Part shown: piece by piece, positions 1 through 60,811 of the stretch | Numbering within the stretch: the first letter of the stretch is position 1 | Layout: each line of letters opens with the position of its first letter | Assembly: GCA_017450025.1 (NCBI GenBank) | Contig: JAFSYJ010000012.1 | Coordinates: 1-60,811, forward strand | DNA length: 60,811 nucleotides | Reading direction: 5' to 3' | DNA from: Clostridia bacterium | Lineage (GTDB): Bacteria > Bacillota > Clostridia > UMGS1883 > UMGS1540 | The notes under the pieces: model-generated | What the model was told of the DNA's origin: nothing | The model's input: the letters and a program-made list of their open reading frames with translations, nothing else | Databases searched by the model: none | Position numbers and translations under genes: made by a program

Positions 1-115
1 GTTAAAAACCTCCATGATATTTTTTTAGTAATGCGGTCGCCAAACCATTTACTATTATATCATAGAGGTTTTTCTCATGCTAAAGCTTTTTATCTTCCCC
101 CAGTAGAACTGGGGG
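1..115 (-). mobile_element. End of a probable IS200/IS605-family element (transposase off the left edge)
   Basis: Two strong hairpins are visible. Positions 97-104 and 108-115 form a perfect 8-bp stem (CCCCCAGT/ACTGGGGG) with an AGA loop, like the subterminal hairpin recognised by Y1 transposases. Positions 4-20 and 57-73 form a 17-bp stem with one mismatch. Read on the minus strand, the distal arm contains a GGAGG (9-13) that points off the window, so the stem would hide the ribosome binding site of a gene starting just beyond position 1. IS200 tnpA is known to be held down by such a 5' UTR hairpin. No transposase codons are inside the window, so the family call rests on structure only. An unrelated structured leader is the alternative. 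Confidence 0.45.
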
Positions 116-145
116 TTTATTTCCACGCCTAAAGGCACCAACAAT

Positions 146-181
146 AAAGGACAGCAGTATCCAAAAATACTGCTGTCCTTT
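146..181 (-). terminator. Terminator downstream of asnS
   Basis: A perfect 15-bp inverted repeat (146-160 with 167-181, arms AAAGGACAGCAGTAT/ATACTGCTGTCCTTT) lies 17 bp past the asnS stop. The minus strand continues ATTGTT, so the U-tract is weak, but stem strength and position fit a terminator for the asnA-asnS operon. Confidence 0.7.
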
Positions 182-198
182 TGGCGCGAGTAAGTATT

Positions 199-1587
199 TT
201 AAAATTCTGCGTTGCCGACTGTTCTCGGATACGGTATAACATCGCGGATATTGGAAATACCTGTGAGGTACATAACCGCTCTTTCAAAGCCGAGCCCGTA
301 GCCTGCGTGCTTTGTGCCGCCAAAGCGTCTTAAATCGAGATACCACCAATAATCTTCTTCTTTGAGGCCGAGCTCCTTCATACGCTTGGTTAAAACATCA
401 AGTCTTTCTTCACGCTGTGAGCCGCCTATGATTTCACCGATGCCGGGAACGAGACAATCCATTGCCGCGACAGTTTTGCCGTCGTCATTGAGGCGCATAT
501 AAAACGCTTTGATTTCCTTTGGATAATCCGTTACGAAAACAGGTTTTTTAAATACAACCTCTGTCAGGTATCTTTCGTGCTCTGTTTGCAGATCGCTGCC
601 CCATTCAACGGGGTAGTCAAACTTATCGTTATTTTTCTTTAAAATCTCAACGGCTTCGGTATATGTAACTCTGCCGAAATCCGAATTTGCAACGCCGTGC
701 AGTCTCTCCAGAAGCCCCTTATCAACAAACGAATTGAAGAAGTTTATTTCCTCGGGTGCGTTTTCAAGCACATAATTTATTACATATTTGAGCATATCCT
801 CGGCAAGTTGCATATCGTCCTGCAAATCGGCAAACGCAATTTCCGGCTCGATCATCCAGAACTCCGCCGCGTGGCGCGTGGTGTTTGAATTTTCGGCACG
901 GAAGGTAGGGCCGAATGTATAAACATTGCGGAACGCCATAGCCATTGTTTCGGCGCTTAATTGCCCCGAAACCGTGAGGTTTGCGCTCTTTCCGAAGAAG
1001 TCCTCGGAATAGTCAACCTCGCCGTCTTTTTTGGGAACATCGTTTAAATCAAGCGTTGTAACGCGGAACATCTCGCCTGCGCCTTCGCAGTCGCTTGCCG
1101 TAATTATCGGCGTATGTGAATACACAAAGCCGCGCTCGTTAAAGAACTTATGGATTGCATACGCTGCAAGGCTTCTTACCCTAAAAACAGCCGAAAAGGT
1201 ATTTGTCCTCGGTCTCAAATGCGCTATTGTTCGCAGATATTCGAGCGAATGTCTTTTTTTCTGCAAGGGATAGTCAGGTGTTGACGCGCCCTCTACATCA
1301 ATTTCAGACGCTTTTACCTCAAACGGCTGTTTTGCTTCGGGCGTAAGAACCAAAGTACCCGTAACATTTATGGCCGCTCCGCCGTTTAACGCCGCGATTT
1401 CCTTATAATTTGCAAGGTTATCGCTTTCAAAAACGACCTGAATATTTTTAAAGTATGTACCGTCATTTACCTCGATAAAGCCAAAAGCATTTGAGGCGCG
1501 GATAGTTCTTATCCAGCCTGAAATTTTGACTTCTTTGCCGCCGAAGGATTCGGGGCTTTTATAAATATCACTTACTAAAGCTTTCAT
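199..1587 (-). CDS. asnS: Asparaginyl-tRNA synthetase
   Basis: Class IIb synthetase that charges tRNA-Asn with asparagine in the cytoplasm. The 462 aa match the usual bacterial length. The N-terminal OB-fold anticodon-binding domain covers about residues 1-110. Class II motif 2 is seen as [19 protein letters not shown] and motif 3 as [15 protein letters not shown] near the C-terminus. The start is supported by GGGAGG eleven bases upstream. It follows asnA by only 10 bp, so asparagine synthesis and its use in charging are transcribed together. The presence of AsnRS means this organism does not depend on the Asp-tRNA-Asn amidotransferase route for Asn-tRNA. Confidence 0.97.
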
Positions 1588-1597
1588 TTTATCCTCC

Positions 1598-2605
1598 CTA
1601 CAAAAGCATAATTCCTGCTTTTTTGCACTCCTGAACTGTTATTTTATCCCAAATGCTTGACTGGACTTCGCCTATATGCGCGCAGCCCAAAATGAGCATA
1701 CAAAGTCTTGACTGACCTATTCCGCCGCCTATCGTCAAAGGCAGTTCACCGTTCAGCAAAAGCTTATGGAAATACAGGTTTTTTCTATCCTCGCAGCCTG
1801 CGATCTTAAGTTGTTTATCAAGCGACTGTGCGTCAACTCTTATTCCCATTGACGAGATTTCCATAGCACAGTCAAGCGTATTATTCCAGAAGAAAATATC
1901 GCCGTTCAACGACCAATCGTCATAATCGGGAGCGCGTCCGTCGTGCGGTTTGCCTGATTTGAGCGCACCGCCTATTTGCATAATGAACGCGGTTTTATGC
2001 TCACGGACAAACGCGGTTTCTCTCTCCTGCGGCGTCATCTGCGGGAACATATCCTCAAGCTCCTGCGATGTTACGAATGTGACTTCTTCAGAAAGCTCTG
2101 TCTTGAGCTGCGGAAAGATAAGCCGCATCTGTTTATTTGTGGCGCAAATTGCTTTTACAATGGCTTTAACCGTTAATTTTAAATATTCCTCGTTTCTCGT
2201 TTCACGCGTTATTATCTTTTCCCAATCCCACTGGTCAACATAAACGGAGTGGAAATTATCAAGCTCCTCATCACGCCTTATGGCGTTCATATCGGTATAA
2301 AGACCTTTTCCGACTTCAAAATCGTATCTTTTGAGCGCAAGGCGCTTCCATTTTGCGAGCGAATGAACTATCTGCGCCTCCTCACCGACAGCCGGAATAT
2401 CAAATGAAACGGGTCTTTCTACGCCGTTTAAATTATCGTTTATCCCCGATGCTTCAGTCACAAAAAGCGGCGCTGATACACGCTTTAAATTAAGTGCTGA
2501 GGAAAACTCCTTTTGAAAAGTGTCTTTAATACACGATATTGCGCGCTGCATATCATAGCGGTCAAGCGGCTGTTTATATCCTGCAGGAATTTTTGTCTGC
2601 TTCAT
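1598..2605 (-). CDS. asnA: Aspartate-ammonia ligase (asparagine synthetase A)
   Basis: Makes asparagine from aspartate, ATP and free ammonium. The protein is a class II aaRS-like enzyme of 335 aa, close to the 330 aa of the Escherichia coli enzyme. Recognisable AsnA blocks are [31 protein letters not shown] and, at the C-terminus, [19 protein letters not shown] prefer the ATG at 2605 over the in-frame ATG at 2623, because AAAGGAG sits eight bases before 2605 whereas the upstream ATG has no site. It is first in an operon with asnS and has its own promoter (2632-2660). No T-box or other leader fits in the roughly 20-nt 5' UTR. Confidence 0.96.
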
Positions 2606-2631
2606 ATACCCGTCTCCTTTCATTTGGCTTT

Positions 2632-2660
2632 ATTATATAGCTTTAGGTAAATAAAGTCAA
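2632..2660 (-). promoter_or_regulatory. Promoter of the asnA-asnS operon
   Basis: On the minus strand TTGACT and TATAAT are separated by exactly 17 bp. The predicted start of transcription is near 2625, about 20 nt before the asnA ATG, which excludes a long regulatory leader. Confidence 0.8.
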
Positions 2661-2663
2661 GAA

Positions 2664-2697
2664 AAAAGAGTGTAAAAAAGTAATTTTACACTCTTTT
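2664..2697 (-). terminator. Terminator between the XRE gene and asnA
   Basis: A perfect 14-bp inverted repeat (2664-2677 with 2684-2697) starts right after the XRE stop codon and runs into TTTTTT on the minus strand. It isolates the XRE gene from the asnA promoter just downstream. Confidence 0.8.
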
Positions 2698-2699
2698 CA

Positions 2700-2948
2700 T
2701 CAATCATTATCAACATCTGTAAGCTTGCTGACGGGAACGCCAAGTGCATTACTGATTTTATACAGCGATTTCAAAGACGGCACATACGGCGCGCTCGGTC
2801 CTTCAAGCTGAGAAATAAAATTAAGTGACATTCCGCTATATTCGCTCAACTGTTCCTGTGTCATATTTGCCAATCTGCGGTAATAGCCAACCTTTAAGCC
2901 GACTTTTATTATAAACATTTTATACTCTTTTTCGTTAAAGCTTTCCAT
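2700..2948 (-). CDS. Small XRE-family helix-turn-helix regulator
   Basis: An 82-aa protein that is essentially one Cro/CI-type HTH. The helix pair is seen in YYRRLANMTQEQLSEYSGMS followed by NFISQLEGPS, with the usual SLKSLYKISNALGVPVSKL tail. There is no sensor domain. It is transcribed divergently from the SLOG-like gene, with 131 bp between them, and is cut off from asnA by a terminator. Targets cannot be read from the sequence; the shared intergenic region is the simplest guess. The start at 2948 is preceded by AAAAAGGTG at a rather long distance. An internal ATG ten codons in is possible but would trim the first helix. Confidence 0.8.
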   Translation of the reverse strand: MESFNEKEYKMFIIKVGLKVGYYRRLANMTQEQLSEYSGMSLNFISQLEGPSAPYVPSLKSLYKISNALGVPVSKLTDVDND

Positions 2949-2998
2949 AAAATAAACACCTTTTTATATTTTTATTCTACGGAAATAATTATATACTA

Positions 2999-3027
2999 TT
3001 TACAAATACATTTTTATTGTTTATAAT
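2999..3027 (+). promoter_or_regulatory. Promoter of the SLOG-like gene
   Basis: TTTACA and TATAAT are separated by 17 bp, about 50 bp upstream of the gene start. No clear matching promoter for the divergent XRE gene was found, apart from a TATAAT-like box on the other strand near 2985. Confidence 0.65.
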
Positions 3028-3079
3028 TAAATAAAACTACCGTATTACAGAAGGTAACGCTGTGTGTGAGGGGTTTAAT

Positions 3080-3550
3080 ATGGAGAAAAACTTGAGATGT
3101 TGTTTTGCCGGTCACAACAAAGTATATGGCGAGGATATTCGCGAAAGCTTAGCAAAAACCGCTGAGCTTTTAATAACACAATACGGTGTTAAAGAATTTT
3201 GGATTGGCAATTACGGACAATTTGATTTTTGCGCGAGAAGTATTTTGCAGGCTCTTAAAAAAGAATATGCTATAGAAATTGATTTAGTTATTCCCTATCT
3301 GACAAAAGATATATGCCAAAACACGGATTTTTACCACAAAAGATTTGACAATATTTTAATGGCGGATATTCCTGAAAAAACTCCCAAAAGAATATACATA
3401 ATAAAAGCAAACGAATATATGATAAATAATTCCGAATTTTTAATATGCAATGTTGAATATCCTTGGGGAGGTGCTGCAAAAACATTAGAATATGCAAAAA
3501 GAAGAAAATTGCAAATTTTTAATTTATCAAAAAACAGCCGCGTCATATAA
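3080..3550 (+). CDS. SLOG-like (DUF1273-type) nucleotide-binding protein
   Basis: A 156-aa single-domain protein. It opens with a beta strand and glycine turn, CCFAGHNKVYG, typical of the SLOG/DUF1273 Rossmann-like group, and later has ILICNVEYPWGGAAKTLEYAKRR-like features: a strand followed by GGA and a helix, as in SLOG ligand pockets. The exact call is family-level only. I chose the ATG at 3080 because GAGGGG lies six bases upstream; the GTG at 3062 has no such site. SLOG proteins are predicted to bind nucleotide-derived ligands and some occur in conflict systems, but nothing else here supports a defence role. The neighbour is a divergent XRE regulator. Confidence 0.55.
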   Translation: MEKNLRCCFAGHNKVYGEDIRESLAKTAELLITQYGVKEFWIGNYGQFDFCARSILQALKKEYAIEIDLVIPYLTKDICQNTDFYHKRFDNILMADIPEKTPKRIYIIKANEYMINNSEFLICNVEYPWGGAAKTLEYAKRRKLQIFNLSKNSRVI

Positions 3551-3570
3551 GCGCGGCATAGTTTTCTGAT

Positions 3571-3600
3571 ACGGGCGATTCGTGAATCGCCCCTACGGAC
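3571..3600. repeat. Interspersed hairpin repeat, copy 1
   Basis: ACGGGCGATTCGTGAATCGCCC is followed by CTACGGAC. The arms GGGCGATTC/GAATCGCCC (3573-3592) are perfect. The copy lies between the convergent SLOG-like gene and aspS. It matches the minus strand of 22711-22740, with paired substitutions in the stem. Confidence 0.8.
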
Positions 3601-3630
3601 TGTGTTGTTAATAGGTTGTGCGTAGAATTT

Positions 3631-3662
3631 GGAACTGGCAATTCGTGAATTGCCCATACAAC
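3631..3662. repeat. Interspersed hairpin repeat, copy 2 (diverged)
   Basis: The arms GGCAATTC/GAATTGCC (3637-3654) share the central ATTCGTGAAT and the CCCATAC-like flank with copy 1, 60 bp away. The G/C positions of the stem base have changed in a paired manner. Confidence 0.65.
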
Positions 3663-3672
3663 ATAATCTTTT

Positions 3673-5007
3673 TTACGGATTTAAGCGGTTGGGACCGCGG
3701 AAAATAAACATAGCGTCTTTTATATGCAGACCGAGCAGGAGCATTGTCAGTCTATCTACGCCCAAGCCAAAGCCGCCGTGCGGAGGACAGCCGTATTTGA
3801 AAAATTCAAGATAGAACTTAACATCCTCGTCCAAGCCCTTTTCCTGCGCCTGCTTTTTGAGTATCTCGTAGCGATGCTCTCTTTGTGCGCCTGTTGTGAT
3901 TTCTACGCCGCGCCAGATAAGGTCATAGCCCTGCGGAACGCCGTTTTCATCGCGCATATGATAAAATGCTCTCTTTTCTGCGTTATAGTCTGTAACGAAC
4001 AGAAACTCGTGTCCGTACTTTTTCTGCACCCAATCAAAGCTCAAACGCTCTGCATCTGTTGTGAGGTCGCCTTTTTCGCTTTCGTCAGGCTTATAACCGA
4101 ACTCTTTTTCAAGCTCCTCATACAACTCGGCAAGTGTTATTACGGGGAACGGAGTCTCGGGCACTACAACTTCAATTCCGAACATTTCTTTGATTTCTTC
4201 GCCGTACTTTTCCTTAACGACTCCGAGTGCGTATGCGAGGATATCCGCTTCGATTTTCATAACATCACGATAGGAATCTATATAGCTGAATTCAAGGTCA
4301 AAGCCTGTGAATTCCGTCGTGTGCTTACTTGTATAAGACTTTTCGGCACGGAAAACTGGACCTACCTCAAAGATGCGTTCAAATCCGCTCGCCATTGCCA
4401 TTTGCTTATAAAACTGCGGACTTTGTGCAAGATATGCCGCGCGGTCAAAATATTTAAGCTCAAACACATCTGCGCCGCTCTCGGACGCTGTGCCGATAAG
4501 CTTAGGTGTATGAATTTCCAAAAAGTTTCTGTCCAGAAGGAACTGTCTCATCGCGTTTACCAAAACAGTCTGTACCTTAAAAATCATCTGGTTTTCATCT
4601 GTTCTGAGGTCAATCCAGCGATAGTCGATTCTCTGGTCGATTGACGAGCGTTCAACAGCCTGCTTTTTCTTTGTCGCGGGGATTTCTTTTCTCGCTATCG
4701 GAAGGGCGTCTGCAATGCTCTCAACAACTATCTCGTCGGGATAAAGCTCCATTCCGCCCATTTTGACATACTCGCTGAGCTCAAGGCATCCTACAACGGT
4801 AATTACGGAATCGCCCGTCAAAGCGTCAAGTATCTCTGTCATTTCGGGGTGTTTTTCCTTTTCAACCGTTATCTGGAGCTTGCCTGTAATGTCCTTTAGC
4901 ACAATAAACGCCATTGCCTTGCCGTTTCTGATATTTTCAACAAAGCCCTGTACTTTGATTTTTTTACCTGCGTTGTCCTTTGCGTCCTTTATATATGTTC
5001 TTTCCAT
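3673..5007 (-). CDS. aspS: Aspartyl-tRNA synthetase, archaeal/eukaryotic type
   Basis: Charges tRNA-Asp. At 444 aa it lacks the roughly 100-residue GAD insertion and C-terminal extension of normal bacterial AspRS (about 590 aa), so it belongs to the archaeal-type group. The N-terminal OB-fold spans about residues 1-100. Motif 2 is FRAEKSYTSKHTTEFTGFD and motif 3 GFGLGVDRLTMLLLGL. Some clostridia carry such enzymes, in a few cases non-discriminating, misacylating tRNA-Asn for a transamidosome. Because asnS and asnA are adjacent, a plain AspRS role is more likely here, but specificity cannot be settled from sequence alone. The start is supported by CGGAGG and a 17-bp-spaced promoter at 5032-5060. 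Confidence 0.93.
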   Translation of the reverse strand: MERTYIKDAKDNAGKKIKVQGFVENIRNGKAMAFIVLKDITGKLQITVEKEKHPEMTEILDALTGDSVITVVGCLELSEYVKMGGMELYPDEIVVESIADALPIARKEIPATKKKQAVERSSIDQRIDYRWIDLRTDENQMIFKVQTVLVNAMRQFLLDRNFLEIHTPKLIGTASESGADVFELKYFDRAAYLAQSPQFYKQMAMASGFERIFEVGPVFRAEKSYTSKHTTEFTGFDLEFSYIDSYRDVMKIEADILAYALGVVKEKYGEEIKEMFGIEVVVPETPFPVITLAELYEELEKEFGYKPDESEKGDLTTDAERLSFDWVQKKYGHEFLFVTDYNAEKRAFYHMRDENGVPQGYDLIWRGVEITTGAQREHRYEILKKQAQEKGLDEDVKFYLEFFKYGCPPHGGFGLGVDRLTMLLLGLHIKDAMFIFRGPNRLNP

Positions 5008-5031
5008 AACTTATTCCTCCGTTTCTTTCGT

Positions 5032-5060
5032 ATTTTAACACATTTTACAAAAAAAATCAA
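5032..5060 (-). promoter_or_regulatory. Promoter of aspS
   Basis: On the minus strand TTGATT and TAAAAT are 17 bp apart, giving a start near 5025 and a leader of less than 20 nt. There is no room for a T-box. Confidence 0.65.
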
Positions 5061-5087
5061 CAAATTCATAAACTTTTTTATAAGTGC

Positions 5088-5116
5088 TTGACTTGTTATT
5101 CCTTCCTATTTATAAT
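5088..5116 (+). promoter_or_regulatory. Promoter of the C39-like peptidase gene
   Basis: TTGACT and TATAAT are 17 bp apart. An inverted repeat ACTTGTTAT (5091-5099) / TTAACAAGT (5128-5136), with 8 of 9 positions pairing, brackets the -10 box and the start point and may be an operator. Confidence 0.75.
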
Positions 5117-5154
5117 ATAAAGCAGAATTAACAAGTGAAGGATTTTATATAGAT

Positions 5155-5754
5155 ATGAAATATATCAATCAAAAAAAGTACCCTGACATTTTATATGTTA
5201 CAAGAGTAAACATGAGCGATCCCGAATCGGTTGAGCGTGGACGCACTACAACAATTAGCAGCTCAGGCTGCGGTTTATGCTCTGCGGTTATGGTAGCATC
5301 GCGGCTTATTCCAAACTGCAATTTTGAGCTTAAGGACGCTATCCGTATCTCTTACGACAATAATGCAAATCACCAAGTCGGTACGGATTACAAAATATTT
5401 GCTCCAGCGTTTGCCGAAAGGTGCGGTCTTGATTTGGAAATGACAAATGACACAGAGCGTTTACGCTTTTGTTTGCGTACGGGCGGTGCGGCTGTTCTCC
5501 ATATAAAAGGTGACAGAGACGGGTATGTGGGTGTTTTCAGCCACAAAGGGCATTATGTTGCCGCAATATCGGAGGAACGCGACGGGCGTATCGCCGTTTT
5601 GGACCCGTCCTTGGTTGACGGCAAATATGATGAAGAAGGCCGCCGCGGTTTGGTGGAATTAAAAAACAATGTTGTTGCTTTATGTGATATGCAAGTGATA
5701 GAGGCCGATACCAAGCCTGCAAATCCAAGTTATTACCTGTTTTGGCGAAAATAA
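5155..5754 (+). CDS. C39-like papain-fold cysteine peptidase domain protein
   Basis: A 199-aa protein with no signal peptide or membrane segment. The candidate catalytic cysteine lies in SSSGCGLCSAVMVASRL (about residues 36-52), the form seen in peptidase_C39_2 proteins. The candidate histidine is in FSHKGHYVAAI (about residue 130), followed by the aspartate of VLDPS, giving a plausible Cys-His-Asp set. It is monocistronic, with its own promoter and terminator. C39 domains usually sit on ABC exporters, where they trim leader peptides; no transporter or peptide gene is next to this one. Its substrate is unknown, and an inactive binding role is possible. Confidence 0.7.
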   Translation: MKYINQKKYPDILYVTRVNMSDPESVERGRTTTISSSGCGLCSAVMVASRLIPNCNFELKDAIRISYDNNANHQVGTDYKIFAPAFAERCGLDLEMTNDTERLRFCLRTGGAAVLHIKGDRDGYVGVFSHKGHYVAAISEERDGRIAVLDPSLVDGKYDEEGRRGLVELKNNVVALCDMQVIEADTKPANPSYYLFWRK

Positions 5755-5767
5755 AAATTCATATTTC

Positions 5768-5799
5768 CGGTGACTGATTTTATCAGTCGCCGTTTTTTT
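5768..5799 (+). terminator. Terminator of the C39-like gene
   Basis: CGGTGACTGA/TCAGTCGCCG forms a 10-bp stem with one wobble, and seven T follow directly. Confidence 0.85.
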
Positions 5800-5830
5800 G
5801 CAATAAAAATTTTTAAACCTTTATATTTTC

Positions 5831-5870
5831 AAAAATAACACTTGACATGTTATTTTTTTTCATTTATAAT
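5831..5870 (+). promoter_or_regulatory. deoR-operon promoter with palindromic operator over the -35
   Basis: TTGACA (5842-5847) and TATAAT (5865-5870) are 17 bp apart. The -35 forms most of the 7-bp centre of a perfect 10-bp inverted repeat, AAAAATAACA (5831-5840) and TGTTATTTTT (5848-5857). A protein bound there would cover the -35. The DeoR regulator encoded immediately downstream is the obvious candidate. Confidence 0.75.
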
Positions 5871-5916
5871 GTAAGTAAGGTGTGAATTTTTATCAATTTT
5901 TTTGCTTTAACGGGCG

Positions 5917-6681
5917 GTGAAATACTTGAAAGAAAGGCGCGAACAGATAAAAAAGCATATAATTTCCAAGGGCTTTGTAACTCTTACCGAGCTTTCTTCG
6001 TTATTTCCCGATGTCTCCACAATGACTCTGCGCCGCGACCTTGAGTATCTCGAAACTCAAGGTGAAATCGTTCGCACCAAGGGCGGAGCAAAAAGCATTA
6101 TGCACCTGTCCATGCAAAAAGAAGAAGCATATAACAGACGCGAGTATATTAACCCCGAATTAAAGCGCGAGCTTGCCGAAAAGGCAGCCGCTTTAATCGA
6201 GGACAACTCATGCGTCTTTTTTGATGCCGGCAGTACAGTTATGGAAATCGTCAAGGCTCTCGGTCAAAAATCTATGTACACCATAACAAGCGGTCCCAAT
6301 ATCGCAATGGAGCTTTCCAAAAACAAAAACTGCACGATAAATGTTGTTTGCGGTCACCTTCACCGCGAAAATATTTCTCTTTCCGGTCTTACCTCCATCG
6401 AATTTTTAAAGGACATCAATATCGGCACGGCTATAATCGCCGCTTCGGGTTTTACGGAACGCTCCGGCTTTACCTGCGGCAATTATGACGAATGTCAGCT
6501 TAAAAAAACCGTTATAGAAAAGGCGGCGCGCGTGATTATTGTTATGGACAGCACCAAGCTCGGCAGAAGTCACCCCTTTACATTTGCGATGCCGTGTGAC
6601 GCAGATTATCTTGTGTCGGACAACAGCTTTGACAAAACAGTTAAGGCAAAGCTGGAGGCAGAAGGCTTGAAGGTACTGTAA
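5917..6681 (+). CDS. DeoR-family transcriptional regulator
   Basis: A 254-aa protein with an N-terminal DeoR HTH (about residues 5-60, including TMTLRRDLEYLETQGEIVRTKGGA) and a C-terminal DeoRC sugar-phosphate sensor (about 75-250, with DAGSTVMEIVKAL and later STKLGRSHPF). Family members are mostly repressors released by phosphorylated sugars. It is first in a run with the SorE-like dehydrogenase (41 bp gap, no terminator) and the 2-oxoacid dehydrogenase genes, so it probably controls its own operon. The GTG at 5917 is listed; a TTG at 5926 has better spacing from GGGCGGTGA and may be the true start, which changes only three residues. Confidence 0.9.
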   Translation: MKYLKERREQIKKHIISKGFVTLTELSSLFPDVSTMTLRRDLEYLETQGEIVRTKGGAKSIMHLSMQKEEAYNRREYINPELKRELAEKAAALIEDNSCVFFDAGSTVMEIVKALGQKSMYTITSGPNIAMELSKNKNCTINVVCGHLHRENISLSGLTSIEFLKDINIGTAIIAASGFTERSGFTCGNYDECQLKKTVIEKAARVIIVMDSTKLGRSHPFTFAMPCDADYLVSDNSFDKTVKAKLEAEGLKVL

Positions 6682-6722
6682 ATAAATTTATATATTTTAA
6701 TAAAGTAAAAGGAGTTGTTTTT

Positions 6723-7979
6723 ATGCAGACAAAAGCAATCAGGCTCTACGGCGAAAACGATTTGAGACTGGAAACCTTTGAACTGCCCGAAATCAAAGAC
6801 GATGAAATTCTGGCAAAGGTTGTTTCCGACTCTATCTGTATGTCTTCCTACAAGGCAACCGTACAGGGCGCAAAACACAAAAGAGTTCCGAACAATGTCG
6901 CTGAAAAGCCGATTATAATCGGTCACGAATTTTGTGGCGAAATTATCAAGGTCGGCGCAAAATGGCAAAAGGACTGGAAAGAAGGTCAGCGCTTTTCCAT
7001 TCAGCCCGCAATGAACTACAAAGGCTCGCTTGAAGCACCCGGTTATTCGTATCAGTATATCGGCGGTCAGGCGCAGTATGTTGTAATTCCTCACGAGGTT
7101 ATGGAAACAGGCTGTCTGCTCCCCTATGACGGCGATGCCTTCTTCTACGGTTCTCTCGCAGAGCCGATGAGCTGTATCGTGGGCGCATTCCACGCGCAGT
7201 ATCACACAACAAACGGCTCTTATGTTCACGATATGGGCATTAAAGAGGGCGGCAACATGGCTATTCTCGCAGGCGCAGGTCCTATGGGTCTCGGCGCTGT
7301 TGACTATGCTGTTCACAACGCAATAAAGCCAAAGCTCCTCATCGTTACGGATATTGACGATGCACGCCTCGAGCGCGCCGCAAGTATTCTGACACCCGAA
7401 GACGCAAAAGCAAACGGCGTTGACCTCAGATACATAAACACAGCTAATATGACGGCCGAAGATGTTGTCGCTATTACAGGCGGCGTGGGATTCGACGATA
7501 TTTATGTTTATGCCCCCGTTAAACCCGTTGTTGAAATGGCAAGCGCAATGCTCGGCAGAGACGGCTGTCTGAACTTCTTTGCAGGTCCGACAAATCCCGC
7601 TTTTGCCGCAGAATTTAACTTCTACAATGTACACTACGCTTCAACCCATGTTGTGGGCACATCGGGCGGCAACACAGACGATATGAAGGAATCTCTCCGT
7701 ATGATGGAAAAGGCTGAAATCAATCCTGCAGCGATGATAACACACATCGGCGGTCTTAATGCAGGCGTTGAAACAACCAAAAACCTCCCGAACATAAAGG
7801 GTGGCAAAAAGCTCATCTACACGCACAAAAATATTCCGCTCACAGCTATTGACGATTTTGCGGAAGCAGGCAAATCAAATCCGTTTTTTGCAAAGCTTGC
7901 CGAGATCGTTTCAAGACACAACGGCCTTTGGAACGCCGAAGCGGAAAAATATCTGCTTGAAAACGCTCCCGAAATATAA
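6723..7979 (+). CDS. SorE-like zinc-type alcohol dehydrogenase (L-sorbose 1-phosphate reductase family)
   Basis: A medium-chain dehydrogenase/reductase of 418 aa. The catalytic zinc region reads ISDSICMSSYKA-like near residue 38, with GHEFCGEII at about 66. The nucleotide-binding loop is AILAGAGPMGLGAVDYAV (about 180-197), followed by the aspartate of VTDIDDARLERA, which favours NAD(H). Length and overall pattern fit the SorE group, which interconverts L-sorbose 1-phosphate and D-glucitol 6-phosphate. The assignment to that exact substrate is not certain. The protein is co-transcribed with a DeoR regulator and an E1-E2-E3 complex, so it may feed a sugar-derived intermediate to it. AAAGGAG lies nine bases before the ATG. 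Confidence 0.8.
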   Translation: MQTKAIRLYGENDLRLETFELPEIKDDEILAKVVSDSICMSSYKATVQGAKHKRVPNNVAEKPIIIGHEFCGEIIKVGAKWQKDWKEGQRFSIQPAMNYKGSLEAPGYSYQYIGGQAQYVVIPHEVMETGCLLPYDGDAFFYGSLAEPMSCIVGAFHAQYHTTNGSYVHDMGIKEGGNMAILAGAGPMGLGAVDYAVHNAIKPKLLIVTDIDDARLERAASILTPEDAKANGVDLRYINTANMTAEDVVAITGGVGFDDIYVYAPVKPVVEMASAMLGRDGCLNFFAGPTNPAFAAEFNFYNVHYASTHVVGTSGGNTDDMKESLRMMEKAEINPAAMITHIGGLNAGVETTKNLPNIKGGKKLIYTHKNIPLTAIDDFAEAGKSNPFFAKLAEIVSRHNGLWNAEAEKYLLENAPEI

Positions 7980-8092
7980 CATAATTTTTACTCCGCCGCC
8001 ATCCTTGCGGTTGGAACTGACAATCCGTAAAACCTTTCAGTTTTATGCTGATGTTTTAAATTTAAAAATCTTTTACGAAAGGATATGATAAA

Positions 8093-9397
8093 ATGGCAAC
8101 ACCTATTATTATGCCAAAGCAAGGTCAGTCCGTTGAAAGCTGTATCATTGCAAAATGGCACAAGCAAAAAGGTGACAAGGTTGAAGTAGGCGATATGCTC
8201 TTCACCTACGAAACAGACAAGGCAACATTTGACGAAGAAGCAAAGGAAGCCGGTACTCTTATCGATGTTTTCTTTGAAGAAGGCGACGATGTTCCCTGTC
8301 TTACAAATGTCTGCGTTATAGGCGCAGAAGGCGAAGATACTTCTGCTTTCAAGCCCGCAGGTGACGATGATGACGCTCCCGCAGAGGAAGCAAAAGAAGA
8401 AGTTAAGGAAGAAGAAGCTGAAAAGCCCGCAGTTACAGTAAACACAACAGGCGATGTAAAAGCATCTCCGCGTGCACGCGCACTTGCTGAAAAGAACGGC
8501 ATAGATGTTACAATGGCAGCTCCGACAGGTCCTTACGGAAGAATTATTGAGCGCGATGTTCGCGCTGTCATCGACAGCGGTCTCGGTGCTGCTCTCTCTT
8601 CCGGTACGGCAGGTATTGCCGGCACAGGCATAGGCGGCAAGGTAAGAGTTGAAGACCTCGGCAAAGCTCCTGCGGCTGCAGCGGCAGAGGCTGCTCCCGT
8701 GGCAGAGGTTACGGAAGTTCCGCTCTCTAATATCAGAAAAGTTATTGCAAAGAGTATGCACGCTTCGCTCTCCGAAATGGCACAGCTCACTCTCAACACA
8801 TCATTTGATGCAACAGAGATCATGGCGTTCCGCGCAAAGGTTAAAGCAGGCGGCGAACAGCTCGGTCTTGCAAACATCACTCTCAACGACATCGTTTTGT
8901 ATGTTGTTTCCAGAGCTCTCCTCAATCACAAGGATATGAACGCTCACTTTACGGGAACATCTATGAAGTATTTCAGCAATGTAAACTTAGGCGTTGCCGT
9001 TGATACTCCGCGCGGACTTATGGTTCCCACAATTTTTGCGGCAAACACAAAGTCGCTTAACCAGATCGCAACAGAAAGCAAAGAGCTTGCCGCAGCAGCA
9101 CAGAGCGGCACAATAAGCCCTGATCTGCTTTCCGGCGGTACATTTACCGTTACAAACCTCGGCTCTCTCGGAATAGAGTCATTTACACCCGTTATCAATC
9201 CGCCGCAGACAGGTATTCTCGGCGTTGACACAATAACAACAGGCGTTAAAGAAGTAAACGGCGAGCTTAAGGCTTACAAGCAAATGGGTCTCTCACTCAC
9301 ATTTGACCACAGAGCCGTTGACGGCGCTCCCGCTGCAAGACTGCTTAAGGATATCGTATTCGGTCTTGAAAACTTCAGCCTGATGCTTTCAAAATAA
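8093..9397 (+). CDS. 2-oxoacid dehydrogenase complex E2 (lipoyl acyltransferase)
   Basis: Core acyltransferase of 434 aa. One lipoyl domain spans residues 1-80 with the lipoylated lysine at 43 (YETDKA). An acidic, Glu/Lys-rich linker (about 85-125) follows, then the peripheral-subunit-binding domain (KASPRARALAEKNGID...GPYGRIIERDV). An alanine-rich linker leads to the catalytic domain with FDHRAVDGAPAARLL near the C-terminus, holding the active-site histidine and aspartate. There is a good GAAAGGATATG site upstream. It lies between the dehydrogenase and E3 genes. The acyl group handled (acetyl from pyruvate or acetoin, or branched) cannot be told from these motifs. Confidence 0.93.
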   Translation: MATPIIMPKQGQSVESCIIAKWHKQKGDKVEVGDMLFTYETDKATFDEEAKEAGTLIDVFFEEGDDVPCLTNVCVIGAEGEDTSAFKPAGDDDDAPAEEAKEEVKEEEAEKPAVTVNTTGDVKASPRARALAEKNGIDVTMAAPTGPYGRIIERDVRAVIDSGLGAALSSGTAGIAGTGIGGKVRVEDLGKAPAAAAAEAAPVAEVTEVPLSNIRKVIAKSMHASLSEMAQLTLNTSFDATEIMAFRAKVKAGGEQLGLANITLNDIVLYVVSRALLNHKDMNAHFTGTSMKYFSNVNLGVAVDTPRGLMVPTIFAANTKSLNQIATESKELAAAAQSGTISPDLLSGGTFTVTNLGSLGIESFTPVINPPQTGILGVDTITTGVKEVNGELKAYKQMGLSLTFDHRAVDGAPAARLLKDIVFGLENFSLMLSK

Positions 9398-9420
9398 AAA
9401 GCGTTTTAGCACATCAGCTT

Positions 9421-9443
9421 CTGTCCCCCGATCTTGGGGGCAG
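9421..9443 (+). other. Intergenic hairpin between E2 and E3 genes
   Basis: CCCCC (9425-9429) pairs with GGGGG (9436-9440), extended by CTG/CAG with one bulged base. There is no U-tract, so mRNA stability or partial attenuation between the E2 and E3 coding regions is more likely than full termination. Confidence 0.5.
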
Positions 9444-9487
9444 AGTGGTGCACAATGTTCTATGTTACGAAGAAAGGGTGAAAACAT

Positions 9488-10852
9488 ATGAAATATGATT
9501 TGATCGTCCTCGGCGGCGGCCCTGCAGGTTATCTTGCAGGCGAGCGCGCAGGTCACGCAGGACTGAAAACACTTGTTTTTGAAGAAAGAAGCCTCGGCGG
9601 TGTTTGCCTTAACGAGGGCTGCGTTCCTTCAAAATCACTTCTTTACTGTGCAAAGGCTCTTGATTATAACAAGCACGCCGCAGATTACGGCATTACCGTC
9701 GGCGAAGCTTCAATCGACCAGAAAAAGGTCGTTGCAAGAAAGAACAAGGTCGTTAAGACTCTTGTTTCCGGTATCGAAATGCAGCTTAAGGCAAATAAGT
9801 GCGAGGTTGTTAAGGAAACTGCCGTTATTACAGGCAAATCCGCAGACGGCTACACTCTTGAAGCCGCAGGCAAAACCTACACCTGCGACAAGCTCCTTAT
9901 CTGCACGGGCTCCGAGGCTGTTGTTCCGCCCATCCCCGGTGTACCCGAGGGTGTAAAGGCAGGTCATGTCCTCACAAACCGCGAAATCCTCGACCTTGAA
10001 GCAATCCCGAAAACTCTCGTTGTTGTAGGCGGCGGCGTTATAGGTCTTGAGATGGCTTCGTACTTCAATTCCGTAGGCAGCGAAGTAACGGTTATCGAAA
10101 TGCTCGACCATATCGCAGGTCCTACCGACAGCGACATCAGCGATATTCTCAAAAAGAATTACGAGAAAAAGGGCATCAAATTCAACCTCGGCGCAAAGGT
10201 TACCAAAATCACCGACAACGCTGTTGAATTTGAAAAAGACGGCAAAACGCAGTCCGTTCCTGCCGAAAAGGTTCTGCTTTCAATAGGCAGACGCGCAAGA
10301 ACAAAGGGCATCGGTCTTGAAACAATAGGCGTTTTGACAGAGCGCGGTGCAATAGTTACAGACGAATATATGAAGACAAATATTCCCAATGTATATGCTT
10401 CGGGCGATGTTAACGGCAAAATAATGCTCGCGCACACAGCTTACAGAGAAACGGAAGTCGCTGTAAACAACATTCTCGGCAAACGCGATGTTATGCGTTA
10501 TGACGCTATTCCGTCAGTTATCTATACAAATCCCGAGGTCGGCGCTGTCGGTCTTACAGAAAAAGCTGCAAAAGACGCAGGCTATGACATTGCAGTTGTT
10601 AAAACTCCCATGGTTTACAGCGGCCGTTATGTTGCAGAAGGCGGCGGCGACGGTATCTGCAAGCTTATTGTCGACAAAAAGTACAACCGTCTCTTAGGTT
10701 GCCATGTTATAGGAAACTATGCTTCTGAGTTTATAGTTGCAGCAGCTATTCTTGTAGAAACACAGATGAGAATAGACGATATCAAGGAACTTGTGTTCCC
10801 GCATCCGACAGTTTGCGAAATAATCAGAGAAGCAATATTTCAAATAAAATAG
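9488..10852 (+). CDS. lpdA: Dihydrolipoyl dehydrogenase (E3)
   Basis: FAD enzyme that reoxidises the lipoyl arm of E2 and passes electrons to NAD+. In 454 aa it has the FAD loop GGGPAGYLAG (9-18), the redox-active disulfide CLNEGC (Cys40 and Cys45), an NAD Rossmann loop VVGGGVIGLEMASYF (about 180-195), and the C-terminal dimer interface with the catalytic His-Glu pair in FPHPTVCEII. It sits between the E2 and E1 genes of the same operon. GAAAGGGTG precedes the ATG. Length and motifs are standard. The symbol is by function; a paralogue could exist elsewhere in the genome. Confidence 0.96.
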   Translation: MKYDLIVLGGGPAGYLAGERAGHAGLKTLVFEERSLGGVCLNEGCVPSKSLLYCAKALDYNKHAADYGITVGEASIDQKKVVARKNKVVKTLVSGIEMQLKANKCEVVKETAVITGKSADGYTLEAAGKTYTCDKLLICTGSEAVVPPIPGVPEGVKAGHVLTNREILDLEAIPKTLVVVGGGVIGLEMASYFNSVGSEVTVIEMLDHIAGPTDSDISDILKKNYEKKGIKFNLGAKVTKITDNAVEFEKDGKTQSVPAEKVLLSIGRRARTKGIGLETIGVLTERGAIVTDEYMKTNIPNVYASGDVNGKIMLAHTAYRETEVAVNNILGKRDVMRYDAIPSVIYTNPEVGAVGLTEKAAKDAGYDIAVVKTPMVYSGRYVAEGGGDGICKLIVDKKYNRLLGCHVIGNYASEFIVAAAILVETQMRIDDIKELVFPHPTVCEIIREAIFQIK

Positions 10853-10868
10853 AAAGGAATGACAAAAG

Positions 10869-13343
10869 GTGACAAAATCATTATTTTTGGACCCAAACGA
10901 GCTTAGAAAGCCCGACAAAGTTAAGTTTACCGACATTCCGGTAAACCAGTACAAAAAAACAATTGAAGAAGAGAAAAAGAATTTTTCAAAAGCTGATTTT
11001 ATGCGCATTTACCGCGATATGAGAATTATCCGCGAATTTGAAACAATGCTTTATCTCATCAAAACAACAGGCGCATACAACACGGTAGAATACAACAACC
11101 CCGGTCCTGCCCATCTTTCCATGGGACAGGAGGCATCCGCTGTCGGACAGGCATATCTCCTGACAACAGACGATAACATTTTCGGTTCTCACAGAAGCCA
11201 CGGCGAAATCCTTGCAAAAGGTCTTTCCGCTATAGAAAAGCTTTCCGAAAAAGAGCTTACCGAAACTATGGAATCCTTCCTCGGCGGCAAAACTCTCCGC
11301 GCTATCGAGGGCAAGCAGAAGGATAAGGGCAATGTAAAAGAGCTTGCAATGGACTTCCTTCTCTACGGTGCACTTGCAGAAGTATTTGCAAGAGAAACAG
11401 GCTTTAACAAAGGTCTCGGCGGCTCAATGCACGCTTTCTTCACACCTTTCGGCATTTATCCGAACAACGCTATCGTTGGCGGCTCGGCTACAATCGCTAT
11501 GGGTGCTGCTCTTTATAAAAAAGTTAACAAGAAAAAGGGTATCGTTGTTTCCAATGTCGGTGACGCTTCACTCGGTTGCGGTCCTGTTTGGGAAGCTCTC
11601 AACATGGGCGCTATGGAACAGTTCACAACACTTTGGGAAGAAGGCTTTAACAAAGGTCTTCCGATCATCTTTAACTTCTTTGATAACCTCTACGGCATGG
11701 GCGGTCAGACAATGGGCGAAACAATGGCTTACCACATTCTTGCCCGCGTCGGCGCAGGCGTAAGCCCGACACAGCTCCATGCAGAACGCGTTGACGGTTA
11801 CAATCCTCTCGCTGTTATCGACGCTATGCGCCGCAAGATTGACATTATCAAGAAGGGTGACGGTCCTGTTCTTCTCGATACTCTTACATACCGTATGGCA
11901 GGTCACTCGCCGTCAGATTCCGACAGCTACAGAACAAAAGAGGAAAAGGATGCTTGGGCAGAGCATGATGTACTTGTTAACTACAAGGCTAAGCTTATCA
12001 AAGCACGCGTTGCCAAAGAAGCTGACTTTGCTAAAATTGACGAAGACATTATTGAGCGCATGACAAAGGTTTGCGGTTTGGCTACAAACGACGAAGTTTC
12101 TCCCCGCATTGACCTTTCAAAGCAGCCTGACACTATCGAAAGCATTATGTTCTCCAACGAAAAGGTTGAGAAGTTTGACGACAGAAAGCCCGATGTTCTT
12201 ATGCCTATGGAAGAAAATCCGAGAGTTCAGCAGATCGCAAAGCGTTCACGCTGGGGATTTGACGCAAAGGGCAAGCCTGTATCAAAGAACAAGGTTTACC
12301 AGCTGCGTGACGGTCTTTTTGAAGCAATCATCGACCGCTTCTACAAAGATCCTACCCTCATCGCATACGGCGAAGACAACCGTGACTGGGGCGGCGCATT
12401 CGCAGTTTACCGCGGCATGACTGAGGCTCTTCCTTATCACCGTTTCTTTAACGCTCCTATCTCTGAAGCAGCTATCGTCGGCAGTGCTGTTGGTTACGCT
12501 ATGAGCGGCGGACGCGCACTTGCTGAAATTATGTACTGCGACTTCATAGGCAGAGCAGGCGACGAAATATTCAACCAGCTCGCAAAATGGCAGTCAATGT
12601 CCGCAGGTATTATAAAGATGCCTGTTGTAATCCGTGTTTCCGTTGGCAGCAAATACGGTGCACAGCACTCACAAGACTGGACCTCCATCGTTGCACATAT
12701 CCCCGGCTTAAAGGTTGCATTCCCTGCAACACCTTATGACGCTAAGGGCTTGATGGCTTCTGCTTTGGCAGGTACTGATCCTGTTATATTCTTTGAGAGC
12801 CAGAGAATTTACGATGTAGGCGAGCAGTTCCACGAGGGCGGCGTTCCCGAGGGCTACTACGAGATCCCGTTCGGCGAGCCTGATATTAAGCGCGCAGGTT
12901 CCGACATCACTATCCTTTCGATAGGCGCAACACTTTACCGTGTACTTCCCGCTGTTGATATGCTCAAAGAAAAATACGGCATCTCTGCAGAAGTTATAGA
13001 CGCTCGTTCAATCGTTCCGTTCAATTATGAAAAGGTTCTTGAAAGCGTTAAAAAGACAGGCAGAATCGTTCTCGTAAGCGACGCTTGCGAACGCGGCTCA
13101 CACCTTAAGGATATGGCTCAGACAATCAGCGAATTGGCATTTGATTATCTCGATGCTCCTCCTGTTGTTGTAGGCGCACGCAACTGGATAACACCTGCAC
13201 ACGAGCTTGAAAATTACTTCTTCCCGCAGCCTGAATGGATCCTCGACGCAATCAACGAAAAGATCCTCCCGCTTCCGGGTCATGTTTCGACTGCCAACTT
13301 TACTAATGTTGAGCAGATCAGAAGAAACAAACTTGGAGTATGA
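10869..13343 (+). CDS. 2-oxoacid dehydrogenase E1, alpha and beta subunits fused
   Basis: Thiamine diphosphate decarboxylase of 824 aa. Residues about 45-430 match E1 alpha: GSHRSHGEILAKG, GLGGSMHAF, then the ThDP/Mg loop GDASLGCGPVWEALNMGAM ending in FFDNLYGMGGQ. Residues about 480-815 match E1 beta: AYGEDNRDWGG, FFNAPISEAAIVG, GAQHSQDW...HIPGLKVAFPATP. Most pyruvate and branched-chain systems with heterotetrameric E1 use two separate genes. The ThDP motif is GDA rather than the usual GDG, and there is an insertion of roughly ten residues between the helix and the FFDN strand. The GTG start has AGAAAGGA ten bases upstream; an ATG at 10859 is out of frame and runs into an early stop. Substrate is unknown; pyruvate, acetoin and a sugar-derived 2-oxoacid are all open. 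Confidence 0.9.
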   Translation: MTKSLFLDPNELRKPDKVKFTDIPVNQYKKTIEEEKKNFSKADFMRIYRDMRIIREFETMLYLIKTTGAYNTVEYNNPGPAHLSMGQEASAVGQAYLLTTDDNIFGSHRSHGEILAKGLSAIEKLSEKELTETMESFLGGKTLRAIEGKQKDKGNVKELAMDFLLYGALAEVFARETGFNKGLGGSMHAFFTPFGIYPNNAIVGGSATIAMGAALYKKVNKKKGIVVSNVGDASLGCGPVWEALNMGAMEQFTTLWEEGFNKGLPIIFNFFDNLYGMGGQTMGETMAYHILARVGAGVSPTQLHAERVDGYNPLAVIDAMRRKIDIIKKGDGPVLLDTLTYRMAGHSPSDSDSYRTKEEKDAWAEHDVLVNYKAKLIKARVAKEADFAKIDEDIIERMTKVCGLATNDEVSPRIDLSKQPDTIESIMFSNEKVEKFDDRKPDVLMPMEENPRVQQIAKRSRWGFDAKGKPVSKNKVYQLRDGLFEAIIDRFYKDPTLIAYGEDNRDWGGAFAVYRGMTEALPYHRFFNAPISEAAIVGSAVGYAMSGGRALAEIMYCDFIGRAGDEIFNQLAKWQSMSAGIIKMPVVIRVSVGSKYGAQHSQDWTSIVAHIPGLKVAFPATPYDAKGLMASALAGTDPVIFFESQRIYDVGEQFHEGGVPEGYYEIPFGEPDIKRAGSDITILSIGATLYRVLPAVDMLKEKYGISAEVIDARSIVPFNYEKVLESVKKTGRIVLVSDACERGSHLKDMAQTISELAFDYLDAPPVVVGARNWITPAHELENYFFPQPEWILDAINEKILPLPGHVSTANFTNVEQIRRNKLGV

Positions 13344-13428
13344 TTTTGGGATGTTAAAAATGTCCAGAATGCAAAAGGCTCAATTCAATATGTAATAAGC
13401 TAAAACATTAAATCTTATACTAAAATGG

Positions 13429-13463
13429 AGAAAGAATCGAATCTTATTCGATTCTTTCTTTGT
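13429..13463 (+). terminator. Terminator of the 2-oxoacid dehydrogenase operon
   Basis: A perfect 14-bp stem (13429-13442 with 13446-13459) with a CTT loop lies 86 bp after the E1 stop and continues TTTGTT. Confidence 0.75.
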
Positions 13464-13480
13464 TAATATGCCTTTTGCTA

Positions 13481-13555
13481 CGAATAAACTTCACCTCGCT
13501 GTATCCATATACAGCTTCGGTAACCCAAAGCTTTCGCTTTGGCTCAGTTTATCCG
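13481..13555 (+). other. Three-way-junction-like structured element
   Basis: Within the 358-bp gene-free stretch 13344-13701. The outer stem CGAATAAACT (13481-13490) pairs with AGTTTATCCG (13546-13555), 9 of 10. It encloses two perfect hairpins, GCTGTAT/ATACAGC (13498-13515) and CCAAAGC/GCTTTGG (13525-13542, TTTC loop). No coding potential or known RNA family was recognised. The rest of the stretch holds the upstream terminator and the efp promoter. Confidence 0.5.
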
Positions 13556-13636
13556 TTCTAAATCATTTTTTACTATCCCAAATAATAAAAGTATAAAAAC
13601 TTTTTACTCTCCTTTTGAATTTATTTCAAAAAACAC

Positions 13637-13665
13637 TTGATAATTTTCCATTTTTCATATATAAT
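13637..13665 (+). promoter_or_regulatory. Promoter of efp
   Basis: TTGATA and TATAAT are 17 bp apart, 37 bp upstream of the efp ATG. Confidence 0.8.
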
Positions 13666-13701
13666 GGTATATATTATGAATAATTATTTGGAGGTTAGCA
13701 T

Positions 13702-14259
13702 ATGATAAGTGCCGGAGAATTCAGAAACGGAGTAACATTCGAGTTTGAGGGAAATGTTTACCAGATAGTTGAGTTTCAACATGTTAAACCCGGAAAAGGT
13801 GCTGCGTTTGTAAGAACTAAACTTAAAAATGTAATAAACGGCGGCGTTGTTGAAAAGACCTTCCGCCCGACCGATAAAATGCCGAAGGCTCATATTGAGA
13901 GAAAGGATATGGAATACCTGTATCAAGACGGCGACCTGTTCTACTTTATGGATCAGGAAACATACGAGCAGCTTCCGTTGAACAGCTCACAGCTCGGTGA
14001 CGCTCTTAAGTTTGTCAAAGAGAATATGGTTGTTAAAATTCTTTCTTACAAGGGCAATGTGTTTGGCGTTGAACCGCCTAACTTTGTAGAGCTTCAGGTT
14101 ACGGCTACGGAGCCTGGCTTTAAGGGTGACACATCAACGGGCGCAACAAAGCCTGCAACGCTTGAAACAGGCGCAGAAATCGCTGTTCCGCTCTTTATTG
14201 ACAACGGCGATATGATAAGAGTTGATACACGCACGGGCGAATATATGGAACGCGCGTAA
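13702..14259 (+). CDS. efp: Elongation factor P
   Basis: Relieves ribosome stalling at polyproline stretches. The 185 aa hold the three beta-barrel domains of the family. The tip of domain I reads KPGKGAAF, with lysine at position 32, the residue that is modified in many bacteria. The enzymes for such modification are not in this window. The C-terminal signature is [27 protein letters not shown] lies eight bases before the ATG. It shares a promoter with the CD1247-type gene 26 bp downstream. Confidence 0.97.
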
Positions 14260-14284
14260 AACATAAAACAGGAGGTTTTATATT

Positions 14285-14698
14285 ATGTTAACAGAAAAAG
14301 TTGCTTATTTAAGAGGTCTTTGCGAAGGTCTTGACATTGATGATTCCAAGCCTGAAGGCAAGCTTCTTGTAAACATTATTGATGTTTTAGACGAAATCGC
14401 AAACGAAGTTACAGCTATTGACGATACACAGTTTGAACTCCAGAATGAGATCGACGAGATCGACGAAGACCTCGCAGATGTTGAGGATTATCTCTTTGGC
14501 GAGGACGAGGACGATTTTGACGATTTTCTCATTGAAGATGTTGAATGTCCGTACTGCGGCGAATCCATCGCAATAGATTCCGACATTCTCGACTCTGAAG
14601 ACGATACAATTACCTGCCCTGCTTGCGGCAAAGAAATCGAGCTTGAGTTTGAGGATTGCGGTTGCGACTGCGGTTGCTGTGACAACGACGAAGAATAA
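14285..14698 (+). CDS. CD1247-type protein with zinc ribbon
   Basis: A 137-aa acidic protein. The N-terminal part, EKVAYLRGLCEGLDIDDSKPEGKLL, is the recognisable CD1247 N-terminal domain found in clostridia, next to efp in several genomes I recall. The middle is a helix rich in Asp/Glu. A zinc-ribbon CPYC...CPAC pair (about residues 88-91 and 110-113) follows, then a cysteine-rich tail with DCGCDCGCC. The function is unknown; the zinc ribbon and efp linkage hint at a ribosome- or RNA-related role, which is inference. The AGGAGG site is clear and a terminator follows. Confidence 0.8.
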   Translation: MLTEKVAYLRGLCEGLDIDDSKPEGKLLVNIIDVLDEIANEVTAIDDTQFELQNEIDEIDEDLADVEDYLFGEDEDDFDDFLIEDVECPYCGESIAIDSDILDSEDDTITCPACGKEIELEFEDCGCDCGCCDNDEE

Positions 14699-14711
14699 TT
14701 TTACTGTATAT

Positions 14712-14747
14712 AAAAACCCTTGTCAGCCAAGCTTGACAAGGGTTTTT
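14712..14747 (+). terminator. Terminator of the efp operon
   Basis: A 14-bp perfect stem (14712-14725 with 14734-14747), whose 3' arm ends in five T and is followed by GTTTG. Confidence 0.9.
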
Positions 14748-14810
14748 GTTTGTGCTAAAATATTATTTTAGATAGATATTTTTAATTATACATATCCGGG
14801 AGTGATCAAA

Positions 14811-16637
14811 ATGGAAAAAGGTAATATTTCGGTAAACACCGAGAATTTAATGCCTATTATAAAAAAATGGTTATATTCTGACAAGGATATTTTCCTTCGT
14901 GAGCTTGTTTCAAACGGAAACGACGCTGTAATAAAGCTTAGAAAGCTTGCAGCACTCGGCAAGGCACAGCTTGACGATGGCGAGGAGCTGCATGTAGATG
15001 TTATTCTCGACAAGAAGGCAAAGAAAATCAAGATAATCGACAACGGCTTGGGAATGACTCGCGATGAGGTTATAAACTACATTACAAGCGTAGCGTTTTC
15101 GGGCGCGCAGGACTTTGTGGACAAGTACAAAGACGAGGACAAAGAAGGCAGCAGGATTATCGGTCACTTTGGTCTTGGATTTTATTCGGCGTTTATGGTT
15201 TCGGAACGCGTCGACATTAACACGCTTTCCTTTGAGAACGGCGCGCAAAGCGTTTTCTGGACTTCTGATGGCGGCTCGGAATATGAAATTTCCGAAGGTA
15301 CGCGCGAGGCGCGCGGTACGGAGGTAATTTTGCACATTCCGAAAGAAGAAAAGGATCTGCTTGACAAGGCGACGCTTGCGGGAATACTTGACAAGTACTG
15401 TGCATTCTTCCCCACTCCTGTTTACCTCTACGAAGAAGGCGAAGAACAGGGTGAAAAAATCAATGATACCGCTCCGCTGTGGCTTAAAAATCCCTCGGAA
15501 TGTACTGACGAGGAGTACAAGGAGTTTTACCACAAGGTATTTTTGGATTTTTCCGATCCTTTATTTTATATACATTTGAATGTTGACTATCCTTTTAATC
15601 TGAAGGGTATTTTATACTTCCCGAAGCTCAAGCACGAATTTGAGCCGTCGGAGGGCAAGATAAAGCTGTATTCCAATCAAGTGTTTGTAGCCGACAATGT
15701 AAAAGAAATTATCCCCGAATTTTTACTGCTTTTGAAGGGATGCATTGACTGCCCCGACTTGCCTTTGAATGTTTCGAGAAGCTTTTTACAGAATGACGGT
15801 TACGCACAAAAAGTATCGGCTCACATCACAAAAAAGGTTGCTGACAAGCTGAAAGGCCTTTACAAAAACAATCGCGAAGACTACAACAAATATTGGGACG
15901 ACATCGCTCCGTTTGTTAAGTTCGGCTGTCTTAAAGATGAAAAGTTCTACGACAAAATCAAGGATATTATTATTTATAAAACAACTGATGACAGGTATGT
16001 TTCGCTTGAGGATTATCTTGAGGACGCAAAGGCGCACTCGCACGAAAATACCGTTTACTACGCGTCAGACCCCTTACAGCAGGCGCAGTATATCGACCTT
16101 TACAAAGCGCAGGGGATCGAAGCCGTTATAATGCCTACATTGATTGACGGCGCGTTTATATCCTTTGCCGAGATGAAAAACCCCGGCGTTAAGTTTAAAC
16201 GCATCGATTCCGATATTGCCTCTTCCCTCAAAGACGGCGATAAACAGGACGACTCTATCGCCGAGCTTTTTAAAGAGGCAATCGGCAACGACAAGCTCAA
16301 GTTCGAAACTGTTTCGCTCAAGGACAGCGAAGTTCCCGCAGTTCTGCTTTTGAGTGAGGAATCGAGAAGGCTTCAGGAAATGTCTCTTGTATATGGCAAT
16401 ATGGGTATGCCTGCCAATATGTTTACGGCAGAGGCTACGCTTTCCTTAAACATTGCAAGTCCACTTATTGAAACACTTGTCAAAAACAAGGACAACAAAG
16501 ATGTTGCAATCCCGATATGCAAGCAGATTTACGACATCGCGCGTCTGGCGCAAGCGCCTCTTGACAGCGCGTCGTTAGGCGAATTTATAAAGCGTTCAAA
16601 CGATATTATGAAGATGGCTTTGGAGGACAAAAAATGA
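14811..16637 (+). CDS. htpG: Chaperone HtpG (Hsp90)
   Basis: ATP-dependent cytosolic chaperone of 608 aa. The GHKL ATPase domain includes [13 protein letters not shown] (about residues 30-42; the catalytic glutamate and the ATP-contacting asparagine), IIDNGLGMT and [13 protein letters not shown]. The middle domain includes [12 protein letters not shown] shorter C-terminal dimerisation region ends the protein. The start is the ATG at 14811, since GGGAGTG lies six bases upstream; a GTG at 14802 overlaps that site. The variant NGNDA instead of the common NASDA is within family variation. No CIRCE element is seen upstream. aroQ starts inside the stop codon (ATGA), indicating translational coupling. 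Confidence 0.95.
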
Positions 16638-17059
16638 AAATAAAAATCATTAACGGCCCTAATCTTAATATGACCGGCACAAGAGAACCGTCTGTTTACG
16701 GTGCGGTAACTCTTGATACGATAAACGCCGAAATACAAAAAGAAGCTGAAAAGCTTGGCGTTGATGTCGTGTTCTTCCAATCAAACTACGAAGGCGCGAT
16801 TATTGACGAAATATGGGCATCACAAGACTTTGACGGCATAATCATAAATCCCGGTGCTTTAACGCATTACAGCTACGCCGTACGCGACGCAATATCGGGT
16901 GCAGGCGTACCGTGCATAGAAGTACACTTGTCAAACATATACGCGCGTGAGGAGTTCAGGCACAAGTCCGTTACCGCTCCCGTATGCAAGGGACAGATTT
17001 CGGGGCTTGGCAAATACGGATACATTCTTGCGCTCAAAGCGTTTGCCGAGGTGAAGTGA
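16634..17059 (+). CDS. aroQ: 3-dehydroquinate dehydratase, type II
   Basis: Third step of the shikimate pathway: converts 3-dehydroquinate to 3-dehydroshikimate. The 141 aa match the small dodecameric type II enzyme. Motifs are [18 protein letters not shown] (catalytic tyrosine at its end), [30 protein letters not shown] and [17 protein letters not shown], the last two holding the catalytic histidine and substrate-binding residues. It overlaps htpG by 4 bp and the M24 peptidase by 1 bp (TGATG), a tight three-gene unit. Other shikimate genes are not in the window. Confidence 0.96.
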
Positions 17060-18126
17060 TGAACCGCTCACACAAACTCACAGAAATTTTGGGGCGTACC
17101 GGTGCAGACGCGGCGATTATCACATCAAGTGAAAATGTATTTTATTTAAGCGGTTTTACGGCAGGCGATGACGCGTGTCTTATAATAACGGAAAGCGGTC
17201 AGTTTATCATTACGGATTCGCGTTATACGATTCAGGCGGGAATCGAATGTCCGCAGTACGAGCTTGTTTCCGGCAGTTCAGCAAACACAAAGCTTATTGC
17301 CGAGGTAGTCACAAAATGCGGTAAAAAAAGTATAGCATTTGAAAATCAGCGAATGACGGTTGAAATGTATCTCACTTTAAAGGAGCTTTTGCCTGATGCG
17401 GAATTTATACCACTTAATTCGGAACTTACGCAGGTAAGAGCCGTAAAAGACGAAAATGAAATAGCTAAAATGCGTGAGGCATTGCGCCTTGCAGACGAGG
17501 CGTTTTGCTATGTTTATCCGCGTATTAAAAAGAATATGCGCGAAACCGATGTCGCCGCGCTGATTGAAGAATATATGCGTCGCGGCGGCGCGCAAAAGCC
17601 TTCATTTGACACGATTTGCGCCTCGGGCGAGCGCAGCGCCATGCCCCACGGCGTGGCAACGGGTAAATTTCTTACCGAAAACAACTTTTTGACCATGGAC
17701 TACGGCTGTATCCTTGACGGATATTGCAGTGATATAACAAGAACAGTATTTATCGGCACTCCAACTGAATATCAGCGCAAAATGTACGATACTGTTTTAT
17801 CTGCACAGTCCGCCGCAGAAAAGATGATTACGGAAGGCGTTTTGGGCTGTGACGCCGACAAAGCCGCGCGCGATGTTATCGGCAAAGCTTTTGACGCCAA
17901 ATATTTTTCACATTCACTCGGTCACGGAGTCGGCATCGAAATTCATGAACTTCCGAATTTGTCACCGAGGAACAAAAATCCCCTAAACCGCGGAAACATC
18001 ATAACGGTTGAGCCGGGAATTTACATTGAGGGCTTTGGCGGCGTAAGGATTGAAGATATGGCAGTTATAACGCAGGGCGGCGCGGAAATTATGACAAAAT
18101 CGCCCAAGGAACTGATTATTATATGA
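17059..18126 (+). CDS. M24-family aminopeptidase (Xaa-Pro peptidase)
   Basis: Removes N-terminal residues next to proline. The 355 aa comprise a creatinase-like N-domain (about 1-125) and the pita-bread catalytic domain. The five metal ligands are visible: the two aspartates of MDYGCILDGYCSDITRT, the histidine of HSLGHGVGIEIHE, the glutamate of VEPGIY and the last glutamate of VRIEDMAVI. The start at 17059 overlaps the aroQ stop; the reading frame is open further upstream into aroQ, but that part does not resemble the family. The aroQ-M24-efp neighbourhood is common in Firmicutes; here efp lies 3 kb upstream. Confidence 0.93.
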   Translation: MNRSHKLTEILGRTGADAAIITSSENVFYLSGFTAGDDACLIITESGQFIITDSRYTIQAGIECPQYELVSGSSANTKLIAEVVTKCGKKSIAFENQRMTVEMYLTLKELLPDAEFIPLNSELTQVRAVKDENEIAKMREALRLADEAFCYVYPRIKKNMRETDVAALIEEYMRRGGAQKPSFDTICASGERSAMPHGVATGKFLTENNFLTMDYGCILDGYCSDITRTVFIGTPTEYQRKMYDTVLSAQSAAEKMITEGVLGCDADKAARDVIGKAFDAKYFSHSLGHGVGIEIHELPNLSPRNKNPLNRGNIITVEPGIYIEGFGGVRIEDMAVITQGGAEIMTKSPKELIII

Positions 18127-18131
18127 CATAT

Positions 18132-18177
18132 TCACACCTTTTGGTAAATAAGATTTACCGAAGGGTGTGATTTTTTT
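18132..18177 (+). terminator. Terminator of the htpG-aroQ-M24 unit
   Basis: A two-part stem (TCACACC/GGTGTGA outside, GGTAAA/TTTACC inside a symmetric internal loop) is followed by seven T. Confidence 0.85.
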
Positions 18178-18451
18178 GGCAAAAAGGACTTCAAGCTCCG
18201 CGGTATCAGCACGCAGAAAAAAGGAACATTCGGTCAATCGAATGTCCCTTAAACGCAAAATTTTTGTTATACGGATTTTAGCGGTAATTTTTGTTGTATG
18301 CGCCGCATTTTGGGCAAAGCAGTACAACACATATCTATCAAGCTATGTCAAAAATCAAATAAGCTACAATATGAATTTTGAATCGGCCGCTCTTACCGCT
18401 AAAGAAGTTATTCTTAAATATTCTACTTTTTATCCCCAAGCAGAGAATTAA
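18176..18451 (+). CDS. Small single-span membrane protein, unknown
   Basis: An unrecognised 91-aa protein. The first 25 residues are basic ([18 protein letters not shown]), then a membrane segment [18 protein letters not shown] (about 35-52) and a short outer tail [13 protein letters not shown]. Size and topology resemble FtsL/DivIC-type septum proteins, but no leucine-zipper coil is seen, so that is only a thought. The TTG start at 18176 sits on the T-run of the upstream terminator, with GAAGGGTG of the hairpin as possible ribosome site; the ATG at 18242 is an alternative. The end overlaps convergent nrdR by 29 bp. It may not be a real gene. Confidence 0.4.
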
Positions 18452-18881
18452 GCTCCTTCATAAATGTATTTATATCCTTAAACTGCCTGTAAACCGACGC
18501 AAAGCGAACATATGCGACTTCATCAAGTGCTTTCAGCTTATCCATTACAAGCTCGCCTATTTCCGAGGTAGTTATTTCGCGTTCCATTGTGTTTGCAATT
18601 ATATTTTCTATCTCATTGGCGAGATTTTCAAGCTTATCCGTGGGCACGGGGCGTTTTTCACACGCCTTTAAAAGTCCGCTCATAAGCTTTTCTCGATTAA
18701 AGGACTCTCTTGATTTATCCTTTTTGATTACCATTATCGGTACGCTCTCGATTTTTTCATATGTGGTAAATCTTTTCTCGCATTTTAGGCACTCTCTTCT
18801 GCGCCTTATGGAATCGCCTTCCTCAACGGGGCGCGAATCGATTACTTTGCTTTCATCAAAGCCGCAATAAGGACATTTCAT
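18423..18881 (-). CDS. nrdR: Ribonucleotide reductase repressor NrdR
   Basis: Nucleotide-sensing repressor of ribonucleotide reductase genes. The 152 aa are standard. The zinc ribbon has Cys3, Cys6, Cys31 and Cys34, with the invariant basic patch [20 protein letters not shown]. The ATP-cone follows from about residue 48 ([24 protein letters not shown]). It is last in the minus-strand run after rpiB (17 bp gap). No nrd genes are in the window, so its targets lie elsewhere. Confidence 0.96.
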
Positions 18882-18898
18882 AATAGTTACCTGCCTTT

Positions 18899-19336
18899 TT
18901 AGTGTTTTTCTTCGTATTCAGCGATTTTGTCTATTCTCTGCTGGTGTCTGCCGCCCATAAACTCGGAATAAAGCCACGAGTCAAGAGTTTCAATAGCAAG
19001 CACAGTGCCTATTATTCTCTCTCCCATACAAAGAATGTTTGTATTGTTATGTTCCTTTGTAAGTCCTGCCGATGTAGGCTCGGTCACAACAGCTGCTCTT
19101 ATGCCGCGTACCTTGTTTGCCGCTATACTCATACCTATACCTGTGCCGCAAATCAAAACGCCTTTATCGCTCTCGCCTGACGCTACGCTCTCCGCAACTG
19201 CAAACGCTATATCTGGATAGTCGCACTTTTCACCGTTACAGCCGAAATCCTTTACCTCAAATCCTCTTTCCTGTAGGTGGTTTATAACCTCTTTTTTTAA
19301 ATTTACTCCTCCGTGGTCGCATCCTATTGCAATCAT
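18899..19336 (-). CDS. rpiB: Ribose-5-phosphate isomerase B
   Basis: Interconverts ribose 5-phosphate and ribulose 5-phosphate in the pentose phosphate pathway. The 145 aa match the RpiB/LacAB family. The signatures are [14 protein letters not shown] at the N-terminus, [13 protein letters not shown] with the catalytic cysteine, and [16 protein letters not shown]. The ATG overlaps the tsaB stop (ATGA). An allose-6-phosphate or LacAB role is unlikely without a sugar operon nearby. Confidence 0.94.
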
Positions 19337-20016
19337 TTTTTCTCATTCCTTTCTATTAGTTCCCGTTCCGCCTGCGGTTTTTTTAAATATATCGGTGATA
19401 TTTCCGCAGCGTCGGTAAAGTTTTTATTAACAGCCGCAAGTGCAATTCCGCTCGCTCGCGGAAGTGCAATATGCGGCGGGGTTATTATGGAATTTACGGT
19501 ATTTTCCGCAATCTCGGCAGAATACGCCAAAGCTCCGTCACCCACAAATACCGTTCCTTCGGGAAGTTCTTTTAAAAGCTCTGACACGAATATCGCGCGC
19601 GGAGCGCAAAGCTCATAAAGCGTTCCGTCTTCCCACTTATACAGGGCGTTATAAACCTCGTTATGGCGCGCGTCGATCATTGGGCAAATAACGCCTTTTG
19701 AATTGGGAACATTATAGCAAAGCGCCTCAAGGCTTGAAACCGCGCACGCCTTTGCTCCGTTTCCGTATGCCAGGCCCTTTACCGTACCGATGCCTATCCT
19801 TATACCCGTAAATGAGCCGGGCCCTGCCGACACTGCAAAGGCGTCTATTGAATCTATTTTTATTTTAGAGGCGGCAAGAACGCTGTCTATGAGCGGAAGC
19901 AGGCCTTCTGAATGTGTAAGCCCGGTATCGGCGTAACCTTCCGCGCGGAGCGTGCCGTCACATAACACTGCGGCGCCTGCCGCCGCGCCTGATGACTCTA
20001 CTGCAAGTATATTCAT
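19333..20016 (-). CDS. tsaB: tRNA t6A synthesis protein TsaB
   Basis: Partner of TsaD and TsaE in threonylcarbamoylation of A37 in ANN-decoding tRNAs. This 227-aa inactive ASKHA-fold protein has ILAVESSGAAAGAAVL at the N-terminus and SAGPGSFTGIRIGIGTVKGLA (about residues 63-83), a hallmark block. It overlaps tsaE upstream and rpiB downstream by 4 bp each. tsaD and rimI, common neighbours, are missing from this cluster. Confidence 0.94.
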   Translation of the reverse strand: MNILAVESSGAAAGAAVLCDGTLRAEGYADTGLTHSEGLLPLIDSVLAASKIKIDSIDAFAVSAGPGSFTGIRIGIGTVKGLAYGNGAKACAVSSLEALCYNVPNSKGVICPMIDARHNEVYNALYKWEDGTLYELCAPRAIFVSELLKELPEGTVFVGDGALAYSAEIAENTVNSIITPPHIALPRASGIALAAVNKNFTDAAEISPIYLKKPQAERELIERNEKK

Positions 20017-20432
20017 TCGCTCACCTCAATTTGCCTGTAATCGTCATTGGAATCAACCCTCATTATATTCACAAAAGTAGTTCCTTCCTTTGGGAAAAGA
20101 TGCACATAATCATCATACCACTCAACGACCGTTATGCAGTTATCCTCTTGCGCTTCAAAGCCGATTTCATAAAGCTCATCTTCGTCGGCGATACGGTAAA
20201 GGTCGTAGTGGTGTATTTCTGTATTGACACACTCGTATATATTCATAATGGTAAATGTCGGGCTTGAAACTCTGCCGTCATAGCCGTATCCCTTTGCCAG
20301 CCCGCGCGTGAATGCTGTTTTCCCTGCGCCGAGGTCGCCTTTAAGGCAAAATGTGTGCGGTACAGGATATTCATTTGCCAATTTTGCGGCAAGTTCTATG
20401 GTTTCATCTGTATTATGCGTTTTGTATATCAT
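20013..20432 (-). CDS. tsaE: tRNA t6A synthesis ATPase TsaE
   Basis: Small P-loop ATPase that drives the t6A complex. It has the Walker A GDLGAGKTAFTRG (about residues 32-44), the SSPTFTIMN block and the HHYDLYRI motif. I start it at the ATG at 20432 (139 aa), four bases after the comM stop, with GGGGATAGG just upstream inside the end of comM; the in-frame upstream extension lies within comM. Its linkage with tsaB supports the call. Confidence 0.94.
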   Translation of the reverse strand: MIYKTHNTDETIELAAKLANEYPVPHTFCLKGDLGAGKTAFTRGLAKGYGYDGRVSSPTFTIMNIYECVNTEIHHYDLYRIADEDELYEIGFEAQEDNCITVVEWYDDYVHLFPKEGTTFVNIMRVDSNDDYRQIEVSE

Positions 20433-20436
20433 AATC

Positions 20437-21963
20437 CTATCCCCAGAACTTTCTGTCAAGAGTTCGGTAGCTTATTGCTTCTGTTATATGAAGATAGCCG
20501 ATTTTTTCTTCGTTTTCGAGGTCTGCAATAGTACGCGCGACCTTTAAAATACGCGAATATGCGCGCATACTCAAATTAAGCGATTCAAACGACTTTTGCA
20601 GAATACTTTCTGCGTCGCTGTCAAGTACGCAATATCTGAAAACGCTGTCGCCCTCCAAATCCGCATTGCAGTAAAACGGCTCGTTTTTGTAGCGCGCTGT
20701 TTGAATATCTCTTGCCGCGACGACTCTTTTTTTGATTTCAGCGGAGCTTTCGCCCGGCTCGGAATTGACCTCACCGTAAGAAATGCTTGAAGCCTCAGTC
20801 TGTATGTCAAATCTATCGAGCAGCGGACCGCTGACCTTTGCAAGATAATTATGTATTGATGTCGTGCTGCAACGGCATTTACGGCTTTTATCTCCGTAAT
20901 ATCCGCATTTACAAGGGTTCATAGCGGCTACAACCATAGTTTTGCAAGGATATGCGATACTTGCGTAAACTCTTGTTATGTGAATCTCTCCGTCTTCAAT
21001 AGGTTGGCGCATAGCCTCTGTCGTATCACGGCGAAACTCGGGAAGCTCGTCTAAAAACAGCACTCCGTTATGTGCGAGAGAGATTTCTCCCGGCTTTGGA
21101 ACAGAACCTCCGCCGACAAGCCCTACCGTCGAAATGCTATGATGCGGCGCGCGGAATGGGCGTGTTGTAACAAGCGGAAGGCCGTTATTTAAAAGCCCCG
21201 CTACGGAGTGGACTTTTGTAACTTCCAGCGCTTCGTCCATCGTAAGGTCAGGGAGAATCGTCGGAATGCGCTTTGCGAGCATTGATTTGCCCGAACCCGG
21301 CGAGCCTATCATAAGGCAGTTATGTCCGCCTGCCGCTGCGATTTCCAACGCGCGTTTTACGCTTTGCTGTCCCTTAACTTCCGAAAAATCGCAGGAATAA
21401 ATCTGATTATTCGTAAAAAGCTTATCAATATCAACAGACGCTCTTTGACCTTCTGTTTTGCCCTCTAAAAGATTTACGGCTTCTGCCAAGGTCTTTACTC
21501 CGTAAACCTCTGCATCGCTGACAAGCGCGGCTTCCTGTGCGTTTTCAGCAGGAACTATTATTTTTTTATACCCTGACTTAACGGCAGTCATAACGCTCGG
21601 CAATACACCGGGCACAAAGCGTATCTCACCCGAAAGCGAAAGCTCACCCATTATGGCGTACTGTTCTGCGTCAAACTGCATTTGACCTGTCGCGCACAAA
21701 ATAGCTATGGCAATCGGCAAATCAAAAAGCGGTCCTGCTTTTTTAATATTGGCAGGCGCAAGGTTGACCGTATATCTGCGGCTCGGGAAATCAAATCCGC
21801 AGTTCCTTATTGCCGCTCTCACGCGTTCTTTAGACTCTTTAACAGCGGTATCGGGCAATCCGACAATGTCAAATGCCGGCAACCCCATAGCGCAATCGGC
21901 TTCAACTTCGATTATATTTCCCTCAAGCCCCGTCAAAGCGCAGGATATTACTTTTCTTATCAA
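20437..21963 (-). CDS. comM: ComM/YifB-family Mg-chelatase-like AAA+ ATPase
   Basis: A 508-aa protein. The N-terminal Lon-like S5 domain (about 1-170) includes YTVNLAPANIKKAGPLFDLPIA. The AAA+ module has Walker A MIGSPGSGKSMLAKR (about 217-231) and HNGVLFLDELPEF as Walker B. A cysteine cluster CKCGYYGDKSRKCRC follows, then a C-terminal helical domain. Proteins of this family act as branch-migration helicases in natural transformation; whether this host is transformable is unknown. The TTG start has AAAGG upstream and a promoter at 22009-22037. It heads the comM-tsaE-tsaB-rpiB-nrdR run. Confidence 0.92.
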   Translation of the reverse strand: MIRKVISCALTGLEGNIIEVEADCAMGLPAFDIVGLPDTAVKESKERVRAAIRNCGFDFPSRRYTVNLAPANIKKAGPLFDLPIAIAILCATGQMQFDAEQYAIMGELSLSGEIRFVPGVLPSVMTAVKSGYKKIIVPAENAQEAALVSDAEVYGVKTLAEAVNLLEGKTEGQRASVDIDKLFTNNQIYSCDFSEVKGQQSVKRALEIAAAGGHNCLMIGSPGSGKSMLAKRIPTILPDLTMDEALEVTKVHSVAGLLNNGLPLVTTRPFRAPHHSISTVGLVGGGSVPKPGEISLAHNGVLFLDELPEFRRDTTEAMRQPIEDGEIHITRVYASIAYPCKTMVVAAMNPCKCGYYGDKSRKCRCSTTSIHNYLAKVSGPLLDRFDIQTEASSISYGEVNSEPGESSAEIKKRVVAARDIQTARYKNEPFYCNADLEGDSVFRYCVLDSDAESILQKSFESLNLSMRAYSRILKVARTIADLENEEKIGYLHITEAISYRTLDRKFWG

Positions 21964-22008
21964 TAATTACACGCCTTTCGTGCTTTTATATAATTCCCTT
22001 TTTGTTAT

Positions 22009-22037
22009 ATTTTACCACACTTTTATAATTTTTTCAA
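22009..22037 (-). promoter_or_regulatory. Promoter of the comM operon
   Basis: On the minus strand TTGAAA and TAAAAT are 17 bp apart, about 45 bp upstream of the comM TTG. Confidence 0.65.
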
Positions 22038-22063
22038 GCATAAAAATAACGCCCATGAAGGCG

Positions 22064-22474
22064 CTAATTTTTTTTAAAAACAAAAAGCTTACTGAATATG
22101 TAATTAAGCACTACTACCACGATCAGTGCTGCGATTTTGACGGTATTAACATCAAAATCCAATGCGTCTCCTGCAAGAAGTATCAGGGTTTCGCAGCCGA
22201 GCGAAAGAAGTCTTGCCGCGACAAACATTGCCGCCTCTCCCACTATTGCGCCGCCTGTTTTTTTACTGTCAAACACAAAGCGCCTGTTTGTAATGTACGC
22301 AAAAGCCACTGCGGCAATCCACGCCAAGACATTTGCGGCGGCATAGTGAAGCTTTGTGATATTAAAAAGCACATAAAAAACCGCAAAGTTAACAAGCGTT
22401 GTCAGCACGCCGTAAAAAAGATACAAAATAATATCTTTGTATTTACTGTAAATATTTTTTATTTTTTTCAGCAT
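22064..22474 (-). CDS. GtrA-family membrane protein
   Basis: A 136-aa protein with four predicted membrane helices (about residues 15-35, 42-62, 78-98, 110-130). It carries the family features YLFYGVLTTLVNFAVFYVLF and YITNRRFVF. GtrA-like proteins are proposed to move lipid-linked sugars across the membrane for cell-surface glycosylation; no glycosyltransferase is adjacent. The ATG is preceded by AAGGTGAAC and begins only 12 bp after the tRNA-Glu terminator, so its promoter is unclear. Confidence 0.85.
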   Translation of the reverse strand: MLKKIKNIYSKYKDIILYLFYGVLTTLVNFAVFYVLFNITKLHYAAANVLAWIAAVAFAYITNRRFVFDSKKTGGAIVGEAAMFVAARLLSLGCETLILLAGDALDFDVNTVKIAALIVVVVLNYIFSKLFVFKKN

Positions 22475-22485
22475 AGTTCACCTTA

Positions 22486-22512
22486 CAAAAAAAGCCGCAC
22501 AGCGTGCGACTT
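22486..22512 (-). terminator. Terminator of tRNA-Glu
   Basis: The minus strand shows AAGTCGCAC/GTGCGGCTT with a GCT loop and one wobble pair, followed by TTTTT. It lies 28 bp after the tRNA 3' end. Confidence 0.85.
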
Positions 22513-22539
22513 TTGATTGCAGCACATTTCGCTGCGATG

Positions 22540-22615
22540 TGGTGACCCCAGGGAGAATCGAACTCCCGTTTTAGCCGTGAGAGGGCTACGTCCTAGGCCG
22601 CTAGACGATGGGGCC
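22540..22615 (-). tRNA. tRNA-Glu (CTC)
   Basis: The 76-nt cloverleaf has acceptor GGCCCCA/TGGGGTC and encoded ACCA. The anticodon stem TAGCC/GGCTA holds loop CTCTCAC, giving anticodon CTC. The T-loop reads TTCGATT. It is an isolated tRNA with its own promoter and terminator. CTC is the secondary glutamate isoacceptor, so a TTC species should exist elsewhere. Confidence 0.95.
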
Positions 22616-22627
22616 GAATACTTGTCT

Positions 22628-22656
22628 ATTATACTACATAATATTTAAAAAATCAA
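22628..22656 (-). promoter_or_regulatory. Promoter of tRNA-Glu
   Basis: On the minus strand TTGATT and TATAAT are 17 bp apart. The -10 box ends 12 bp before the tRNA 5' end. Confidence 0.8.
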
Positions 22657-22710
22657 GAGTTTTTTTATTTTTACGGTTGTTTTTTATTCTTGTCTTAATT
22701 TAACAGTCAT

Positions 22711-22740
22711 ACGGGCGGCTCACGAACCGCCCGTACAAAA
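22711..22740. repeat. Interspersed hairpin repeat, copy 3
   Basis: Read on the minus strand it is GTACGGGCGGTTCGTGAGCC followed by GCCCGTATGAC. It is the same element as 3571-3600 with A to G and T to C changes at paired positions. It lies just after the M18 aminopeptidase stop. Confidence 0.8.
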
Positions 22741-22748
22741 AATATATT

Positions 22749-24119
22749 CTATTTCATAAAAGCTTTATATCCCTTATAAGCATTATAAATATCCATTTTT
22801 GATGTTACCTCATACGGCGAGTGCATTGACAAAACAGGAACGCCGCAGTCAACAGTATCTATATCCAGATTTGCAACATACTGCGAAATTGTTCCGCCGC
22901 CGCCAAGGTCTATCTTGCCGAGTTCCGCCACCTGCCACAAAACGCCGGCATCATTAAAAATCTTACGGATCTTGCCCATAAGCTCAGCCGAAGCGTCAGA
23001 TGCGCCACTCTTACCGCGTGCGCCTGTATACTTCATAATCGCAACGCCGTAGCCCGCCTTTGCGGCATTGTTTTTTTCAAGCACAGACGGATAATTAGGG
23101 TCGTGCATTGCGCAAACATCAGCCGACAGGCAAGTGGAATTTGACAGGCAGCGTCTTAAAACAAGGTCGTTATACGGCTTGATTTTTGCGCAGATTTCCG
23201 CCATAGTGTTTTCAAAAAAGCGCGACATCATACCGGTAACGCCCATACTTCCTATCTCCTCTTTATCAACAAGGAGGCAAACAGCCGTTTTGGAAGGCTT
23301 TGTTATCTCAAAAATTGCTTGGAGCGATGTGTAAGCGCAAACTCTGTCGTCCTGTCCTGCACCACCTACAAAGCTGCGGTCAAGCCCGATGTCCTTCATA
23401 TTATAGTTAGGCACAAATTCAATCTCTGCGCTTAAAAAATCCTCCTCGCAAATTCCGAACTTGTCGTTTAAAATCTGCAATACTGCCGCTTTTACAGGTT
23501 CCTTTTCTTCCTCGTCATCGAGCGGGATAGAACCTATGAGAATATTGAGTGCTTCGCCTTCGATTGCCTTGCCGACGGTTTTTTTGTACTGCTCATCGGC
23601 AAGATGTGGAAGGAGGTCAGTTATCGTGAAGGCTATGTCGTCGCCTTCGTCTCCGAATGCAATTTCAACTGTTTCACCGTTATTTTTAACGACAGTTCCG
23701 TGCATTGCAAGCGGTATTGCAGTCCATTGGTATTTTTTTATGCCGCCGTAATAATGAGTCTTGAAAAGAGCCATCTCGCTATCCTCATACACGGGAGACG
23801 GTTTTAAATCAAGGCGCGGCGAGTCAATATGTGCGCCGACAATGTTACTGCCGTTTTCAATATCTTCAGAGCCTATGACCACCAGCATTACTCCCTTGCC
23901 GCGGTTTACGCGGTAAACCTTATCCCCTGCGGAAAGCTTTGTAAACGAATCAAGCGGCTTAAAGCCTTGTTTTTCGGCTTCTTCAACAGTTTTTTTAGCA
24001 AATTCCCGTTCTGTTTTTGCGCTGTCAAGAAACTTTTTATACCCTTCGGCAAAATCAAATATTTTATCTTTTTCGTCACAGTCCTTCCAGCCGTTTTCCT
24101 TTTTATAAAACAAATCCAT
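22749..24119 (-). CDS. M18-family aminopeptidase
   Basis: Cytosolic dinuclear zinc aminopeptidase, 456 aa. Metal and catalytic residues appear in NIVGAHIDSPRLDLKP (first histidine), GAGQDDRVCAYTSLQA (bridging aspartate), LLVDKEEIGSMGVTG (catalytic and liganding glutamates) and VPVLSMHSPYEVTSK (last histidine). It is close to the ApeA/ApeB and LAP4 group. It lies 50 bp after ftsH in the same direction with a weak hairpin between, so it may be partly co-transcribed. AGGAGG precedes the ATG. Confidence 0.93.
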   Translation of the reverse strand: MDLFYKKENGWKDCDEKDKIFDFAEGYKKFLDSAKTEREFAKKTVEEAEKQGFKPLDSFTKLSAGDKVYRVNRGKGVMLVVIGSEDIENGSNIVGAHIDSPRLDLKPSPVYEDSEMALFKTHYYGGIKKYQWTAIPLAMHGTVVKNNGETVEIAFGDEGDDIAFTITDLLPHLADEQYKKTVGKAIEGEALNILIGSIPLDDEEEKEPVKAAVLQILNDKFGICEEDFLSAEIEFVPNYNMKDIGLDRSFVGGAGQDDRVCAYTSLQAIFEITKPSKTAVCLLVDKEEIGSMGVTGMMSRFFENTMAEICAKIKPYNDLVLRRCLSNSTCLSADVCAMHDPNYPSVLEKNNAAKAGYGVAIMKYTGARGKSGASDASAELMGKIRKIFNDAGVLWQVAELGKIDLGGGGTISQYVANLDIDTVDCGVPVLSMHSPYEVTSKMDIYNAYKGYKAFMK

Positions 24120-24141
24120 ATTTACCTCCTGTTTTATGACT

Positions 24142-24166
24142 GAAGCCCACCTTTCGGAGGGCTTTC
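24142..24166 (-). terminator. Weak hairpin terminator after ftsH
   Basis: AAGCCCACC (24143-24151) pairs with GGAGGGCTT (24156-24164) around a TTTC loop, with one A/A mismatch. No U-tract follows on the minus strand, so read-through into the M18 gene is likely. Confidence 0.4.
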
Positions 24167-24169
24167 AGA

Positions 24170-26056
24170 TTAAACTTCTTCGCTGTCTGCGCTTTCGTCG
24201 TTAAACGCATCTTCTGCTTTTTCTTCTTCAAAAAGCTTTTCAAATTCATCGCCTTCGATTTTTTCCTGCTTTATGAGAAGATCAGCAATTTTATCGAGCA
24301 TCGGTCTGTTTTCGGTGAGAATACGCTTACATTTTTCATAACACATATTTATAATGTTTGAAATTTCGTTATCTATTTCCGCAAAAACGCTCTCGCTGAA
24401 ATTCTTTGCCTGTCCGAAATCTCTGCCGATGAAAACTTCTTCATTCGGCGAGCCGAAGGTCACGGGTCCGAGTTTATCGCTCATACCGTACTTCATAACC
24501 ATACTTCTCGCTATTGAGGTCGCTCTTTCGAGGTCATTTGACGCGCCTGACGATATATCGTCAAGAGCAATCTGCTCAGAAACTCTGCCGCCGAGAAGCA
24601 CCGTTATCTGATCAAGCATATCCTGCTTGGAAACATAAAACTTATCATCCTGCGGAAGCGACATTGTAAATCCGCCCGCTCTGCCTCTTGGAATAATTGA
24701 AATCTGATGTACGGGATCCTGACCGGGCAGAAGCTTTGTGATAAGCGCGTGTCCGGCTTCGTGAAAAGCGGTGAGCTTTTTTGCCTTATCGTTCATAACC
24801 CTTGTTTTCTTTTCGGGTCCTGCAACGACTTTGATCATAGCCTCGTTAAGATCATCCATACTGATTGATTTTTTATGTTTTCTTGCGGCGAGGATTGCGG
24901 CTTCATTCATAAGGTTTTCTAAATCCGCTCCCGTAAAGCCTGCCGTTGTCTTGGCAATAACTGACAAGTCAACATCTGCAGCAAGCGGTTTGAACTTGGA
25001 GTGAACCTTTAAAATTTCTTCTCTGCCCTTGACATCAGGCACACCGACAACAACCTGCCTGTCAAATCTGCCCGGTCGAAGCAGTGCAGGGTCTAAAATG
25101 TCGGGTCTGTTTGTAGCGGCGATGATAATAACGCCTTCGTTGACGCCAAATCCGTCCATTTCAACAAGGAGCTGATTCAATGTCTGTTCTCTTTCGTCGT
25201 GTCCGCCGCCGAGACCTGCGCCACGGTGACGGCCGACTGCGTCAATTTCATCTATAAACACGATACACGGAGAATTCTTTTTGGCCTGTTCAAACAAGTC
25301 GCGCACACGCGATGCGCCGACGCCTACGAACATCTCAACAAAGTCACTGCCGCTTATGCTGAAGAACGGCACGCCGGCTTCTCCTGCAACAGCCTTTGCC
25401 AGAAGCGTTTTACCTGTTCCGGGAGGTCCTACGAGAAGCATACCTTTAGGGATTCTCGCGCCAAGCTCAATATAGCGCTTTGGTTCCTTAAGGAAGTCAA
25501 CTATTTCCTTGAGTTCCTCTTTTTCTTCGTCTTCGCCTGCAACATCGTCAAATGTTTTGCGGTTGTTCGGGTCAATCGTCACACGCGCCTTGCTCTTGCC
25601 AAACGACATCATTCTGCCGCCGCCTGCGCCGCCCTGTGATTGCTGTATAAAGAAGAACCAAAATACAATAAATATAATGATTATTATAACGGTAGGCAGT
25701 ATAGAAAGCCAAATAGGCATAGACTGCGGAGGTACCATTGTGAGTTCAAGCGTCTGATTTGCCACCTGCTCTTTGATTATGTCCCCTGCGTGCTGATACA
25801 AAACATCAACAGAATCTATTGCCACCACTATATCTTTATATTGTCTGCCGTCGACGGTTTCAGCCTTATCGAGCTTTGCCCTGACTTGTTGATTTTCAAC
25901 ATACATCTCGGTAATTTCGCCGTTTTTGAGATACTGCATAAATTCGGTGAACGAGACTTCAAGGTCGCTGCTGGAGTTGAGCATTGTAAATAAAAATGCA
26001 ATTATTATAAACAGCAGAATATAAAAACTTATATTTTTAAAAAGTTTTGACACCAA
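24170..26056 (-). CDS. ftsH: ATP-dependent zinc metalloprotease FtsH
   Basis: Membrane-anchored AAA+ protease of 628 aa for quality control of membrane and regulatory proteins. Two membrane helices (about 8-27 and 110-132) flank a small extracytoplasmic domain. Then come a Gln/Gly-rich junction, Walker [14 protein letters not shown], Walker [13 protein letters not shown], the second region of homology ending in RPGRFDRQ, and the zinc site HEAGHA. An acidic tail ends the protein. The start is TTG 26056 or GTG 26053; GGGGAGG lies six or nine bases upstream, so both are possible. It follows tilS-hpt in the classic Firmicute order, with a possible own promoter (26087-26115). Confidence 0.96.
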
Positions 26057-26086
26057 AACATTCCTCCCCTCTTAATAATATAAAAC

Positions 26087-26115
26087 AGTTTAACACAAGA
26101 AAATGCTTAATTCAA
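26087..26115 (-). promoter_or_regulatory. Possible ftsH promoter
   Basis: On the minus strand TTGAAT and TAAACT are 17 bp apart in the 76-bp gap after hpt. The -10 is a modest match. Confidence 0.4.
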
Positions 26116-26132
26116 GCTGTTTTTTTAATTAT

Positions 26133-26678
26133 TCACACTTTGTTTTCATATACCTCGGATTTGAGAACGCCGACAAACGGAAGATTTCTGTAATTTTCGT
26201 TAAAGTCCAGACCGTAGCCTACAACAAAGTCGTCTCCGATATTAAATCCTATGTAATCAGCCTCGACATCAGCCTTGCGGCACTGCGGTTTATTCAGAAT
26301 AGTGCATATCTTTATACTTTTTGCGCCGCGCGTTCTGAGAAGCTTTGACAAATACGAAAGCGTCAGTCCGCTGTCCAGAACATCTTCAACAATAAGAACA
26401 TCCATACCCTTGATATCCCTGTCAAGGTCTTTTCTGATTTCAACAACGCCGCTGGACTTGGTGGAGCTTCCATAACTTGAAACCGCCATAAATTCAACAG
26501 GCGCGCTGATCTTTATTGCGCGCATAAGGTCAGATGTGAAAACAAATCCGCCCTTTAATACGCTTATAATCAAAAGATTTTTTCCTGTATAATCTTTTGT
26601 AATTTTCTCTCCGAGTTCTTTTGTTTTTTTCTTTAGTTCTTCTTCGGATATAAGCACCTTTTCAATGTCGCCGTACAT
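26133..26678 (-). CDS. hpt: Hypoxanthine phosphoribosyltransferase
   Basis: Purine salvage enzyme of 181 aa: transfers phosphoribose from PRPP to hypoxanthine or guanine. The PRPP-binding loop is MDVLIVEDVLDSGLTLSYL (about residues 92-110). The flexible-loop region FMAVSSYGSSTKSSG and the base-binding VGYGLDFNENYRNLPFVG are also clear. It lies 28 bp after tilS and 76 bp before ftsH. A GTP/ATP-dependent role as TilS partner has been discussed for this conserved gene pair, but the sequence shows only the enzyme. Confidence 0.95.
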   Translation of the reverse strand: MYGDIEKVLISEEELKKKTKELGEKITKDYTGKNLLIISVLKGGFVFTSDLMRAIKISAPVEFMAVSSYGSSTKSSGVVEIRKDLDRDIKGMDVLIVEDVLDSGLTLSYLSKLLRTRGAKSIKICTILNKPQCRKADVEADYIGFNIGDDFVVGYGLDFNENYRNLPFVGVLKSEVYENKV

Positions 26679-26706
26679 AATTTTACCCTCTTTCGTTAAA
26701 TTTAAG

Positions 26707-28017
26707 TCACTGTATTTTTAAATAAAGCACACTTTTTGTCTTTGAAGTATCCTCTGCCGCGCGCAGCATACCGACGGATACTATCTGTCCCTGATTAACG
26801 ATTAGCGGAATACAATCCCTCTCGTTTTCATCTATTTTTAAATCAATAAAGAACTTTTTTACCGTCTTGGAGCCTTGCATACCCTTTGGCGTAAATCTAT
26901 CGCCTGAGCGGCGCTTTCTCGCTATATATGAGCCCGCCCGATCCGGTATTTTGATATACGGCTTTTCCGGAGCACTGTCGTACAAGCCGACCGTCAAGCC
27001 CGTTTCTTTTATATATGTTGTGCCTCCGCATTGTAGCTCATATTCATAATCGGGAACAACGACGCTGTCTCCTATTACGATTTTATCATACACGACCTGC
27101 GCCGTTTTTTGGCACGGGAAAATGTGCTTTTTACCCGACTGCTTTGAAACAAGCTCCTCCACCGCCGTTACATCATTAAAGCTCGGCATAATTCCTGCCA
27201 TTGACAACGCTTTTAATATCACTCTGCGCGTCAAAGGCTCCGGCGCTACCGTCAATATTTTTTTATCTATAATAATTTTGCCGTTTTCCGATTTAAGGGC
27301 ATTTAATTCGAGCGCCATCTTTTCCAAAAAAGCGTTATCTGCTGAAATAATTGTCCCTGCCTTAACTATTGCATCGGTAACAGCGTGATTTATATTTTCA
27401 AGTCCGGGTATAATATTATGCCTTATAAAATTCCGTGTGTAATTATCTGTTTGGTTTGTTTCATCTTCTACCCACGGGATATTGTTTTCTTTAAGATAGG
27501 CTTCTATTTCATTCCTTGTAAACCCTACAAGCGGTCTATAGACTCCGTCTCCGCGGCACGGACTGATGCCTGAAAGTCCGTTTGCTCCGCTGCCTCTGGC
27601 AAGATGGAATATAACGGATTCTGCGCTATCATTTTTATTATGCGCTGTGAAAATTGCGGAGCTGTTTGTTTTTTGCAATATTTCAAAGAAAAATTTGTAT
27701 CTTTCCTCTCTGCCGCAAAGTTCCTCCGATATTTTGCGTTCTTTGGAAATTTGGGGTATATCGAGCCTTTTAACAAAAAACTTAACGCCATATTCTGCAC
27801 ACAGTCCGCGCACAAATTCTTCGTCTCTTTCCGCCGTGTCCCGTATCCCGTGATTGACATGGGCGCAGTAAACCGGTACGCCGAGCTTGACTGACAAATC
27901 CAGAAGGCAAGTACTGTCCGCGCCTCCCGAAACAGCTACCACAACGCCGCTTTTATCAATCATATTATACTTTTCAATACATCTGACAAATTTATCATAC
28001 ATTGTTTTAGTGCACAT
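26707..28017 (-). CDS. tilS: tRNA(Ile)-lysidine synthase
   Basis: Changes C34 to lysidine in the CAU-anticodon isoleucine tRNA so that it reads AUA. The N-type ATP pyrophosphatase loop VVAVSGGADSTCLLDL is near residue 26. HVNHGIRDTAERDEEFV and FTAHNKNDSAESVIFHLARGSG follow, then a C-terminal tRNA-binding domain ending with KKFFIDLKI. I start at the ATG at 28017 (436 aa), which overlaps the dnaB end by 11 bp and has GGAG seven bases upstream; an ATG five codons later is possible. The long upstream open frame lies within dnaB and is not coding. Confidence 0.95.
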   Translation of the reverse strand: MCTKTMYDKFVRCIEKYNMIDKSGVVVAVSGGADSTCLLDLSVKLGVPVYCAHVNHGIRDTAERDEEFVRGLCAEYGVKFFVKRLDIPQISKERKISEELCGREERYKFFFEILQKTNSSAIFTAHNKNDSAESVIFHLARGSGANGLSGISPCRGDGVYRPLVGFTRNEIEAYLKENNIPWVEDETNQTDNYTRNFIRHNIIPGLENINHAVTDAIVKAGTIISADNAFLEKMALELNALKSENGKIIIDKKILTVAPEPLTRRVILKALSMAGIMPSFNDVTAVEELVSKQSGKKHIFPCQKTAQVVYDKIVIGDSVVVPDYEYELQCGGTTYIKETGLTVGLYDSAPEKPYIKIPDRAGSYIARKRRSGDRFTPKGMQGSKTVKKFFIDLKIDENERDCIPLIVNQGQIVSVGMLRAAEDTSKTKSVLYLKIQ

Positions 28018-29332
28018 TGTCAGGCTCCATAAATGTAGTGTATTCACCGCGCCAGATAAGCGGTACCGTGCCCTGCGCGCCCTGTCTGTTTTTTGCCACG
28101 ATGCACTCTGCCTTATTCTGCTCCTCAGGCGGCAAATCATCGCCCGTCTTTCTGTTAAGGAACAGCACAATGTTCGCATCCTGTGCAATAGCACCTGACT
28201 CACGGACATCGCTCAGCATCGGGCGGTCGTGCTTTTCACTTTCACGGTTAAGCTGTGCCAACGCAAGCACGGGAACCTCCAAATCCATAGCCATACTTTT
28301 AAGCTGGCGCGAAATCTGTGCAACTATGACCTGTCTGTTTTCTCCCGAAGTTTGCTTACCGGCTTCAATAAGCTGCAAATAGTCTATTACGACAAATCCG
28401 AGACCGTGTTCAAGCTTTAGCTTACGGCACTTTGTCCGTATATCGGCAACTGTGGTGCTGCCCGAGTCACTTATGTGTATCGGAAGCTTTATAAGATTTC
28501 CGACTGCGTGAGCAATCTTTTTCATATCGTCTGCGTTAAGGTCGCCGGCTCTCACCTTTTGGCCTTCTACCTTTGCTTCACTCCACAAAAGGCGGTTTAC
28601 GAGGTCTTCCTTTGACATTTCAAGGCTGAAAATTGCAACGGGCTCTTTTGAATAGTATGCCGCATTTCTTGCAACATTAAGCGCAAAGGCTGTTTTACCG
28701 ACAGCGGTCTGGGCGGCCAAAATAATGAGATTGGTCTTTTGCAAGCCGCCGATAAGCTCATCAAGGCGTTTATAGCCCGTTCTGATACCTGTGATGCCGC
28801 CTCCTGTCTCACGCGCCTTTTCGATGGCTTTAATATTTTCAGGCACGACTTCTTTTATATGATAAAACTGCTTTGAGTCTCTGTTTTGAAGTATGTCAAA
28901 AATCTTTTGTTCGGCACTATCCAGAACATAAGATATATCGTTACTCTCATCAAAGCTGATTTCTGTTATTTCTCCTGCCGCATTTATAAGCTTTCTTAAA
29001 ACCGATTTATTTGAAATTATATCAATATATGATTTGAGGTTTTCTGTTGTGCTGACCATACTGACGAGATGTCCCAAATATGCCACGCCGCCTATTGTTT
29101 CAAGGTCATCTTTGAGTTCTTCGGACAGCGTTACAACATCAACCGGCTTATTGAGCATAAAAAGCCGTACGAGGGCATCAAAAATAAGCTGATGGACTTC
29201 AAGGTAAAAATCACCCTTTTTCAGTCTGTCAACTGATTTTGTCAAAGCCTCCGTATTCAAAATCATACTGCCTATAACTGCCTGTTCTGCCTCAAGACTA
29301 TACGGCATAGTTCTGCCAATTGGTACATCCAT
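28007..29332 (-). CDS. dnaB: Replicative DNA helicase DnaB
   Basis: Hexameric fork helicase, 441 aa. The N-terminal primase-interaction domain (about 1-105) opens with PYSLEAEQAVIGSMILN. The RecA-like core has Walker A ILAAQTAVGKTAFALNVA (about residues 205-222), where the common form is ARPxMGKT. FSLEMSKEDLVNRLL, FVVIDYLQLI and DVRESGAIAQDANIV follow. No intein. It is 3 bp from rplI, as in many Firmicutes. Confidence 0.97.
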   Translation of the reverse strand: MDVPIGRTMPYSLEAEQAVIGSMILNTEALTKSVDRLKKGDFYLEVHQLIFDALVRLFMLNKPVDVVTLSEELKDDLETIGGVAYLGHLVSMVSTTENLKSYIDIISNKSVLRKLINAAGEITEISFDESNDISYVLDSAEQKIFDILQNRDSKQFYHIKEVVPENIKAIEKARETGGGITGIRTGYKRLDELIGGLQKTNLIILAAQTAVGKTAFALNVARNAAYYSKEPVAIFSLEMSKEDLVNRLLWSEAKVEGQKVRAGDLNADDMKKIAHAVGNLIKLPIHISDSGSTTVADIRTKCRKLKLEHGLGFVVIDYLQLIEAGKQTSGENRQVIVAQISRQLKSMAMDLEVPVLALAQLNRESEKHDRPMLSDVRESGAIAQDANIVLFLNRKTGDDLPPEEQNKAECIVAKNRQGAQGTVPLIWRGEYTTFMEPDNVH

Positions 29333-29335
29333 AGC

Positions 29336-29779
29336 TTACTCCTCTTCAACCGATACAGTGATTCCGGCCGATATTTCAGGGTATATTTTTACATCTACTT
29401 TTGTTTCTCCCACGGTTTTTATGTCGTTCATCACAAGCTTCTTTTTATCAACGACAACATGAAGTTGCATCTTTAAAGCCTCCGCCACAATCTGGGAGGT
29501 TATAGCTCCGAACAGTTTGCCGTTTGCTCCTGCCTTTGCCTTGATAACAACCTTCTTGCCTTCAATCTTTGCGGCAATCTCTTTTGCTTCTTTAATCTCT
29601 TGCTCTTTATGGAACTGAGCCGAGCTTTCTTTTCCTTTAAAGTCATTAACTGCTGACTTTGTAGCCTCTGACGCGAGTCCGCGCGGCAAAAGAAAGTTCC
29701 TTGCGTAGCCGTCTGAAACCTCTACCATTTGCCCCTTTTTGCCTTGTCCCTTTACATCAGTTTTTAAAATAACCTTCAT
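29336..29779 (-). CDS. rplI: 50S ribosomal protein L9
   Basis: The 147-aa protein binds 23S rRNA near the L1 stalk base. The N-domain hallmark is [24 protein letters not shown], joined by a long helix (about 41-74) to the C-domain with [18 protein letters not shown]. It sits between yybS (5 bp) and dnaB (3 bp). Confidence 0.97.
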
Positions 29780-29784
29780 TTATA

Positions 29785-30687
29785 TCATTCCCCTTTTCTG
29801 AATCTGAGCGGTCTGTAACTATCTATTACACCGACTATAAGCAATACAATCGTAGGTATTCCGCCAAGAGCGTTCACAAACATCATTATAACAACCAGCA
29901 AAATATAAATTATAACACGGATTGCCTTTGGCAGACCGAATGTTTTTATGTAATACACGCCGACGGACAAGCCGCACATGGCAAAAAGCGTCACGACAAC
30001 CATTATAATATTCATGGCTACCGCGCTTACTCCGTCAAACATCGAGAACAACAGTATAAAAAGAAACACCGTTGAAAATGTCCTGTTCAAGCTTAGTTCC
30101 TCAAAATGCGGCATATTATCAATCATATACCCGTTGCGCTCCAAAAAGCCACGGCTTATGCAGAATACAATATATACAGTAATTGCCGTAGAAATTATTA
30201 TAAACGACGGCATCATAAGCTCAAGCTGCTGTGCAAACAAATCCGCAAAATCCGATGATATATCGAGCTGCGCAAAGGTTTGTTTAAGTACTTCGATATA
30301 GTCTCCGAACAACAAAGTAAAAGCCGTCTTACCCGTGGTATGAGTATAGTATAGCAAAATAAGTGTTATTGCCGCTATTGCCGCTGTTACAGTCGAAATC
30401 ATAGTGCTTGAAAAAGTCTTTTTTTTGCTTATACCCATGCCAAGCACATATGAAACAATTACCAACAATCCGAAAAAACTCAAAATAGCAGGTATATTGC
30501 CTCTGAAAGCAGCAAACATAATCAAAAGAACAACCGCCGCAATTACAGCAAAGACCTTAAAAGAATTTTTTACAAGATTATATGTAAATAGCGAACAAAG
30601 TGCCAGCACTGAAAGAAACGGAAACCCAAATATCAATGGTACGCAAAGCAAAGCCGCCAGCAAAATTCGAAAAACATAATCCTTCAC
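29785..30687 (-). CDS. yybS: YybS-family (DUF2232) membrane protein
   Basis: A 300-aa polytopic protein with about eight membrane helices and short charged ends (N-terminal KDYVFRIL, C-terminal RPLRFRKGE). Hydropathy pattern, length and position before rplI-dnaB match YybS/DUF2232. The role is unknown. In Bacillus the next gene is the c-di-AMP phosphodiesterase gdpP (yybT), which is absent between yybS and rplI here. Confidence 0.8.
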   Translation of the reverse strand: MKDYVFRILLAALLCVPLIFGFPFLSVLALCSLFTYNLVKNSFKVFAVIAAVVLLIMFAAFRGNIPAILSFFGLLVIVSYVLGMGISKKKTFSSTMISTVTAAIAAITLILLYYTHTTGKTAFTLLFGDYIEVLKQTFAQLDISSDFADLFAQQLELMMPSFIIISTAITVYIVFCISRGFLERNGYMIDNMPHFEELSLNRTFSTVFLFILLFSMFDGVSAVAMNIIMVVVTLFAMCGLSVGVYYIKTFGLPKAIRVIIYILLVVIMMFVNALGGIPTIVLLIVGVIDSYRPLRFRKGE

Positions 30688-30692
30688 TATTT

Positions 30693-31010
30693 TTATTCCC
30701 TGCCTCTTGAAATGTTTAAATGGCGCTTTAAATTGCTTAAATCAATATTGTCTCCAAATTCATTTTCTGCGCGTTTTATAAGCTCTGCCAGTTTACTGTC
30801 AACAGCAACATATCCGATGCCCAAGGTGTCGGACAAAAGATATGCTTTAAGTATTATATCACCAATCGCTTCAGCAACATCACGGCTGTCGGCATTTTGC
30901 GCCATACGCTTATAAAGTTCTGATGTACTTCCTATAATATCCGCTTTTAAATATTCGGTTAATCTTATGTTTTTGGTAATATCAAGCTCGTCTTTCATAC
31001 AAAATTCCAT
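30693..31010 (-). CDS. MazG-like family protein
   Basis: A helical protein of about 100 residues with EYLKADIIGSTSELYKRMAQ, a conserved small charged region and IGDIILKAYLLSDTLGI. This fits the MazG-like group found ahead of yybS in clostridia. The EExxE pyrophosphatase motifs of true MazG are not obvious, so enzymatic activity is doubtful. The start is uncertain: ATG 31010, ATG 30998 and TTG 31028 are in frame. AGAAAGG is two bases before the first and fourteen before the second. It heads the run that reaches ftsH and has a strong promoter. Confidence 0.65.
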   Translation of the reverse strand: MEFCMKDELDITKNIRLTEYLKADIIGSTSELYKRMAQNADSRDVAEAIGDIILKAYLLSDTLGIGYVAVDSKLAELIKRAENEFGDNIDLSNLKRHLNISRGRE

Positions 31011-31054
31011 AGCCTTTCTACCCTGCAAGGGTATAAATTTCCAAATTCTATAAT

Positions 31055-31083
31055 ATTATATCAAAGAAAAAAGCAAATGTCAA
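31055..31083 (-). promoter_or_regulatory. Strong promoter of the MazG-like - yybS - rplI - dnaB run
   Basis: On the minus strand TTGACA and TATAAT, both perfect consensus, are 17 bp apart. The short leader holds a TACCC/GGGTA hairpin around the TTG at 31028. Confidence 0.85.
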
Positions 31084-31094
31084 AGAAATTAGAT

Positions 31095-31124
31095 AAAAAA
31101 CACGGCATTTTGCCGTGTTTTTTT
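31095..31124 (-). terminator. Terminator after the capsule-type module
   Basis: The perfect stem AACACGGCA/TGCCGTGTT with a TTT loop has runs of A and T on both sides, so it can work in both directions. It lies 47 bp past the dehydratase stop. Confidence 0.85.
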
Positions 31125-31170
31125 AAGAAATAAAATACTATTGTTACTCAAGCAAAGCCGCGCTGCCACA

Positions 31171-33012
31171 CTATGCCATAATTTGCGGTATAACATATGT
31201 AGGAACAGCTTTTTTGATTGCCTGGCTGATTTCTTCGGTATCCCCTGAAAGCGAAGACTCCAAAAGCTTAAGCTTTTCCAAAAGTTCTTCAGGCGTCAGG
31301 TCAATCGGCTTACCTATAAATATCTTACTGTGAGCTGTTTTTTGCAGACCCTCTTCGCCCATCAAAAGTTCTTCATAAAGCTTTTCTCCGGGTCTGAGCC
31401 CTGTAAACTCTATTTTTATATCAACATTGGGTCTCAAGCCCGACAGGCTTATCATCTTCTTGGCGAGGTCGTATATCTTAACAGGCTCGCCCATATCGAG
31501 CACAAATATCTCGCCGCCTTTAGCATATGCCGCCGCTTGAAGCACGAGCTGTGCAGCCTCCGGGATGGTCATAAAATAGCGCGTGATCTCTGGGTGAGTT
31601 ACCGTAACCGGACCGCCGGATTCTATTTGTTTTCTGAATCGCGGGACAACAGAGCCGTTTGAGCCAAGCACATTACCGAAGCGTACGGCAACATACTCGG
31701 TTTTACAAGTCTTTTGCAAGGTTTGCACGATCATTTCGCACATTCTCTTGCTTGCGCCCATTATGTTTGTCGGGTTAACTGCCTTATCAGTTGAAATCAT
31801 TACGAAACGCTTTGCTCCGTATTCATTTGCGCAAACAGCTGTGTTGTATGTGCCGAAAACATTATTTTTAATTGCTTCTCCGGGACTGTCCTCCATAAGC
31901 GGAACATGCTTATGTGCTGCCGCATGAAAAACAATATCGGGGCGGTATTGTTCAAAAATTGCGTTTAATCTCTGCTTATCCCTGACAGATGCAATCAAAA
32001 CATCAAGCTTTTGATTAGGATATTTTTCCGAGAGTTCATTCTGAAGCTCATATGTTGTATTTTCATATATGTCAAGTATAATAAGTCTTGCCGGATTATA
32101 CTTGATTATCTGCCTGCAAAGCTCGGAGCCTATTGAGCCGCCGCCGCCCGTGACAAGTACGCATTTACCGGATATATCTTCACCTATAAGCTTATTATCG
32201 AGCTTAACACAATCTCTGCCGAGCAAATCCTCTATCGCAACATCTCTTATACCGGAAACACCGCGACCGGCACCTGTCAAAAATGCCTCGAAGCCGGGCA
32301 AAATCTTTAGCTTTTTACCTGTTCTGCTGCATATATCGAGAATCGCTCTTTTTTCTGACGATTCTATTGAATATATGGCAAATATAATCTCATCAACATT
32401 CTTATCAGCGCATATTCTTTCAATGTCATTCCTTGTGCCAAGAACCTTTGCGCCGTGAATAATAAGCCGTCTTTTTGCAGGATTATCGTCTATCATTCCA
32501 ATAACATTATAGTTAAGAACCGGATTTTCTTCGATATCCTTTAAAAGCAGGTTTGCCAAACTACCCGCGCCAATTACAAGTACATTTTTACCTTTTTCTC
32601 TCGAGTAGCCTATAATAAGCTTTTGCAAAGTCTTAATAGCTATTCTGACAGAGAAAAACATAATAACCAAAACCACATTTACCATTATATTTAGCTTTGG
32701 GAAAATAGCAGTTTTGGACACATAAAGACCGACCACTACGCTTGCTATGGCTGCTGCAGCACAGCCCAAAAATACCCTTGCGTATTCGGTAGGTCCTGCC
32801 TTGCCGATGTCAATATAATATGCGCGAACCGCAAACATAGCGGCTATATACAAAACAGCGGTCAAAAGAATGAGGTGTATTCCGTCGTGATACTTCCCGA
32901 AAACTTCACGGATTGGAAATACCAGTGCAATTGCCGCTGCATATGTCAGGAAAACAAGCAAAATATCTATCAAAAGAAAATATCTGTTGCGAAGTATTCT
33001 CTTATTTTTCAT
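31171..33012 (-). CDS. CapD/FlaA1-type nucleotide-sugar 4,6-dehydratase
   Basis: A 613-aa membrane-anchored enzyme. Four N-terminal membrane helices (about 10-115) are followed by a first Rossmann-like domain (VLVIGAGSLANLLLKDI, about 144-160). The catalytic short-chain dehydrogenase domain has NAD loop VTGGGGSIGSELCRQI (about 290-305), FHAAAHKHVPLMEDSP and the active region STDKAVNPTNIMGASKRMCE. Members convert UDP-GlcNAc to a 4-keto-6-deoxy sugar for capsule or glycan synthesis. The usual catalytic tyrosine is replaced by methionine in MGASK, as is typical of this subgroup. It is the last of the module with the CpsB- and CpsD-like genes. Confidence 0.9.
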   Translation of the reverse strand: MKNKRILRNRYFLLIDILLVFLTYAAAIALVFPIREVFGKYHDGIHLILLTAVLYIAAMFAVRAYYIDIGKAGPTEYARVFLGCAAAAIASVVVGLYVSKTAIFPKLNIMVNVVLVIMFFSVRIAIKTLQKLIIGYSREKGKNVLVIGAGSLANLLLKDIEENPVLNYNVIGMIDDNPAKRRLIIHGAKVLGTRNDIERICADKNVDEIIFAIYSIESSEKRAILDICSRTGKKLKILPGFEAFLTGAGRGVSGIRDVAIEDLLGRDCVKLDNKLIGEDISGKCVLVTGGGGSIGSELCRQIIKYNPARLIILDIYENTTYELQNELSEKYPNQKLDVLIASVRDKQRLNAIFEQYRPDIVFHAAAHKHVPLMEDSPGEAIKNNVFGTYNTAVCANEYGAKRFVMISTDKAVNPTNIMGASKRMCEMIVQTLQKTCKTEYVAVRFGNVLGSNGSVVPRFRKQIESGGPVTVTHPEITRYFMTIPEAAQLVLQAAAYAKGGEIFVLDMGEPVKIYDLAKKMISLSGLRPNVDIKIEFTGLRPGEKLYEELLMGEEGLQKTAHSKIFIGKPIDLTPEELLEKLKLLESSLSGDTEEISQAIKKAVPTYVIPQIMA

Positions 33013-33080
33013 ATAGTAAATCTTCTTTCATCATTTTTTACTAAAGCTGTTTAAAAAATATGTGCAAATTTTATTGTACT

Positions 33081-33782
33081 TTACTTTGTTTCTTCCAATA
33101 TTTTTTGCCCATTCAAAATGAACAATTTATCTGCTTCTGCAGGAAACTTTTTTAATGCTTTTTGATATGCAGACTGCATATTGCACCTTCTTGCTGCCAT
33201 ATTGTGCATATCACTTGAAACAATGTATGTATTATTATAATTTAACAAGTGCTTTATTATTCTTCTGCCCAAAAAAGAATTAAAACGGCTTGCATTTATC
33301 TGATAAATAATATCTATGCCTTTAAATTCCCTTATAAGCAAATCAAAATCAGGATAGCGGTCAATATGCGCTATTATAGGTTTAATCCCTCTCAGTGTAA
33401 GAGAGTAAAGCCAATCCGCATATTTGCGGCTATCTCTGACAATATCAAATTCCAATAGCATATACGGCGTGTCATCTATACACAACTGCTCAATGCCGGG
33501 ATATGCATTGATGTCATTATCCAGCATAACCTCCGCTCCATACATCAATCTGGGATGTTTAATACCTTTTTTTTCAAGTTCTGCCTTCAAAATAGTTGCG
33601 CTTTCTTCGCGTTTTGCCAAAAACGATCTTAAATCATTATGCTTGTGCAAAACGCAGTGCGGCGTAGCTACACACACCTCTACCCCCTGATTGGAGCTTT
33701 CAGTAAGCATTTGAATACTCATTTCAACATCTGTGGCACCGTCATCTATTGACGGAAGAAAATGTGCATGTATGTCAATCAT
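33081..33782 (-). CDS. CpsB/YwqE-type PHP-domain protein-tyrosine phosphatase
   Basis: Manganese-dependent phosphatase of 233 aa that removes phosphate from the tyrosine tail of the partner kinase. Metal-binding PHP motifs are DIHAHFLPSIDDGA at the N-terminus, VATPHCVLHKHN, LEFDI, the histidine of PIIAHIDRYPD and SSDMHN near the end. It lies 8 bp after the kinase gene. The arrangement matches cps/cap regulatory modules that tune polysaccharide export and chain length. Confidence 0.92.
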   Translation of the reverse strand: MIDIHAHFLPSIDDGATDVEMSIQMLTESSNQGVEVCVATPHCVLHKHNDLRSFLAKREESATILKAELEKKGIKHPRLMYGAEVMLDNDINAYPGIEQLCIDDTPYMLLEFDIVRDSRKYADWLYSLTLRGIKPIIAHIDRYPDFDLLIREFKGIDIIYQINASRFNSFLGRRIIKHLLNYNNTYIVSSDMHNMAARRCNMQSAYQKALKKFPAEADKLFILNGQKILEETK

Positions 33783-33790
33783 ATTTATTC

Positions 33791-34576
33791 CTACTCTCTG
33801 GTTTCAGTTTGATCGCCGTATTTATAGCCGTACTTATAACCATAACGGTATATATAACCGTATTTGCCTCCTGTGTTTTTATAACTCCCGTACTTGCTCA
33901 CTTTTATTTCGCTGCCGCGCATAAGTACACCCAGTATTTTCATACCGCTTTTTTTGATGCTTTCCATTGTTATATCCAGCAAATCAAATGTCGTATAATC
34001 TTGTCTTACCATTACTATAACGCCAATACTGCTCTCCATTGCCAGAAGTGCATCTGTTACCACAGTAACGGGCGGTGTATCTATAAAAATATAATCATAT
34101 CTCTTACACAAATTATTGACAAGCTCTTTAAACTCATCTGATCCCAACAGTTCCGCAGGGTTGGGAGGGATTTCTCCGGCTGTCAGGCAGTCCAGATTAT
34201 CTCTGACATTATGCTTAATGGCACTGTCAAGCTCGGTAAATCCGCAAAGAACATTTGAAACGCCGTCTTTTCTTTCAACACCTAAATAGCGGTGAACTCT
34301 CGACTTTCTTAAATCACAGTCGAGGATAATAACCTTTGCGCCCATCTGTGCAAATGTTATTGCAAGATTGATACAAGCCGTTGTCTTGCCTTCTCCGGGT
34401 GATGAGCTTGTAATAACAATGGGTTTACCTTTTTCTGACTTTGGAATAGAGAACATTATATTTGTTCTGATGGTCTTGAATGTTTCAACTGTGGCAAAAT
34501 CAGATTTGTCATTTAAAATATGATTTTTTGGCTCAGAAACTTCTTTATTTTTAAATCCTAATCGTAACTTTTTCAA
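33791..34576 (-). CDS. CpsD/CapB-type bacterial tyrosine kinase
   Basis: A cytoplasmic BY-kinase of 261 aa. Walker A is SSSPGEGKTTACINLA (about 58-73), Walker A' VIILDCDLRKSRVHRYLG, and Walker B YIFIDTPPV. The C-terminal cluster (about residues 225-255) holds roughly ten tyrosines in KYGYIYRYGYKYGYKYG, the autophosphorylation tail. Such kinases need a membrane activator (CpsC/CapA, Wzz-like), which is not adjacent. The TTG start follows GGGGGGATAAAG. A leader of about 150 nt separates it from a promoter at 34738-34766. In the 288-bp gap to rplQ I see only that leader, promoter and the rplQ terminator. Confidence 0.93.
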   Translation of the reverse strand: MKKLRLGFKNKEVSEPKNHILNDKSDFATVETFKTIRTNIMFSIPKSEKGKPIVITSSSPGEGKTTACINLAITFAQMGAKVIILDCDLRKSRVHRYLGVERKDGVSNVLCGFTELDSAIKHNVRDNLDCLTAGEIPPNPAELLGSDEFKELVNNLCKRYDYIFIDTPPVTVVTDALLAMESSIGVIVMVRQDYTTFDLLDITMESIKKSGMKILGVLMRGSEIKVSKYGSYKNTGGKYGYIYRYGYKYGYKYGDQTETRE

Positions 34577-34737
34577 AACTTTATCCCCCCTATAAGTGCA
34601 ATCTCATCAAAAATCGAAGTAAATTCAATGAATAAACTGTCTTACTGTGAGAAGAATGCAAGTATATGCGTCTATAAAAATTATATTGCCTACTTTAACA
34701 TATATAATTAGCCTTTTAAATATATGATTACAAAATA

Positions 34738-34766
34738 ATAATATCATACAACATATAAATTGTCAA
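34738..34766 (-). promoter_or_regulatory. Promoter of the capsule-type module
   Basis: On the minus strand TTGACA and TATTAT are 17 bp apart. The implied 5' UTR is about 150 nt. Confidence 0.75.
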
Positions 34767-34802
34767 CTAAAATATTTGTGAACTTATATAGTGTAAAGGC
34801 AT

Positions 34803-34846
34803 AAAAAAACTAATGCAAACTGTTTTGAATTGTTTGCATTAGCTTT
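34803..34846 (-). terminator. Terminator of the ribosomal protein cluster, after rplQ
   Basis: The 11-bp perfect stem CTAATGCAAAC/GTTTGCATTAG has an 11-nt loop and is followed by seven T on the minus strand. It lies 20 bp past the rplQ stop. Confidence 0.9.
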
Positions 34847-34864
34847 TGTTAAGTTATGAACTAA

Positions 34865-35203
34865 TTAGTCAACAAGAGAAATAACAGCCATGGGAGCTGC
34901 GTCGCCGCGTCTTACCCCTGCTCTTATAATTCTTGTATAACCGCCGTTTCTCTCTGCATATTTAGGTGAAATTTCTTCAAACAGCTTATAAACAACATCT
35001 GACTTTGTAATATATGACAAAGCCTGTCTTCTTGTATGCAAAGTATTCTTTTTACCTAAAGTAATAAGCTTTTCAGCTATTGGGCGGATTTCTTTTGCTC
35101 TTGTAACGGTTGTTACTATCTTACCGTTTTCCAATAATGCCGTAACCATACCTCTGAGCATAAGGTTACGATGATCAGTTGGTCTGCCTAACTTTCTCGG
35201 CAT
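34865..35203 (-). CDS. rplQ: 50S ribosomal protein L17
   Basis: At 112 aa this is the short bacterial form. It opens [19 protein letters not shown], which places it at the peptide-exit side of 23S rRNA binding, and ends with [14 protein letters not shown]. Last gene of the alpha operon, 42 bp after rpoA. Confidence 0.97.
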
Positions 35204-35245
35204 TTACACTCACCTCCAAAATTCCACTTGATTAAATCAAAATTA

Positions 35246-36196
35246 TCATTCTTCTTCCGAAGCCAGCGAAAGACCTAAAGCATAAAGCTTATTGATAACC
35301 TCTTCCAGAGACTTTCTTCCGAGGTTACGCACTTTCATCATATCTTCTTCGGTCTTTTGGATAAGCTCCTCAACAGTATTGATGGAAGCTCTCTTAAGAC
35401 AGTTATACGAACGAACTGACAAATCAAGCTCCTCTATTGTCATTTCAAGCACTTTTTCCTTCTTTGTTTCTTCCTTTTCGACCATAATCTCTGCGTTTAT
35501 GGCATTATCGGAAAGTTCTATAAAGAGATTTAAATGCTCGTTTAATATTTTTGCTGCTAAGCTTACAGCTTCATTAGGAGTAAGAGAACCGTTTGTCCAA
35601 ATTTCAAGCGTTAATTTATCATAGTCTGTAATTTGCCCTACGCGGGTATCTTGGACTTCAAAATTAACCTTGGGTACCGGAGTATATATGGAATCTACGG
35701 GTATAAGACCTATAACAGGCTGACTTATTTGCTTGTTTCTATCAGCAGAAACATATCCTCTGCCCTTATTTATGGTAATTTCCATGTATAATTTTGCGTC
35801 CTCATTAAGAGTTGCAATATGCAAATCCGGATTTAAAATTTCAACATCCTGGTCAATCTTTATATCTGCCGCCGTAATTTCACACGCGCCGTTTGCCTCT
35901 ATATAGACAGTTTTAGGAGCATCAGTGTGCATTTTTACAACAAGCCGCTTTATGTTAAGAATAATTTCGGAAACATCTTCTTTAACTCCGGGAATACTTG
36001 AAAACTCGTGCAGTATGCCGTCAATTTTAACGGAAGTTACGGCAGCTCCCGGAAGTGATGAAAGCATTATCCTTCTCAAAGAGTTTCCAAGAGTGATACC
36101 ATATCCTCTTTCAAGCGGCTCAACAGTAAATTTACCGTAATGATTATTTTCATCTAACTCGGTACACTCTACCTTTGGCTTCTCTATTTCTATCAT
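35246..36196 (-). CDS. rpoA: RNA polymerase alpha subunit
   Basis: A 316-aa scaffold for polymerase assembly. The N-domain (about 1-230) includes [21 protein letters not shown] linker rich in E and K ([10 protein letters not shown]) leads to the C-domain (about 245-310) with [15 protein letters not shown] and [12 protein letters not shown], which contacts UP elements and activators. The ATG at 36196 has AAAGGAGG upstream; the frame stays open twelve codons further, but that part overlaps the ribosome site and is not family-like. Confidence 0.97.
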
Positions 36197-36215
36197 ACAT
36201 ATACCCTCCTTTACT

Positions 36216-36330
36216 AACGCCGACAAAGACACGCTTTGTCCTTAGCGTCTTATGGAGGCGGGATATTCCCGCCTATTGCAGTTAACCGGAACAAAAACCG
36301 GTATTTAACCTCTTCAAATCCGAGGGCTAA
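36216..36330 (-). promoter_or_regulatory. Hairpin-rich leader between rpsD and rpoA
   Basis: The 137-bp gap holds GACAAAG/CTTTGTC (36222-36240), GGCGGGA/TCCCGCC (36257-36273) and an ACCGG-type stem near 36285-36303. AGACGC on the minus strand could pair instead with GCGTGTCT, disrupting the first stem, so alternative folds exist. It sits just upstream of the rpoA ribosome site. Function unknown. Confidence 0.4.
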
Positions 36331-36333
36331 ATA

Positions 36334-36927
36334 TTACTTGGAGTACAACTCGACGATGAGTGTTTCCTGAACTTCATAGTCAATGTCGTCGCGGCTTGCA
36401 AGTGTAACAACTTTTGCAACGGCGTTTTCTCTATCAACCTCAAGCCACTTTGGAGCTGCAATTTTTGCAGTTTCTTCAAGCATATTTTTAGCCAACTGTG
36501 TGGATCTGTTTTTATCTGCAACAGAGATAACATCGCCCGCTTTTACAAGGTATGACGGAATGTCAACCTTTTTGCCGTTCACGAGGATATGACCGTGTGT
36601 AACGATCTGACGAGCCTGTTTGCGTGTATTGGCAAGTCCGCTTCTGAAAACTACATTGTCAAGTCTTGATTCAAGGATCTGAAGAAGATTTTGACCCGTT
36701 ATACCGGACTGCTTTTCAGCTAATTCATAATACTTTCTGAACTGCTTTTCAAGTACTCCGTATATAAACTTAACCTTTTGTTTTTCATTCAACTGGATAC
36801 CGTATTCAGACTGTTTTCTTCTTGCCGGCTTGGGATTTCTCTTTGTGGATTTGCTGTATCCCATAACAGCAGGTTCTATGCCGAGTGCTTTACATCTTTT
36901 TGCAATCGGCTGCATATTTCTTGCCAT
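36334..36927 (-). CDS. rpsD: 30S ribosomal protein S4
   Basis: At 197 aa it starts 16S rRNA assembly and can repress its own operon in other bacteria. The N-terminus (ARNMQPIAKRCKALGIEP) has a single cysteine, so it is the zinc-free form. The S4 RNA-binding domain is RLDNVVFRSGLANTRKQARQ to HGHILVNGKKVDIPSY. Between rpsK and rpoA. Confidence 0.97.
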   Translation of the reverse strand: MARNMQPIAKRCKALGIEPAVMGYSKSTKRNPKPARRKQSEYGIQLNEKQKVKFIYGVLEKQFRKYYELAEKQSGITGQNLLQILESRLDNVVFRSGLANTRKQARQIVTHGHILVNGKKVDIPSYLVKAGDVISVADKNRSTQLAKNMLEETAKIAAPKWLEVDRENAVAKVVTLASRDDIDYEVQETLIVELYSK

Positions 36928-36953
36928 GCTTTTAACCTCCTATCCTCTAAAAA

Positions 36954-37352
36954 TCAAACTCTTCTGCGTTTGGGCGGACGACAACCATTATGAGGAATGG
37001 GTGTGATGTCCTTGATCATGCTAACTTCAAGACCTGCAGCCTGAAGCGCACGGATTGCGGCTTCACGGCCTGCGCCGGGTCCCTTAACATATACTTCAAC
37101 GGTTTTAAGTCCATGCTCCATAGCAGCTTTTGCAGCTGTTTCTGCTGCAGTCTGCGCCGCAAAAGGAGTGCTTTTTCTTGAACCTCTGAAACCAAGTCCG
37201 CCTGCACTTGCCCAAGAAAGTGCGTTTCCGGCAGTATCTGTTATTGTAACAATGGTATTGTTAAACGATGAACGGATATGGGCTGCGCCGCTTGCAATAT
37301 TCTTGCGCTCGCGTCTTTTTCCGCCTCTTCTCTTAACAGCAGTTTTAGCCAT
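36954..37352 (-). CDS. rpsK: 30S ribosomal protein S11
   Basis: At 132 aa, lining the mRNA exit region of the 30S platform. The signature [23 protein letters not shown] and the basic end [18 protein letters not shown] are intact. It lies 15 bp after rpsM. Confidence 0.98.
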
Positions 37353-37367
37353 TTATTTAACCTCCTT

Positions 37368-37736
37368 TTACTTCTTCTTACCCGCAATAGTTCTCTTTGG
37401 ACCTTTGCGTGTACGCGCATTTGTCTTTGTTTTCTGGCCTCTTACGGGCAAACCTTTTCTATGTCTTATGCCACGGTAGCAGCCGATTTCTACAAGGCGT
37501 TTGATGTCCAGAGAAACACTTCTTCTGAGGTCACCCTCTACCTTATAGTCTTTATCAATGATATCTCTGAGTTTTGCTATTTCATCTTCTGTCAGGTCTT
37601 TAACCCTTGTGTCAGGGTTGATACCTGTTGCTTCTAATATTTTTGTTGCACTGCTTCTGCCGATGCCAAAAATATAAGTCAGCCCGATTTCTACCCTTTT
37701 CTCTCTTGGTAAGTCAATACCGGATATTCTTGCCAT
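37368..37736 (-). CDS. rpsM: 30S ribosomal protein S13
   Basis: At 122 aa, it contacts the P-site tRNA through its basic C-terminal tail ([14 protein letters not shown]). It opens [20 protein letters not shown] and includes [19 protein letters not shown]. The 98-bp gap upstream, towards rpmJ, contains a small TGGC/GCCA hairpin but no promoter that I can defend. Confidence 0.98.
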
Positions 37737-37834
37737 AAATTACACCTCCTAAAATGAGTAAATACAATTTATTACACTAAGCCGTAGTCTGGCAATATAG
37801 CCAACCACGCAGCCGCACTTAGAATTTCTGTTTA

Positions 37835-37948
37835 TTAACCCTGTTTTTGTTTATGCTTCGGGTTCTCGCAAATTACCATAATTCTGCCTTTTCTTTTTAT
37901 GATTTTACATTTCTCACAAATAGGCTTTACAGATGGTCTGACTTTCAT
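37835..37948 (-). CDS. rpmJ: 50S ribosomal protein L36
   Basis: A 37-aa protein translated from the minus strand: [20 protein letters not shown], continuing to [11 protein letters not shown]. The zinc ligands Cys11, Cys14, Cys27 and His32 are all present, so it is the zinc-binding form. GAAAGGAAG precedes the ATG. Standard place between infA and rpsM. Confidence 0.97.
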
Positions 37949-38040
37949 TTGAAATCTTCCTTTCTATTGCCTTTAAGGCTTTATTTTATACAGCATAATA
38001 AACATTTATCAGGCTGTTTAAGGACTGTACTTTGATGCGC

Positions 38041-38259
38041 CTATTTCGCTCTCCATGTGATTCTTCCGCGCGTCAAGTCGTATGGCGATAACTCTACGGT
38101 TACTTTATCACCGGGAAGAATCCTGATAAAGTTCATTCTAAGCTTTCCCGATATATGCGCCAATATCTGATGACCGTTTGGAAGCTCAACCTTAAACATA
38201 GCGTTAGGCAATGCTTCAAGCACCGTTCCTTCAAGTTCCAATACATCGTCTTTTGCCAA
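38041..38259 (-). CDS. infA: Translation initiation factor IF-1
   Basis: A single OB-fold protein of 72 aa occupying the ribosomal A site during initiation. Diagnostic stretches are [37 protein letters not shown] and [13 protein letters not shown]. The true start is the TTG at 38259, which gives [11 protein letters not shown] and the usual family N-terminus; AGGAGG lies eight bases upstream. The open frame continues eight codons higher, but those codons include the ribosome site. Confidence 0.96.
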
Positions 38260-38272
38260 GGCAAGCACCTCC

Positions 38273-38560
38273 TTAAAGCTCATGTCCTATTCTGTCAGCA
38301 AACTCTTTTATACCTTTTCTAATTTCTGTATTTGTCGGCTTTTCGCCGAGTTCAATCTTAGATTTTAAAGAAGCTATTGTCTCTTCTGCACTTCTTAGGT
38401 GTTTCAGCTTTTTCTTTTTGGGATTTTCTGCTTTTCTGCCTCTCCCGTTGGCTATGAAGCAATATTCACCCTGCCGGTCAAGGACAAGAAATATTCCGCC
38501 CTTATCTCTGCCGGCTTCGGAAAAAACCAAACTGCCCGCTTCAACATCCAAACAACTCAC
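38273..38560 (-). CDS. KOW-domain RNA-binding protein (L14e-like)
   Basis: A 95-aa protein with an N-terminal KOW/SH3-like barrel: [20 protein letters not shown], then a basic patch [11 protein letters not shown] and a charged helix ending FADRIGHEL. It is the small gene commonly present between map and infA in Clostridia, distantly like archaeal L14e. Likely ribosome- or rRNA-associated; the exact role is not established. Confidence 0.85.
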
Positions 38561-38563
38561 CTC

Positions 38564-39316
38564 TTAATTTTCTATAAGAGTTAAAATTTCCAAGCCGTTA
38601 TCGGTAATCACTACAGAGTTTTCATAGTGGGCTGACAATTTACCGTCTTTAGTTTTAACGGTCCAACCGTCGTCAAGCACCTTTACTCCGTATGTGCCTG
38701 CGTTTATCATAGGTTCAATTGCAAGCGTCATACCGGCCGCAAGTCTTGCGCCCTTTCCGGGTCTGCCGAAATTGGGAACATCGGGTTCTTCGTGAAGATC
38801 ACGGCCTACCCCATGACCGACAAGACTGCGCACAACGCCGTATCCAAAGCTTTCGGCGTAGTTTTGAATAGCTGATGCAATATCGCCTATTCTGTAACCC
38901 GGCTGTGCAAATTTTATTCCTTCAAAAAAACTTTGCTTCGTGACTTCAATAAGCTTTTCAGCTTCGGGGGATATTGTGCCAACCGCAAAGGTTCTTGCGG
39001 CGTCGCCGTGGTAACCTTCCACTATCGCCCCTACATCAATGCTGACTATATCTCCCTCATAAAGCTTCGTGTTGTCGGGGATCCCGTGAACAACCGTGTC
39101 ATTGAGCGACACACACGCCGCGGCGGGAAAACCGCCGTATCCTTTAAAGGAAGGTATTCCGCCGTGGCTTGTAATATAGTCATCAACAAAATCACTGATT
39201 TCCTTTGTTGTTATCCCGGGTCTTACGACAGCTTCAACAGCGTTGAGGGTTTCTCCTGTGAGCCTGCCTGCTTTACGCATTTTGACTATTTCTTCTTTGC
39301 TCTTTAGCCAAATCAC
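38564..39316 (-). CDS. map: Methionine aminopeptidase, type I
   Basis: Removes the initiator methionine; 250 aa. The metal ligands are both aspartates of SIDVGAIVEGYHGDAARTF, the histidine of LVGHGVGRDLHE, the glutamate of LAIEPM and the last in YENSVVI. It overlaps adk by 4 bp (ATGA) and is followed after 3 bp by the KOW gene. Confidence 0.97.
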   Translation of the reverse strand: MIWLKSKEEIVKMRKAGRLTGETLNAVEAVVRPGITTKEISDFVDDYITSHGGIPSFKGYGGFPAAACVSLNDTVVHGIPDNTKLYEGDIVSIDVGAIVEGYHGDAARTFAVGTISPEAEKLIEVTKQSFFEGIKFAQPGYRIGDIASAIQNYAESFGYGVVRSLVGHGVGRDLHEEPDVPNFGRPGKGARLAAGMTLAIEPMINAGTYGVKVLDDGWTVKTKDGKLSAHYENSVVITDNGLEILTLIEN

Positions 39317-39948
39317 GCTATCACCTCTAAGGCTTTAATAATATCGGCTGATATTTTATCTATATCATTTGTCCCGTCAAACACTGACAAAATGCCTTTA
39401 TCTTTATAAAAATCTTTCAAAGGTTCTGTCTGCTTATGATAAACAGCAAGACGGTTCTTAATAGTTTCCGGTCTGTCGTCGTCCCTAATTGAAAGCTCTT
39501 TGCCGCATTTATCGCATTTGCCCTCAATCTTCGGCGGATTGGACTTTATATTGTATGTCAGCTTGCAATCAGCACATTCGCGTCTGCCGCTGAGCCTTTC
39601 AACAATAACTTCGTCTGCAACACTTATTTCGATAACCTTATCGATTTTTGTAATTGCATCAATCATTTCCGCCTGCGGGATAGTTCTCGGAACACCGTCT
39701 AAAATAAATCCGTTCTGACAATCTTTATACTTTAATCTTTCTTCAAGCATTTTCATAATGACATCGTCGGAAATAAGCTTGCCCTCGTTAATGAGCTGCT
39801 TTGCGGCAAGCCCAAGAGGAGTTTCGGCATTGATTTCTTCTCTTATCATAGCGCCTGTTGAAATTGTCGGTATATTGAAATGTTCAGCAATCACAGCAGC
39901 TTGAGTGCCCTTTCCGGCACCCGGAGGTCCTAAAAATATAAGCTTCAT
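39313..39948 (-). CDS. adk: Adenylate kinase
   Basis: Balances ATP, ADP and AMP. A long-form enzyme of 211 aa: P-loop FLGPPGAGKGTQAAVIAEHF, AMP site TGAMIREEI and DGVPRTIPQAEM, and a LID domain with the zinc cysteines CADC...CDKC (about residues 129-152) typical of Gram-positives. It follows secY by 15 bp. Confidence 0.97.
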   Translation of the reverse strand: MKLIFLGPPGAGKGTQAAVIAEHFNIPTISTGAMIREEINAETPLGLAAKQLINEGKLISDDVIMKMLEERLKYKDCQNGFILDGVPRTIPQAEMIDAITKIDKVIEISVADEVIVERLSGRRECADCKLTYNIKSNPPKIEGKCDKCGKELSIRDDDRPETIKNRLAVYHKQTEPLKDFYKDKGILSVFDGTNDIDKISADIIKALEVIA

Positions 39949-39963
39949 TTTATTACCCCAGCC

Positions 39964-41238
39964 TTATTCCAAAAATCCTTTATAATGACGCATAAGCATT
40001 TGTGATTCAAGCTGTTTAACAGTTTCAAGTGCAAATCCTACAACGATCAACAAAGATGTGCCGCCCAGGCTTACACCGGCAAGTCCCGGATTTATCATTG
40101 CGAGCATTATCGGAATAATTGCAACAATCGCAAGGAAAAATGCGCCTACAAGAGTGATTTTAGACAATACTCTTGCGATAAAATCAGATGTAGGTCTGCC
40201 GGGTCTGATACCCGGAATAAATCCACCGTTTTTCTTCATATTATTTGATACTTCTATCGGATTGAATGTAATCGATGTATAGAAGTATGTGAAAGCAATA
40301 ATAAGAATAAAGTAGATTATTGCATACCACGGATTACTCTGGCTGAAAAATCCTGATATCCATGCAGCTATGCCTGATGTTGCATTAGGATTAACCAAAG
40401 CGGAAATTGTTCCGGGGAATGCCATAATGCTCATTGCAAAGATTATAGGCATAACGCCTGCCATAGCTAACTTTATCGGAATAAAAGTGCTTTGTCCGCC
40501 GTACATCTTTCTGCCTACAACACGCTTTGCGTACTGAACGGGGATTCTTCTTTCCGCATTGTTGAACAATACGATAAATCCGATAAGTGCAACGGCAAAT
40601 GCAAGTATTATCAAAATAATGATCCAGTTGTCATGGTAGTTATTCCAAACCTGTCCGGCCATTCTCGGTATTCTGGCAACTATACCTGCGAAGATAATGA
40701 GCGATATACCGTTTCCGATACCCTTTTCAGTAATTTCTTCACCAAGCCACATAAGGAAGGCTGTGCCTGCCGTAAAGCTGAATGTGATGGTGATAAATGT
40801 CAAAAAGCTCGGATTTGTTACAGCGTGCGAATTATTAAGGCCTATATACAGTCCTGCAGCCTGAAGGAATGCGAGAACTATTGTAACATAACGGACAATG
40901 TTCTGAATCTTCTTTCTGCCTTCTTCGCCTTCCTTGCTCAATCTCTCAAGAGCAGGAATAGCAACTGTCAAAAGCTGAATAATAATCGACGAGTTAATAT
41001 ACGGTGTAATACTCATTGCGAAAATTGTAGCATTTTCAAATGCGCCGCCCGAGAAGGTGTTCATAATTCCGAAAATGGAGTTTGAACTACTTTCAACAAG
41101 TTGCTTCAGTACAGTGGCATCAAGCCACGGTACGGGAATGAACGAGCCTAATCTGAATACCACAAGCAAGAGCAATGTGTAGAGCATTTTTTTCCTTAGT
41201 TCCGGGATTCTCCACGCATTTCTGAGTACCTGAAACAT
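39964..41238 (-). CDS. secY: Protein translocase subunit SecY
   Basis: The 424-aa channel protein of the Sec translocon has ten membrane helices. Diagnostic stretches are LGSFIPVPWLDA, the plug region after TM1, PYINSSIIIQLLT and NAERRIPVQYAKR, the cytosolic loop that contacts SecA and ribosomes. Its ATG shares one base with the rplO stop (TAATG), so translation is probably coupled. Confidence 0.97.
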   Translation of the reverse strand: MFQVLRNAWRIPELRKKMLYTLLLLVVFRLGSFIPVPWLDATVLKQLVESSSNSIFGIMNTFSGGAFENATIFAMSITPYINSSIIIQLLTVAIPALERLSKEGEEGRKKIQNIVRYVTIVLAFLQAAGLYIGLNNSHAVTNPSFLTFITITFSFTAGTAFLMWLGEEITEKGIGNGISLIIFAGIVARIPRMAGQVWNNYHDNWIIILIILAFAVALIGFIVLFNNAERRIPVQYAKRVVGRKMYGGQSTFIPIKLAMAGVMPIIFAMSIMAFPGTISALVNPNATSGIAAWISGFFSQSNPWYAIIYFILIIAFTYFYTSITFNPIEVSNNMKKNGGFIPGIRPGRPTSDFIARVLSKITLVGAFFLAIVAIIPIMLAMINPGLAGVSLGGTSLLIVVGFALETVKQLESQMLMRHYKGFLE

Positions 41239-41678
41239 TAGATCACCTCAGCCTTTCCTCCGGACTTTTCAATCTTTTCCTGTGCGGATTTTGAAAATCT
41301 GGAAGCTTTAACGGTGAGCTTCTTTTCAAGCTCTCCTCTTCCAAGTACAACGACACCGTCGCAAATTTTACTGATAACTCCTGCTTCTTTAAGAACTTCA
41401 GGTGTTACTTCTGTGCCTTCATCAAACTTATTAAGGTCTGCAACATTTATTTCAACATATTCTTTTGCGAAAATGTTAGTAAATCCTCTCTTCGGCAAAC
41501 GCCTGTACAAAGGCATCTGGCCGCCTTCAAATCCGGGACGGACTCCGCCGCCGGAACGCGCATTCTGACCTTTATGACCTCTGCCGGCTGTTTTTCCGTT
41601 ACCTGTACCGGCGCCTCTGCCCTTTCTCTTGCCCTCGGTTGTGCTGCCGATAGCAGGTTTAAGCTCATAAAGCTTCAT
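41238..41678 (-). CDS. rplO: 50S ribosomal protein L15
   Basis: At 146 aa with the glycine-rich N-terminal extension [21 protein letters not shown] reaching into 23S rRNA and the compact C-domain. Between rpmD (20 bp) and secY (1-bp overlap). Confidence 0.97.
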
Positions 41679-41698
41679 GATGTCACACCTCCTTTTAA

Positions 41699-41878
41699 TT
41701 ATGCTTCCTCTACGGAAACCAAATGGCTTACCTTAGTAATCATACCCCTTACTGCGGGGTTATCATCTTTTTCTACAACATCACGGATTTTTTTAAGTCC
41801 GAGTGCTTCAACAGTAGCAATCTGGTCTTTTTTTCTTCCGATGACGCTTTTTATGAGTGTAATCTTCAGTTTAGACAT
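41699..41878 (-). CDS. rpmD: 50S ribosomal protein L30
   Basis: A short 59-aa protein, seen by translating the minus strand: [20 protein letters not shown], continuing [15 protein letters not shown] and ending in SVEEA. This is the bacterial L30 length. GGAGG lies six bases before its ATG, and it fills the spc-operon slot between rpsE and rplO. Confidence 0.97.
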
Positions 41879-41901
41879 TGTAAAGCCTCCTAACCTTAAA
41901 A

Positions 41902-42399
41902 TTACAATTCTTCGATAGCTTTTCCTCTAAGACGTGCTACCTGCTCAGCGCATTTCAGGTTCTTAAGACCTTCAATAGCTGCATTTACAACATTCTTCGG
42001 ATTATTGCTACGCAAAGATTTTGTACGAATATTTCTTACACCTGCAAGCTCCATAACTGCACGGACAGCACCGCCTGCAATAATACCGGTACCTTCTGCA
42101 GCAGGCTTAATAAGAACTGTACCTGCGCCGTATATACCAATAATTTCGTGTGGAACTGTTCCGTCTAAAAGCGGTACCTCCACCATATTTTTCTTAGCGT
42201 CTTCAATACCCTTTCTTATTGCATCGGGGATTTCTGCCGCTTTTCCGAGGCCACTGCCAACATGTCCGTTTTCGTCACCTACAACAACGAGAGCTGTAAA
42301 ACGGAAATTACGACCGCCCTTAACAACCTTGGCAACGCGATTTATGCTGACAACTTTCTCTTTAATATCATGTTCAGATGGATCGAATTTCTCTGCCAT
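41902..42399 (-). CDS. rpsE: 30S ribosomal protein S5
   Basis: At 165 aa, important for decoding accuracy. The RNA-binding N-domain holds [20 protein letters not shown], and the C-domain [19 protein letters not shown] with the NPKNVVNA loop. Position between rplR and rpmD is standard. Confidence 0.98.
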
Positions 42400-42414
42400 G
42401 TTCTACCTCCTTCT

Positions 42415-42777
42415 TTAAAACTCAAGACCGCCTTCGCGAGCTCCGTCTGCGAACTCCGCAACGCGTCCATGATAGATGTAACCTCCACGGTCAAAAACAA
42501 CTGCTTTTATACCCTTGTCTGCAGCTTTTTTAGCAATAGCCTTGCCGACTTCGCGTGCAGCTGCCTTATTTCCGCCGTATTCCAGACTTAAATCCTTATC
42601 AAGCGAGGAAGCTGCAACAAGAGTCTGGCCCTTTGAATCATCAACGATCTGAGCGTAAATGTTATTAAGACTTCTGAAAACGCAAAGTCTGGGACGAGCC
42701 TCTGTGCCTGACAGTCTGCTGCGCAGTCTCATATGGCGTTTTTGTCTTAATTTATTACTGCTTGCTTTTTTTATCAC
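42415..42777 (-). CDS. rplR: 50S ribosomal protein L18
   Basis: At 120 aa, it carries 5S rRNA to the large subunit. Hallmarks are [21 protein letters not shown] and [20 protein letters not shown]. The start is a GTG with GGGAG ten bases upstream; an ATG seven bases earlier is out of frame and closes quickly. Confidence 0.97.
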
Positions 42778-42796
42778 TTCTCATGCACTCCCTTCC

Positions 42797-43345
42797 TTAA
42801 GCTTTAGCCTTGCCGGCCTTGCCTTCCTTACGACGAATATGCTCAGTAGCATATTTAATACCTTTGCCCTTGTAAGGTTCAGGCAATCTCTTTTCACGGA
42901 TATTTGCTGCAATGTGACCTACTAACTGTTTATCTGCTCCTTTTACAACGATTTTGTTTGGAGCCGGAACTTCGATTTCAATACCGTCAACGGGTTCCAT
43001 TTCAACGGGATGTGAATATCCGAGGTTCATAACGAGTTTTTTACCCTGAAGCTGGGCTCTGTATCCGACGCCGTTTACTTCAAGTTCCTTTGAAAACCCT
43101 TCAGTTACGCCCTTAACCATATTTGCTAAAAGCGATCTTGTAAGTCCGTGCAGTGCTCTGTGTTCTTTAACATCCGAAGGACGCTTGATAATAATATCTG
43201 CTCCGTCGCGTTCAATTATCATATCAGGATGAAGCTTCTGATTCAATGTTCCCTTGGGACCCTTAACTGTTACAAAATTATCATCTGTAATCTTAACATC
43301 AACGCCCGCGGGTACGGTGATAGGCATTCTTCCTATTCTCGACAC
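42797..43345 (-). CDS. rplF: 50S ribosomal protein L6
   Basis: At 182 aa with two repeated alpha/beta domains. [14 protein letters not shown] opens the protein and [20 protein letters not shown] closes it near the factor-binding site. Between rpsH and rplR. Confidence 0.98.
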
Positions 43346-43376
43346 TTTATTTCACCACCATTTCTAAAGTTTGTAA

Positions 43377-43775
43377 TTACCAAATAAACGCCAAAACCTC
43401 GCCGCCGACATTCAAAGCTCTTGCCTTTTTGTCAGTCATTATTCCCTTTGATGTAGAAATAATAGCGATGCCTAAGCCCTTTAAAACTTTGGGGAGTTCA
43501 TCGCGGCTTGCGTAAACTCTGAGTCCGGGCTTTGATATTCTCTTAAGACCGGACAATACCTTTTCTTTATTAGCGCCGTACTTGAGGGTAATTTTGATAA
43601 TTCCCTGTTTGCCGTCGTCAATTATCTGATAACCTTTGATGTAACCTTCTTCGTTCAAAATCTCGGCTATTGCCTTCTTAAGATTTGACGAAGGAACATC
43701 AACAGTCTCATGTCTTGCGGAATTTGCATTTCTGATGCGTGTGAGCATATCTGCAACAGGATCTGTTACATTCAT
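43377..43775 (-). CDS. rpsH: 30S ribosomal protein S8
   Basis: At 132 aa, central-domain 16S rRNA binder and, in other bacteria, translational repressor of the spc operon. It opens [20 protein letters not shown] and ends [20 protein letters not shown] before EVLAFIW. Confidence 0.98.
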
Positions 43776-43814
43776 GTTACTACCTCCTTTTCCGTAACTT
43801 CGTTTTTAAAAGTA

Positions 43815-44000
43815 TTACCAGCTCGCCTTTTTAACTCCGGGAATCTGACCTTTATAAGCCAATTCTCTGAAGCAAATACGGCATATACCGAATTTTCTCA
43901 AATAAGCGTGCGGTCTTCCACATATTCTGCATCTGTTATAGGCTCTTGTGCTGAACTTAGGTGTACGCTGCTGCTTTAACACCATTGCTTTTTTTGCCAT
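43815..44000 (-). CDS. rpsN: 30S ribosomal protein S14, zinc-binding type
   Basis: At 61 aa, the short type Z form. The zinc ligands are [20 protein letters not shown] (about residues 24-43). Its presence in the spc operon is the norm for Gram-positives. GGGAGGG precedes the ATG. Confidence 0.98.
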
Positions 44001-44016
44001 AATTTATTCCCTCCCC

Positions 44017-44565
44017 TCAGTTCTTAGCGAAAGGAGCGCCCATAAGCGTTAACAGTTCACGCGCTTCTTCGTCTGTCTCTGCAGTCGTGACAAAAATAAT
44101 ATCCATACCTCTTATTTTGTCAATCTTATCGTATTCGATTTCGGGGAAGATAAGCTGCTCGCGAATACCCATTGAGTAGTTACCTCTTCCGTCAAAAGAA
44201 TCTGCATTGATTCCTCTGAAGTCACGAACTCTGGGCAGTGCTACATTGAACAGTCTATCAATAAATTCGTACATTTTCTCACTTCTGAGAGTTACCTTAC
44301 AACCTATATTCATGCCCTGTCTCAGTTTAAAATTAGCAACGGATTTCTTTGCTTTTGTAACGACTGGCTTTTGACCTGTAATCAACGCAAGATCTCCGCA
44401 TGCAGCTTCAACTGCTTTCGGGTTGTCTTTTGCTTCACCCAAGCCTATATTTATAACAACTTTTTCAAACTTCGGTATCTGCATCACGCTTTTGTATTCA
44501 AACTTTTTCATAAGCGCGGGAGCTACCTCGTTTACATATTTATCCTTAAGTCTGGACACTGGCAT
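44017..44565 (-). CDS. rplE: 50S ribosomal protein L5
   Basis: At 182 aa, it binds 5S rRNA and contacts the P-site t[19 protein letters not shown] and [17 protein letters not shown] are diagnostic. The ATG at 44565 ([10 protein letters not shown]) has AAAGGAGG directly upstream; the five codons above it contain that site. Confidence 0.97.
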
Positions 44566-44585
44566 TATACCTCCTTTCACACAAT

Positions 44586-44909
44586 TTAATCGTTAAAGGT
44601 TTCGTTGCAGTGCTTGCAAACTCTTACCGACTTACCGTTTTCCAAAACCTTTTTGGCGATACGAGTTGTTTTGCCGCACTTATTGCAAATGTGCATAACC
44701 TTTGAAGCATATATGGGTGCTTCCTTTTTTATAATACCGCCGACTTCACCCTGTTTTCTGGGCTTGGTGTGTCTGGAAACCATTGCAACATCTTCAACAA
44801 CAACCTTACCTGCTGAGGGGATAACTTCAAGAACTTTGCCCTTTTTACCCTTATCTACGCCGGACATTACTTGAACCATATCATCTTTTTTAATGTGCAT
44901 TTTAGCCAC
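44586..44909 (-). CDS. rplX: 50S ribosomal protein L24
   Basis: At 107 aa, an assembly initiator with a KOW motif: [20 protein letters not shown] near the N-terminus. There are four cysteines in the C-terminal half (CNKC...CKHC), an apparent zinc ribbon seen in some clostridial L24. I prefer the GTG at 44909 (giving MAKMHIKK), eight bases after AGGAGG; the ATG two codons later is the alternative. Confidence 0.95.
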
Positions 44910-44922
44910 TCGTAGCACCTCC

Positions 44923-45291
44923 TTACAGTACTTCCGGAGCCAAGGAAACTATCTTCATATAGTCCTTGTCACGGAGTTCACGAGCTACCGGCCCGAATAT
45001 ACGGGTACCTCTCGGATTTTTATCTTCTCTGATAATAACGGCTGCATTTTCGTCAAATCTCAAATAACTGCCGTCAGGTCTTTTTACACCTTTAACAGTG
45101 CGCACAACCACTGCCTTGACAACCTCACCCTTTTTAACAACACCGCCCGGTGTCGCCTTCTTAACAGAAGCAACGATGACATCGCCAACATTTGCATATC
45201 TTTTAAGTGAGCCGCCCAAACAACGGATACACATAATTTCTTTTGCACCTGTATTATCGGCTACTTTAAGAAGCGTCTGTTGCTGTACCAC
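44923..45291 (-). CDS. rplN: 50S ribosomal protein L14
   Basis: At 122 aa, it forms an inter-subunit bridge. It opens [20 protein letters not shown] and includes the family pattern [14 protein letters not shown] followed by [10 protein letters not shown]. Between rpsQ and rplX. Confidence 0.98.
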
Positions 45292-45315
45292 TTTGGATTC
45301 ACTCCTTCCAATAAA

Positions 45316-45573
45316 TTATCTTGCCTTCTCTACTATTTCGACAAGTCTCCATCTTTTTTCACGGCTAAGAGGTCTGGTCTCCATAACCTTTACTCTGTCG
45401 CCTACACCTGCGCTGTTTTCTTCATCGTGAGCCTTAAGCTTATAAGTTCTCTTTACGATTTTGTTATACAGCGGATGCTTGATATTATATTTGATCGCAA
45501 CTACGATTGTCTTATCCATTTTATTGCTGACAACTGTTCCGATTCTTACTTTACGAGCATTTCTTTCAGCCAC
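45316..45573 (-). CDS. rpsQ: 30S ribosomal protein S17
   Basis: At 85 aa, an OB-fold protein: [20 protein letters not shown], then [20 protein letters not shown], the C-terminal signature. AGGAGG precedes the ATG. Confidence 0.98.
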
Positions 45574-45600
45574 TAAAGCTTCCTCCTTTCAATTAAACGG

Positions 45601-45798
45601 TTAGTTTTTCTTGAGTTCGTTCTCTCTTAAAACCGTTTTAATCCTTGCAATAGTCTTTTTAACTTCGCCTATTCTCATAGGGTTATCAAGCTGATTGGTA
45701 GCGTGCTGGAAACGCAAATTAAAAAGTTCCTTTTTTAAATCCAAAATCTGAGCTTCGAGTTCTGCAGTGCTCATTTCTCTAATCTCTTTAATCTTCAT
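45601..45798 (-). CDS. rpmC: 50S ribosomal protein L29
   Basis: A 65-aa two-helix protein next to the peptide exit, carrying [19 protein letters not shown] and [12 protein letters not shown]. The ATG at 45798 overlaps the end of rplP by 11 bp; GGAGG lies nine bases upstream, inside rplP. Confidence 0.97.
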
Positions 45799-46228
45799 TA
45801 GCTTCACCCTCCGTTCCGTCGGACTCGCGGGCTACAAACTTACACTTAATAGGAAGCTTGTGAGCGGCAAGGCGCATTGCCTCGCGTGCTGTTTCTTCAG
45901 GCACTCCGCCTATTTCAAACATTATTCTGCCCGGCTTAACAACTGCTACCCAATATTCGGGAGAACCTTTACCGCTACCCATACGGGTTTCAGCCGGCTT
46001 TTCGGTTACAGGCTTGTCAGGGAATATCTTTATCCAAACCTGACCGCCTCTCTTTATATAACGAGTCATAGCGATACGGGCTGCCTCTATCTGATTGGAG
46101 GTGATCCAAGCAGGTTCGAGAGCCTGAAGGCCGTAATCACCGTAAACAACTGTGTTGCCTCTTGATGCTTTGCCCTTCATTCTGCCGCGCATAACTCTTC
46201 TGTATTTAACTCTTTTAGGCATTAACAT
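45788..46228 (-). CDS. rplP: 50S ribosomal protein L16
   Basis: At 146 aa, it organises the A-site tRNA region. It opens [20 protein letters not shown] and includes [20 protein letters not shown]. The tail [12 protein letters not shown] is a short acidic extension beyond the usual end. The start lies 14 bp inside rpsC, with GGAGG upstream. Confidence 0.97.
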
Positions 46229-46895
46229 TTTTTTTGCCTCCCTCCGCCTTTGGTGCATTCTTGCTCTCGGGAAGTACTTCGCCGTTATAAATCCAAACCT
46301 TAACGCCGATTTTACCGTATGTTGTATCAGCCTCGTAGAAGCCGTAGTCTATATCAGCTCTCAATGTCTGCAGCGGAATAGTTCCCTCGTGATAATGCTC
46401 TGCACGCGCGATTTCGGCTCCGCCAAGTCTACCCGAGCAAGTTGTTTTAATACCCTTAACGCCCATCTTCATTGCTCTCTGCATTGACGACTTCATTGCG
46501 CGTCTGAACGAAATTCTCTTTTCAAGCTGAGCTGCTATGTTTTCGGCAACAAGCTGAGCGTTTGCGTCAGCATTCTTAACCTCAACTATGTTGACATTAA
46601 CCTTTTTGCCTGTCATAGCTTCAAGCTTTGCTTTTAACTTTTCGATTTCAGCACCGTTTTTACCTATTATAAGACCGGGCTTTGCAGCATGAATTGAAAC
46701 AGTAACCTTATTGGCAGCTCTTTCAATTTCTACCTTTGGTACACCGGCGCCAAAAGCGTACTTCTTTACAAAAGTTCTTATTTTATGGTCTTCAATTAAA
46801 TTATCTCCGAAATTACCGTTCTCAGCGTACCAATGCGAATCCCAATCTTTGATAATACCGACTCTGAGACCGTGCGGATTTACCTTCTGACCCAT
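46215..46895 (-). CDS. rpsC: 30S ribosomal protein S3
   Basis: At 226 aa, part of the mRNA entry tunnel. It opens [20 protein letters not shown]; the type 2 KH domain is at [20 protein letters not shown]; the C-domain has [20 protein letters not shown]. Between rplV and rplP. Confidence 0.98.
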
Positions 46896-46907
46896 TTAAA
46901 CGCCTCC

Positions 46908-47252
46908 TTACTTCTCGTTGACAGCCACCGTAATATGGCTTGTTCTCTTTAAAATTCTGAATGCTCTGCCCTTTGCTCTCGGCTGAATACGCTTAAGCGT
47001 CGGACCGGGGTTTGCATACGCCTCAGATACTATCAAATTATCGGAACTTAATCCAAAGTTGTTTTCTGCATTAGCTATTGCTGAATTTAAAAGCTTTATA
47101 AGCAACTCAGAAGCTGCTCTCGGAGTATTGTATAAAATACCCAACGCTTCGCTTACAGGTTTATTTCGAATCAAGTCCAAAACAATTTTAACTTTGCTTG
47201 GTGAAATTCTTGCATAACGCAATGTTGCGCTTGCTCCTGTTCTTTCACTCAT
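46908..47252 (-). CDS. rplV: 50S ribosomal protein L22
   Basis: At 114 aa; its loop lines the exit tunnel. [20 protein letters not shown] and the tip-to-end [20 protein letters not shown] are intact, with no insertion of the kind linked to macrolide resistance. Confidence 0.98.
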
Positions 47253-47293
47253 TTAAAATCCTCCTCTCACAGCATAGTGAATACTAACGATAA

Positions 47294-47569
47294 TTATTTG
47301 CCGGATGTTTTTGATCCTGCATGACCTCTGAAGGTTCTTGTCGGAGCAAATTCTCCGAGCTTATGACCAACCATATCCTCGGTTACATATACAGGAACAT
47401 GTTTTCTTCCATCGTGAACAGCGATCGTGTGACCAACCATTTCAGGAAAGATCGTCGAGCTTCTCGACCATGTCTTTATAACCTGCTTATCGCCGCTTTC
47501 ATTCATGCTGATTATGCGTTTTATAAGTCTTTCTTCAACGAAAGGTCCTTTTTTAACTGATCTTGACAT
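47294..47569 (-). CDS. rpsS: 30S ribosomal protein S19
   Basis: At 91 aa, in the 30S head beside S13. [18 protein letters not shown] and [19 protein letters not shown] are diagnostic. Confidence 0.98.
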
Positions 47570-47595
47570 ATTTAAAATCCTCCTAATATACCAAA

Positions 47596-48429
47596 TTACT
47601 TTTGGTTGCGGCGTTTAACAATATACTTGTCGCTCTGCTTATTCTTCTTACGGGTCTTAAGACCGAGAGCAGGCTTACCCCACGGAGTAACAGGGCTTGG
47701 CATACCGATAGGCGATTTGCCTTCGCCGCCGCCGTGCGGGTGGTCACAAGGATTCATTACAACACCGCGGACTGTCGGACGGATACCCATATGGCGCTTT
47801 CTGCCGGCTTTACCGATTGATACATTCTCATGATCTATATTACCGATCTGGCCGATTGTAGCCATACAGTTGATTCTGACCATTCTAACTTCGCCGGAAG
47901 GAAGTCTTACCTGAGCATACTTGCCTTCTTTAGCCATAAGCTGTGCGCTTGTTCCGGCTGCACGGACCATCTGACCGCCCTTACCTGCTGTAAGTTCAAT
48001 GTTGTGAATGAGCGTACCAACGGGAATAGCGCTTATCGGAAGTGCGTTGCCGGGCTTAATATCTGCCGATGCACTTGCAATAACTACATCGCCGTCTGTA
48101 AGTCCGAGAGGTGCAAGAATATATCTCTTTTCGCCGTCTTCATATTGCAAAAGAGCAATATTTGCGCTGCGGTTAGGATCATATTCAATACCTATTACTG
48201 TTGCAGGCATATCGAGTTTGTTTCTCTTGAAATCAATAACTCTGTATTTCTGCTTGTTGCCGCCGCCGCGATGGCGAACGGTTATTCTGCCGTATGAATT
48301 TCTTCCGGCATTTTTCTTCTGAGGCTTAAGCAAAGAGCGTTCCGGTGTCTTCTTCGTGATTTCCTCAAAGGCCGAAACAGTCATAAATCTGCGCGCCGGA
48401 GAAGTTGGTTTATATTTCTTTATTGCCAC
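47596..48429 (-). CDS. rplB: 50S ribosomal protein L2
   Basis: At 277 aa, essential for peptidyl-transferase assembly and subunit joining. The conserved [19 protein letters not shown] and the C-terminal [19 protein letters not shown] (with the key histidine) are intact. Confidence 0.98.
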
Positions 48430-48450
48430 TTTATATCACTCCTCACTTTT

Positions 48451-48747
48451 TTATATCAGGCCTTCAAAGAATTCGATCGTTTTGCTGCCTTCTTTGAGCT
48501 TAACGATAGCCTTTTTCCAATCGGGTCTCTTGCCTTCGTTACGACCCATTCTCTTAACCTTACCTATTACATTCAAGGTGTTTACGCTTTCAACCTGTAC
48601 GCCGGGGAAAACTTCTTCAATAGCCTTTTTAATCTCTATTTTGTTGGCTGATTTAGCAACTTCAAATGTGTATTTTCTGTCTGCAATCTGTTCCATACTG
48701 TTTTCGGAGATAATCGGGCGTATTATAATATCGTAAGAATTAGCCAT
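48451..48747 (-). CDS. rplW: 50S ribosomal protein L23
   Basis: At 98 aa, the docking site for trigger factor and SRP at the exit. It opens [20 protein letters not shown] and includes [20 protein letters not shown]. Its ATG overlaps the rplD stop by one base. Confidence 0.97.
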
Positions 48748-49370
48748 TATGCGTACACCTCCTCAATCTTTTCAACCGCATCACGGGCAACAATGAGCTT
48801 TGCGTGATTAAGAATGTCATAAACATTCAGCATACCTACGAAAGATGCGTCAACACCGTAAATATTTCTTGCGGAAAGATAAATATTTTCGTCCTTGTCG
48901 CAAGTAACGATGAGAGCCTTTGTATCAACTCCGAGGTTTTTGAGAAGCTCATTAACCTGTTTTGTTTTGATTTCCTCAAACTTGAGGTCATCGATTACGA
49001 TCATGCTGTTTTCTGCAACCTTATCAGAAAGTGCAGATCTCATAGCAACCTTTTTAACCTTTTTATTTACAGAAAATCTGTAATCGCGTGGCTTCGGAGC
49101 GAAAACTACGCCGCCCTTGATCCACTGTGCAGCACGAATGCTACCCTGTCTTGCACGGCCTGTTCCCTTCTGTCTGAAAGGCTTTGCGCCGCCGCCGGAA
49201 ACTTCGCTGCGTGTTTTTGCGCTTTGAGTTCCCTGTCTTTTATTAGCAAGATGATTAACAACGACCGTGTGCAGAACAGAAGCGTTAACTTTCTGACCGA
49301 AAACAGCTTCGGAAAGTTCTATCTTACCTGCAACGGAGCCGTCCATTTTGTATAAATCTATTTTAGGCAT
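48747..49370 (-). CDS. rplD: 50S ribosomal protein L4
   Basis: At 207 aa, with the tunnel loop [20 protein letters not shown] (about residues 60-80). In E. coli L4 represses the S10 operon through a leader hairpin; whether it does so in this lineage is unknown. Between rplC and rplW. Confidence 0.98.
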
Positions 49371-49390
49371 TTACCGTAATCCTCCTTTCC

Positions 49391-50020
49391 TTACGCTTTA
49401 ACCGTATTTCTGACTGTTACATATCCGCCCTTCGGTCCGGGTACAGCACCCTTAACGAGAAGGAGATTTCTTTCAGCGTCAACACGGACAATGTCGAGAT
49501 TTAATACTGTAACTCTCTCAACACCCATATGTCCCGGAAGTTTTTTACCCTTCATAACCTTTGAAGGTGTCGAGCAAGCTCCGAGAGAGCCAACGCCTCT
49601 GTGATATTTAGAGCCGTGAGCCATAGGACCTCTGTGGGTTCCGAAACGCTTAACAGTACCTGCGTATCCGTGACCTTTGGATGTACCTGCTATATCAACT
49701 TTTTCGCCCTCTGCAAAAATGTCAGCCTTAACAATATCGCCGAGATTCAAAGAAGCTGTATCTTCAAGTCTGAATTCTCTCAATATTCTTGTTGCGTCAA
49801 CACCAGCTTTTGCAAAATGTCCCTTTTCAGGCTTGTTAACCTTTTTTTCTTTCTTTGTGCCGAATCCGAGCTGAACTGCTTCATATCCGTCGTTTTCAAC
49901 TGTTTTTTTCTGAACGACGGGGCAGGGACCTGCTTCAATAACAGTTACCGGCACAAGCTTACCGTCAGGCGCAAAAATCTGAGTCATTCCAATTTTTTTA
50001 CCTATAATTGCTTTCTTCAT
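49391..50020 (-). CDS. rplC: 50S ribosomal protein L3
   Basis: At 209 aa, reaching near the peptidyl-transferase centre. [19 protein letters not shown] and the branched loop [20 protein letters not shown] are diagnostic, with normal length. Confidence 0.98.
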
Positions 50021-50065
50021 AATAAATCCTCCTTAATGGTTATTGGTTGACCGTATCGCCAACAT

Positions 50066-50392
50066 TTACCTTGCGTCTTTGCCTACAAGCTTAATTTCAA
50101 TATTAACGCCTGCAGGAACTTCCAGACGACCAAGAGCTTCAGCTGTTTTAGCTGTCGGAGAGTTGATGTCGATAAGTCTCTTATGAGTTCTCATCTCAAA
50201 CTGCTCTCTGGAATCCTTGTACTTGTGGACAGCACGGAGAATCGTGATGATTTCCTTTTCGGTAGGCAGCGGAATAGGTCCCGACACAGATGAACCTGTT
50301 CTTTTTGCCGTTTCTACGATTTTCTCCGCTGACTGATCCAGCAAAGCGTGGTCATACGCCTTTAAGCGTATTCTGATTTTTTGTTTAGCCAA
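50066..50392 (-). CDS. rpsJ: 30S ribosomal protein S10
   Basis: First gene of the cluster. It is 108 aa, six more than usual because of a short C-terminal extension (LVGKDAR). [20 protein letters not shown] and [20 protein letters not shown] are diagnostic. The start is a TTG (giving MAKQKIRI) eight bases after AGGAGG. S10 also takes part in transcription antitermination with NusB. Confidence 0.97.
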
Positions 50393-50711
50393 AAATCTCG
50401 CCTCCTAAAAATATTTTCCGTTTATACGGTATGTTACTGACACGCCGACAGACGAGAAATTACTGTACACAGTGCCGTGTGTATCACGCACATCAATTTA
50501 AAAACCCAAAATTACACAAATGTAACCTCGGGCACAAAAGAAGCCTGGCAGGACTTATATGCCGTAGAAATAAGCACACAGTATCCCATCCTATGCTACC
50601 ATCGTACAGTGACTGTCGCCCAATTTCAAGAATCGGACATTCTCCACGGAAAAACCCGAAATACCTTCGGCAACCTCCCGCTTCATCGTATGTCATGTCA
50701 CAGCAGATGAT
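50393..50711 (-). promoter_or_regulatory. Long 5' leader of the S10 operon
   Basis: The 440-bp stretch 50393-50832 has no gene I can support. From the promoter at 50712-50740 about 310 nt would be transcribed before rpsJ. It contains many short inverted repeats, such as ACTGT/ACAGT pairs near 50606-50618, the palindrome ACTGTACACAGT near 50463 and CCGT/ACGG just before the ribosome site. GC content is higher than in the flanking spacer, which suggests a conserved structured leader for autoregulation. A 67-codon open frame inside it (50493-50696) has no ribosome site. Confidence 0.5.
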
Positions 50712-50740
50712 ATTATATTACAAAATTTTGTATAATGCAA
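50712..50740 (-). promoter_or_regulatory. Promoter of the S10 operon
   Basis: On the minus strand TTGCAT and TATAAT are 17 bp apart. The spacer contains the perfect palindrome TACAAAATTTTGTA. Confidence 0.85.
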
Positions 50741-50832
50741 GAGTTTTTTGAAAAAAAATAAAAAAATTTTTTATTTTCTTTTTCTTTCCTTATATAATAT
50801 AAAATTTAACGCTTTTTTTGAGATATTTAAAA

Positions 50833-51495
50833 CTATTTTTTATCCACTTCAATTACTTTTAAAGCTTCTCCCTCTACCGTAAAATGTATATCGTAACAGG
50901 AAAACTTCATATTATATATTCTGTCCGCGTCGTCGTGATATGACGGGCGCGGGTCTTCGGCAAGGCATCCCAATACGGCGTCGCGCTTATCCTCCGGTAT
51001 TACTTCAAGCAAATCCTGCGGAAATTTTACCGTAAGACTCTTTCGCTCAACCTCATCTGTGTAGCCGCCTGTCGCTTCCGCTATGCAATCGGAATAAGGT
51101 ATGTACGGCTTTATATCGTATATCGGCGTGCCGTCAAGCATATCGACGCCGGACACATACAAGGCGTCTTCCTCCACTCTGTCAAGCTTTACGCACGATA
51201 AGCCCAAGCTGTTAGGTCTAAAGGGCGAGCGGCTGGCAAAAACGCCTACTCTTTCGTTGCCGCCAAGCCGTGGCGGCCGTACTGTGGGCGAAAATTCTTC
51301 GCTGTGGGAAGCGGAAAAATCAAAAATCAGCCAAAGGTGCGAAAATTTTTCTATGCCCCTCAGAGCGTCTGGATTTTTGTACCTTGCGTCAAAAACTATC
51401 CTTCCACTGAGAGAAGGCACTCTTCCGCTCTGCCGCGGTATCCCAAATTTTTCCTTAAAATCGGTATATATGTATGCAACAGGCTCAATATTCAT
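50833..51495 (-). CDS. trmO: tRNA t6A37 methyltransferase TrmO-like protein
   Basis: Methylates N6-threonylcarbamoyladenosine at position 37 of tRNA-Thr; SAM-dependent TsaA/YaeB beta-barrel family. The 220 aa include FGIPRQSGRVPSLSGRIVF, FSHLWLIFDFSASH, FASRSPFRPNSLGLSCVKLD and DGTPIYDIKPYIPYSD, all hallmark blocks. It reads towards the S10 promoter and is divergent from fabH, each with its own promoter. With tsaB and tsaE, it adds to the t6A pathway in this window. Confidence 0.92.
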   Translation of the reverse strand: MNIEPVAYIYTDFKEKFGIPRQSGRVPSLSGRIVFDARYKNPDALRGIEKFSHLWLIFDFSASHSEEFSPTVRPPRLGGNERVGVFASRSPFRPNSLGLSCVKLDRVEEDALYVSGVDMLDGTPIYDIKPYIPYSDCIAEATGGYTDEVERKSLTVKFPQDLLEVIPEDKRDAVLGCLAEDPRPSYHDDADRIYNMKFSCYDIHFTVEGEALKVIEVDKK

Positions 51496-51531
51496 TCAAA
51501 ATCATTCTTTCATATTTTTCAATACAAAAAT

Positions 51532-51560
51532 ATTATACCAAATAGTTTTATTATATTCAA
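51532..51560 (-). promoter_or_regulatory. Promoter of trmO
   Basis: On the minus strand TTGAAT and TATAAT are 17 bp apart, 37 bp before the trmO ATG. Confidence 0.7.
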
Positions 51561-51587
51561 TATATGTAAAAAAATTTCTCAAAATTA

Positions 51588-51616
51588 TTGACACATATAT
51601 ATTTTTATGGTACAAT
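51588..51616 (+). promoter_or_regulatory. Promoter of the fab operon
   Basis: TTGACA and TACAAT are 17 bp apart. The start of transcription should fall near 51623, inside the palindrome at 51620-51640. Confidence 0.85.
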
Positions 51617-51619
51617 ATT

Positions 51620-51640
51620 TTCAGCACACGGTGTGCTGAA
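51620..51640 (+). promoter_or_regulatory. Perfect palindrome at the fab transcription start
   Basis: TTCAGCACAC and GTGTGCTGAA flank a single G: a 10-bp perfect inverted repeat directly between the -10 box and the AGGAGG of fabH. It does not match the FapR or FabT consensus sites I know. It can serve as a repressor operator or, if transcribed, as a hairpin beside the ribosome site. Confidence 0.7.
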
Positions 51641-51653
51641 AGGAGGGTTAGCA

Positions 51654-52607
51654 TTGAGCTTCAGGATAATGGGCACGGGATTTTATGTTCCCGATAAGGT
51701 TATTACAAACGATGATTTATCAAAGATGGTAGATACCTCCGACGAATGGATTATGCAGCGTGTGGGCGTTCGGGAAAGGCGCGTTTCCGTTGATATGACG
51801 GCTTCGGATATGGCCGCTGCCGCCGCAGAGAAGGCTCTGGCTTCATCAGGTCTTAGTGCCGACAAGCTTGATATGATAATTGCGGCTTCAATATCGTCTA
51901 ACGATTTATGCCCTACCGTGGCAGGTTATGTTCAAATGAAAATCGGTGCCTCATGTCCCTCATTTGATGTAAATTCCGCTTGCAGCGGCTTTATATTTGC
52001 ACTTGACACAGCAGTTTCGTTTATGGAGCGCGGATGTGCTGAAAATATACTTGTTATCGGCGCAGAAAGGCTCAGTAAAATCGTGGACTGGACAGACCGT
52101 TCCACTTGCGTTATATTTGGTGACGGCGCAGGAGCTTTTGTTATTTCAAAAGGCGACGGATACCTCTCTTCCAAGCTATATACAGCAGGTGGAAACGATA
52201 TTATTGAAATTCCGAATTATGCGGGCGAATCGCCGTTTTATAATGGCATTAAGCTGCCGCCGTATATTTTTATGCAGGGGCAGGAAACTTTTAAGTTCGC
52301 AGTCAACAAAATTGTTTCCGACATCAAGGAAGTCACCGAAAAAGCAGGACTGTCTATTGACGATATAGACTACATCGTTCCGCATCAGGCAAATGTCAGA
52401 ATCATAGATTATGCCTCAAAAAGGTTAAAAGTTCCAAAGGAAAAGTTTTATGTTAACATACATAAATATGGAAACACCTCGTCTGCAAGCGTTCCGATAG
52501 CGTTTTCGGAGCTTGCCGAAAGCGGAAGGCTCAAACGGGGAGACATTGTTGCAATGTGCGCGTTCGGCGGAGGGCTTTCAAGCGCCGCCTGTATCATAAA
52601 ATACTGA
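51654..52607 (+). CDS. fabH: 3-oxoacyl-ACP synthase III (FabH)
   Basis: Starts fatty-acid synthesis by joining an acyl-CoA primer to malonyl-ACP. The 317 aa carry the catalytic cysteine in FDVNSACSGFIFALD, the histidine in VPHQANVRIIDYASKRL and the asparagine in KYGNTSSASVPIA. The TTG at 51654 is chosen since AGGAGG lies seven bases upstream; the frame is open 22 codons higher, but that part covers the promoter and palindrome. It heads the fab operon. Confidence 0.95.
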   Translation: MSFRIMGTGFYVPDKVITNDDLSKMVDTSDEWIMQRVGVRERRVSVDMTASDMAAAAAEKALASSGLSADKLDMIIAASISSNDLCPTVAGYVQMKIGASCPSFDVNSACSGFIFALDTAVSFMERGCAENILVIGAERLSKIVDWTDRSTCVIFGDGAGAFVISKGDGYLSSKLYTAGGNDIIEIPNYAGESPFYNGIKLPPYIFMQGQETFKFAVNKIVSDIKEVTEKAGLSIDDIDYIVPHQANVRIIDYASKRLKVPKEKFYVNIHKYGNTSSASVPIAFSELAESGRLKRGDIVAMCAFGGGLSSAACIIKY

Positions 52608-52634
52608 TTAAATTTTATAATGGAGGATTTTATC

Positions 52635-52856
52635 ATGACAGTAGAAAGAGTAATTAAGGTATTGGCAGACCACCTCGAAATGGAACCAAGCGAAATCACA
52701 GAGGAAACAACTTTTGAAGACCTCGGCGTTGATTCTCTCGATTCCGTTGAAATTATGATGGAAATGGAAGACGAATTCGGTGTTGAAATCAAACCTGCAG
52801 AAGCAGGCAAGTCCGTTAAGGACCTCGTTGCTTACATTGACGAAAAGTTAAAGTAA
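52635..52856 (+). CDS. acpP: Acyl carrier protein
   Basis: An acidic 73-aa carrier. The serine in GVDSLDSVEIMMEMED takes the phosphopantetheine arm. GGAGG lies eight bases before the ATG at 52635; the ATG at 52620 overlaps that site and is not used. It sits between fabH and fabK as in Streptococcus-type clusters. Confidence 0.97.
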   Translation: MTVERVIKVLADHLEMEPSEITEETTFEDLGVDSLDSVEIMMEMEDEFGVEIKPAEAGKSVKDLVAYIDEKLK

Positions 52857-52884
52857 TTATGAATACCGAAAGGTTGTGAGATTT

Positions 52885-53829
52885 ATGATTACCACCCCTA
52901 TTTGCGAAATGCTCGGAATAAAATATCCGATTTTTCAGGGCGGTATGGCTCACATATCAGACGCTAAACTTGCCGCTGCCGTTTCCAACGGCGGCGGTCT
53001 CGGTATTATATCCGCCGCAAGCGGCAATGTTGCCGAGATAGAAAAGCAGATTGATATGACAAAAAAACTGACAGATAACCCTTTTGGCGTAAATATTATG
53101 CTAATGGGTAATAACATAGATGAGATAGCGGAGCTGGTAGCGCAAAAAAGGGTTGATGTCGTAACAACAGGCGCCGGAAATCCCGATAAATATATTGAAA
53201 TGTGGAAATCGGCAGGCATCAAGGTTATACCGGTTATACCGTCGACTGCTCTGGCAAAAATGGTTGCGCGCACAGGCGCTGACGCCGTTATCGCCGAGGG
53301 TGGCGAATCGGGCGGTCATGTAGGCGATATGACGACAATGGCTCTTGTTCCGCAGGTTTGCGACGCTGTTGACATTCCCGTTATTGCGGCAGGCGGTATT
53401 GCAGACGGCAGAGGCGTTGCAGCAGCGTTTGCGCTCGGTGCGCAGGCTGTGCAGATAGGAACGCGCTTTCTCGTTGCCGAGGAATGTTCAATACACGAAA
53501 ACTACAAGAAAAAGCTTTTAAAAGCAAACGATACATCAACAATCGTCACGGGCAGACGCCTCGGTCACCCCGTGAGAAGTCTTAAATCCCCGTTTTCAAG
53601 AAATTATGCAAAGGCTGAATACACGCAGATAAGCGACGAAGAACTCGAACAAATGGCAATAGGTTCGCTCCGCGCCGCAGTTGTAGACGGAGACGACAAA
53701 AACGGCTCGTTCCTGGCAGGACAGATCTCCGGACTTGTAAACAAGGAGCAAAAGGCTTCTGAAATAATAGAAGAAATTTTTGCTGAAGCCGAGGTTATTT
53801 TAAACGGAGGTACAAAATGGTTAAAATAG
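52885..53829 (+). CDS. fabK: Enoyl-ACP reductase II (FabK)
   Basis: FMN- and NADH-dependent reductase that completes each elongation round; it replaces triclosan-sensitive FabI. The 314 aa show the TIM-barrel 2-nitropropane-dioxygenase-like pattern: YPIFQGGMAHISDAKLAAAV, NPFGVNIML, VIAEGGESGGHVG and VIAAGGIADGRG, the flavin-phosphate site. The ATG at 52885 is preferred to the GTG at 52876, which would touch the ribosome site. It overlaps fabD by 13 bp. Confidence 0.96.
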   Translation: MITTPICEMLGIKYPIFQGGMAHISDAKLAAAVSNGGGLGIISAASGNVAEIEKQIDMTKKLTDNPFGVNIMLMGNNIDEIAELVAQKRVDVVTTGAGNPDKYIEMWKSAGIKVIPVIPSTALAKMVARTGADAVIAEGGESGGHVGDMTTMALVPQVCDAVDIPVIAAGGIADGRGVAAAFALGAQAVQIGTRFLVAEECSIHENYKKKLLKANDTSTIVTGRRLGHPVRSLKSPFSRNYAKAEYTQISDEELEQMAIGSLRAAVVDGDDKNGSFLAGQISGLVNKEQKASEIIEEIFAEAEVILNGGTKWLK

Positions 53830-54737
53830 CGTTTGTTTTTGCAGGTCAGGGCGCGCAGTACAGCGGTATGGGAAAAGAGCTTTACGATATGGGCGGTCAG
53901 ATGCAGGCGATATACGATGACGCCGAAGCCTCACGCCCGGGCACAAAAGCGCAGTCGTTTGAAGGCTCTGATGAAGAACTTAAGATAACAAAAAACACAC
54001 AGCCATGTCTGTACCTTGTGGATTTATCGGCTGCTCTTGCACTTGACGAAAACGGCATAAAAGCCGACGGTGTTGCAGGATTTTCTCTCGGAGAAGTTGC
54101 CGCTCTCGCTTACGCAGGCGCGTACAGCTATTCCGATGGCTTTAAAATAGTCACAAAGCGCGGCGCTATTATGAACGAAGCCGCAAACAAGTTTGATACT
54201 TCAATGTGCGCAGTTTTAAAGCTTGACGCACAAACAGTCGCAAAAGCTGCGGCAGAGTTTGAGGGGCTTTACGCCGTGAACTTTAATTCTCCCGGTCAGA
54301 CGGTTGTTTCCGGTCTTAAAAGCAGTATGCCGCCTTTTGAAGAAAAGATAAAAGAGCTTGGCGGAAGGTGTATTCCTCTCGCGGTATCTGCGGCTTTCCA
54401 CTCGCCTTTTATGAATGATGCGGCAGAAAATTTCGGAAAAGCGTTAAACGGTTTTACTGTAAACGCTCCTAAAATCCCCGTTTACGCTAATCTCACCGCA
54501 AAGCCCTACACGGGCAACGCGGCTTATACATTAAAATCGCAGATAAATAACCCCGTAAGATGGCAGGAAACGATCGAAAATATGATTGCCGACGGATATA
54601 CGGACTTTATTGAAGTAGGCGCGGGCAAAACACTTTCGGGGCTTATCAAAAAAATCTCAAAAGATGTAAATGTATATAATGTTCAGGACTCATCTTCACT
54701 TGCGGAAACCTTAAAGGAGGTAAAAACAAATGCTTAA
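53817..54737 (+). CDS. fabD: Malonyl-CoA:ACP transacylase
   Basis: Loads malonyl groups on ACP. At 306 aa with FAGQGAQYSGMGKELY at the N-terminus, the nucleophile serine in AGFSLGEVAALAYAG and the catalytic histidine in AAFHSPFM. Starts inside fabK with GGAGG upstream and overlaps fabG by 8 bp. Confidence 0.96.
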   Translation: MVKIAFVFAGQGAQYSGMGKELYDMGGQMQAIYDDAEASRPGTKAQSFEGSDEELKITKNTQPCLYLVDLSAALALDENGIKADGVAGFSLGEVAALAYAGAYSYSDGFKIVTKRGAIMNEAANKFDTSMCAVLKLDAQTVAKAAAEFEGLYAVNFNSPGQTVVSGLKSSMPPFEEKIKELGGRCIPLAVSAAFHSPFMNDAAENFGKALNGFTVNAPKIPVYANLTAKPYTGNAAYTLKSQINNPVRWQETIENMIADGYTDFIEVGAGKTLSGLIKKISKDVNVYNVQDSSSLAETLKEVKTNA

Positions 54738-55458
54738 AGGCAAAACAGCACTTATAACCGGCGCGTCAAGAGGCATCGGCGCGGCAATAGCCGAAAAATA
54801 CGCTTCTATGGGCGCAGATATAGCAATAGTTGACTACGGCGACGCAGAAGACGAAAAAGCCAAAATCGCCTCTGAATACGGCGTAAAGGTCGAATCTTAC
54901 AAATGTGATGTTTCCTCGCCTGACGCGTGTAAGGAAGTCGTAAAAGCGATAACTGACGACTTTGGCGGAATAGATATTCTTGTCAATAATGCGGGCATCA
55001 CACGCGACAACCTTATCGTAACTATGGAAGAAGCCGAATTTGACGCCGTCATCGGTACAAACCTCAAGGGCACATTCAATATGATAAAAGCATGTGGCAG
55101 GAACTTTATCAGAAGAAAATACGGCAAAATCATAAATATCGCATCTGTTTCTGCGCTCCTCGGTATTGCAGGACAGGCAAACTACTCATCGTCAAAGGCA
55201 GGTATAATCGCACTCACAAAGGTTACGGCGCGCGAATTCGGCGGCAAAAATGTTTGCTGTAACGCGATAGCACCCGGCTTTATTAAAACAAAAATGACAG
55301 AAGAACTCGGCAGCGACGATGAATTTTTAAAGCAAATTCCCCTTAAACGCCTCGGTGAGGTTGAAGATGTTGCAAAGCTTGCGGCATTTCTTGCAAGTCC
55401 GGAGTCCGATTACATAACGGGCGAAGTTATAAAGGTTGACGGCGGACTCGCTATGTGA
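54730..55458 (+). CDS. fabG: 3-oxoacyl-ACP reductase
   Basis: NADPH-dependent short-chain reductase, 242 aa: cofactor loop TGASRGIGAAIAEKYA, NNAGITRDNL, catalytic tyrosine and lysine in ANYSSSKAGIIALTK (the family YxxxK) and the C-terminal YITGEVIKVDGGLAM. Position 33-36 reads IVDYGD rather than the more frequent VNYxxN, within normal variation. Confidence 0.96.
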   Translation: MLKGKTALITGASRGIGAAIAEKYASMGADIAIVDYGDAEDEKAKIASEYGVKVESYKCDVSSPDACKEVVKAITDDFGGIDILVNNAGITRDNLIVTMEEAEFDAVIGTNLKGTFNMIKACGRNFIRRKYGKIINIASVSALLGIAGQANYSSSKAGIIALTKVTAREFGGKNVCCNAIAPGFIKTKMTEELGSDDEFLKQIPLKRLGEVEDVAKLAAFLASPESDYITGEVIKVDGGLAM

Positions 55459-55483
55459 TCCGCTTAATAAGGAGGTAACTCAT

Positions 55484-56713
55484 ATGAGAAGAGTTGTTAT
55501 AACAGGTCTCGGCGCTGTGACACCCGTTGGAAACGATGTTCCTTCTTTTTGGGAAAGCATCAAAAACGGCAAAAACGGCATTGATATTATCACACTTTTT
55601 GATACTGCTGACTTTCGCGTAAAGCTCGCGGCAGAGGTCAAGAATTTTGACCCGCTTCTTTATATGGAAAAGGGCGACGCGCGCAGAAGCGATAAATTTG
55701 TCCAGTTTGCAATAGCGGCGGCAAGTCAGGCAGTTGCCGATGCAAATATTAACGGCAAAATCGACTCCAACCGCTTCGGAGTATATTACGGCTCGGGTGT
55801 TGGCGGATTTGAAACATTTATAAACGAACACAACAATCTTTTAAACAGAGGCCCTTCAAGAGTTTCACCTCTGTTTATCCCAAAGATGATTTCAAATATG
55901 GCGGCAGGCAATATTGCTATTAAGTTTGGCGCAAAAGGCCCTTGTATTTCTATTTCCACAGCTTGCGCAACAGGTACGAGCGCTGTCGGAGAGGCTTACA
56001 GGACAATCAAGGGCGGCTATGCGGACGCAATCATAGCAGGCGGCGTTGACGCCACTATCTCTCCCCTTGCGGTTGCAGGCTTTATGAACTGTATGGCGCT
56101 CACCGAAAGCACCGACAAAGACGCGGCTTCTGTTCCGTTTGACAAGCGCAGAAGCGGCTTTGTAATCGGTGAGGGCGCAGGCGCGCTCATAGTTGAAGAA
56201 TACGAGCACGCAAAGGCACGCGGCGCAAAAATTTATGCCGAAGTCACGGGCTACGGCAGCACTTGCGACGCTTTCCATGTTACCGCTCCCGACTCCGAAG
56301 CAACATCGTCGGGCAGGGCTATTTCCGATTGTATAAAGGAATCAGGCATCGCCCTTGACGCGTCAAAGGTATATATCAACGCGCACGGCACAAGCACGCC
56401 GTTAAATGATAAAACCGAAACACAGGCAATTAAAAACGCTTTTGGCGACGATGCGTATAAGGTTCATATCAGCTCTACCAAGTCAATGACAGGGCATCTT
56501 TTGGGTGCGGCAGGAGCTATTGAAGCCATAGCTGCCGTCAAGGCTCTTGGCGAAAATATCGTTCCGCCGACGATTAACTATAAAGAAAAAGACGAGGAAT
56601 GTGACCTCGATTATACGCCCCTAAAAGCGGTTGAGACCGAGCTTGAATTTGCTATGTCGACATCGCTCGGCTTCGGCGGTCACAACGCCTGCATAAGCTT
56701 TGCAAAAATTTAA
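55484..56713 (+). CDS. fabF: 3-oxoacyl-ACP synthase II
   Basis: Elongation condensing enzyme of 409 aa. The catalytic triad is Cys in ISTACATGTSAVG, His in INAHGTSTPLND and His in KSMTGHLLGAAGAIEA. GGAGG lies eight bases before the ATG at 55484; the higher in-frame start overlaps fabG and is not used. Confidence 0.96.
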   Translation: MRRVVITGLGAVTPVGNDVPSFWESIKNGKNGIDIITLFDTADFRVKLAAEVKNFDPLLYMEKGDARRSDKFVQFAIAAASQAVADANINGKIDSNRFGVYYGSGVGGFETFINEHNNLLNRGPSRVSPLFIPKMISNMAAGNIAIKFGAKGPCISISTACATGTSAVGEAYRTIKGGYADAIIAGGVDATISPLAVAGFMNCMALTESTDKDAASVPFDKRRSGFVIGEGAGALIVEEYEHAKARGAKIYAEVTGYGSTCDAFHVTAPDSEATSSGRAISDCIKESGIALDASKVYINAHGTSTPLNDKTETQAIKNAFGDDAYKVHISSTKSMTGHLLGAAGAIEAIAAVKALGENIVPPTINYKEKDEECDLDYTPLKAVETELEFAMSTSLGFGGHNACISFAKI

Positions 56714-56725
56714 AGGAGGCAAGCT

Positions 56726-57145
56726 ATGAATCAGGAAGAACTCAAAAAAATACTTCCGCACAGAGACAATATGCTGCTTCTTGACGAAGCAGAGGTTATA
56801 GACGGCGTAGCCCACGGCAAAAAGAAAATAACAGGCGAGGAATGGTTTTTAAAAGGTCACTTCCCCGGTGCGCCTGTTGTTCCCGGCGTTATATTGTGTG
56901 AAATATTGGGCCAGTCCGTCAGCGTATGTCTTGAAGGCGTGATAAAAGAAAATCAGCTTCCGTTCTTCACAGGGCTTGACAAGGTCAAGTTCCGCAAGAC
57001 AGTTTTGCCGGGCGACCTTTTTGAGACAAAATGCGAAATCACAAAGATCCGTGAGCCTTTTTACTTTGCAAAAGGAGAGGGCTATGTTGACGGCAAGCTT
57101 TGCGTAAGCGCAGAATTTTCGTTTGCCGTAACGGATAAAAAATAG
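56726..57145 (+). CDS. fabZ: 3-hydroxyacyl-ACP dehydratase
   Basis: Hot-dog-fold dehydratase, 139 aa. The catalytic histidine is in LKGHFPGAPVVPGVI and the glutamate in ILCEILGQS; LPHRDNMLLLDEAEVIDG opens it. In related operons accB precedes this gene and accC follows; both are absent here. Confidence 0.95.
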   Translation: MNQEELKKILPHRDNMLLLDEAEVIDGVAHGKKKITGEEWFLKGHFPGAPVVPGVILCEILGQSVSVCLEGVIKENQLPFFTGLDKVKFRKTVLPGDLFETKCEITKIREPFYFAKGEGYVDGKLCVSAEFSFAVTDKK

Positions 57146-57157
57146 GAGATACTCGCT

Positions 57158-57985
57158 ATGGATTTAAAAAATTTATTTTCGGGCTTTAAAAAGTCAAATA
57201 AAGTGCCCGAAACAAAAACCTGTAAAAAATGCGGCACAGAACATAACTACGAAGATTTATTTGAAAACTTTATGATTTGCCCGTCATGCGGTGTATATAT
57301 GAGAATGGGTGCTTATGAGCGCCTTGAGATCACCGTCGACGAAGGCTCATTTAAAGAAATTGACAAATCCCTTAAAAGCAAAAATATAATTGACTTTCCC
57401 GGATATAAAGAAAAGCTTGACGCGGCAAAAGAAGCCAGCTCATTAAACGAGGCGGTTGTATGCGGCACAGCCACAATAGACGGCAATAAATGTGCAATAT
57501 TTGTTATGGATTCCTCTTTTATGATGGGCAGTATGGGTACGGTCGTCGGTGAAAAATTAACGCGCCTTTTTGAAAAGGCAACGCGTGAAAAGCTCCCTGT
57601 CGTAGGTTTTACCACATCGGGCGGTGCAAGAATGCAGGAGGGAATTTATTCTCTTATGCAAATGGCAAAGGTCAGCGGCGCAGTTAAAAGGCACAGCGAC
57701 GGCGGCAATCTATATATCACCGTTCTGACAGACCCGACAACAGGTGGCGTGACCGCCAGCTTTGCAATGCAGGGCGATATTTTGATTTCCGAGCCTAAAG
57801 CGCTTATCGGCTTCGCAGGTCAGAGGGTTATTGAACAGACCACAGGCGAAACACTTCCCCCAGGCTTTCAGAGGGCAGAATTTCTTATGCAGCACGGCTT
57901 TATAGATTTGATCGAAGAACGAAGCCGTATGAAATATACGATAGCCAGACTTCTTGAGCTGCATTCACGGGAGGTGGGAAAATGA
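57158..57985 (+). CDS. accD: Acetyl-CoA carboxylase carboxyltransferase, beta subunit
   Basis: Moves the carboxyl group from carboxybiotin to acetyl-CoA together with AccA. The 275 aa begin with a zinc ribbon: CKKCGTEH and CPSCGVYM (about residues 22-48). The crotonase-like fold has [20 protein letters not shown] and [16 protein letters not shown]. It overlaps accA by 4 bp. Confidence 0.96.
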
Positions 57986-58764
57986 GCAAGGTGACATCTT
58001 ATGATCGCGTTCAAGCTGCAAGAAACAGCAAGCGCCCTATGGGAGGATACTTTATAGAGCATCTTTTAGATAACTTTATCGAGCTTCACGGTGACAGACG
58101 CTTTGGCGATGATGCGGCGATCGTCGGTGGAATAGGCCTTCTTAACGGAATCCCCGTAACGGCTATTGCAATGGAGCGCGGTGACACTATCGAGGACAGA
58201 ATGAGACGCCATTTTGGCTGCCCCACACCTGAAGGCTACCGCAAAGCGTTAAGGCTTATGAAGGAAGCGGAGAAGTTCAAACGCCCTATAATATGCTTTA
58301 TCGGCAGTTCGGGCGCTTACCCCGGAGTTGAAGCCGAGAAGCGCGGACAGGGCGAAGCCATTGCCGAAAATCTTTTTGAAATGATGGGCATTAAAACGCC
58401 GATTATTTCTGTTATCGTCGGCGAAGGTGGCAGCGGCGGCGCACTTGCTCTCGGTGTTTGCGATACCGCAATTATGCTGGAAAATTCGATTTATTCCGTT
58501 ATTTCGCCCGAAGGCTGCGCAAGTATTTTGTGGAAGAACGCTGCAAAAGCGCCCGATGCGGCCGACGCATTAAAGCTGACATCTTACGACTTGTTCAAGT
58601 TCGGTATAATAGAAAAGGTAATCGAAGAAAAAGATAAATCAATAGAAGAAATTTGCTCCGATTTAAAAAATTATATCGTCAGCGAAATCCACGCCAAAAG
58701 AAAACTTTCACCTAACGATTTGCTGAATAAGAGATATGAAAAGTTTAGAAAGATCGGACGATAA
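57982..58764 (+). CDS. accA: Acetyl-CoA carboxylase carboxyltransferase, alpha subunit
   Basis: Partner of AccD. At 260 aa it is the short Gram-positive form lacking the longer N-terminal helix. [39 protein letters not shown] and [15 protein letters not shown] are diagnostic. It closes the operon, followed by a strong terminator. Confidence 0.96.
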
Positions 58765-58768
58765 TTTT

Positions 58769-58797
58769 AAAGCGGCACAATCGTGCCGCTTTTTTTA
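58769..58797 (+). terminator. Terminator of the fab-acc operon
   Basis: The perfect stem AAAGCGGCAC/GTGCCGCTTT with an AATC loop runs into T7. Flanking A and T runs also make it usable for the convergent 58810-59064 gene. Confidence 0.92.
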
Positions 58798-58809
58798 TAA
58801 AATATGTAA

Positions 58810-59064
58810 TTATACTATTTTTTCAAAAACCATAGTAGCCTGAATTCTGTCCCCGCCTAAAAGTCCTTTGCTACCTCCGTTTGAAGTAGCTATGGTATGC
58901 AAGCGATATCCCTTACTTGCCTGGGCGTTGATAACTCCTTCCAATTCCGTCAAATTGCCGGAACCGGTTCCAATAAATTTTTCTTTTAGTGTAACCTGCA
59001 ACACAACATACTGCAAATTCTGTCCTGAAGCTGTTGAATAAGTCGAAGCATCATCGTAGTTCAT
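58810..59064 (-). CDS. DUF4177-like small protein
   Basis: An 84-aa protein with no signal peptide. The pattern LQYVVLQVTLKEKF, then NLTELEGVINAQASKGYRLH and a closing ATMVFEK strand fits the DUF4177 fold (strand, helix with GxxL/H, strands). Function unknown. The ATG at 59064 has AAGGAGG eight bases upstream; the frame is open fourteen codons higher, over that site. It converges on the fab operon. Confidence 0.65.
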   Translation of the reverse strand: MNYDDASTYSTASGQNLQYVVLQVTLKEKFIGTGSGNLTELEGVINAQASKGYRLHTIATSNGGSKGLLGGDRIQATMVFEKIV

Positions 59065-59183
59065 ATTATTTTCCTCCTTAAAGTTTATTTGATAAAATTT
59101 TACCATAAAAAAGTTTTTTTGTCAAATAGGCTGTAAGGATACTTATGAATATATGATATCAATCATTTTTACATGGCAATCAA

Positions 59184-59912
59184 TTATTGCAATGCAAACC
59201 ATATACCGCCGCGACCGTCATAATCCAGTCCATATGCGAGCTTTGGATTGCTGTCATTCTTTCTTACCAAAACGCATATCCAGCCTTCTGCGTTGCCGCC
59301 TGCATAAATTTTACCTTCAAATGCCGGCTCCGGCTCAACAACAAATTCCTGCGGCATTTCTTCATTATTGCTGCTGAATGCTGTAAAATCATAGTCATTC
59401 AATGTAAAAGCCCCATCGTTTTCTACATTTAAAGCTGATACCGATACCTTGGCGAGAACATACTCATATCCCTCTTGAGGCTCATCGTTAAACATATTTG
59501 CCTCAATAAGCATTTTCATTGCCTTTTCGCCCCTTACGGTTTCAAGTATTCGCATAGATATTGTATAATCATCGTCGCTGTATTTATTTTCTTTTGTATA
59601 TATCTGCACAGTATCCAGAGGCGCCGGGTTATTTCTTGAATACTGATTTGTGTCAGCAACAGCCGCCTGATTCCCAACCTCTGCTTGATTTAACTCCTGA
59701 TTCCAGTTTATAGGAACTCCAAGTGCCTCTCCCATTGCTCTCAACGGCAAATATGTCCTTCCTTCAACAACAAGTGCCGGCGGATCGGAATTAAACTCTT
59801 TTCCGTTCACCATAACCTTAAATGTCGCCGGCTGTGCTTCATACAATGTAGCTGCTCCAACCGCGCCACACAGTATAATCCCAAATAGCAATCCTGCAAT
59901 AAATTTTTTCAT
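59184..59912 (-). CDS. Secreted protein with copper-amine-oxidase-type N-terminal (stalk) domain
   Basis: A 242-aa protein. A signal peptide (KKFIAGLLFGIILCGAVGAA, residues 2-21) with no proper lipobox is followed by one stalk domain at about residues 30-70 (VMVNGKEF, then ALVVEGRTYLPLRAMGEALG). A linker rich in N and Q, then an immunoglobulin-like DUF4352/DUF5067-type region (YEYVLAKVSVSALNVEND) completes it. The stalk domain is a cell-wall module in Firmicutes and has nothing to do with copper in most of them. It is transcribed from a promoter shared with the divergent XRE regulator. AAAGGAGG precedes the ATG at 59912. Confidence 0.8.
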   Translation of the reverse strand: MKKFIAGLLFGIILCGAVGAATLYEAQPATFKVMVNGKEFNSDPPALVVEGRTYLPLRAMGEALGVPINWNQELNQAEVGNQAAVADTNQYSRNNPAPLDTVQIYTKENKYSDDDYTISMRILETVRGEKAMKMLIEANMFNDEPQEGYEYVLAKVSVSALNVENDGAFTLNDYDFTAFSSNNEEMPQEFVVEPEPAFEGKIYAGGNAEGWICVLVRKNDSNPKLAYGLDYDGRGGIWFALQ

Positions 59913-59933
59913 AAATGTTTGTCCTCCTTTATT

Positions 59934-59952
59934 TGACATCTTGTGAATGTCA
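59934..59952. promoter_or_regulatory. Operator-like site 1, TGACA-N9-TGTCA
   Basis: A perfect inverted repeat, TGACA and TGTCA with 9 bp between, lies just downstream of the predicted transcription start of the stalk-protein gene. Its centre is 53 bp from that of site 2, about five helix turns. Confidence 0.75.
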
Positions 59953-59963
59953 TATTTTTTCTC

Positions 59964-59992
59964 ATTATAACATATAATTTCCTTGTTGACAA
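59964..59992 (-). promoter_or_regulatory. Promoter of the stalk-protein gene
   Basis: On the minus strand TTGTCA (which is part of operator site 2) and TATAAT are 17 bp apart. A plus-strand TATAAT at 59973-59978 may serve the XRE gene, although its -35 is weak. Confidence 0.75.
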
Positions 59993-60005
59993 GTAGTAAA
60001 TGTCA
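59987..60005. promoter_or_regulatory. Operator-like site 2, TGACA-N9-TGTCA
   Basis: The same architecture as site 1. It covers the -35 of the stalk-protein promoter and lies between the likely XRE start point and its ribosome site, so one bound protein could block both directions. Confidence 0.75.
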
Positions 60006-60018
60006 AAAGGAGTAAATT

Positions 60019-60261
60019 ATGTTTATAAATAAATCAGCAAAAGGTCTTAATAATATTTGTGGAAAAAACATTGCTGCCTTTAGAAAAGAAATGAATATTT
60101 CACAGCGGGCTCTTGCAGATAAAATGCAAATATTTGGCCTTGATATGGACAAAAATGCAATTCAGCGTATTGAGTGCGGAAAGCGTTTTGTAACCGATAT
60201 TGAAATATGCGCGTTCTCAAAAGTATTAAAAAAAGACTATGCAGACATTTTAAAAGATTAA
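60019..60261 (+). CDS. Small XRE-family regulator
   Basis: An 80-aa, single-domain Cro/CI-type HTH: NIAAFRKEMNISQRALADKM, then MDKNAIQRIECGKRFVTDIE, the recognition helix region and turn, and a KVLKKDYADIL tail. No sensor domain. AAAAGGAG lies six bases before the ATG. The divergent neighbour and the two matched operator-like sites make it a likely autoregulator that also controls the stalk-domain protein (inference). Confidence 0.88.
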   Translation: MFINKSAKGLNNICGKNIAAFRKEMNISQRALADKMQIFGLDMDKNAIQRIECGKRFVTDIEICAFSKVLKKDYADILKD

Positions 60262-60306
60262 AGTGGCTATTTTTGAGGAAAAGTAAATAGTGAATAAGTA
60301 AAAAAG

Positions 60307-60498
60307 CCGAACGGTTTAGATGTAGCATCTTAGCTGAATTTTGCACTTCGTGCAAAGCGAAATATTTGCTTTGCAAATGTGAAATTAAAAACCTACGGTT
60401 TTAAGCCAAATTAAATTCGCCAAATAGCGTGCGAAGCACATTTAGCTGCCATAGGCATTTTAGCTGTGCTTGCACAATTTAACTCGCCGTCAGGCGAA
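60307..60498. repeat. Array of about eight tiny hairpins with ATTTAGCT-like linkers
   Basis: Successive perfect stems: CCG/CGG (60307), AGATG/CATCT (60318), TTTGCAC/GTGCAAA (60340), ATTTGC/GCAAAT (60364), AAAACC/GGTTTT (60388), GTGC/GCAC (60429), TGCC/GGCA (60447), TGTGC/GCACA (60465), TCGCC/GGCGA (60484). The loops are 2-4 nt. Several spacers read (A)TTTAGCT or a close variant. No open frame. It fills the gap between the XRE gene and the tRNA cluster. Confidence 0.7.
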
Positions 60499-60505
60499 TT
60501 TAGCT

Positions 60506-60540
60506 AAAAAAAACGCCTTGTCGAAACAAGTCGTTTTTTT

Positions 60541-60541
<1 letters not shown>
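60506..60541 (-). terminator. Terminator of the tRNA cluster
   Basis: CTTGT/ACAAG with a CGAA loop, extended by AAACG/CGTTT past one mismatch, lies between A8 and T8 runs. It abuts the 3' end of tRNA-Phe. Confidence 0.88.
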
Positions 60542-60616
<75 letters not shown>

Positions 60617-60650
60617 ATATCTGAGGAGAAATAAATTCTCCTCAGGCTCT

Positions 60651-60727
60651 TGGCGACCCGGATGAGGCTCGAACTCACGACCTCCAGCGTGACAGGCTGG
60701 CGTTCTAACCAACTGAACTACCGGGCC
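60651..60727 (-). tRNA. tRNA-Asp (GTC)
   Basis: A 77-nt cloverleaf: acceptor GGCCCGG/CCGGGTC with discriminator G and encoded CCA; anticodon stem CCAGC/GCTGG around CTGTCAC, anticodon GTC. The discriminator G is the expected aspartate identity element. Confidence 0.96.
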
Positions 60728-60734
60728 AAAAAAA

Positions 60735-60810
60735 TGGTGGGCACAATAGGGCTCGAACCTATGACCCTCTGCTTGTAAGGCAGATGCTCTCCCAGCTGAG
60801 CTATGCGCCC
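60735..60810 (-). tRNA. tRNA-Val (TAC)
   Basis: A 76-nt cloverleaf: acceptor GGGCGCA/TGTGCCC with encoded ACCA; anticodon stem TCTGC/GCAGA around CTTACAA, anticodon TAC. It ends one base before the window edge, so the cluster's promoter and any further tRNAs lie outside. Confidence 0.96.
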
Positions 60811-60811
60811 A

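Follow-up and report, generated by a model that had tools for sequence, protein, structure and literature searches.

The question raised by this locus is whether two matched inverted repeats, lying between a gene for a small XRE protein (xre) and a divergent gene for a secreted protein, are operators of that XRE protein, and what kind of regulatory unit they would then form. Our main reading, to which we assign a probability of about 0.6, is that xre and the two operators make up a self-contained, horizontally shared switch whose action is limited to its own locus. The features of the locus, numbered within the window (the whole 60,811-nucleotide stretch of DNA that was analysed), are as follows.

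59934 to 59952, no strand assigned: predicted operator 1 (outer, distal to xre), TGACATCTTGTGAATGTCA, a perfect TGACA-N9-TGTCA centred near -42 relative to the predicted xre promoter and spanning about +6 to +24 relative to the divergent one
59987 to 60005, no strand assigned: predicted operator 2 (inner, proximal to xre), TGACAAGTAGTAAATGTCA, also a perfect TGACA-N9-TGTCA, over the divergent -35 and at about +3 to +21 of xre
59964 to 59992, minus strand: divergent promoter, TTGTCA (59992-59987), 17-bp spacer, TATAAT (59969-59964)
59973 to 59978, plus strand: predicted xre -10, TATAAT, 20 bp past operator 1, with neither a -35 nor TGn
60005 to 60012, plus strand: xre ribosome-binding site, AAAAGGAG, assigned by sequence
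60019 to 60261, plus strand: xre, predicted regulator, 80-aa one-domain XRE/HTH_3 protein, assigned by the HTH_3 profile
59184 to 59912, minus strand: gene for a 242-aa stalk and DUF4352 protein with a signal-peptide-like N-terminus and the domains Cu_amine_oxidN1 and DUF4352

Two matched repeats lie beside a gene for a one-domain XRE protein

An earlier note on this DNA had described two perfect repeats with the same half-sites and the same gap, and both are present, with their centres 53 bp apart. Its account of the immediate surroundings was also borne out: the minus-strand promoter has its two hexamers separated by 17 bp, one repeat (operator 2) covers the -35 of this promoter and the other (operator 1) lies just past its start, and the product of xre is a one-domain protein of 80 aa whose HTH_3 match (E=6.6e-5) reaches 23.3 bits against a cut-off of 23. 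In first-order Markov simulations of the window, 0.04 perfect sites are expected per window and a pair within 100 bp is expected ~3e-6 times (0/300 simulations contained one); a chance origin of the pair was rejected on the strength of the latter figure. Note that genome-wide the bare half-site pattern is found at four places versus three for the reversed control, and is thus not enriched, so that the evidence consists of the pair and its conservation.

The position of the ribosome-binding site of the divergent ORF (AAAGGAGG, 59930-59923) argues that translation likely starts at the ATG at 59912 and not at the ATG within operator 1, and both repeats are therefore intergenic. An Rfam search of the intergenic region returned no RNA family, only tRNAs, and the reading of the repeats as an RNA element was rejected for this reason. 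(Between xre and the tRNA genes, at 60310-60540 of the window, there is a run of short hairpins, which are inverted repeats with TTTAGCTG/AATTTAGC-like spacers, ending with a terminator-like hairpin at 60507-60540.)

The AF2 model of XRE (pLDDT 90.5) has five helices arranged in a lambda-repressor-like fold, and 24 residues, most of them in the HTH, are invariant across 31 XRE relatives. With its HTH_3 domain and predicted five-helix fold, the protein is an XRE/HTH_3 regulator.

The repeats are conserved together with the regulator

We compared 44 distinct loci, from whole genomes and contigs, in which XRE shares 50% identity or more and sufficient sequence upstream of it is available. Orthologous intergenic regions, whose lack of the half-site pairs the earlier note had named as grounds for abandoning its reading, mostly retain them: operator 1 is perfect in 40 of the 44, and operator 2 is found as well in 35 of those 40. 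(The four loci without operator 1 include one with a truncated xre, L034, and two with uncertain starts, L052 and L053.) Since the half-sites of operator 1 were used in selecting the loci, only the inner positions of that operator count as independent evidence. In operator 1 these are conserved at T6 (39/40), T11 (40/40), A13 (38/40) and A14 (39/40), and in operator 2 at A6 (35/35), A9 (34/35), and both A13 and A14 (35/35). Because inner positions that played no part in selection are conserved, the operator consensus is TGACATTYA-N-TRAATGTCA, and the operators are thus longer palindromes than the earlier note gave. Of the two, operator 1 has the greater symmetry (7.7 of 9 positions, versus 6.0 for operator 2), and the left half of operator 2 deviates (TGWCAAGCA) where it also serves as the divergent -35 (TTGNCA).

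In ~35 further gut-type Clostridia the site pair precedes XRE relatives, and it is adjacent to the regulator every time. Among XRE homologues below ~46% identity the motif is absent, as expected if protein and site co-evolve. The joint conservation of site pair, spacing, promoter and XRE, and the absence of the outer consensus from anywhere else in the carriers, argue that both sites are very probably XRE operators.

The promoter layout suggests that XRE activates its own gene

The divergent promoter, with a predicted start at ~59957, has an extended -10 (the -10 is preceded by TGT), and a TTGNCA-17-TATAAT-like promoter with at most two mismatches is present in 32 of the 40 relatives, in most cases with TGn before the -10. 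On the xre side, in 34 of 40, a TATAAT with no more than one mismatch follows operator 1 at a distance of 19 or 20 bp, and the hexamer at the -35 position has two to four mismatches to TTGACA in all loci. The region in between reads ATTATAnCATATAAT in most loci, which amounts to two back-to-back -10 boxes. Taking the -10 as -12 to -7 (in the window, with a predicted xre start at ~59985) places the centre of operator 1 at -42 or -41 relative to xre, and by sequence a distal site near -42 is combined with a proximal site at the xre start in 35 of 40 loci. A good -10, no -35 and a site at -42/-41 together suggest that xre is probably self-activating; an xre promoter that is simply weak could equally lack a -35.

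The explanation that survives best beside our own is plain negative autoregulation, in which XRE would bind the two sites and act purely as a repressor of both promoters, with an xre promoter that is weak and an operator 1 that, at -42, serves to block polymerase and not to recruit it. Both sites do overlap promoter elements, and one-domain XRE repressors of such a kind are common. Against it, in three loci (L045, L046 and L048) operator 2 and the divergent promoter have been lost while operator 1 and a TATAAT at 19 bp are kept, such that the distance of 19-20 bp from operator 1 to the -10 persists without either; moreover, a missing -35 and a kept distance are the layout of an activator-dependent promoter. 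We therefore regard repression alone as possible but doubtful.

The distance between operator centres is 53 bp in 26, 52 bp in five, 50 bp in two and 49 bp in two of 35 loci. As spacings of 49-53 bp hold no single helical phase, a fixed contact between two dimers is unsupported, and helical-phase looping between the operators was set aside.

The divergent gene changes from locus to locus

The secreted protein encoded in the window matches Cu_amine_oxidN1 (stalk; E=6.2e-10) and DUF4352 (E=6.2e-7). Operator 1 and the divergent start are separated by 14-35 bp in most loci; what is encoded there varies. The divergent genes specify a long stalk protein (L094, in G010), zinc-ribbon proteins with TM and OB-fold (L012 and L037), with TM and DUF4352 (L038) or with LRR (L041), a TM2 protein (L024), lipoproteins (L008, L011 and L090), small membrane proteins (L079, L082, L084 and L091), response regulators (L016, L017 and L095), an acyl-CoA-ligase-like protein (L080) and, on a mobile element, a DUF6809 protein (L077); some carriers have no divergent gene. 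When sorted by a simple hydropathy rule, 17 of the 24 distinct products of divergent genes come out as membrane or secreted proteins, versus 46 of 148 products of neighbouring genes (Fisher p=4e-4).

The divergent promoter is present in 22 of 24 loci with a divergent gene versus 10 of 16 without one (p=0.04). Ten loci, then, retain a strong divergent promoter although no divergent gene is annotated, and control of a cargo gene alone does not explain it there. (In L054, L023, L081, L083, L039 and L042, the strong divergent promoter is kept and no divergent gene is recognisable.) Antisense or short RNAs may be transcribed from such promoters, or these may be relics of lost cargo.

The earlier note had taken the locus for a compact autoregulated pair controlling a secreted cell-wall-type protein. 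The arrangement does fit autoregulation and control of a divergent promoter; the part of the claim that concerns the controlled protein did not stand, since the divergent gene differs nearly everywhere, and the stalk gene is not a conserved partner of xre in related genomes. That regulator and stalk protein form a dedicated regulator-effector pair could still be argued from the divergent genes with good ribosome-binding sites and operators in between, and from G010, one other carrier, of the same order, with a stalk-domain protein, albeit a different one, in that position. Yet relatives whose XRE proteins are 84-91% identical stand beside unrelated divergent genes, and stalk-protein homologues in other genomes have no such operators. 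Furthermore, the stalk gene of the window has a paralogue elsewhere in its own genome with an 80% identical stalk half and no operator, and so this cargo exists without the switch. The changing neighbours largely refute a dedicated pair as a general rule, and we consider that reading improbable, though it may hold as local wiring. The unit is xre with its operators, not xre with the stalk gene.

Several further observations concern the stalk genes and their surroundings. The paralogue (L210 1534-2190; G000 contig C9, ~5033) is 80% identical over its first 94 residues and differs in its C-terminal half, a case of domain shuffling inside one genome. In L186 (G060), at 403-3581, a related stalk and DUF4352 gene lies between a zinc-ribbon/OB-fold-like gene and an ORF that by eye resembles a phage tape-measure gene, a context that suggests that such envelope proteins travel in prophages also. 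Adjoining the stalk gene of the window is a gene for a small DUF4177 protein (58810-59061, minus strand) that matches phrog_22683 (E=3e-44) and is patchily distributed, a search of 118 relatives having recovered it from four other genomes with identities of 65-79%; the phage-family match and the patchiness indicate that this gene may be horizontally acquired too.

The predicted operators are confined to xre, and xre moves between genomes

When 391 genomes of the class were searched by DNA pattern, blind to protein, 24 proved to contain the pair, with one copy in each (reversed control, 0), and at every locus examined the pair lies beside an XRE relative. In each of 21 carriers there is a single genomic occurrence of the full outer-site consensus, TGACATNNNNTRAATGTCA, and it lies at xre; the genome of the window contains no second outer-site match with 0-1 mismatches. 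With a single such site per genome, located at xre, XRE is predicted to be a purely local regulator, and a global regulon was rejected on the same counts. (In the same genome, L211 holds two identical TGACATCTGTTATCTGTCA sites 2.5 kb apart, at 1720-1738 and 4198-4216, or ~196219 and ~198697 of G000 contig C23, with a tandem run of small, similar lipoprotein-like genes between them, next to a further XRE gene; the inner sequence of these sites is off the operator consensus.)

As a species yardstick we used ribosomal protein L2 instead of AccA, which is absent from many genomes. Across 171 genome pairs, XRE identity does not track L2 identity (Spearman 0.02), from which we infer that the cassette of xre and its operators moves horizontally. 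The closest XRE, 91% identical, is found in a genome of another family (G149) at an L2 identity of 82%, and four genomes of the same family as that of the window (L2 88-90%) are without xre. In ~380 genomes of the other classes of the phylum, the pattern of outer site and TATAAT was not found; one contig labelled Gastranaerophilales (L044), which may be mis-binned, is a possible exception outside the class. Integration beside tRNA genes was rejected as a rule, with tRNAs close by at few loci (that of the window, L010, L044 and L093).

Another idea is that XRE is an orphan phage-type repressor providing immunity to incoming elements with the same operators. Its weak PHROG matches are to phage repressors, and the pair occurs on two viral-collection (viral/mobile) contigs, one with a MobV-like relaxase gene alongside. 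However, the best of 50,697 phage records is only 42% identical, and neither these records nor a plasmid search yielded a close XRE relative, for which reason an origin from a plasmid or sequenced phage was rejected; operators beside a lytic operon were likewise not seen. (The 19-mer TGACATCTAGTGAATGTCA is present two to three times in the viral contigs L161, L162 and L176; these copies lie inside phage coding sequence as part of a protein-coding repeat, and were dismissed as phage operators and considered coincidental.) We judge a role in phage-type immunity to be quite improbable. Least credible is that XRE is the antitoxin of a toxin-antitoxin unit, as weak profile matches to antitoxin-type HTH would allow, given that no constant partner is found on either side across ~30 loci, and that the neighbours differ among loci where a type II system would have a constant adjacent toxin gene.

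The genes beyond the cargo are similarly diverse. No Pfam family recurs in more than four of 111 neighbouring proteins from 29 loci, and no restriction-modification family is among the first 25 families listed for these 111 neighbours, PADLOC results included, nor was a constant defence partner found beside xre. In the window itself the neighbours are fab/acc genes, the DUF4177 gene and tRNAs.

A proposed local switch

In the switch that we favour, XRE, presumably as a dimer, would bind both sites, as their sequences predict, and would probably occupy the more symmetric outer operator first. From operator 1, at -42/-41 of an xre promoter that has no -35, it would on the evidence of the layout probably activate its own gene, and would at the same time obstruct the divergent promoter a little beyond the start point. 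With more XRE present, the inner operator would be filled too, covering the xre start (self-repression) and also the divergent -35, thereby repressing the divergent promoter fully. Judged by its consensus hexamers (TTGNCA-17-TATAAT, with TGn), the divergent promoter would be strong without XRE and the neighbour therefore on by default, namely wherever XRE is missing from a cell or scarce in it, or when the cassette has only just reached a new host. This neighbour would be replaceable cargo biased to envelope proteins, in the window the stalk and DUF4352 protein.

A more ambitious version is that the cassette is a mobile plug-in promoter switch that travels between Clostridia, lands beside or carries surface-protein genes, and on entering XRE-less (or rare low-XRE) cells gives a default-on pulse that then shuts itself off, as would a C-protein-like timer without a restriction system. 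We offer this version tentatively and think it rather unlikely to be right in full.

The local switch draws attention to a regulator family whose predicted operator is defined exactly, whose promoter layout is fixed and which has one site in each genome, and in which binding, autoregulation and cargo control are thus directly testable. Were the switch reading true, C-protein-like timing circuits would exist outside restriction systems, and would be reusable in gut Clostridia by swapping cargo, mostly envelope proteins.

Comparison with known systems

The earlier note knew of no described system of this form; that statement was too strong, the closest described forms being the C proteins and the lambda-type repressors. 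XRE has only two PDB profile matches, a designed DNA-binding protein (E=0.0029) and C.AhdI, its best natural match (E=0.0066), and it matches the PADLOC Control_protein profile at only 16.9 bits (E=0.0016). Foldseek and VIA-align group the XRE model with lambda CI, C.AhdI, SinR, P22 c2, ImmR and C.BclI. Because the matches to C.AhdI, SinR, P22 c2 and ImmR are tied (Z ~10-11), the model gives no preference to C proteins; its fold is shared by the XRE family as a whole.

Among regulators with this fold, the SinR/ImmR/CylR2-type proteins of Firmicutes, of which CylR2 is also one-domain, act on fixed target genes, whereas XRE has one locus per genome and varying neighbours. The C. difficile protein Xtr (PMC13260099) was considered and found unrelated (~47 kDa, with a different site). 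In the literature searched, we found none of six operator forms and no description of an orphan controller.

Lambda CI activates PRM from a site centred near -42. Like lambda CI at OR and P22 c2, which share its fold, XRE is associated with divergent promoters between operators, and as in lambda-type repressors a site lies near -42 of its own promoter. Unlike them it has only two operators, no Cro and no constantly associated phage genes; at 80 aa it has neither the C-terminal domain (for oligomerisation or self-cleavage) nor the linked lytic and lysogeny genes that mark phage CI-type lysogeny repressors.

The C proteins of restriction-modification systems (C.AhdI, C.Esp1396I, C.Csp231I and C.EcoO109I) resemble XRE in being single-domain HTH proteins of ~80 aa with two palindromic operators, one distal and one proximal, upstream of their own gene. 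In these systems the distal operator, OL, recruits polymerase and the proximal operator, OR, represses (PMC4041747, PMC4321490). Operator centres are 49-53 bp apart in xre loci versus 33 bp for C.Csp231I (15-bp sites with an 18-bp spacer), the spacing for EcoO109I being somewhat greater than for C.Csp231I (25-bp spacer). C proteins are linked to restriction or methylase genes, none of which was seen near xre among the families listed, and their C-box is GACT/AGTC, unlike the consensus of the XRE operator; for these two reasons we do not file XRE as a C protein. (Note that other C-protein classes likewise depart from the C-box; PMC4321490.) What further sets the xre locus apart from C systems is its strong divergent promoter with changing cargo. 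Judged by its geometry, the locus most likely works as a local switch of the C-protein/CI type.

Follow-up and report, generated by a model that had tools for sequence, protein, structure and literature searches.

The window, the whole stretch of 60,811 nucleotides that was analysed, carries a Val-Asp-Phe tRNA cluster that is followed by an array of small hairpins. The gene that precedes the array is tRNA-Phe (60541 to 60616, minus strand, by tRNA gene call; the reported gene takes in position 60541). Directly behind its CCA lies a hairpin with A- and T-tracts (60506 to 60541, minus strand, from sequence and fold), the arms of which are 60506-60521 and 60526-60541. This hairpin may be the terminator of tRNA-Phe or the element's own 5' hairpin; similar hairpins recur behind different tRNAs, yet resemble ordinary terminators. 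Its last T is the first base of the array.

The array spans 60333 to 60505 and is a solo copy without an IVP gene, as established by alignment and by the match of its left half to a covariance model (model R1, see below). In the sequence it is clearest on the minus strand, where four hairpins with AGCTAAAT linkers are followed by a long-range stem and by three longer hairpins with the reverse-complement linker. Read from 60505 down to 60333, this strand consists of AGCTAAATTCGCC, hairpins with AGCTAAAT-like linkers, GGCGAATTTAATTTGGC and the three longer hairpins with ATTTCAC or ATTTCGC between them. An earlier sequence-only reading had reported a row of miniature hairpins with a repeated linker at 60307-60498. 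The row is real, with seven small hairpins within 60340-60497 and two tiny palindromes in the tail (z -6.7 for the fold). The linker is found on the plus strand as ATTTAGCT in 60423-60505, but stands as its reverse complement (GCGAAAT/GTGAAAT-like) in 60333-60411, and the span needs correction at both ends, as its start takes in the tail (60307-60329) and the natural boundary lies at 60505.

On the minus strand, the first hairpin, h1 (60484 to 60497, TCGCC-TGAC-GGCGA, from sequence and alignment), has its 5' arm in common with the long-range stem P1, which is seen in fold and covariation. The 5' arm of P1, TAAATTCGCC (60493 to 60502), pairs with GGCGAATTTA (60412 to 60421), 71 nt off, and also with the neighbouring GGCGA of h1, and the two pairings are therefore mutually exclusive. 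The left half continues with h2 (60465 to 60476, covariation helix 2), in which two-sided changes are found at five of the six pairs across the family, h3 (60447 to 60457, helix 3), one pair of which occurs in all four Watson-Crick types with five sequences each, and h4 (60429 to 60439, helix 4). The right half, with the reverse-complement linkers, holds the hairpins R1 (60385 to 60404, from alignment and covariation helix 5), R2 (60364 to 60378) and R3 (60340 to 60356), the latter two from sequence and alignment. Most loops are triloops, TNC in the left half and GNA in the right half, and because of this an initial reading of them as UNCG/GNRA tetraloops was dropped.

The 3' tail, GATGCTACATCTAAACCGTTCGG, with its two tiny palindromes (60307 to 60329, minus strand, from sequence), includes a motif of about 20 nt, TGCATCTAAACCRTTCGG, at 60307-60323. 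This motif is frequently found just 3' of arrays and is also scattered by itself in the window's genome (G000:C9, L010 at 4712, 12426, 12619 and 12809; also L254, L256, L260 and L262); it occurs behind 4 of the 30 best Gut-1 loci described below and at four array-free places in the window's genome. An Rfam search gave no match over threshold at the array. Elsewhere in the window, an S10-Clostridia ribosomal protein leader (RF03136) lies at 50613-50695 on the minus strand.

Pairing across the array family

The plus strand of the array folds at -83.3 kcal/mol, compared with -57.0 +/- 3.9 for shuffles (z -6.7), and the minus strand reaches z -3.9 against its shuffles. In 20 arrays of the same linker class as the window, standard pairs fill 94.7% of the pair cells. 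Two-sided compensating cells number 138 in this set, compared with 37 after shuffling and 6-29 after sliding, and the covariation is 0.445 versus 0.118 shuffled and less than 0.07 slid. The compensating-cell count owes nothing to the long-range stem, which the search had fixed. Across the family, the stems change on both sides while the pairing is kept, as had been supposed from the window's sequence. Covariation for linker-linker pairing between the halves, assessed in the GTGATAT class, is not significant.

In a larger set of 79 arrays, the segments between linkers are palindromes. Stems of at least four pairs are present in 69% of left segments (9% shuffled) and 86% of right segments (15% shuffled), with 75 distinct sequences on the left and 124 on the right. 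The stem pairs comprise 936 Watson-Crick, 6 G-T and 3 A-C positions, and G-U accounts for 6 of 954 positions; ordinary terminators of the same loci have 3.3% G-T under a related, though not identical, scoring rule. The near absence of G-U pairs hints at copying on the DNA level. A copying mechanism had been suggested earlier, and it is plausible because the stems are almost purely Watson-Crick.

Copies, Gut-1 RNA and the IVP gene

Further copies were sought in draft genomes, many of which are metagenome-assembled genomes (MAGs). According to these searches, the window's own genome contains another copy with 82% identity immediately after the tmRNA gene and the hairpin of that gene, and a third, weaker copy of another linker class on contig 36. 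The first array at the tmRNA gene is followed by a further one, truncated and with ATGAAATC-class linkers (L016, about 1707-1815, G000:C3), and this site has therefore been hit at least twice. A 5' hairpin, TTCGGCGCGG..TGATAAGGA..CCGCGCCGAA, has been observed ahead of two linker classes (G000:C36:77-184 and RUG14256 L035, L037, L046, L072 and L120). Two more genera of this family of organisms also have copies located behind tRNA or tmRNA genes.

A scan of species genomes with the core hairpin, using for the first sample a linker-neutral but stem-fixed pattern, gave at least 118 stretches. Nearly all of the matches listed are gut or rumen Clostridia MAGs; one bin holds a distinct GC-rich repeat, and the 20 pattern loci of CANRAS bin58, which are unrelated GC-rich CGCC repeats, were excluded. 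The same core pattern gave no matches in a scan of viral contigs, and thus no phage carrier was seen. Model R1, a covariance model based on the left halves of 16 arrays from outside the window's genome, matches the left half in the window with 114 bits (E 5e-25). Among 28 relatives, it matches in 13 genomes, with 18 matches in one, and it also detects the GTGAAAT, GTGAAG and ATGAAATC classes. Other families share the plan with very different linkers (GTGAAAT, ATGAATTG, TCGATAT and more). The array thus belongs to a repeat family, one of the possibilities raised in the sequence-only reading, which had named a unique and decaying array, or pairing that is not preserved, as grounds against its view; both were tested, and many copies and compensating changes were found instead. 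The inverted two-half plan, the relation to Gut-1, the IVP link and the insertion sites were not part of that reading.

In a permissive Rfam search, the left half of the array corresponds to Gut-1 RNA (RF01706), a noncoding RNA that Weinberg et al. 2010 (PMC2864571) list as known solely from metagenomes of the human gut. The window copy scores 24.0 bits with its left half and 27.3 bits with its right half on the other strand; the gathering score is 50 bits, and the window copy is thus no Gut-1 member by the rule of Rfam. It nevertheless has the Gut-1 fold, an outer stem around short hairpins with repeated linkers, and in helices 1-4 of the left half 94-100% of the cells are paired. In a sibling genus, L021 scores 41, whereas same-plan relatives reach 51-81 bits, with 8 of the 18 array loci scanned exceeding the gathering score. 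Matches to RF01706 are found in 48 of 291 genomes of the class, with at least 15 per genome in several, and are often paired as adjoining plus and minus matches, which are the two halves of the array. The Gut-1 family covers half of the unit only, and its description, in the parts of PMC2864571 that deal with it, is without the inverted right half, the IVP gene and the insertion sites.

In complete copies, the array is followed by a 23S_rRNA_IVP gene (S23, four-helix-bundle), and this link is new here. About 11 of the pattern-found loci have an ORF whose start lies 150-230 nt past that of the array, and an IVP gene was found nowhere else in these loci. The ORF belongs to PF05635 (E 1.8e-27) and TIGR02436, and the structure of a relative has been solved (2RLD). 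When the 30 best Gut-1 loci are taken, with one from each genome, 6 have an IVP HMM match 109-169 nt downstream on the same strand. The reverse test set out from 58 IVP genes that had been identified in relatives and in the class from the protein alone: an inverted-linker score of at least 5 is seen upstream in 22 of them, a few of which are plain tandem ATTCATT linkers without hairpins, versus downstream in one. At several IVP genes of other Clostridia (L141-L154) the array is absent.

The linkers ahead of IVP genes include GCTAAAT, GTGATAT, GTGAAG, GTGAAAT, ATGAATT, TCGATA and ATGAAG, and despite these changes the geometry is constant, with about four linkers, then the outer stem, then reversed linkers, again about four. 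A tree built from 31 IVPs shows that the linker class tracks the protein clade (support 100/100 for GTGATAT, 97/88 for GCTAAAT and 100/100 for ATTCATT), while the clades cover several host families; therefore, array and gene are inherited together and appear to move as a unit. As raw counts without a shuffle control, the labels on the tree change 14 times for linker and 17 times for host family. One genome (G159) holds three linker classes. In the sibling genome G005, the tmRNA gene is followed by a hairpin, an array and an IVP gene, and at the same tmRNA site of the window's genome there is an array without an IVP gene, together with what is left of another array that belongs to a different class.

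Behind tRNA terminators, an IVP element of a second type has been observed (G000:C9:18074-18388, L178; also L159, L168, L176, L194 and L242). It consists of a terminator X-loop-X', ATTCATT-like linkers in tandem but with no hairpins, X' once more, reversed linkers and the IVP gene. Mostly, X and the second X' are perfectly paired and the pairing within the terminator includes a G-U.

Insertion sites and explanations

A tRNA gene on the same strand precedes 9 of the 104 pattern-found arrays, with the hairpin starting 0-1 nt behind the CCA, and none of the 104 lies behind a tRNA gene on the opposite strand. Of the best Gut-1 loci, 14 of 30 start no more than 60 nt past the end of a tRNA or tmRNA gene, and these genes are of many kinds. 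Behind tmRNA, three linker families of arrays are found in four related genomes and none in others. In G001 and G078, the Val-Asp-Phe cluster known from the window goes on with Gly-Cys and has no array; behind tRNA-Cys there is an array in G005 and a tandem-type element in G002. In addition, a structured sequence of about 230 nt that repeats the tmRNA or tRNA 3' end, GAGGGGAGTYGAACCCTGAGAGGGC ... CTCCCCTCGCCTCCACCA, has been observed behind tmRNA (L200, L203 and L212) and upstream of an array (L013/L135), and it has the appearance of a further small element located at the 3' ends of tmRNA.

Intrinsic terminators are the other host. Solo copies, together with their own 5' hairpin, lie between terminator arms, for example AAAGAAACATCGGC ... 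GCCGATGTTTCTTT and ACCAAAAACCCCGAGC ... GCTCGGGGTTTTTGGT. For elements shorter than about 560 nt, six flush pairs of terminator arms scoring at least 12 were observed, compared with 0.13 expected. About ten solo relatives are inserted in a hairpin loop in this way, whereas the window copy adjoins an intact hairpin and sits in no split terminator. Behind an mgtE-like gene, so labelled from its sequence by eye, G003 has AAAAAGAACAGCCCC, the element and GGGGCTGTTCTTATTTT, while the terminators at the orthologous site are intact in G004 and G005. Inspection of the split terminators showed no terminal inverted repeats accompanied by a target duplication. Behind the mgtE-like gene at L231 (G005:C40), a duplicated terminator hairpin, ACGCGGATGTGATTTTCACATCCGCGT, borders a segment of about 300 nt that ends in ATTATTCATT repeats; this segment is possibly another element with a target duplication.

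The array in the window is probably a solo copy, itself non-autonomous, of a mobile element of gut Clostridia that is coupled to the IVP and resembles rRNA intervening sequences. It has the two-half array and the inverted linkers, belongs to a multi-copy family and lies at a hairpin. The plan seen across the family is a hairpin, the left half with the Gut-1 fold, the right half with reversed linkers and, if complete, the IVP gene; from the sequence comparisons, we infer that the family is mobile. The IVP may recognise its own linker in the array RNA or in a folded single strand, and the resulting nucleoprotein may insert at hairpins of DNA or RNA, comparable to the position of 23S rRNA intervening sequences in the loops of rRNA helices. 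Solo copies such as the one in the window would be mobilised in trans by IVP made elsewhere. The stems probably stay perfect palindromes through hairpin-templated copying, which is proposed because G-U pairs are nearly absent. A further reading, which is offered tentatively, holds that Gut-1/IVP units are a transposable class without a classical transposase, in which the IVP would read the short, clade-specific linker that recurs between the hairpins of its own leader, the nucleoprotein would insert at hairpins (terminators, tRNA 3' ends and rRNA helices) and the stems would be rewritten in each round through hairpin-templated copying. If true, this mechanism would also account for 23S rRNA intervening sequences.

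Part of these observations could also be explained by a MITE-like element that is moved by an unrelated transposase or recombinase from elsewhere, with the IVP as a frequent passenger. Solo copies do far outnumber IVP-bearing ones, and tRNA 3' ends, a usual recombinase site, hold copies. However, a passenger role would not explain why the linker tracks the IVP clade across host families, and no terminal inverted repeats combined with target duplication were noticed at the split terminators; we regard this explanation as unlikely. It is improbable that the array is a cis-acting RNA leader that controls the IVP gene through a bistable h1/P1 switch, similar to a ribosomal protein leader, and was scattered later by ordinary recombination. 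The array is indeed the 5' leader of the IVP gene in complete copies, one arm is common to h1 and P1, and Gut-1 was filed as a noncoding RNA (Weinberg et al. 2010). Nonetheless, most copies have no IVP gene, copies are also found inside unrelated terminators, and so few G-U pairs would be unusual in a structure selected as RNA.

A host-useful structure behind tRNA operons, be it a transcription buffer, a 3' end protection or a protein-binding array, would fit the location behind tRNA and tmRNA terminators, but many relatives (G001, G078 and G152) have the same tRNA cluster or tmRNA and no array, and one site can hold different linker families in different genera. The buffer "ahead of the tRNA cluster" suggested in the sequence-only reading is not supported by position, as the array lies behind the cluster and past its terminator, nor by the same arrays behind other tRNAs and tmRNA, before IVP genes and inside unrelated terminators. 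This whole group of explanations is very improbable. Chance palindromes or an assembly artefact, for which the draft, metagenomic origin of the genomes and nothing further speaks, are refuted by hundreds of independent copies, the covariation and the z-score of the fold.

The preferred explanation, an IVP-coupled element, links the orphan RNA family Gut-1 to a genomic setting, to a protein partner and to sites of insertion. It likewise opens a testable way into the old question of whether and how the IVP/S23 family mobilises intervening sequences, a mobility suggested by Ralph and McClelland 1993 (as cited in PMC4990558). A hairpin-seeking element for which no transposase is known would represent a new form of mobility. 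The arrays are common in gut Clostridia genomes, and repeat finders may miscall them.

Comparison with known systems

Searches of the literature on the mobility of IVP, on insertions into terminator loops and on hairpins in tandem yielded no account of the element. Closest among described systems is the rRNA intervening sequence (IVS) with an S23 gene, and the window copy is IVS-like but not an IVS. Intervening sequences in 23S rRNA with an S23/IVP gene are known from, e.g., Coxiella and Leptospira, and their mobility is proposed, not demonstrated, in the part of PMC4990558 that treats them. Both systems share the protein family PF05635, insertion in hairpin loops as in about ten solo relatives of the window copy, complementary borders, a patchy distribution and suspected mobility. 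In contrast, the hosts of the array family are terminators and tRNA/tmRNA 3' ends and no rRNA helices; the window copy lies behind tRNA-Phe instead of in a 23S or 16S rRNA helix loop and lacks the PF05635 gene that family members carry. To our knowledge, nothing comparable to hairpin arrays with class-specific linkers has been described for intervening sequences.

Other small bacterial repeats, such as MITEs, REP and BOX, are likewise short, palindromic, multi-copy and mostly gene-free, but the array consists of two ordered halves with inverted linkers and stems that change yet stay paired, and it is tied to the IVP and not to a known transposase. Terminator hairpins also serve as insertion sites for group IIC introns, which integrate behind them, but no reverse transcriptase or intron core (the latter searched with Rfam) was seen in the array loci read. 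The Avd protein of diversity-generating retroelements (DGRs) is a four-helix-bundle protein homologous to PF05635 (PMC10053308), but neither a DGR reverse transcriptase nor a template/variable repeat pair was noticed. The constant repeats of about 24-50 nt, unique spacers and cas genes of CRISPR systems are not what is found here, where the linkers are 7-8 nt and the "spacers" palindromic, in line with the earlier statement that this is no CRISPR array. As for the protein family, a figure of CRISPR adaptation associations in the FLSHclust paper includes 23S rRNA IVP.
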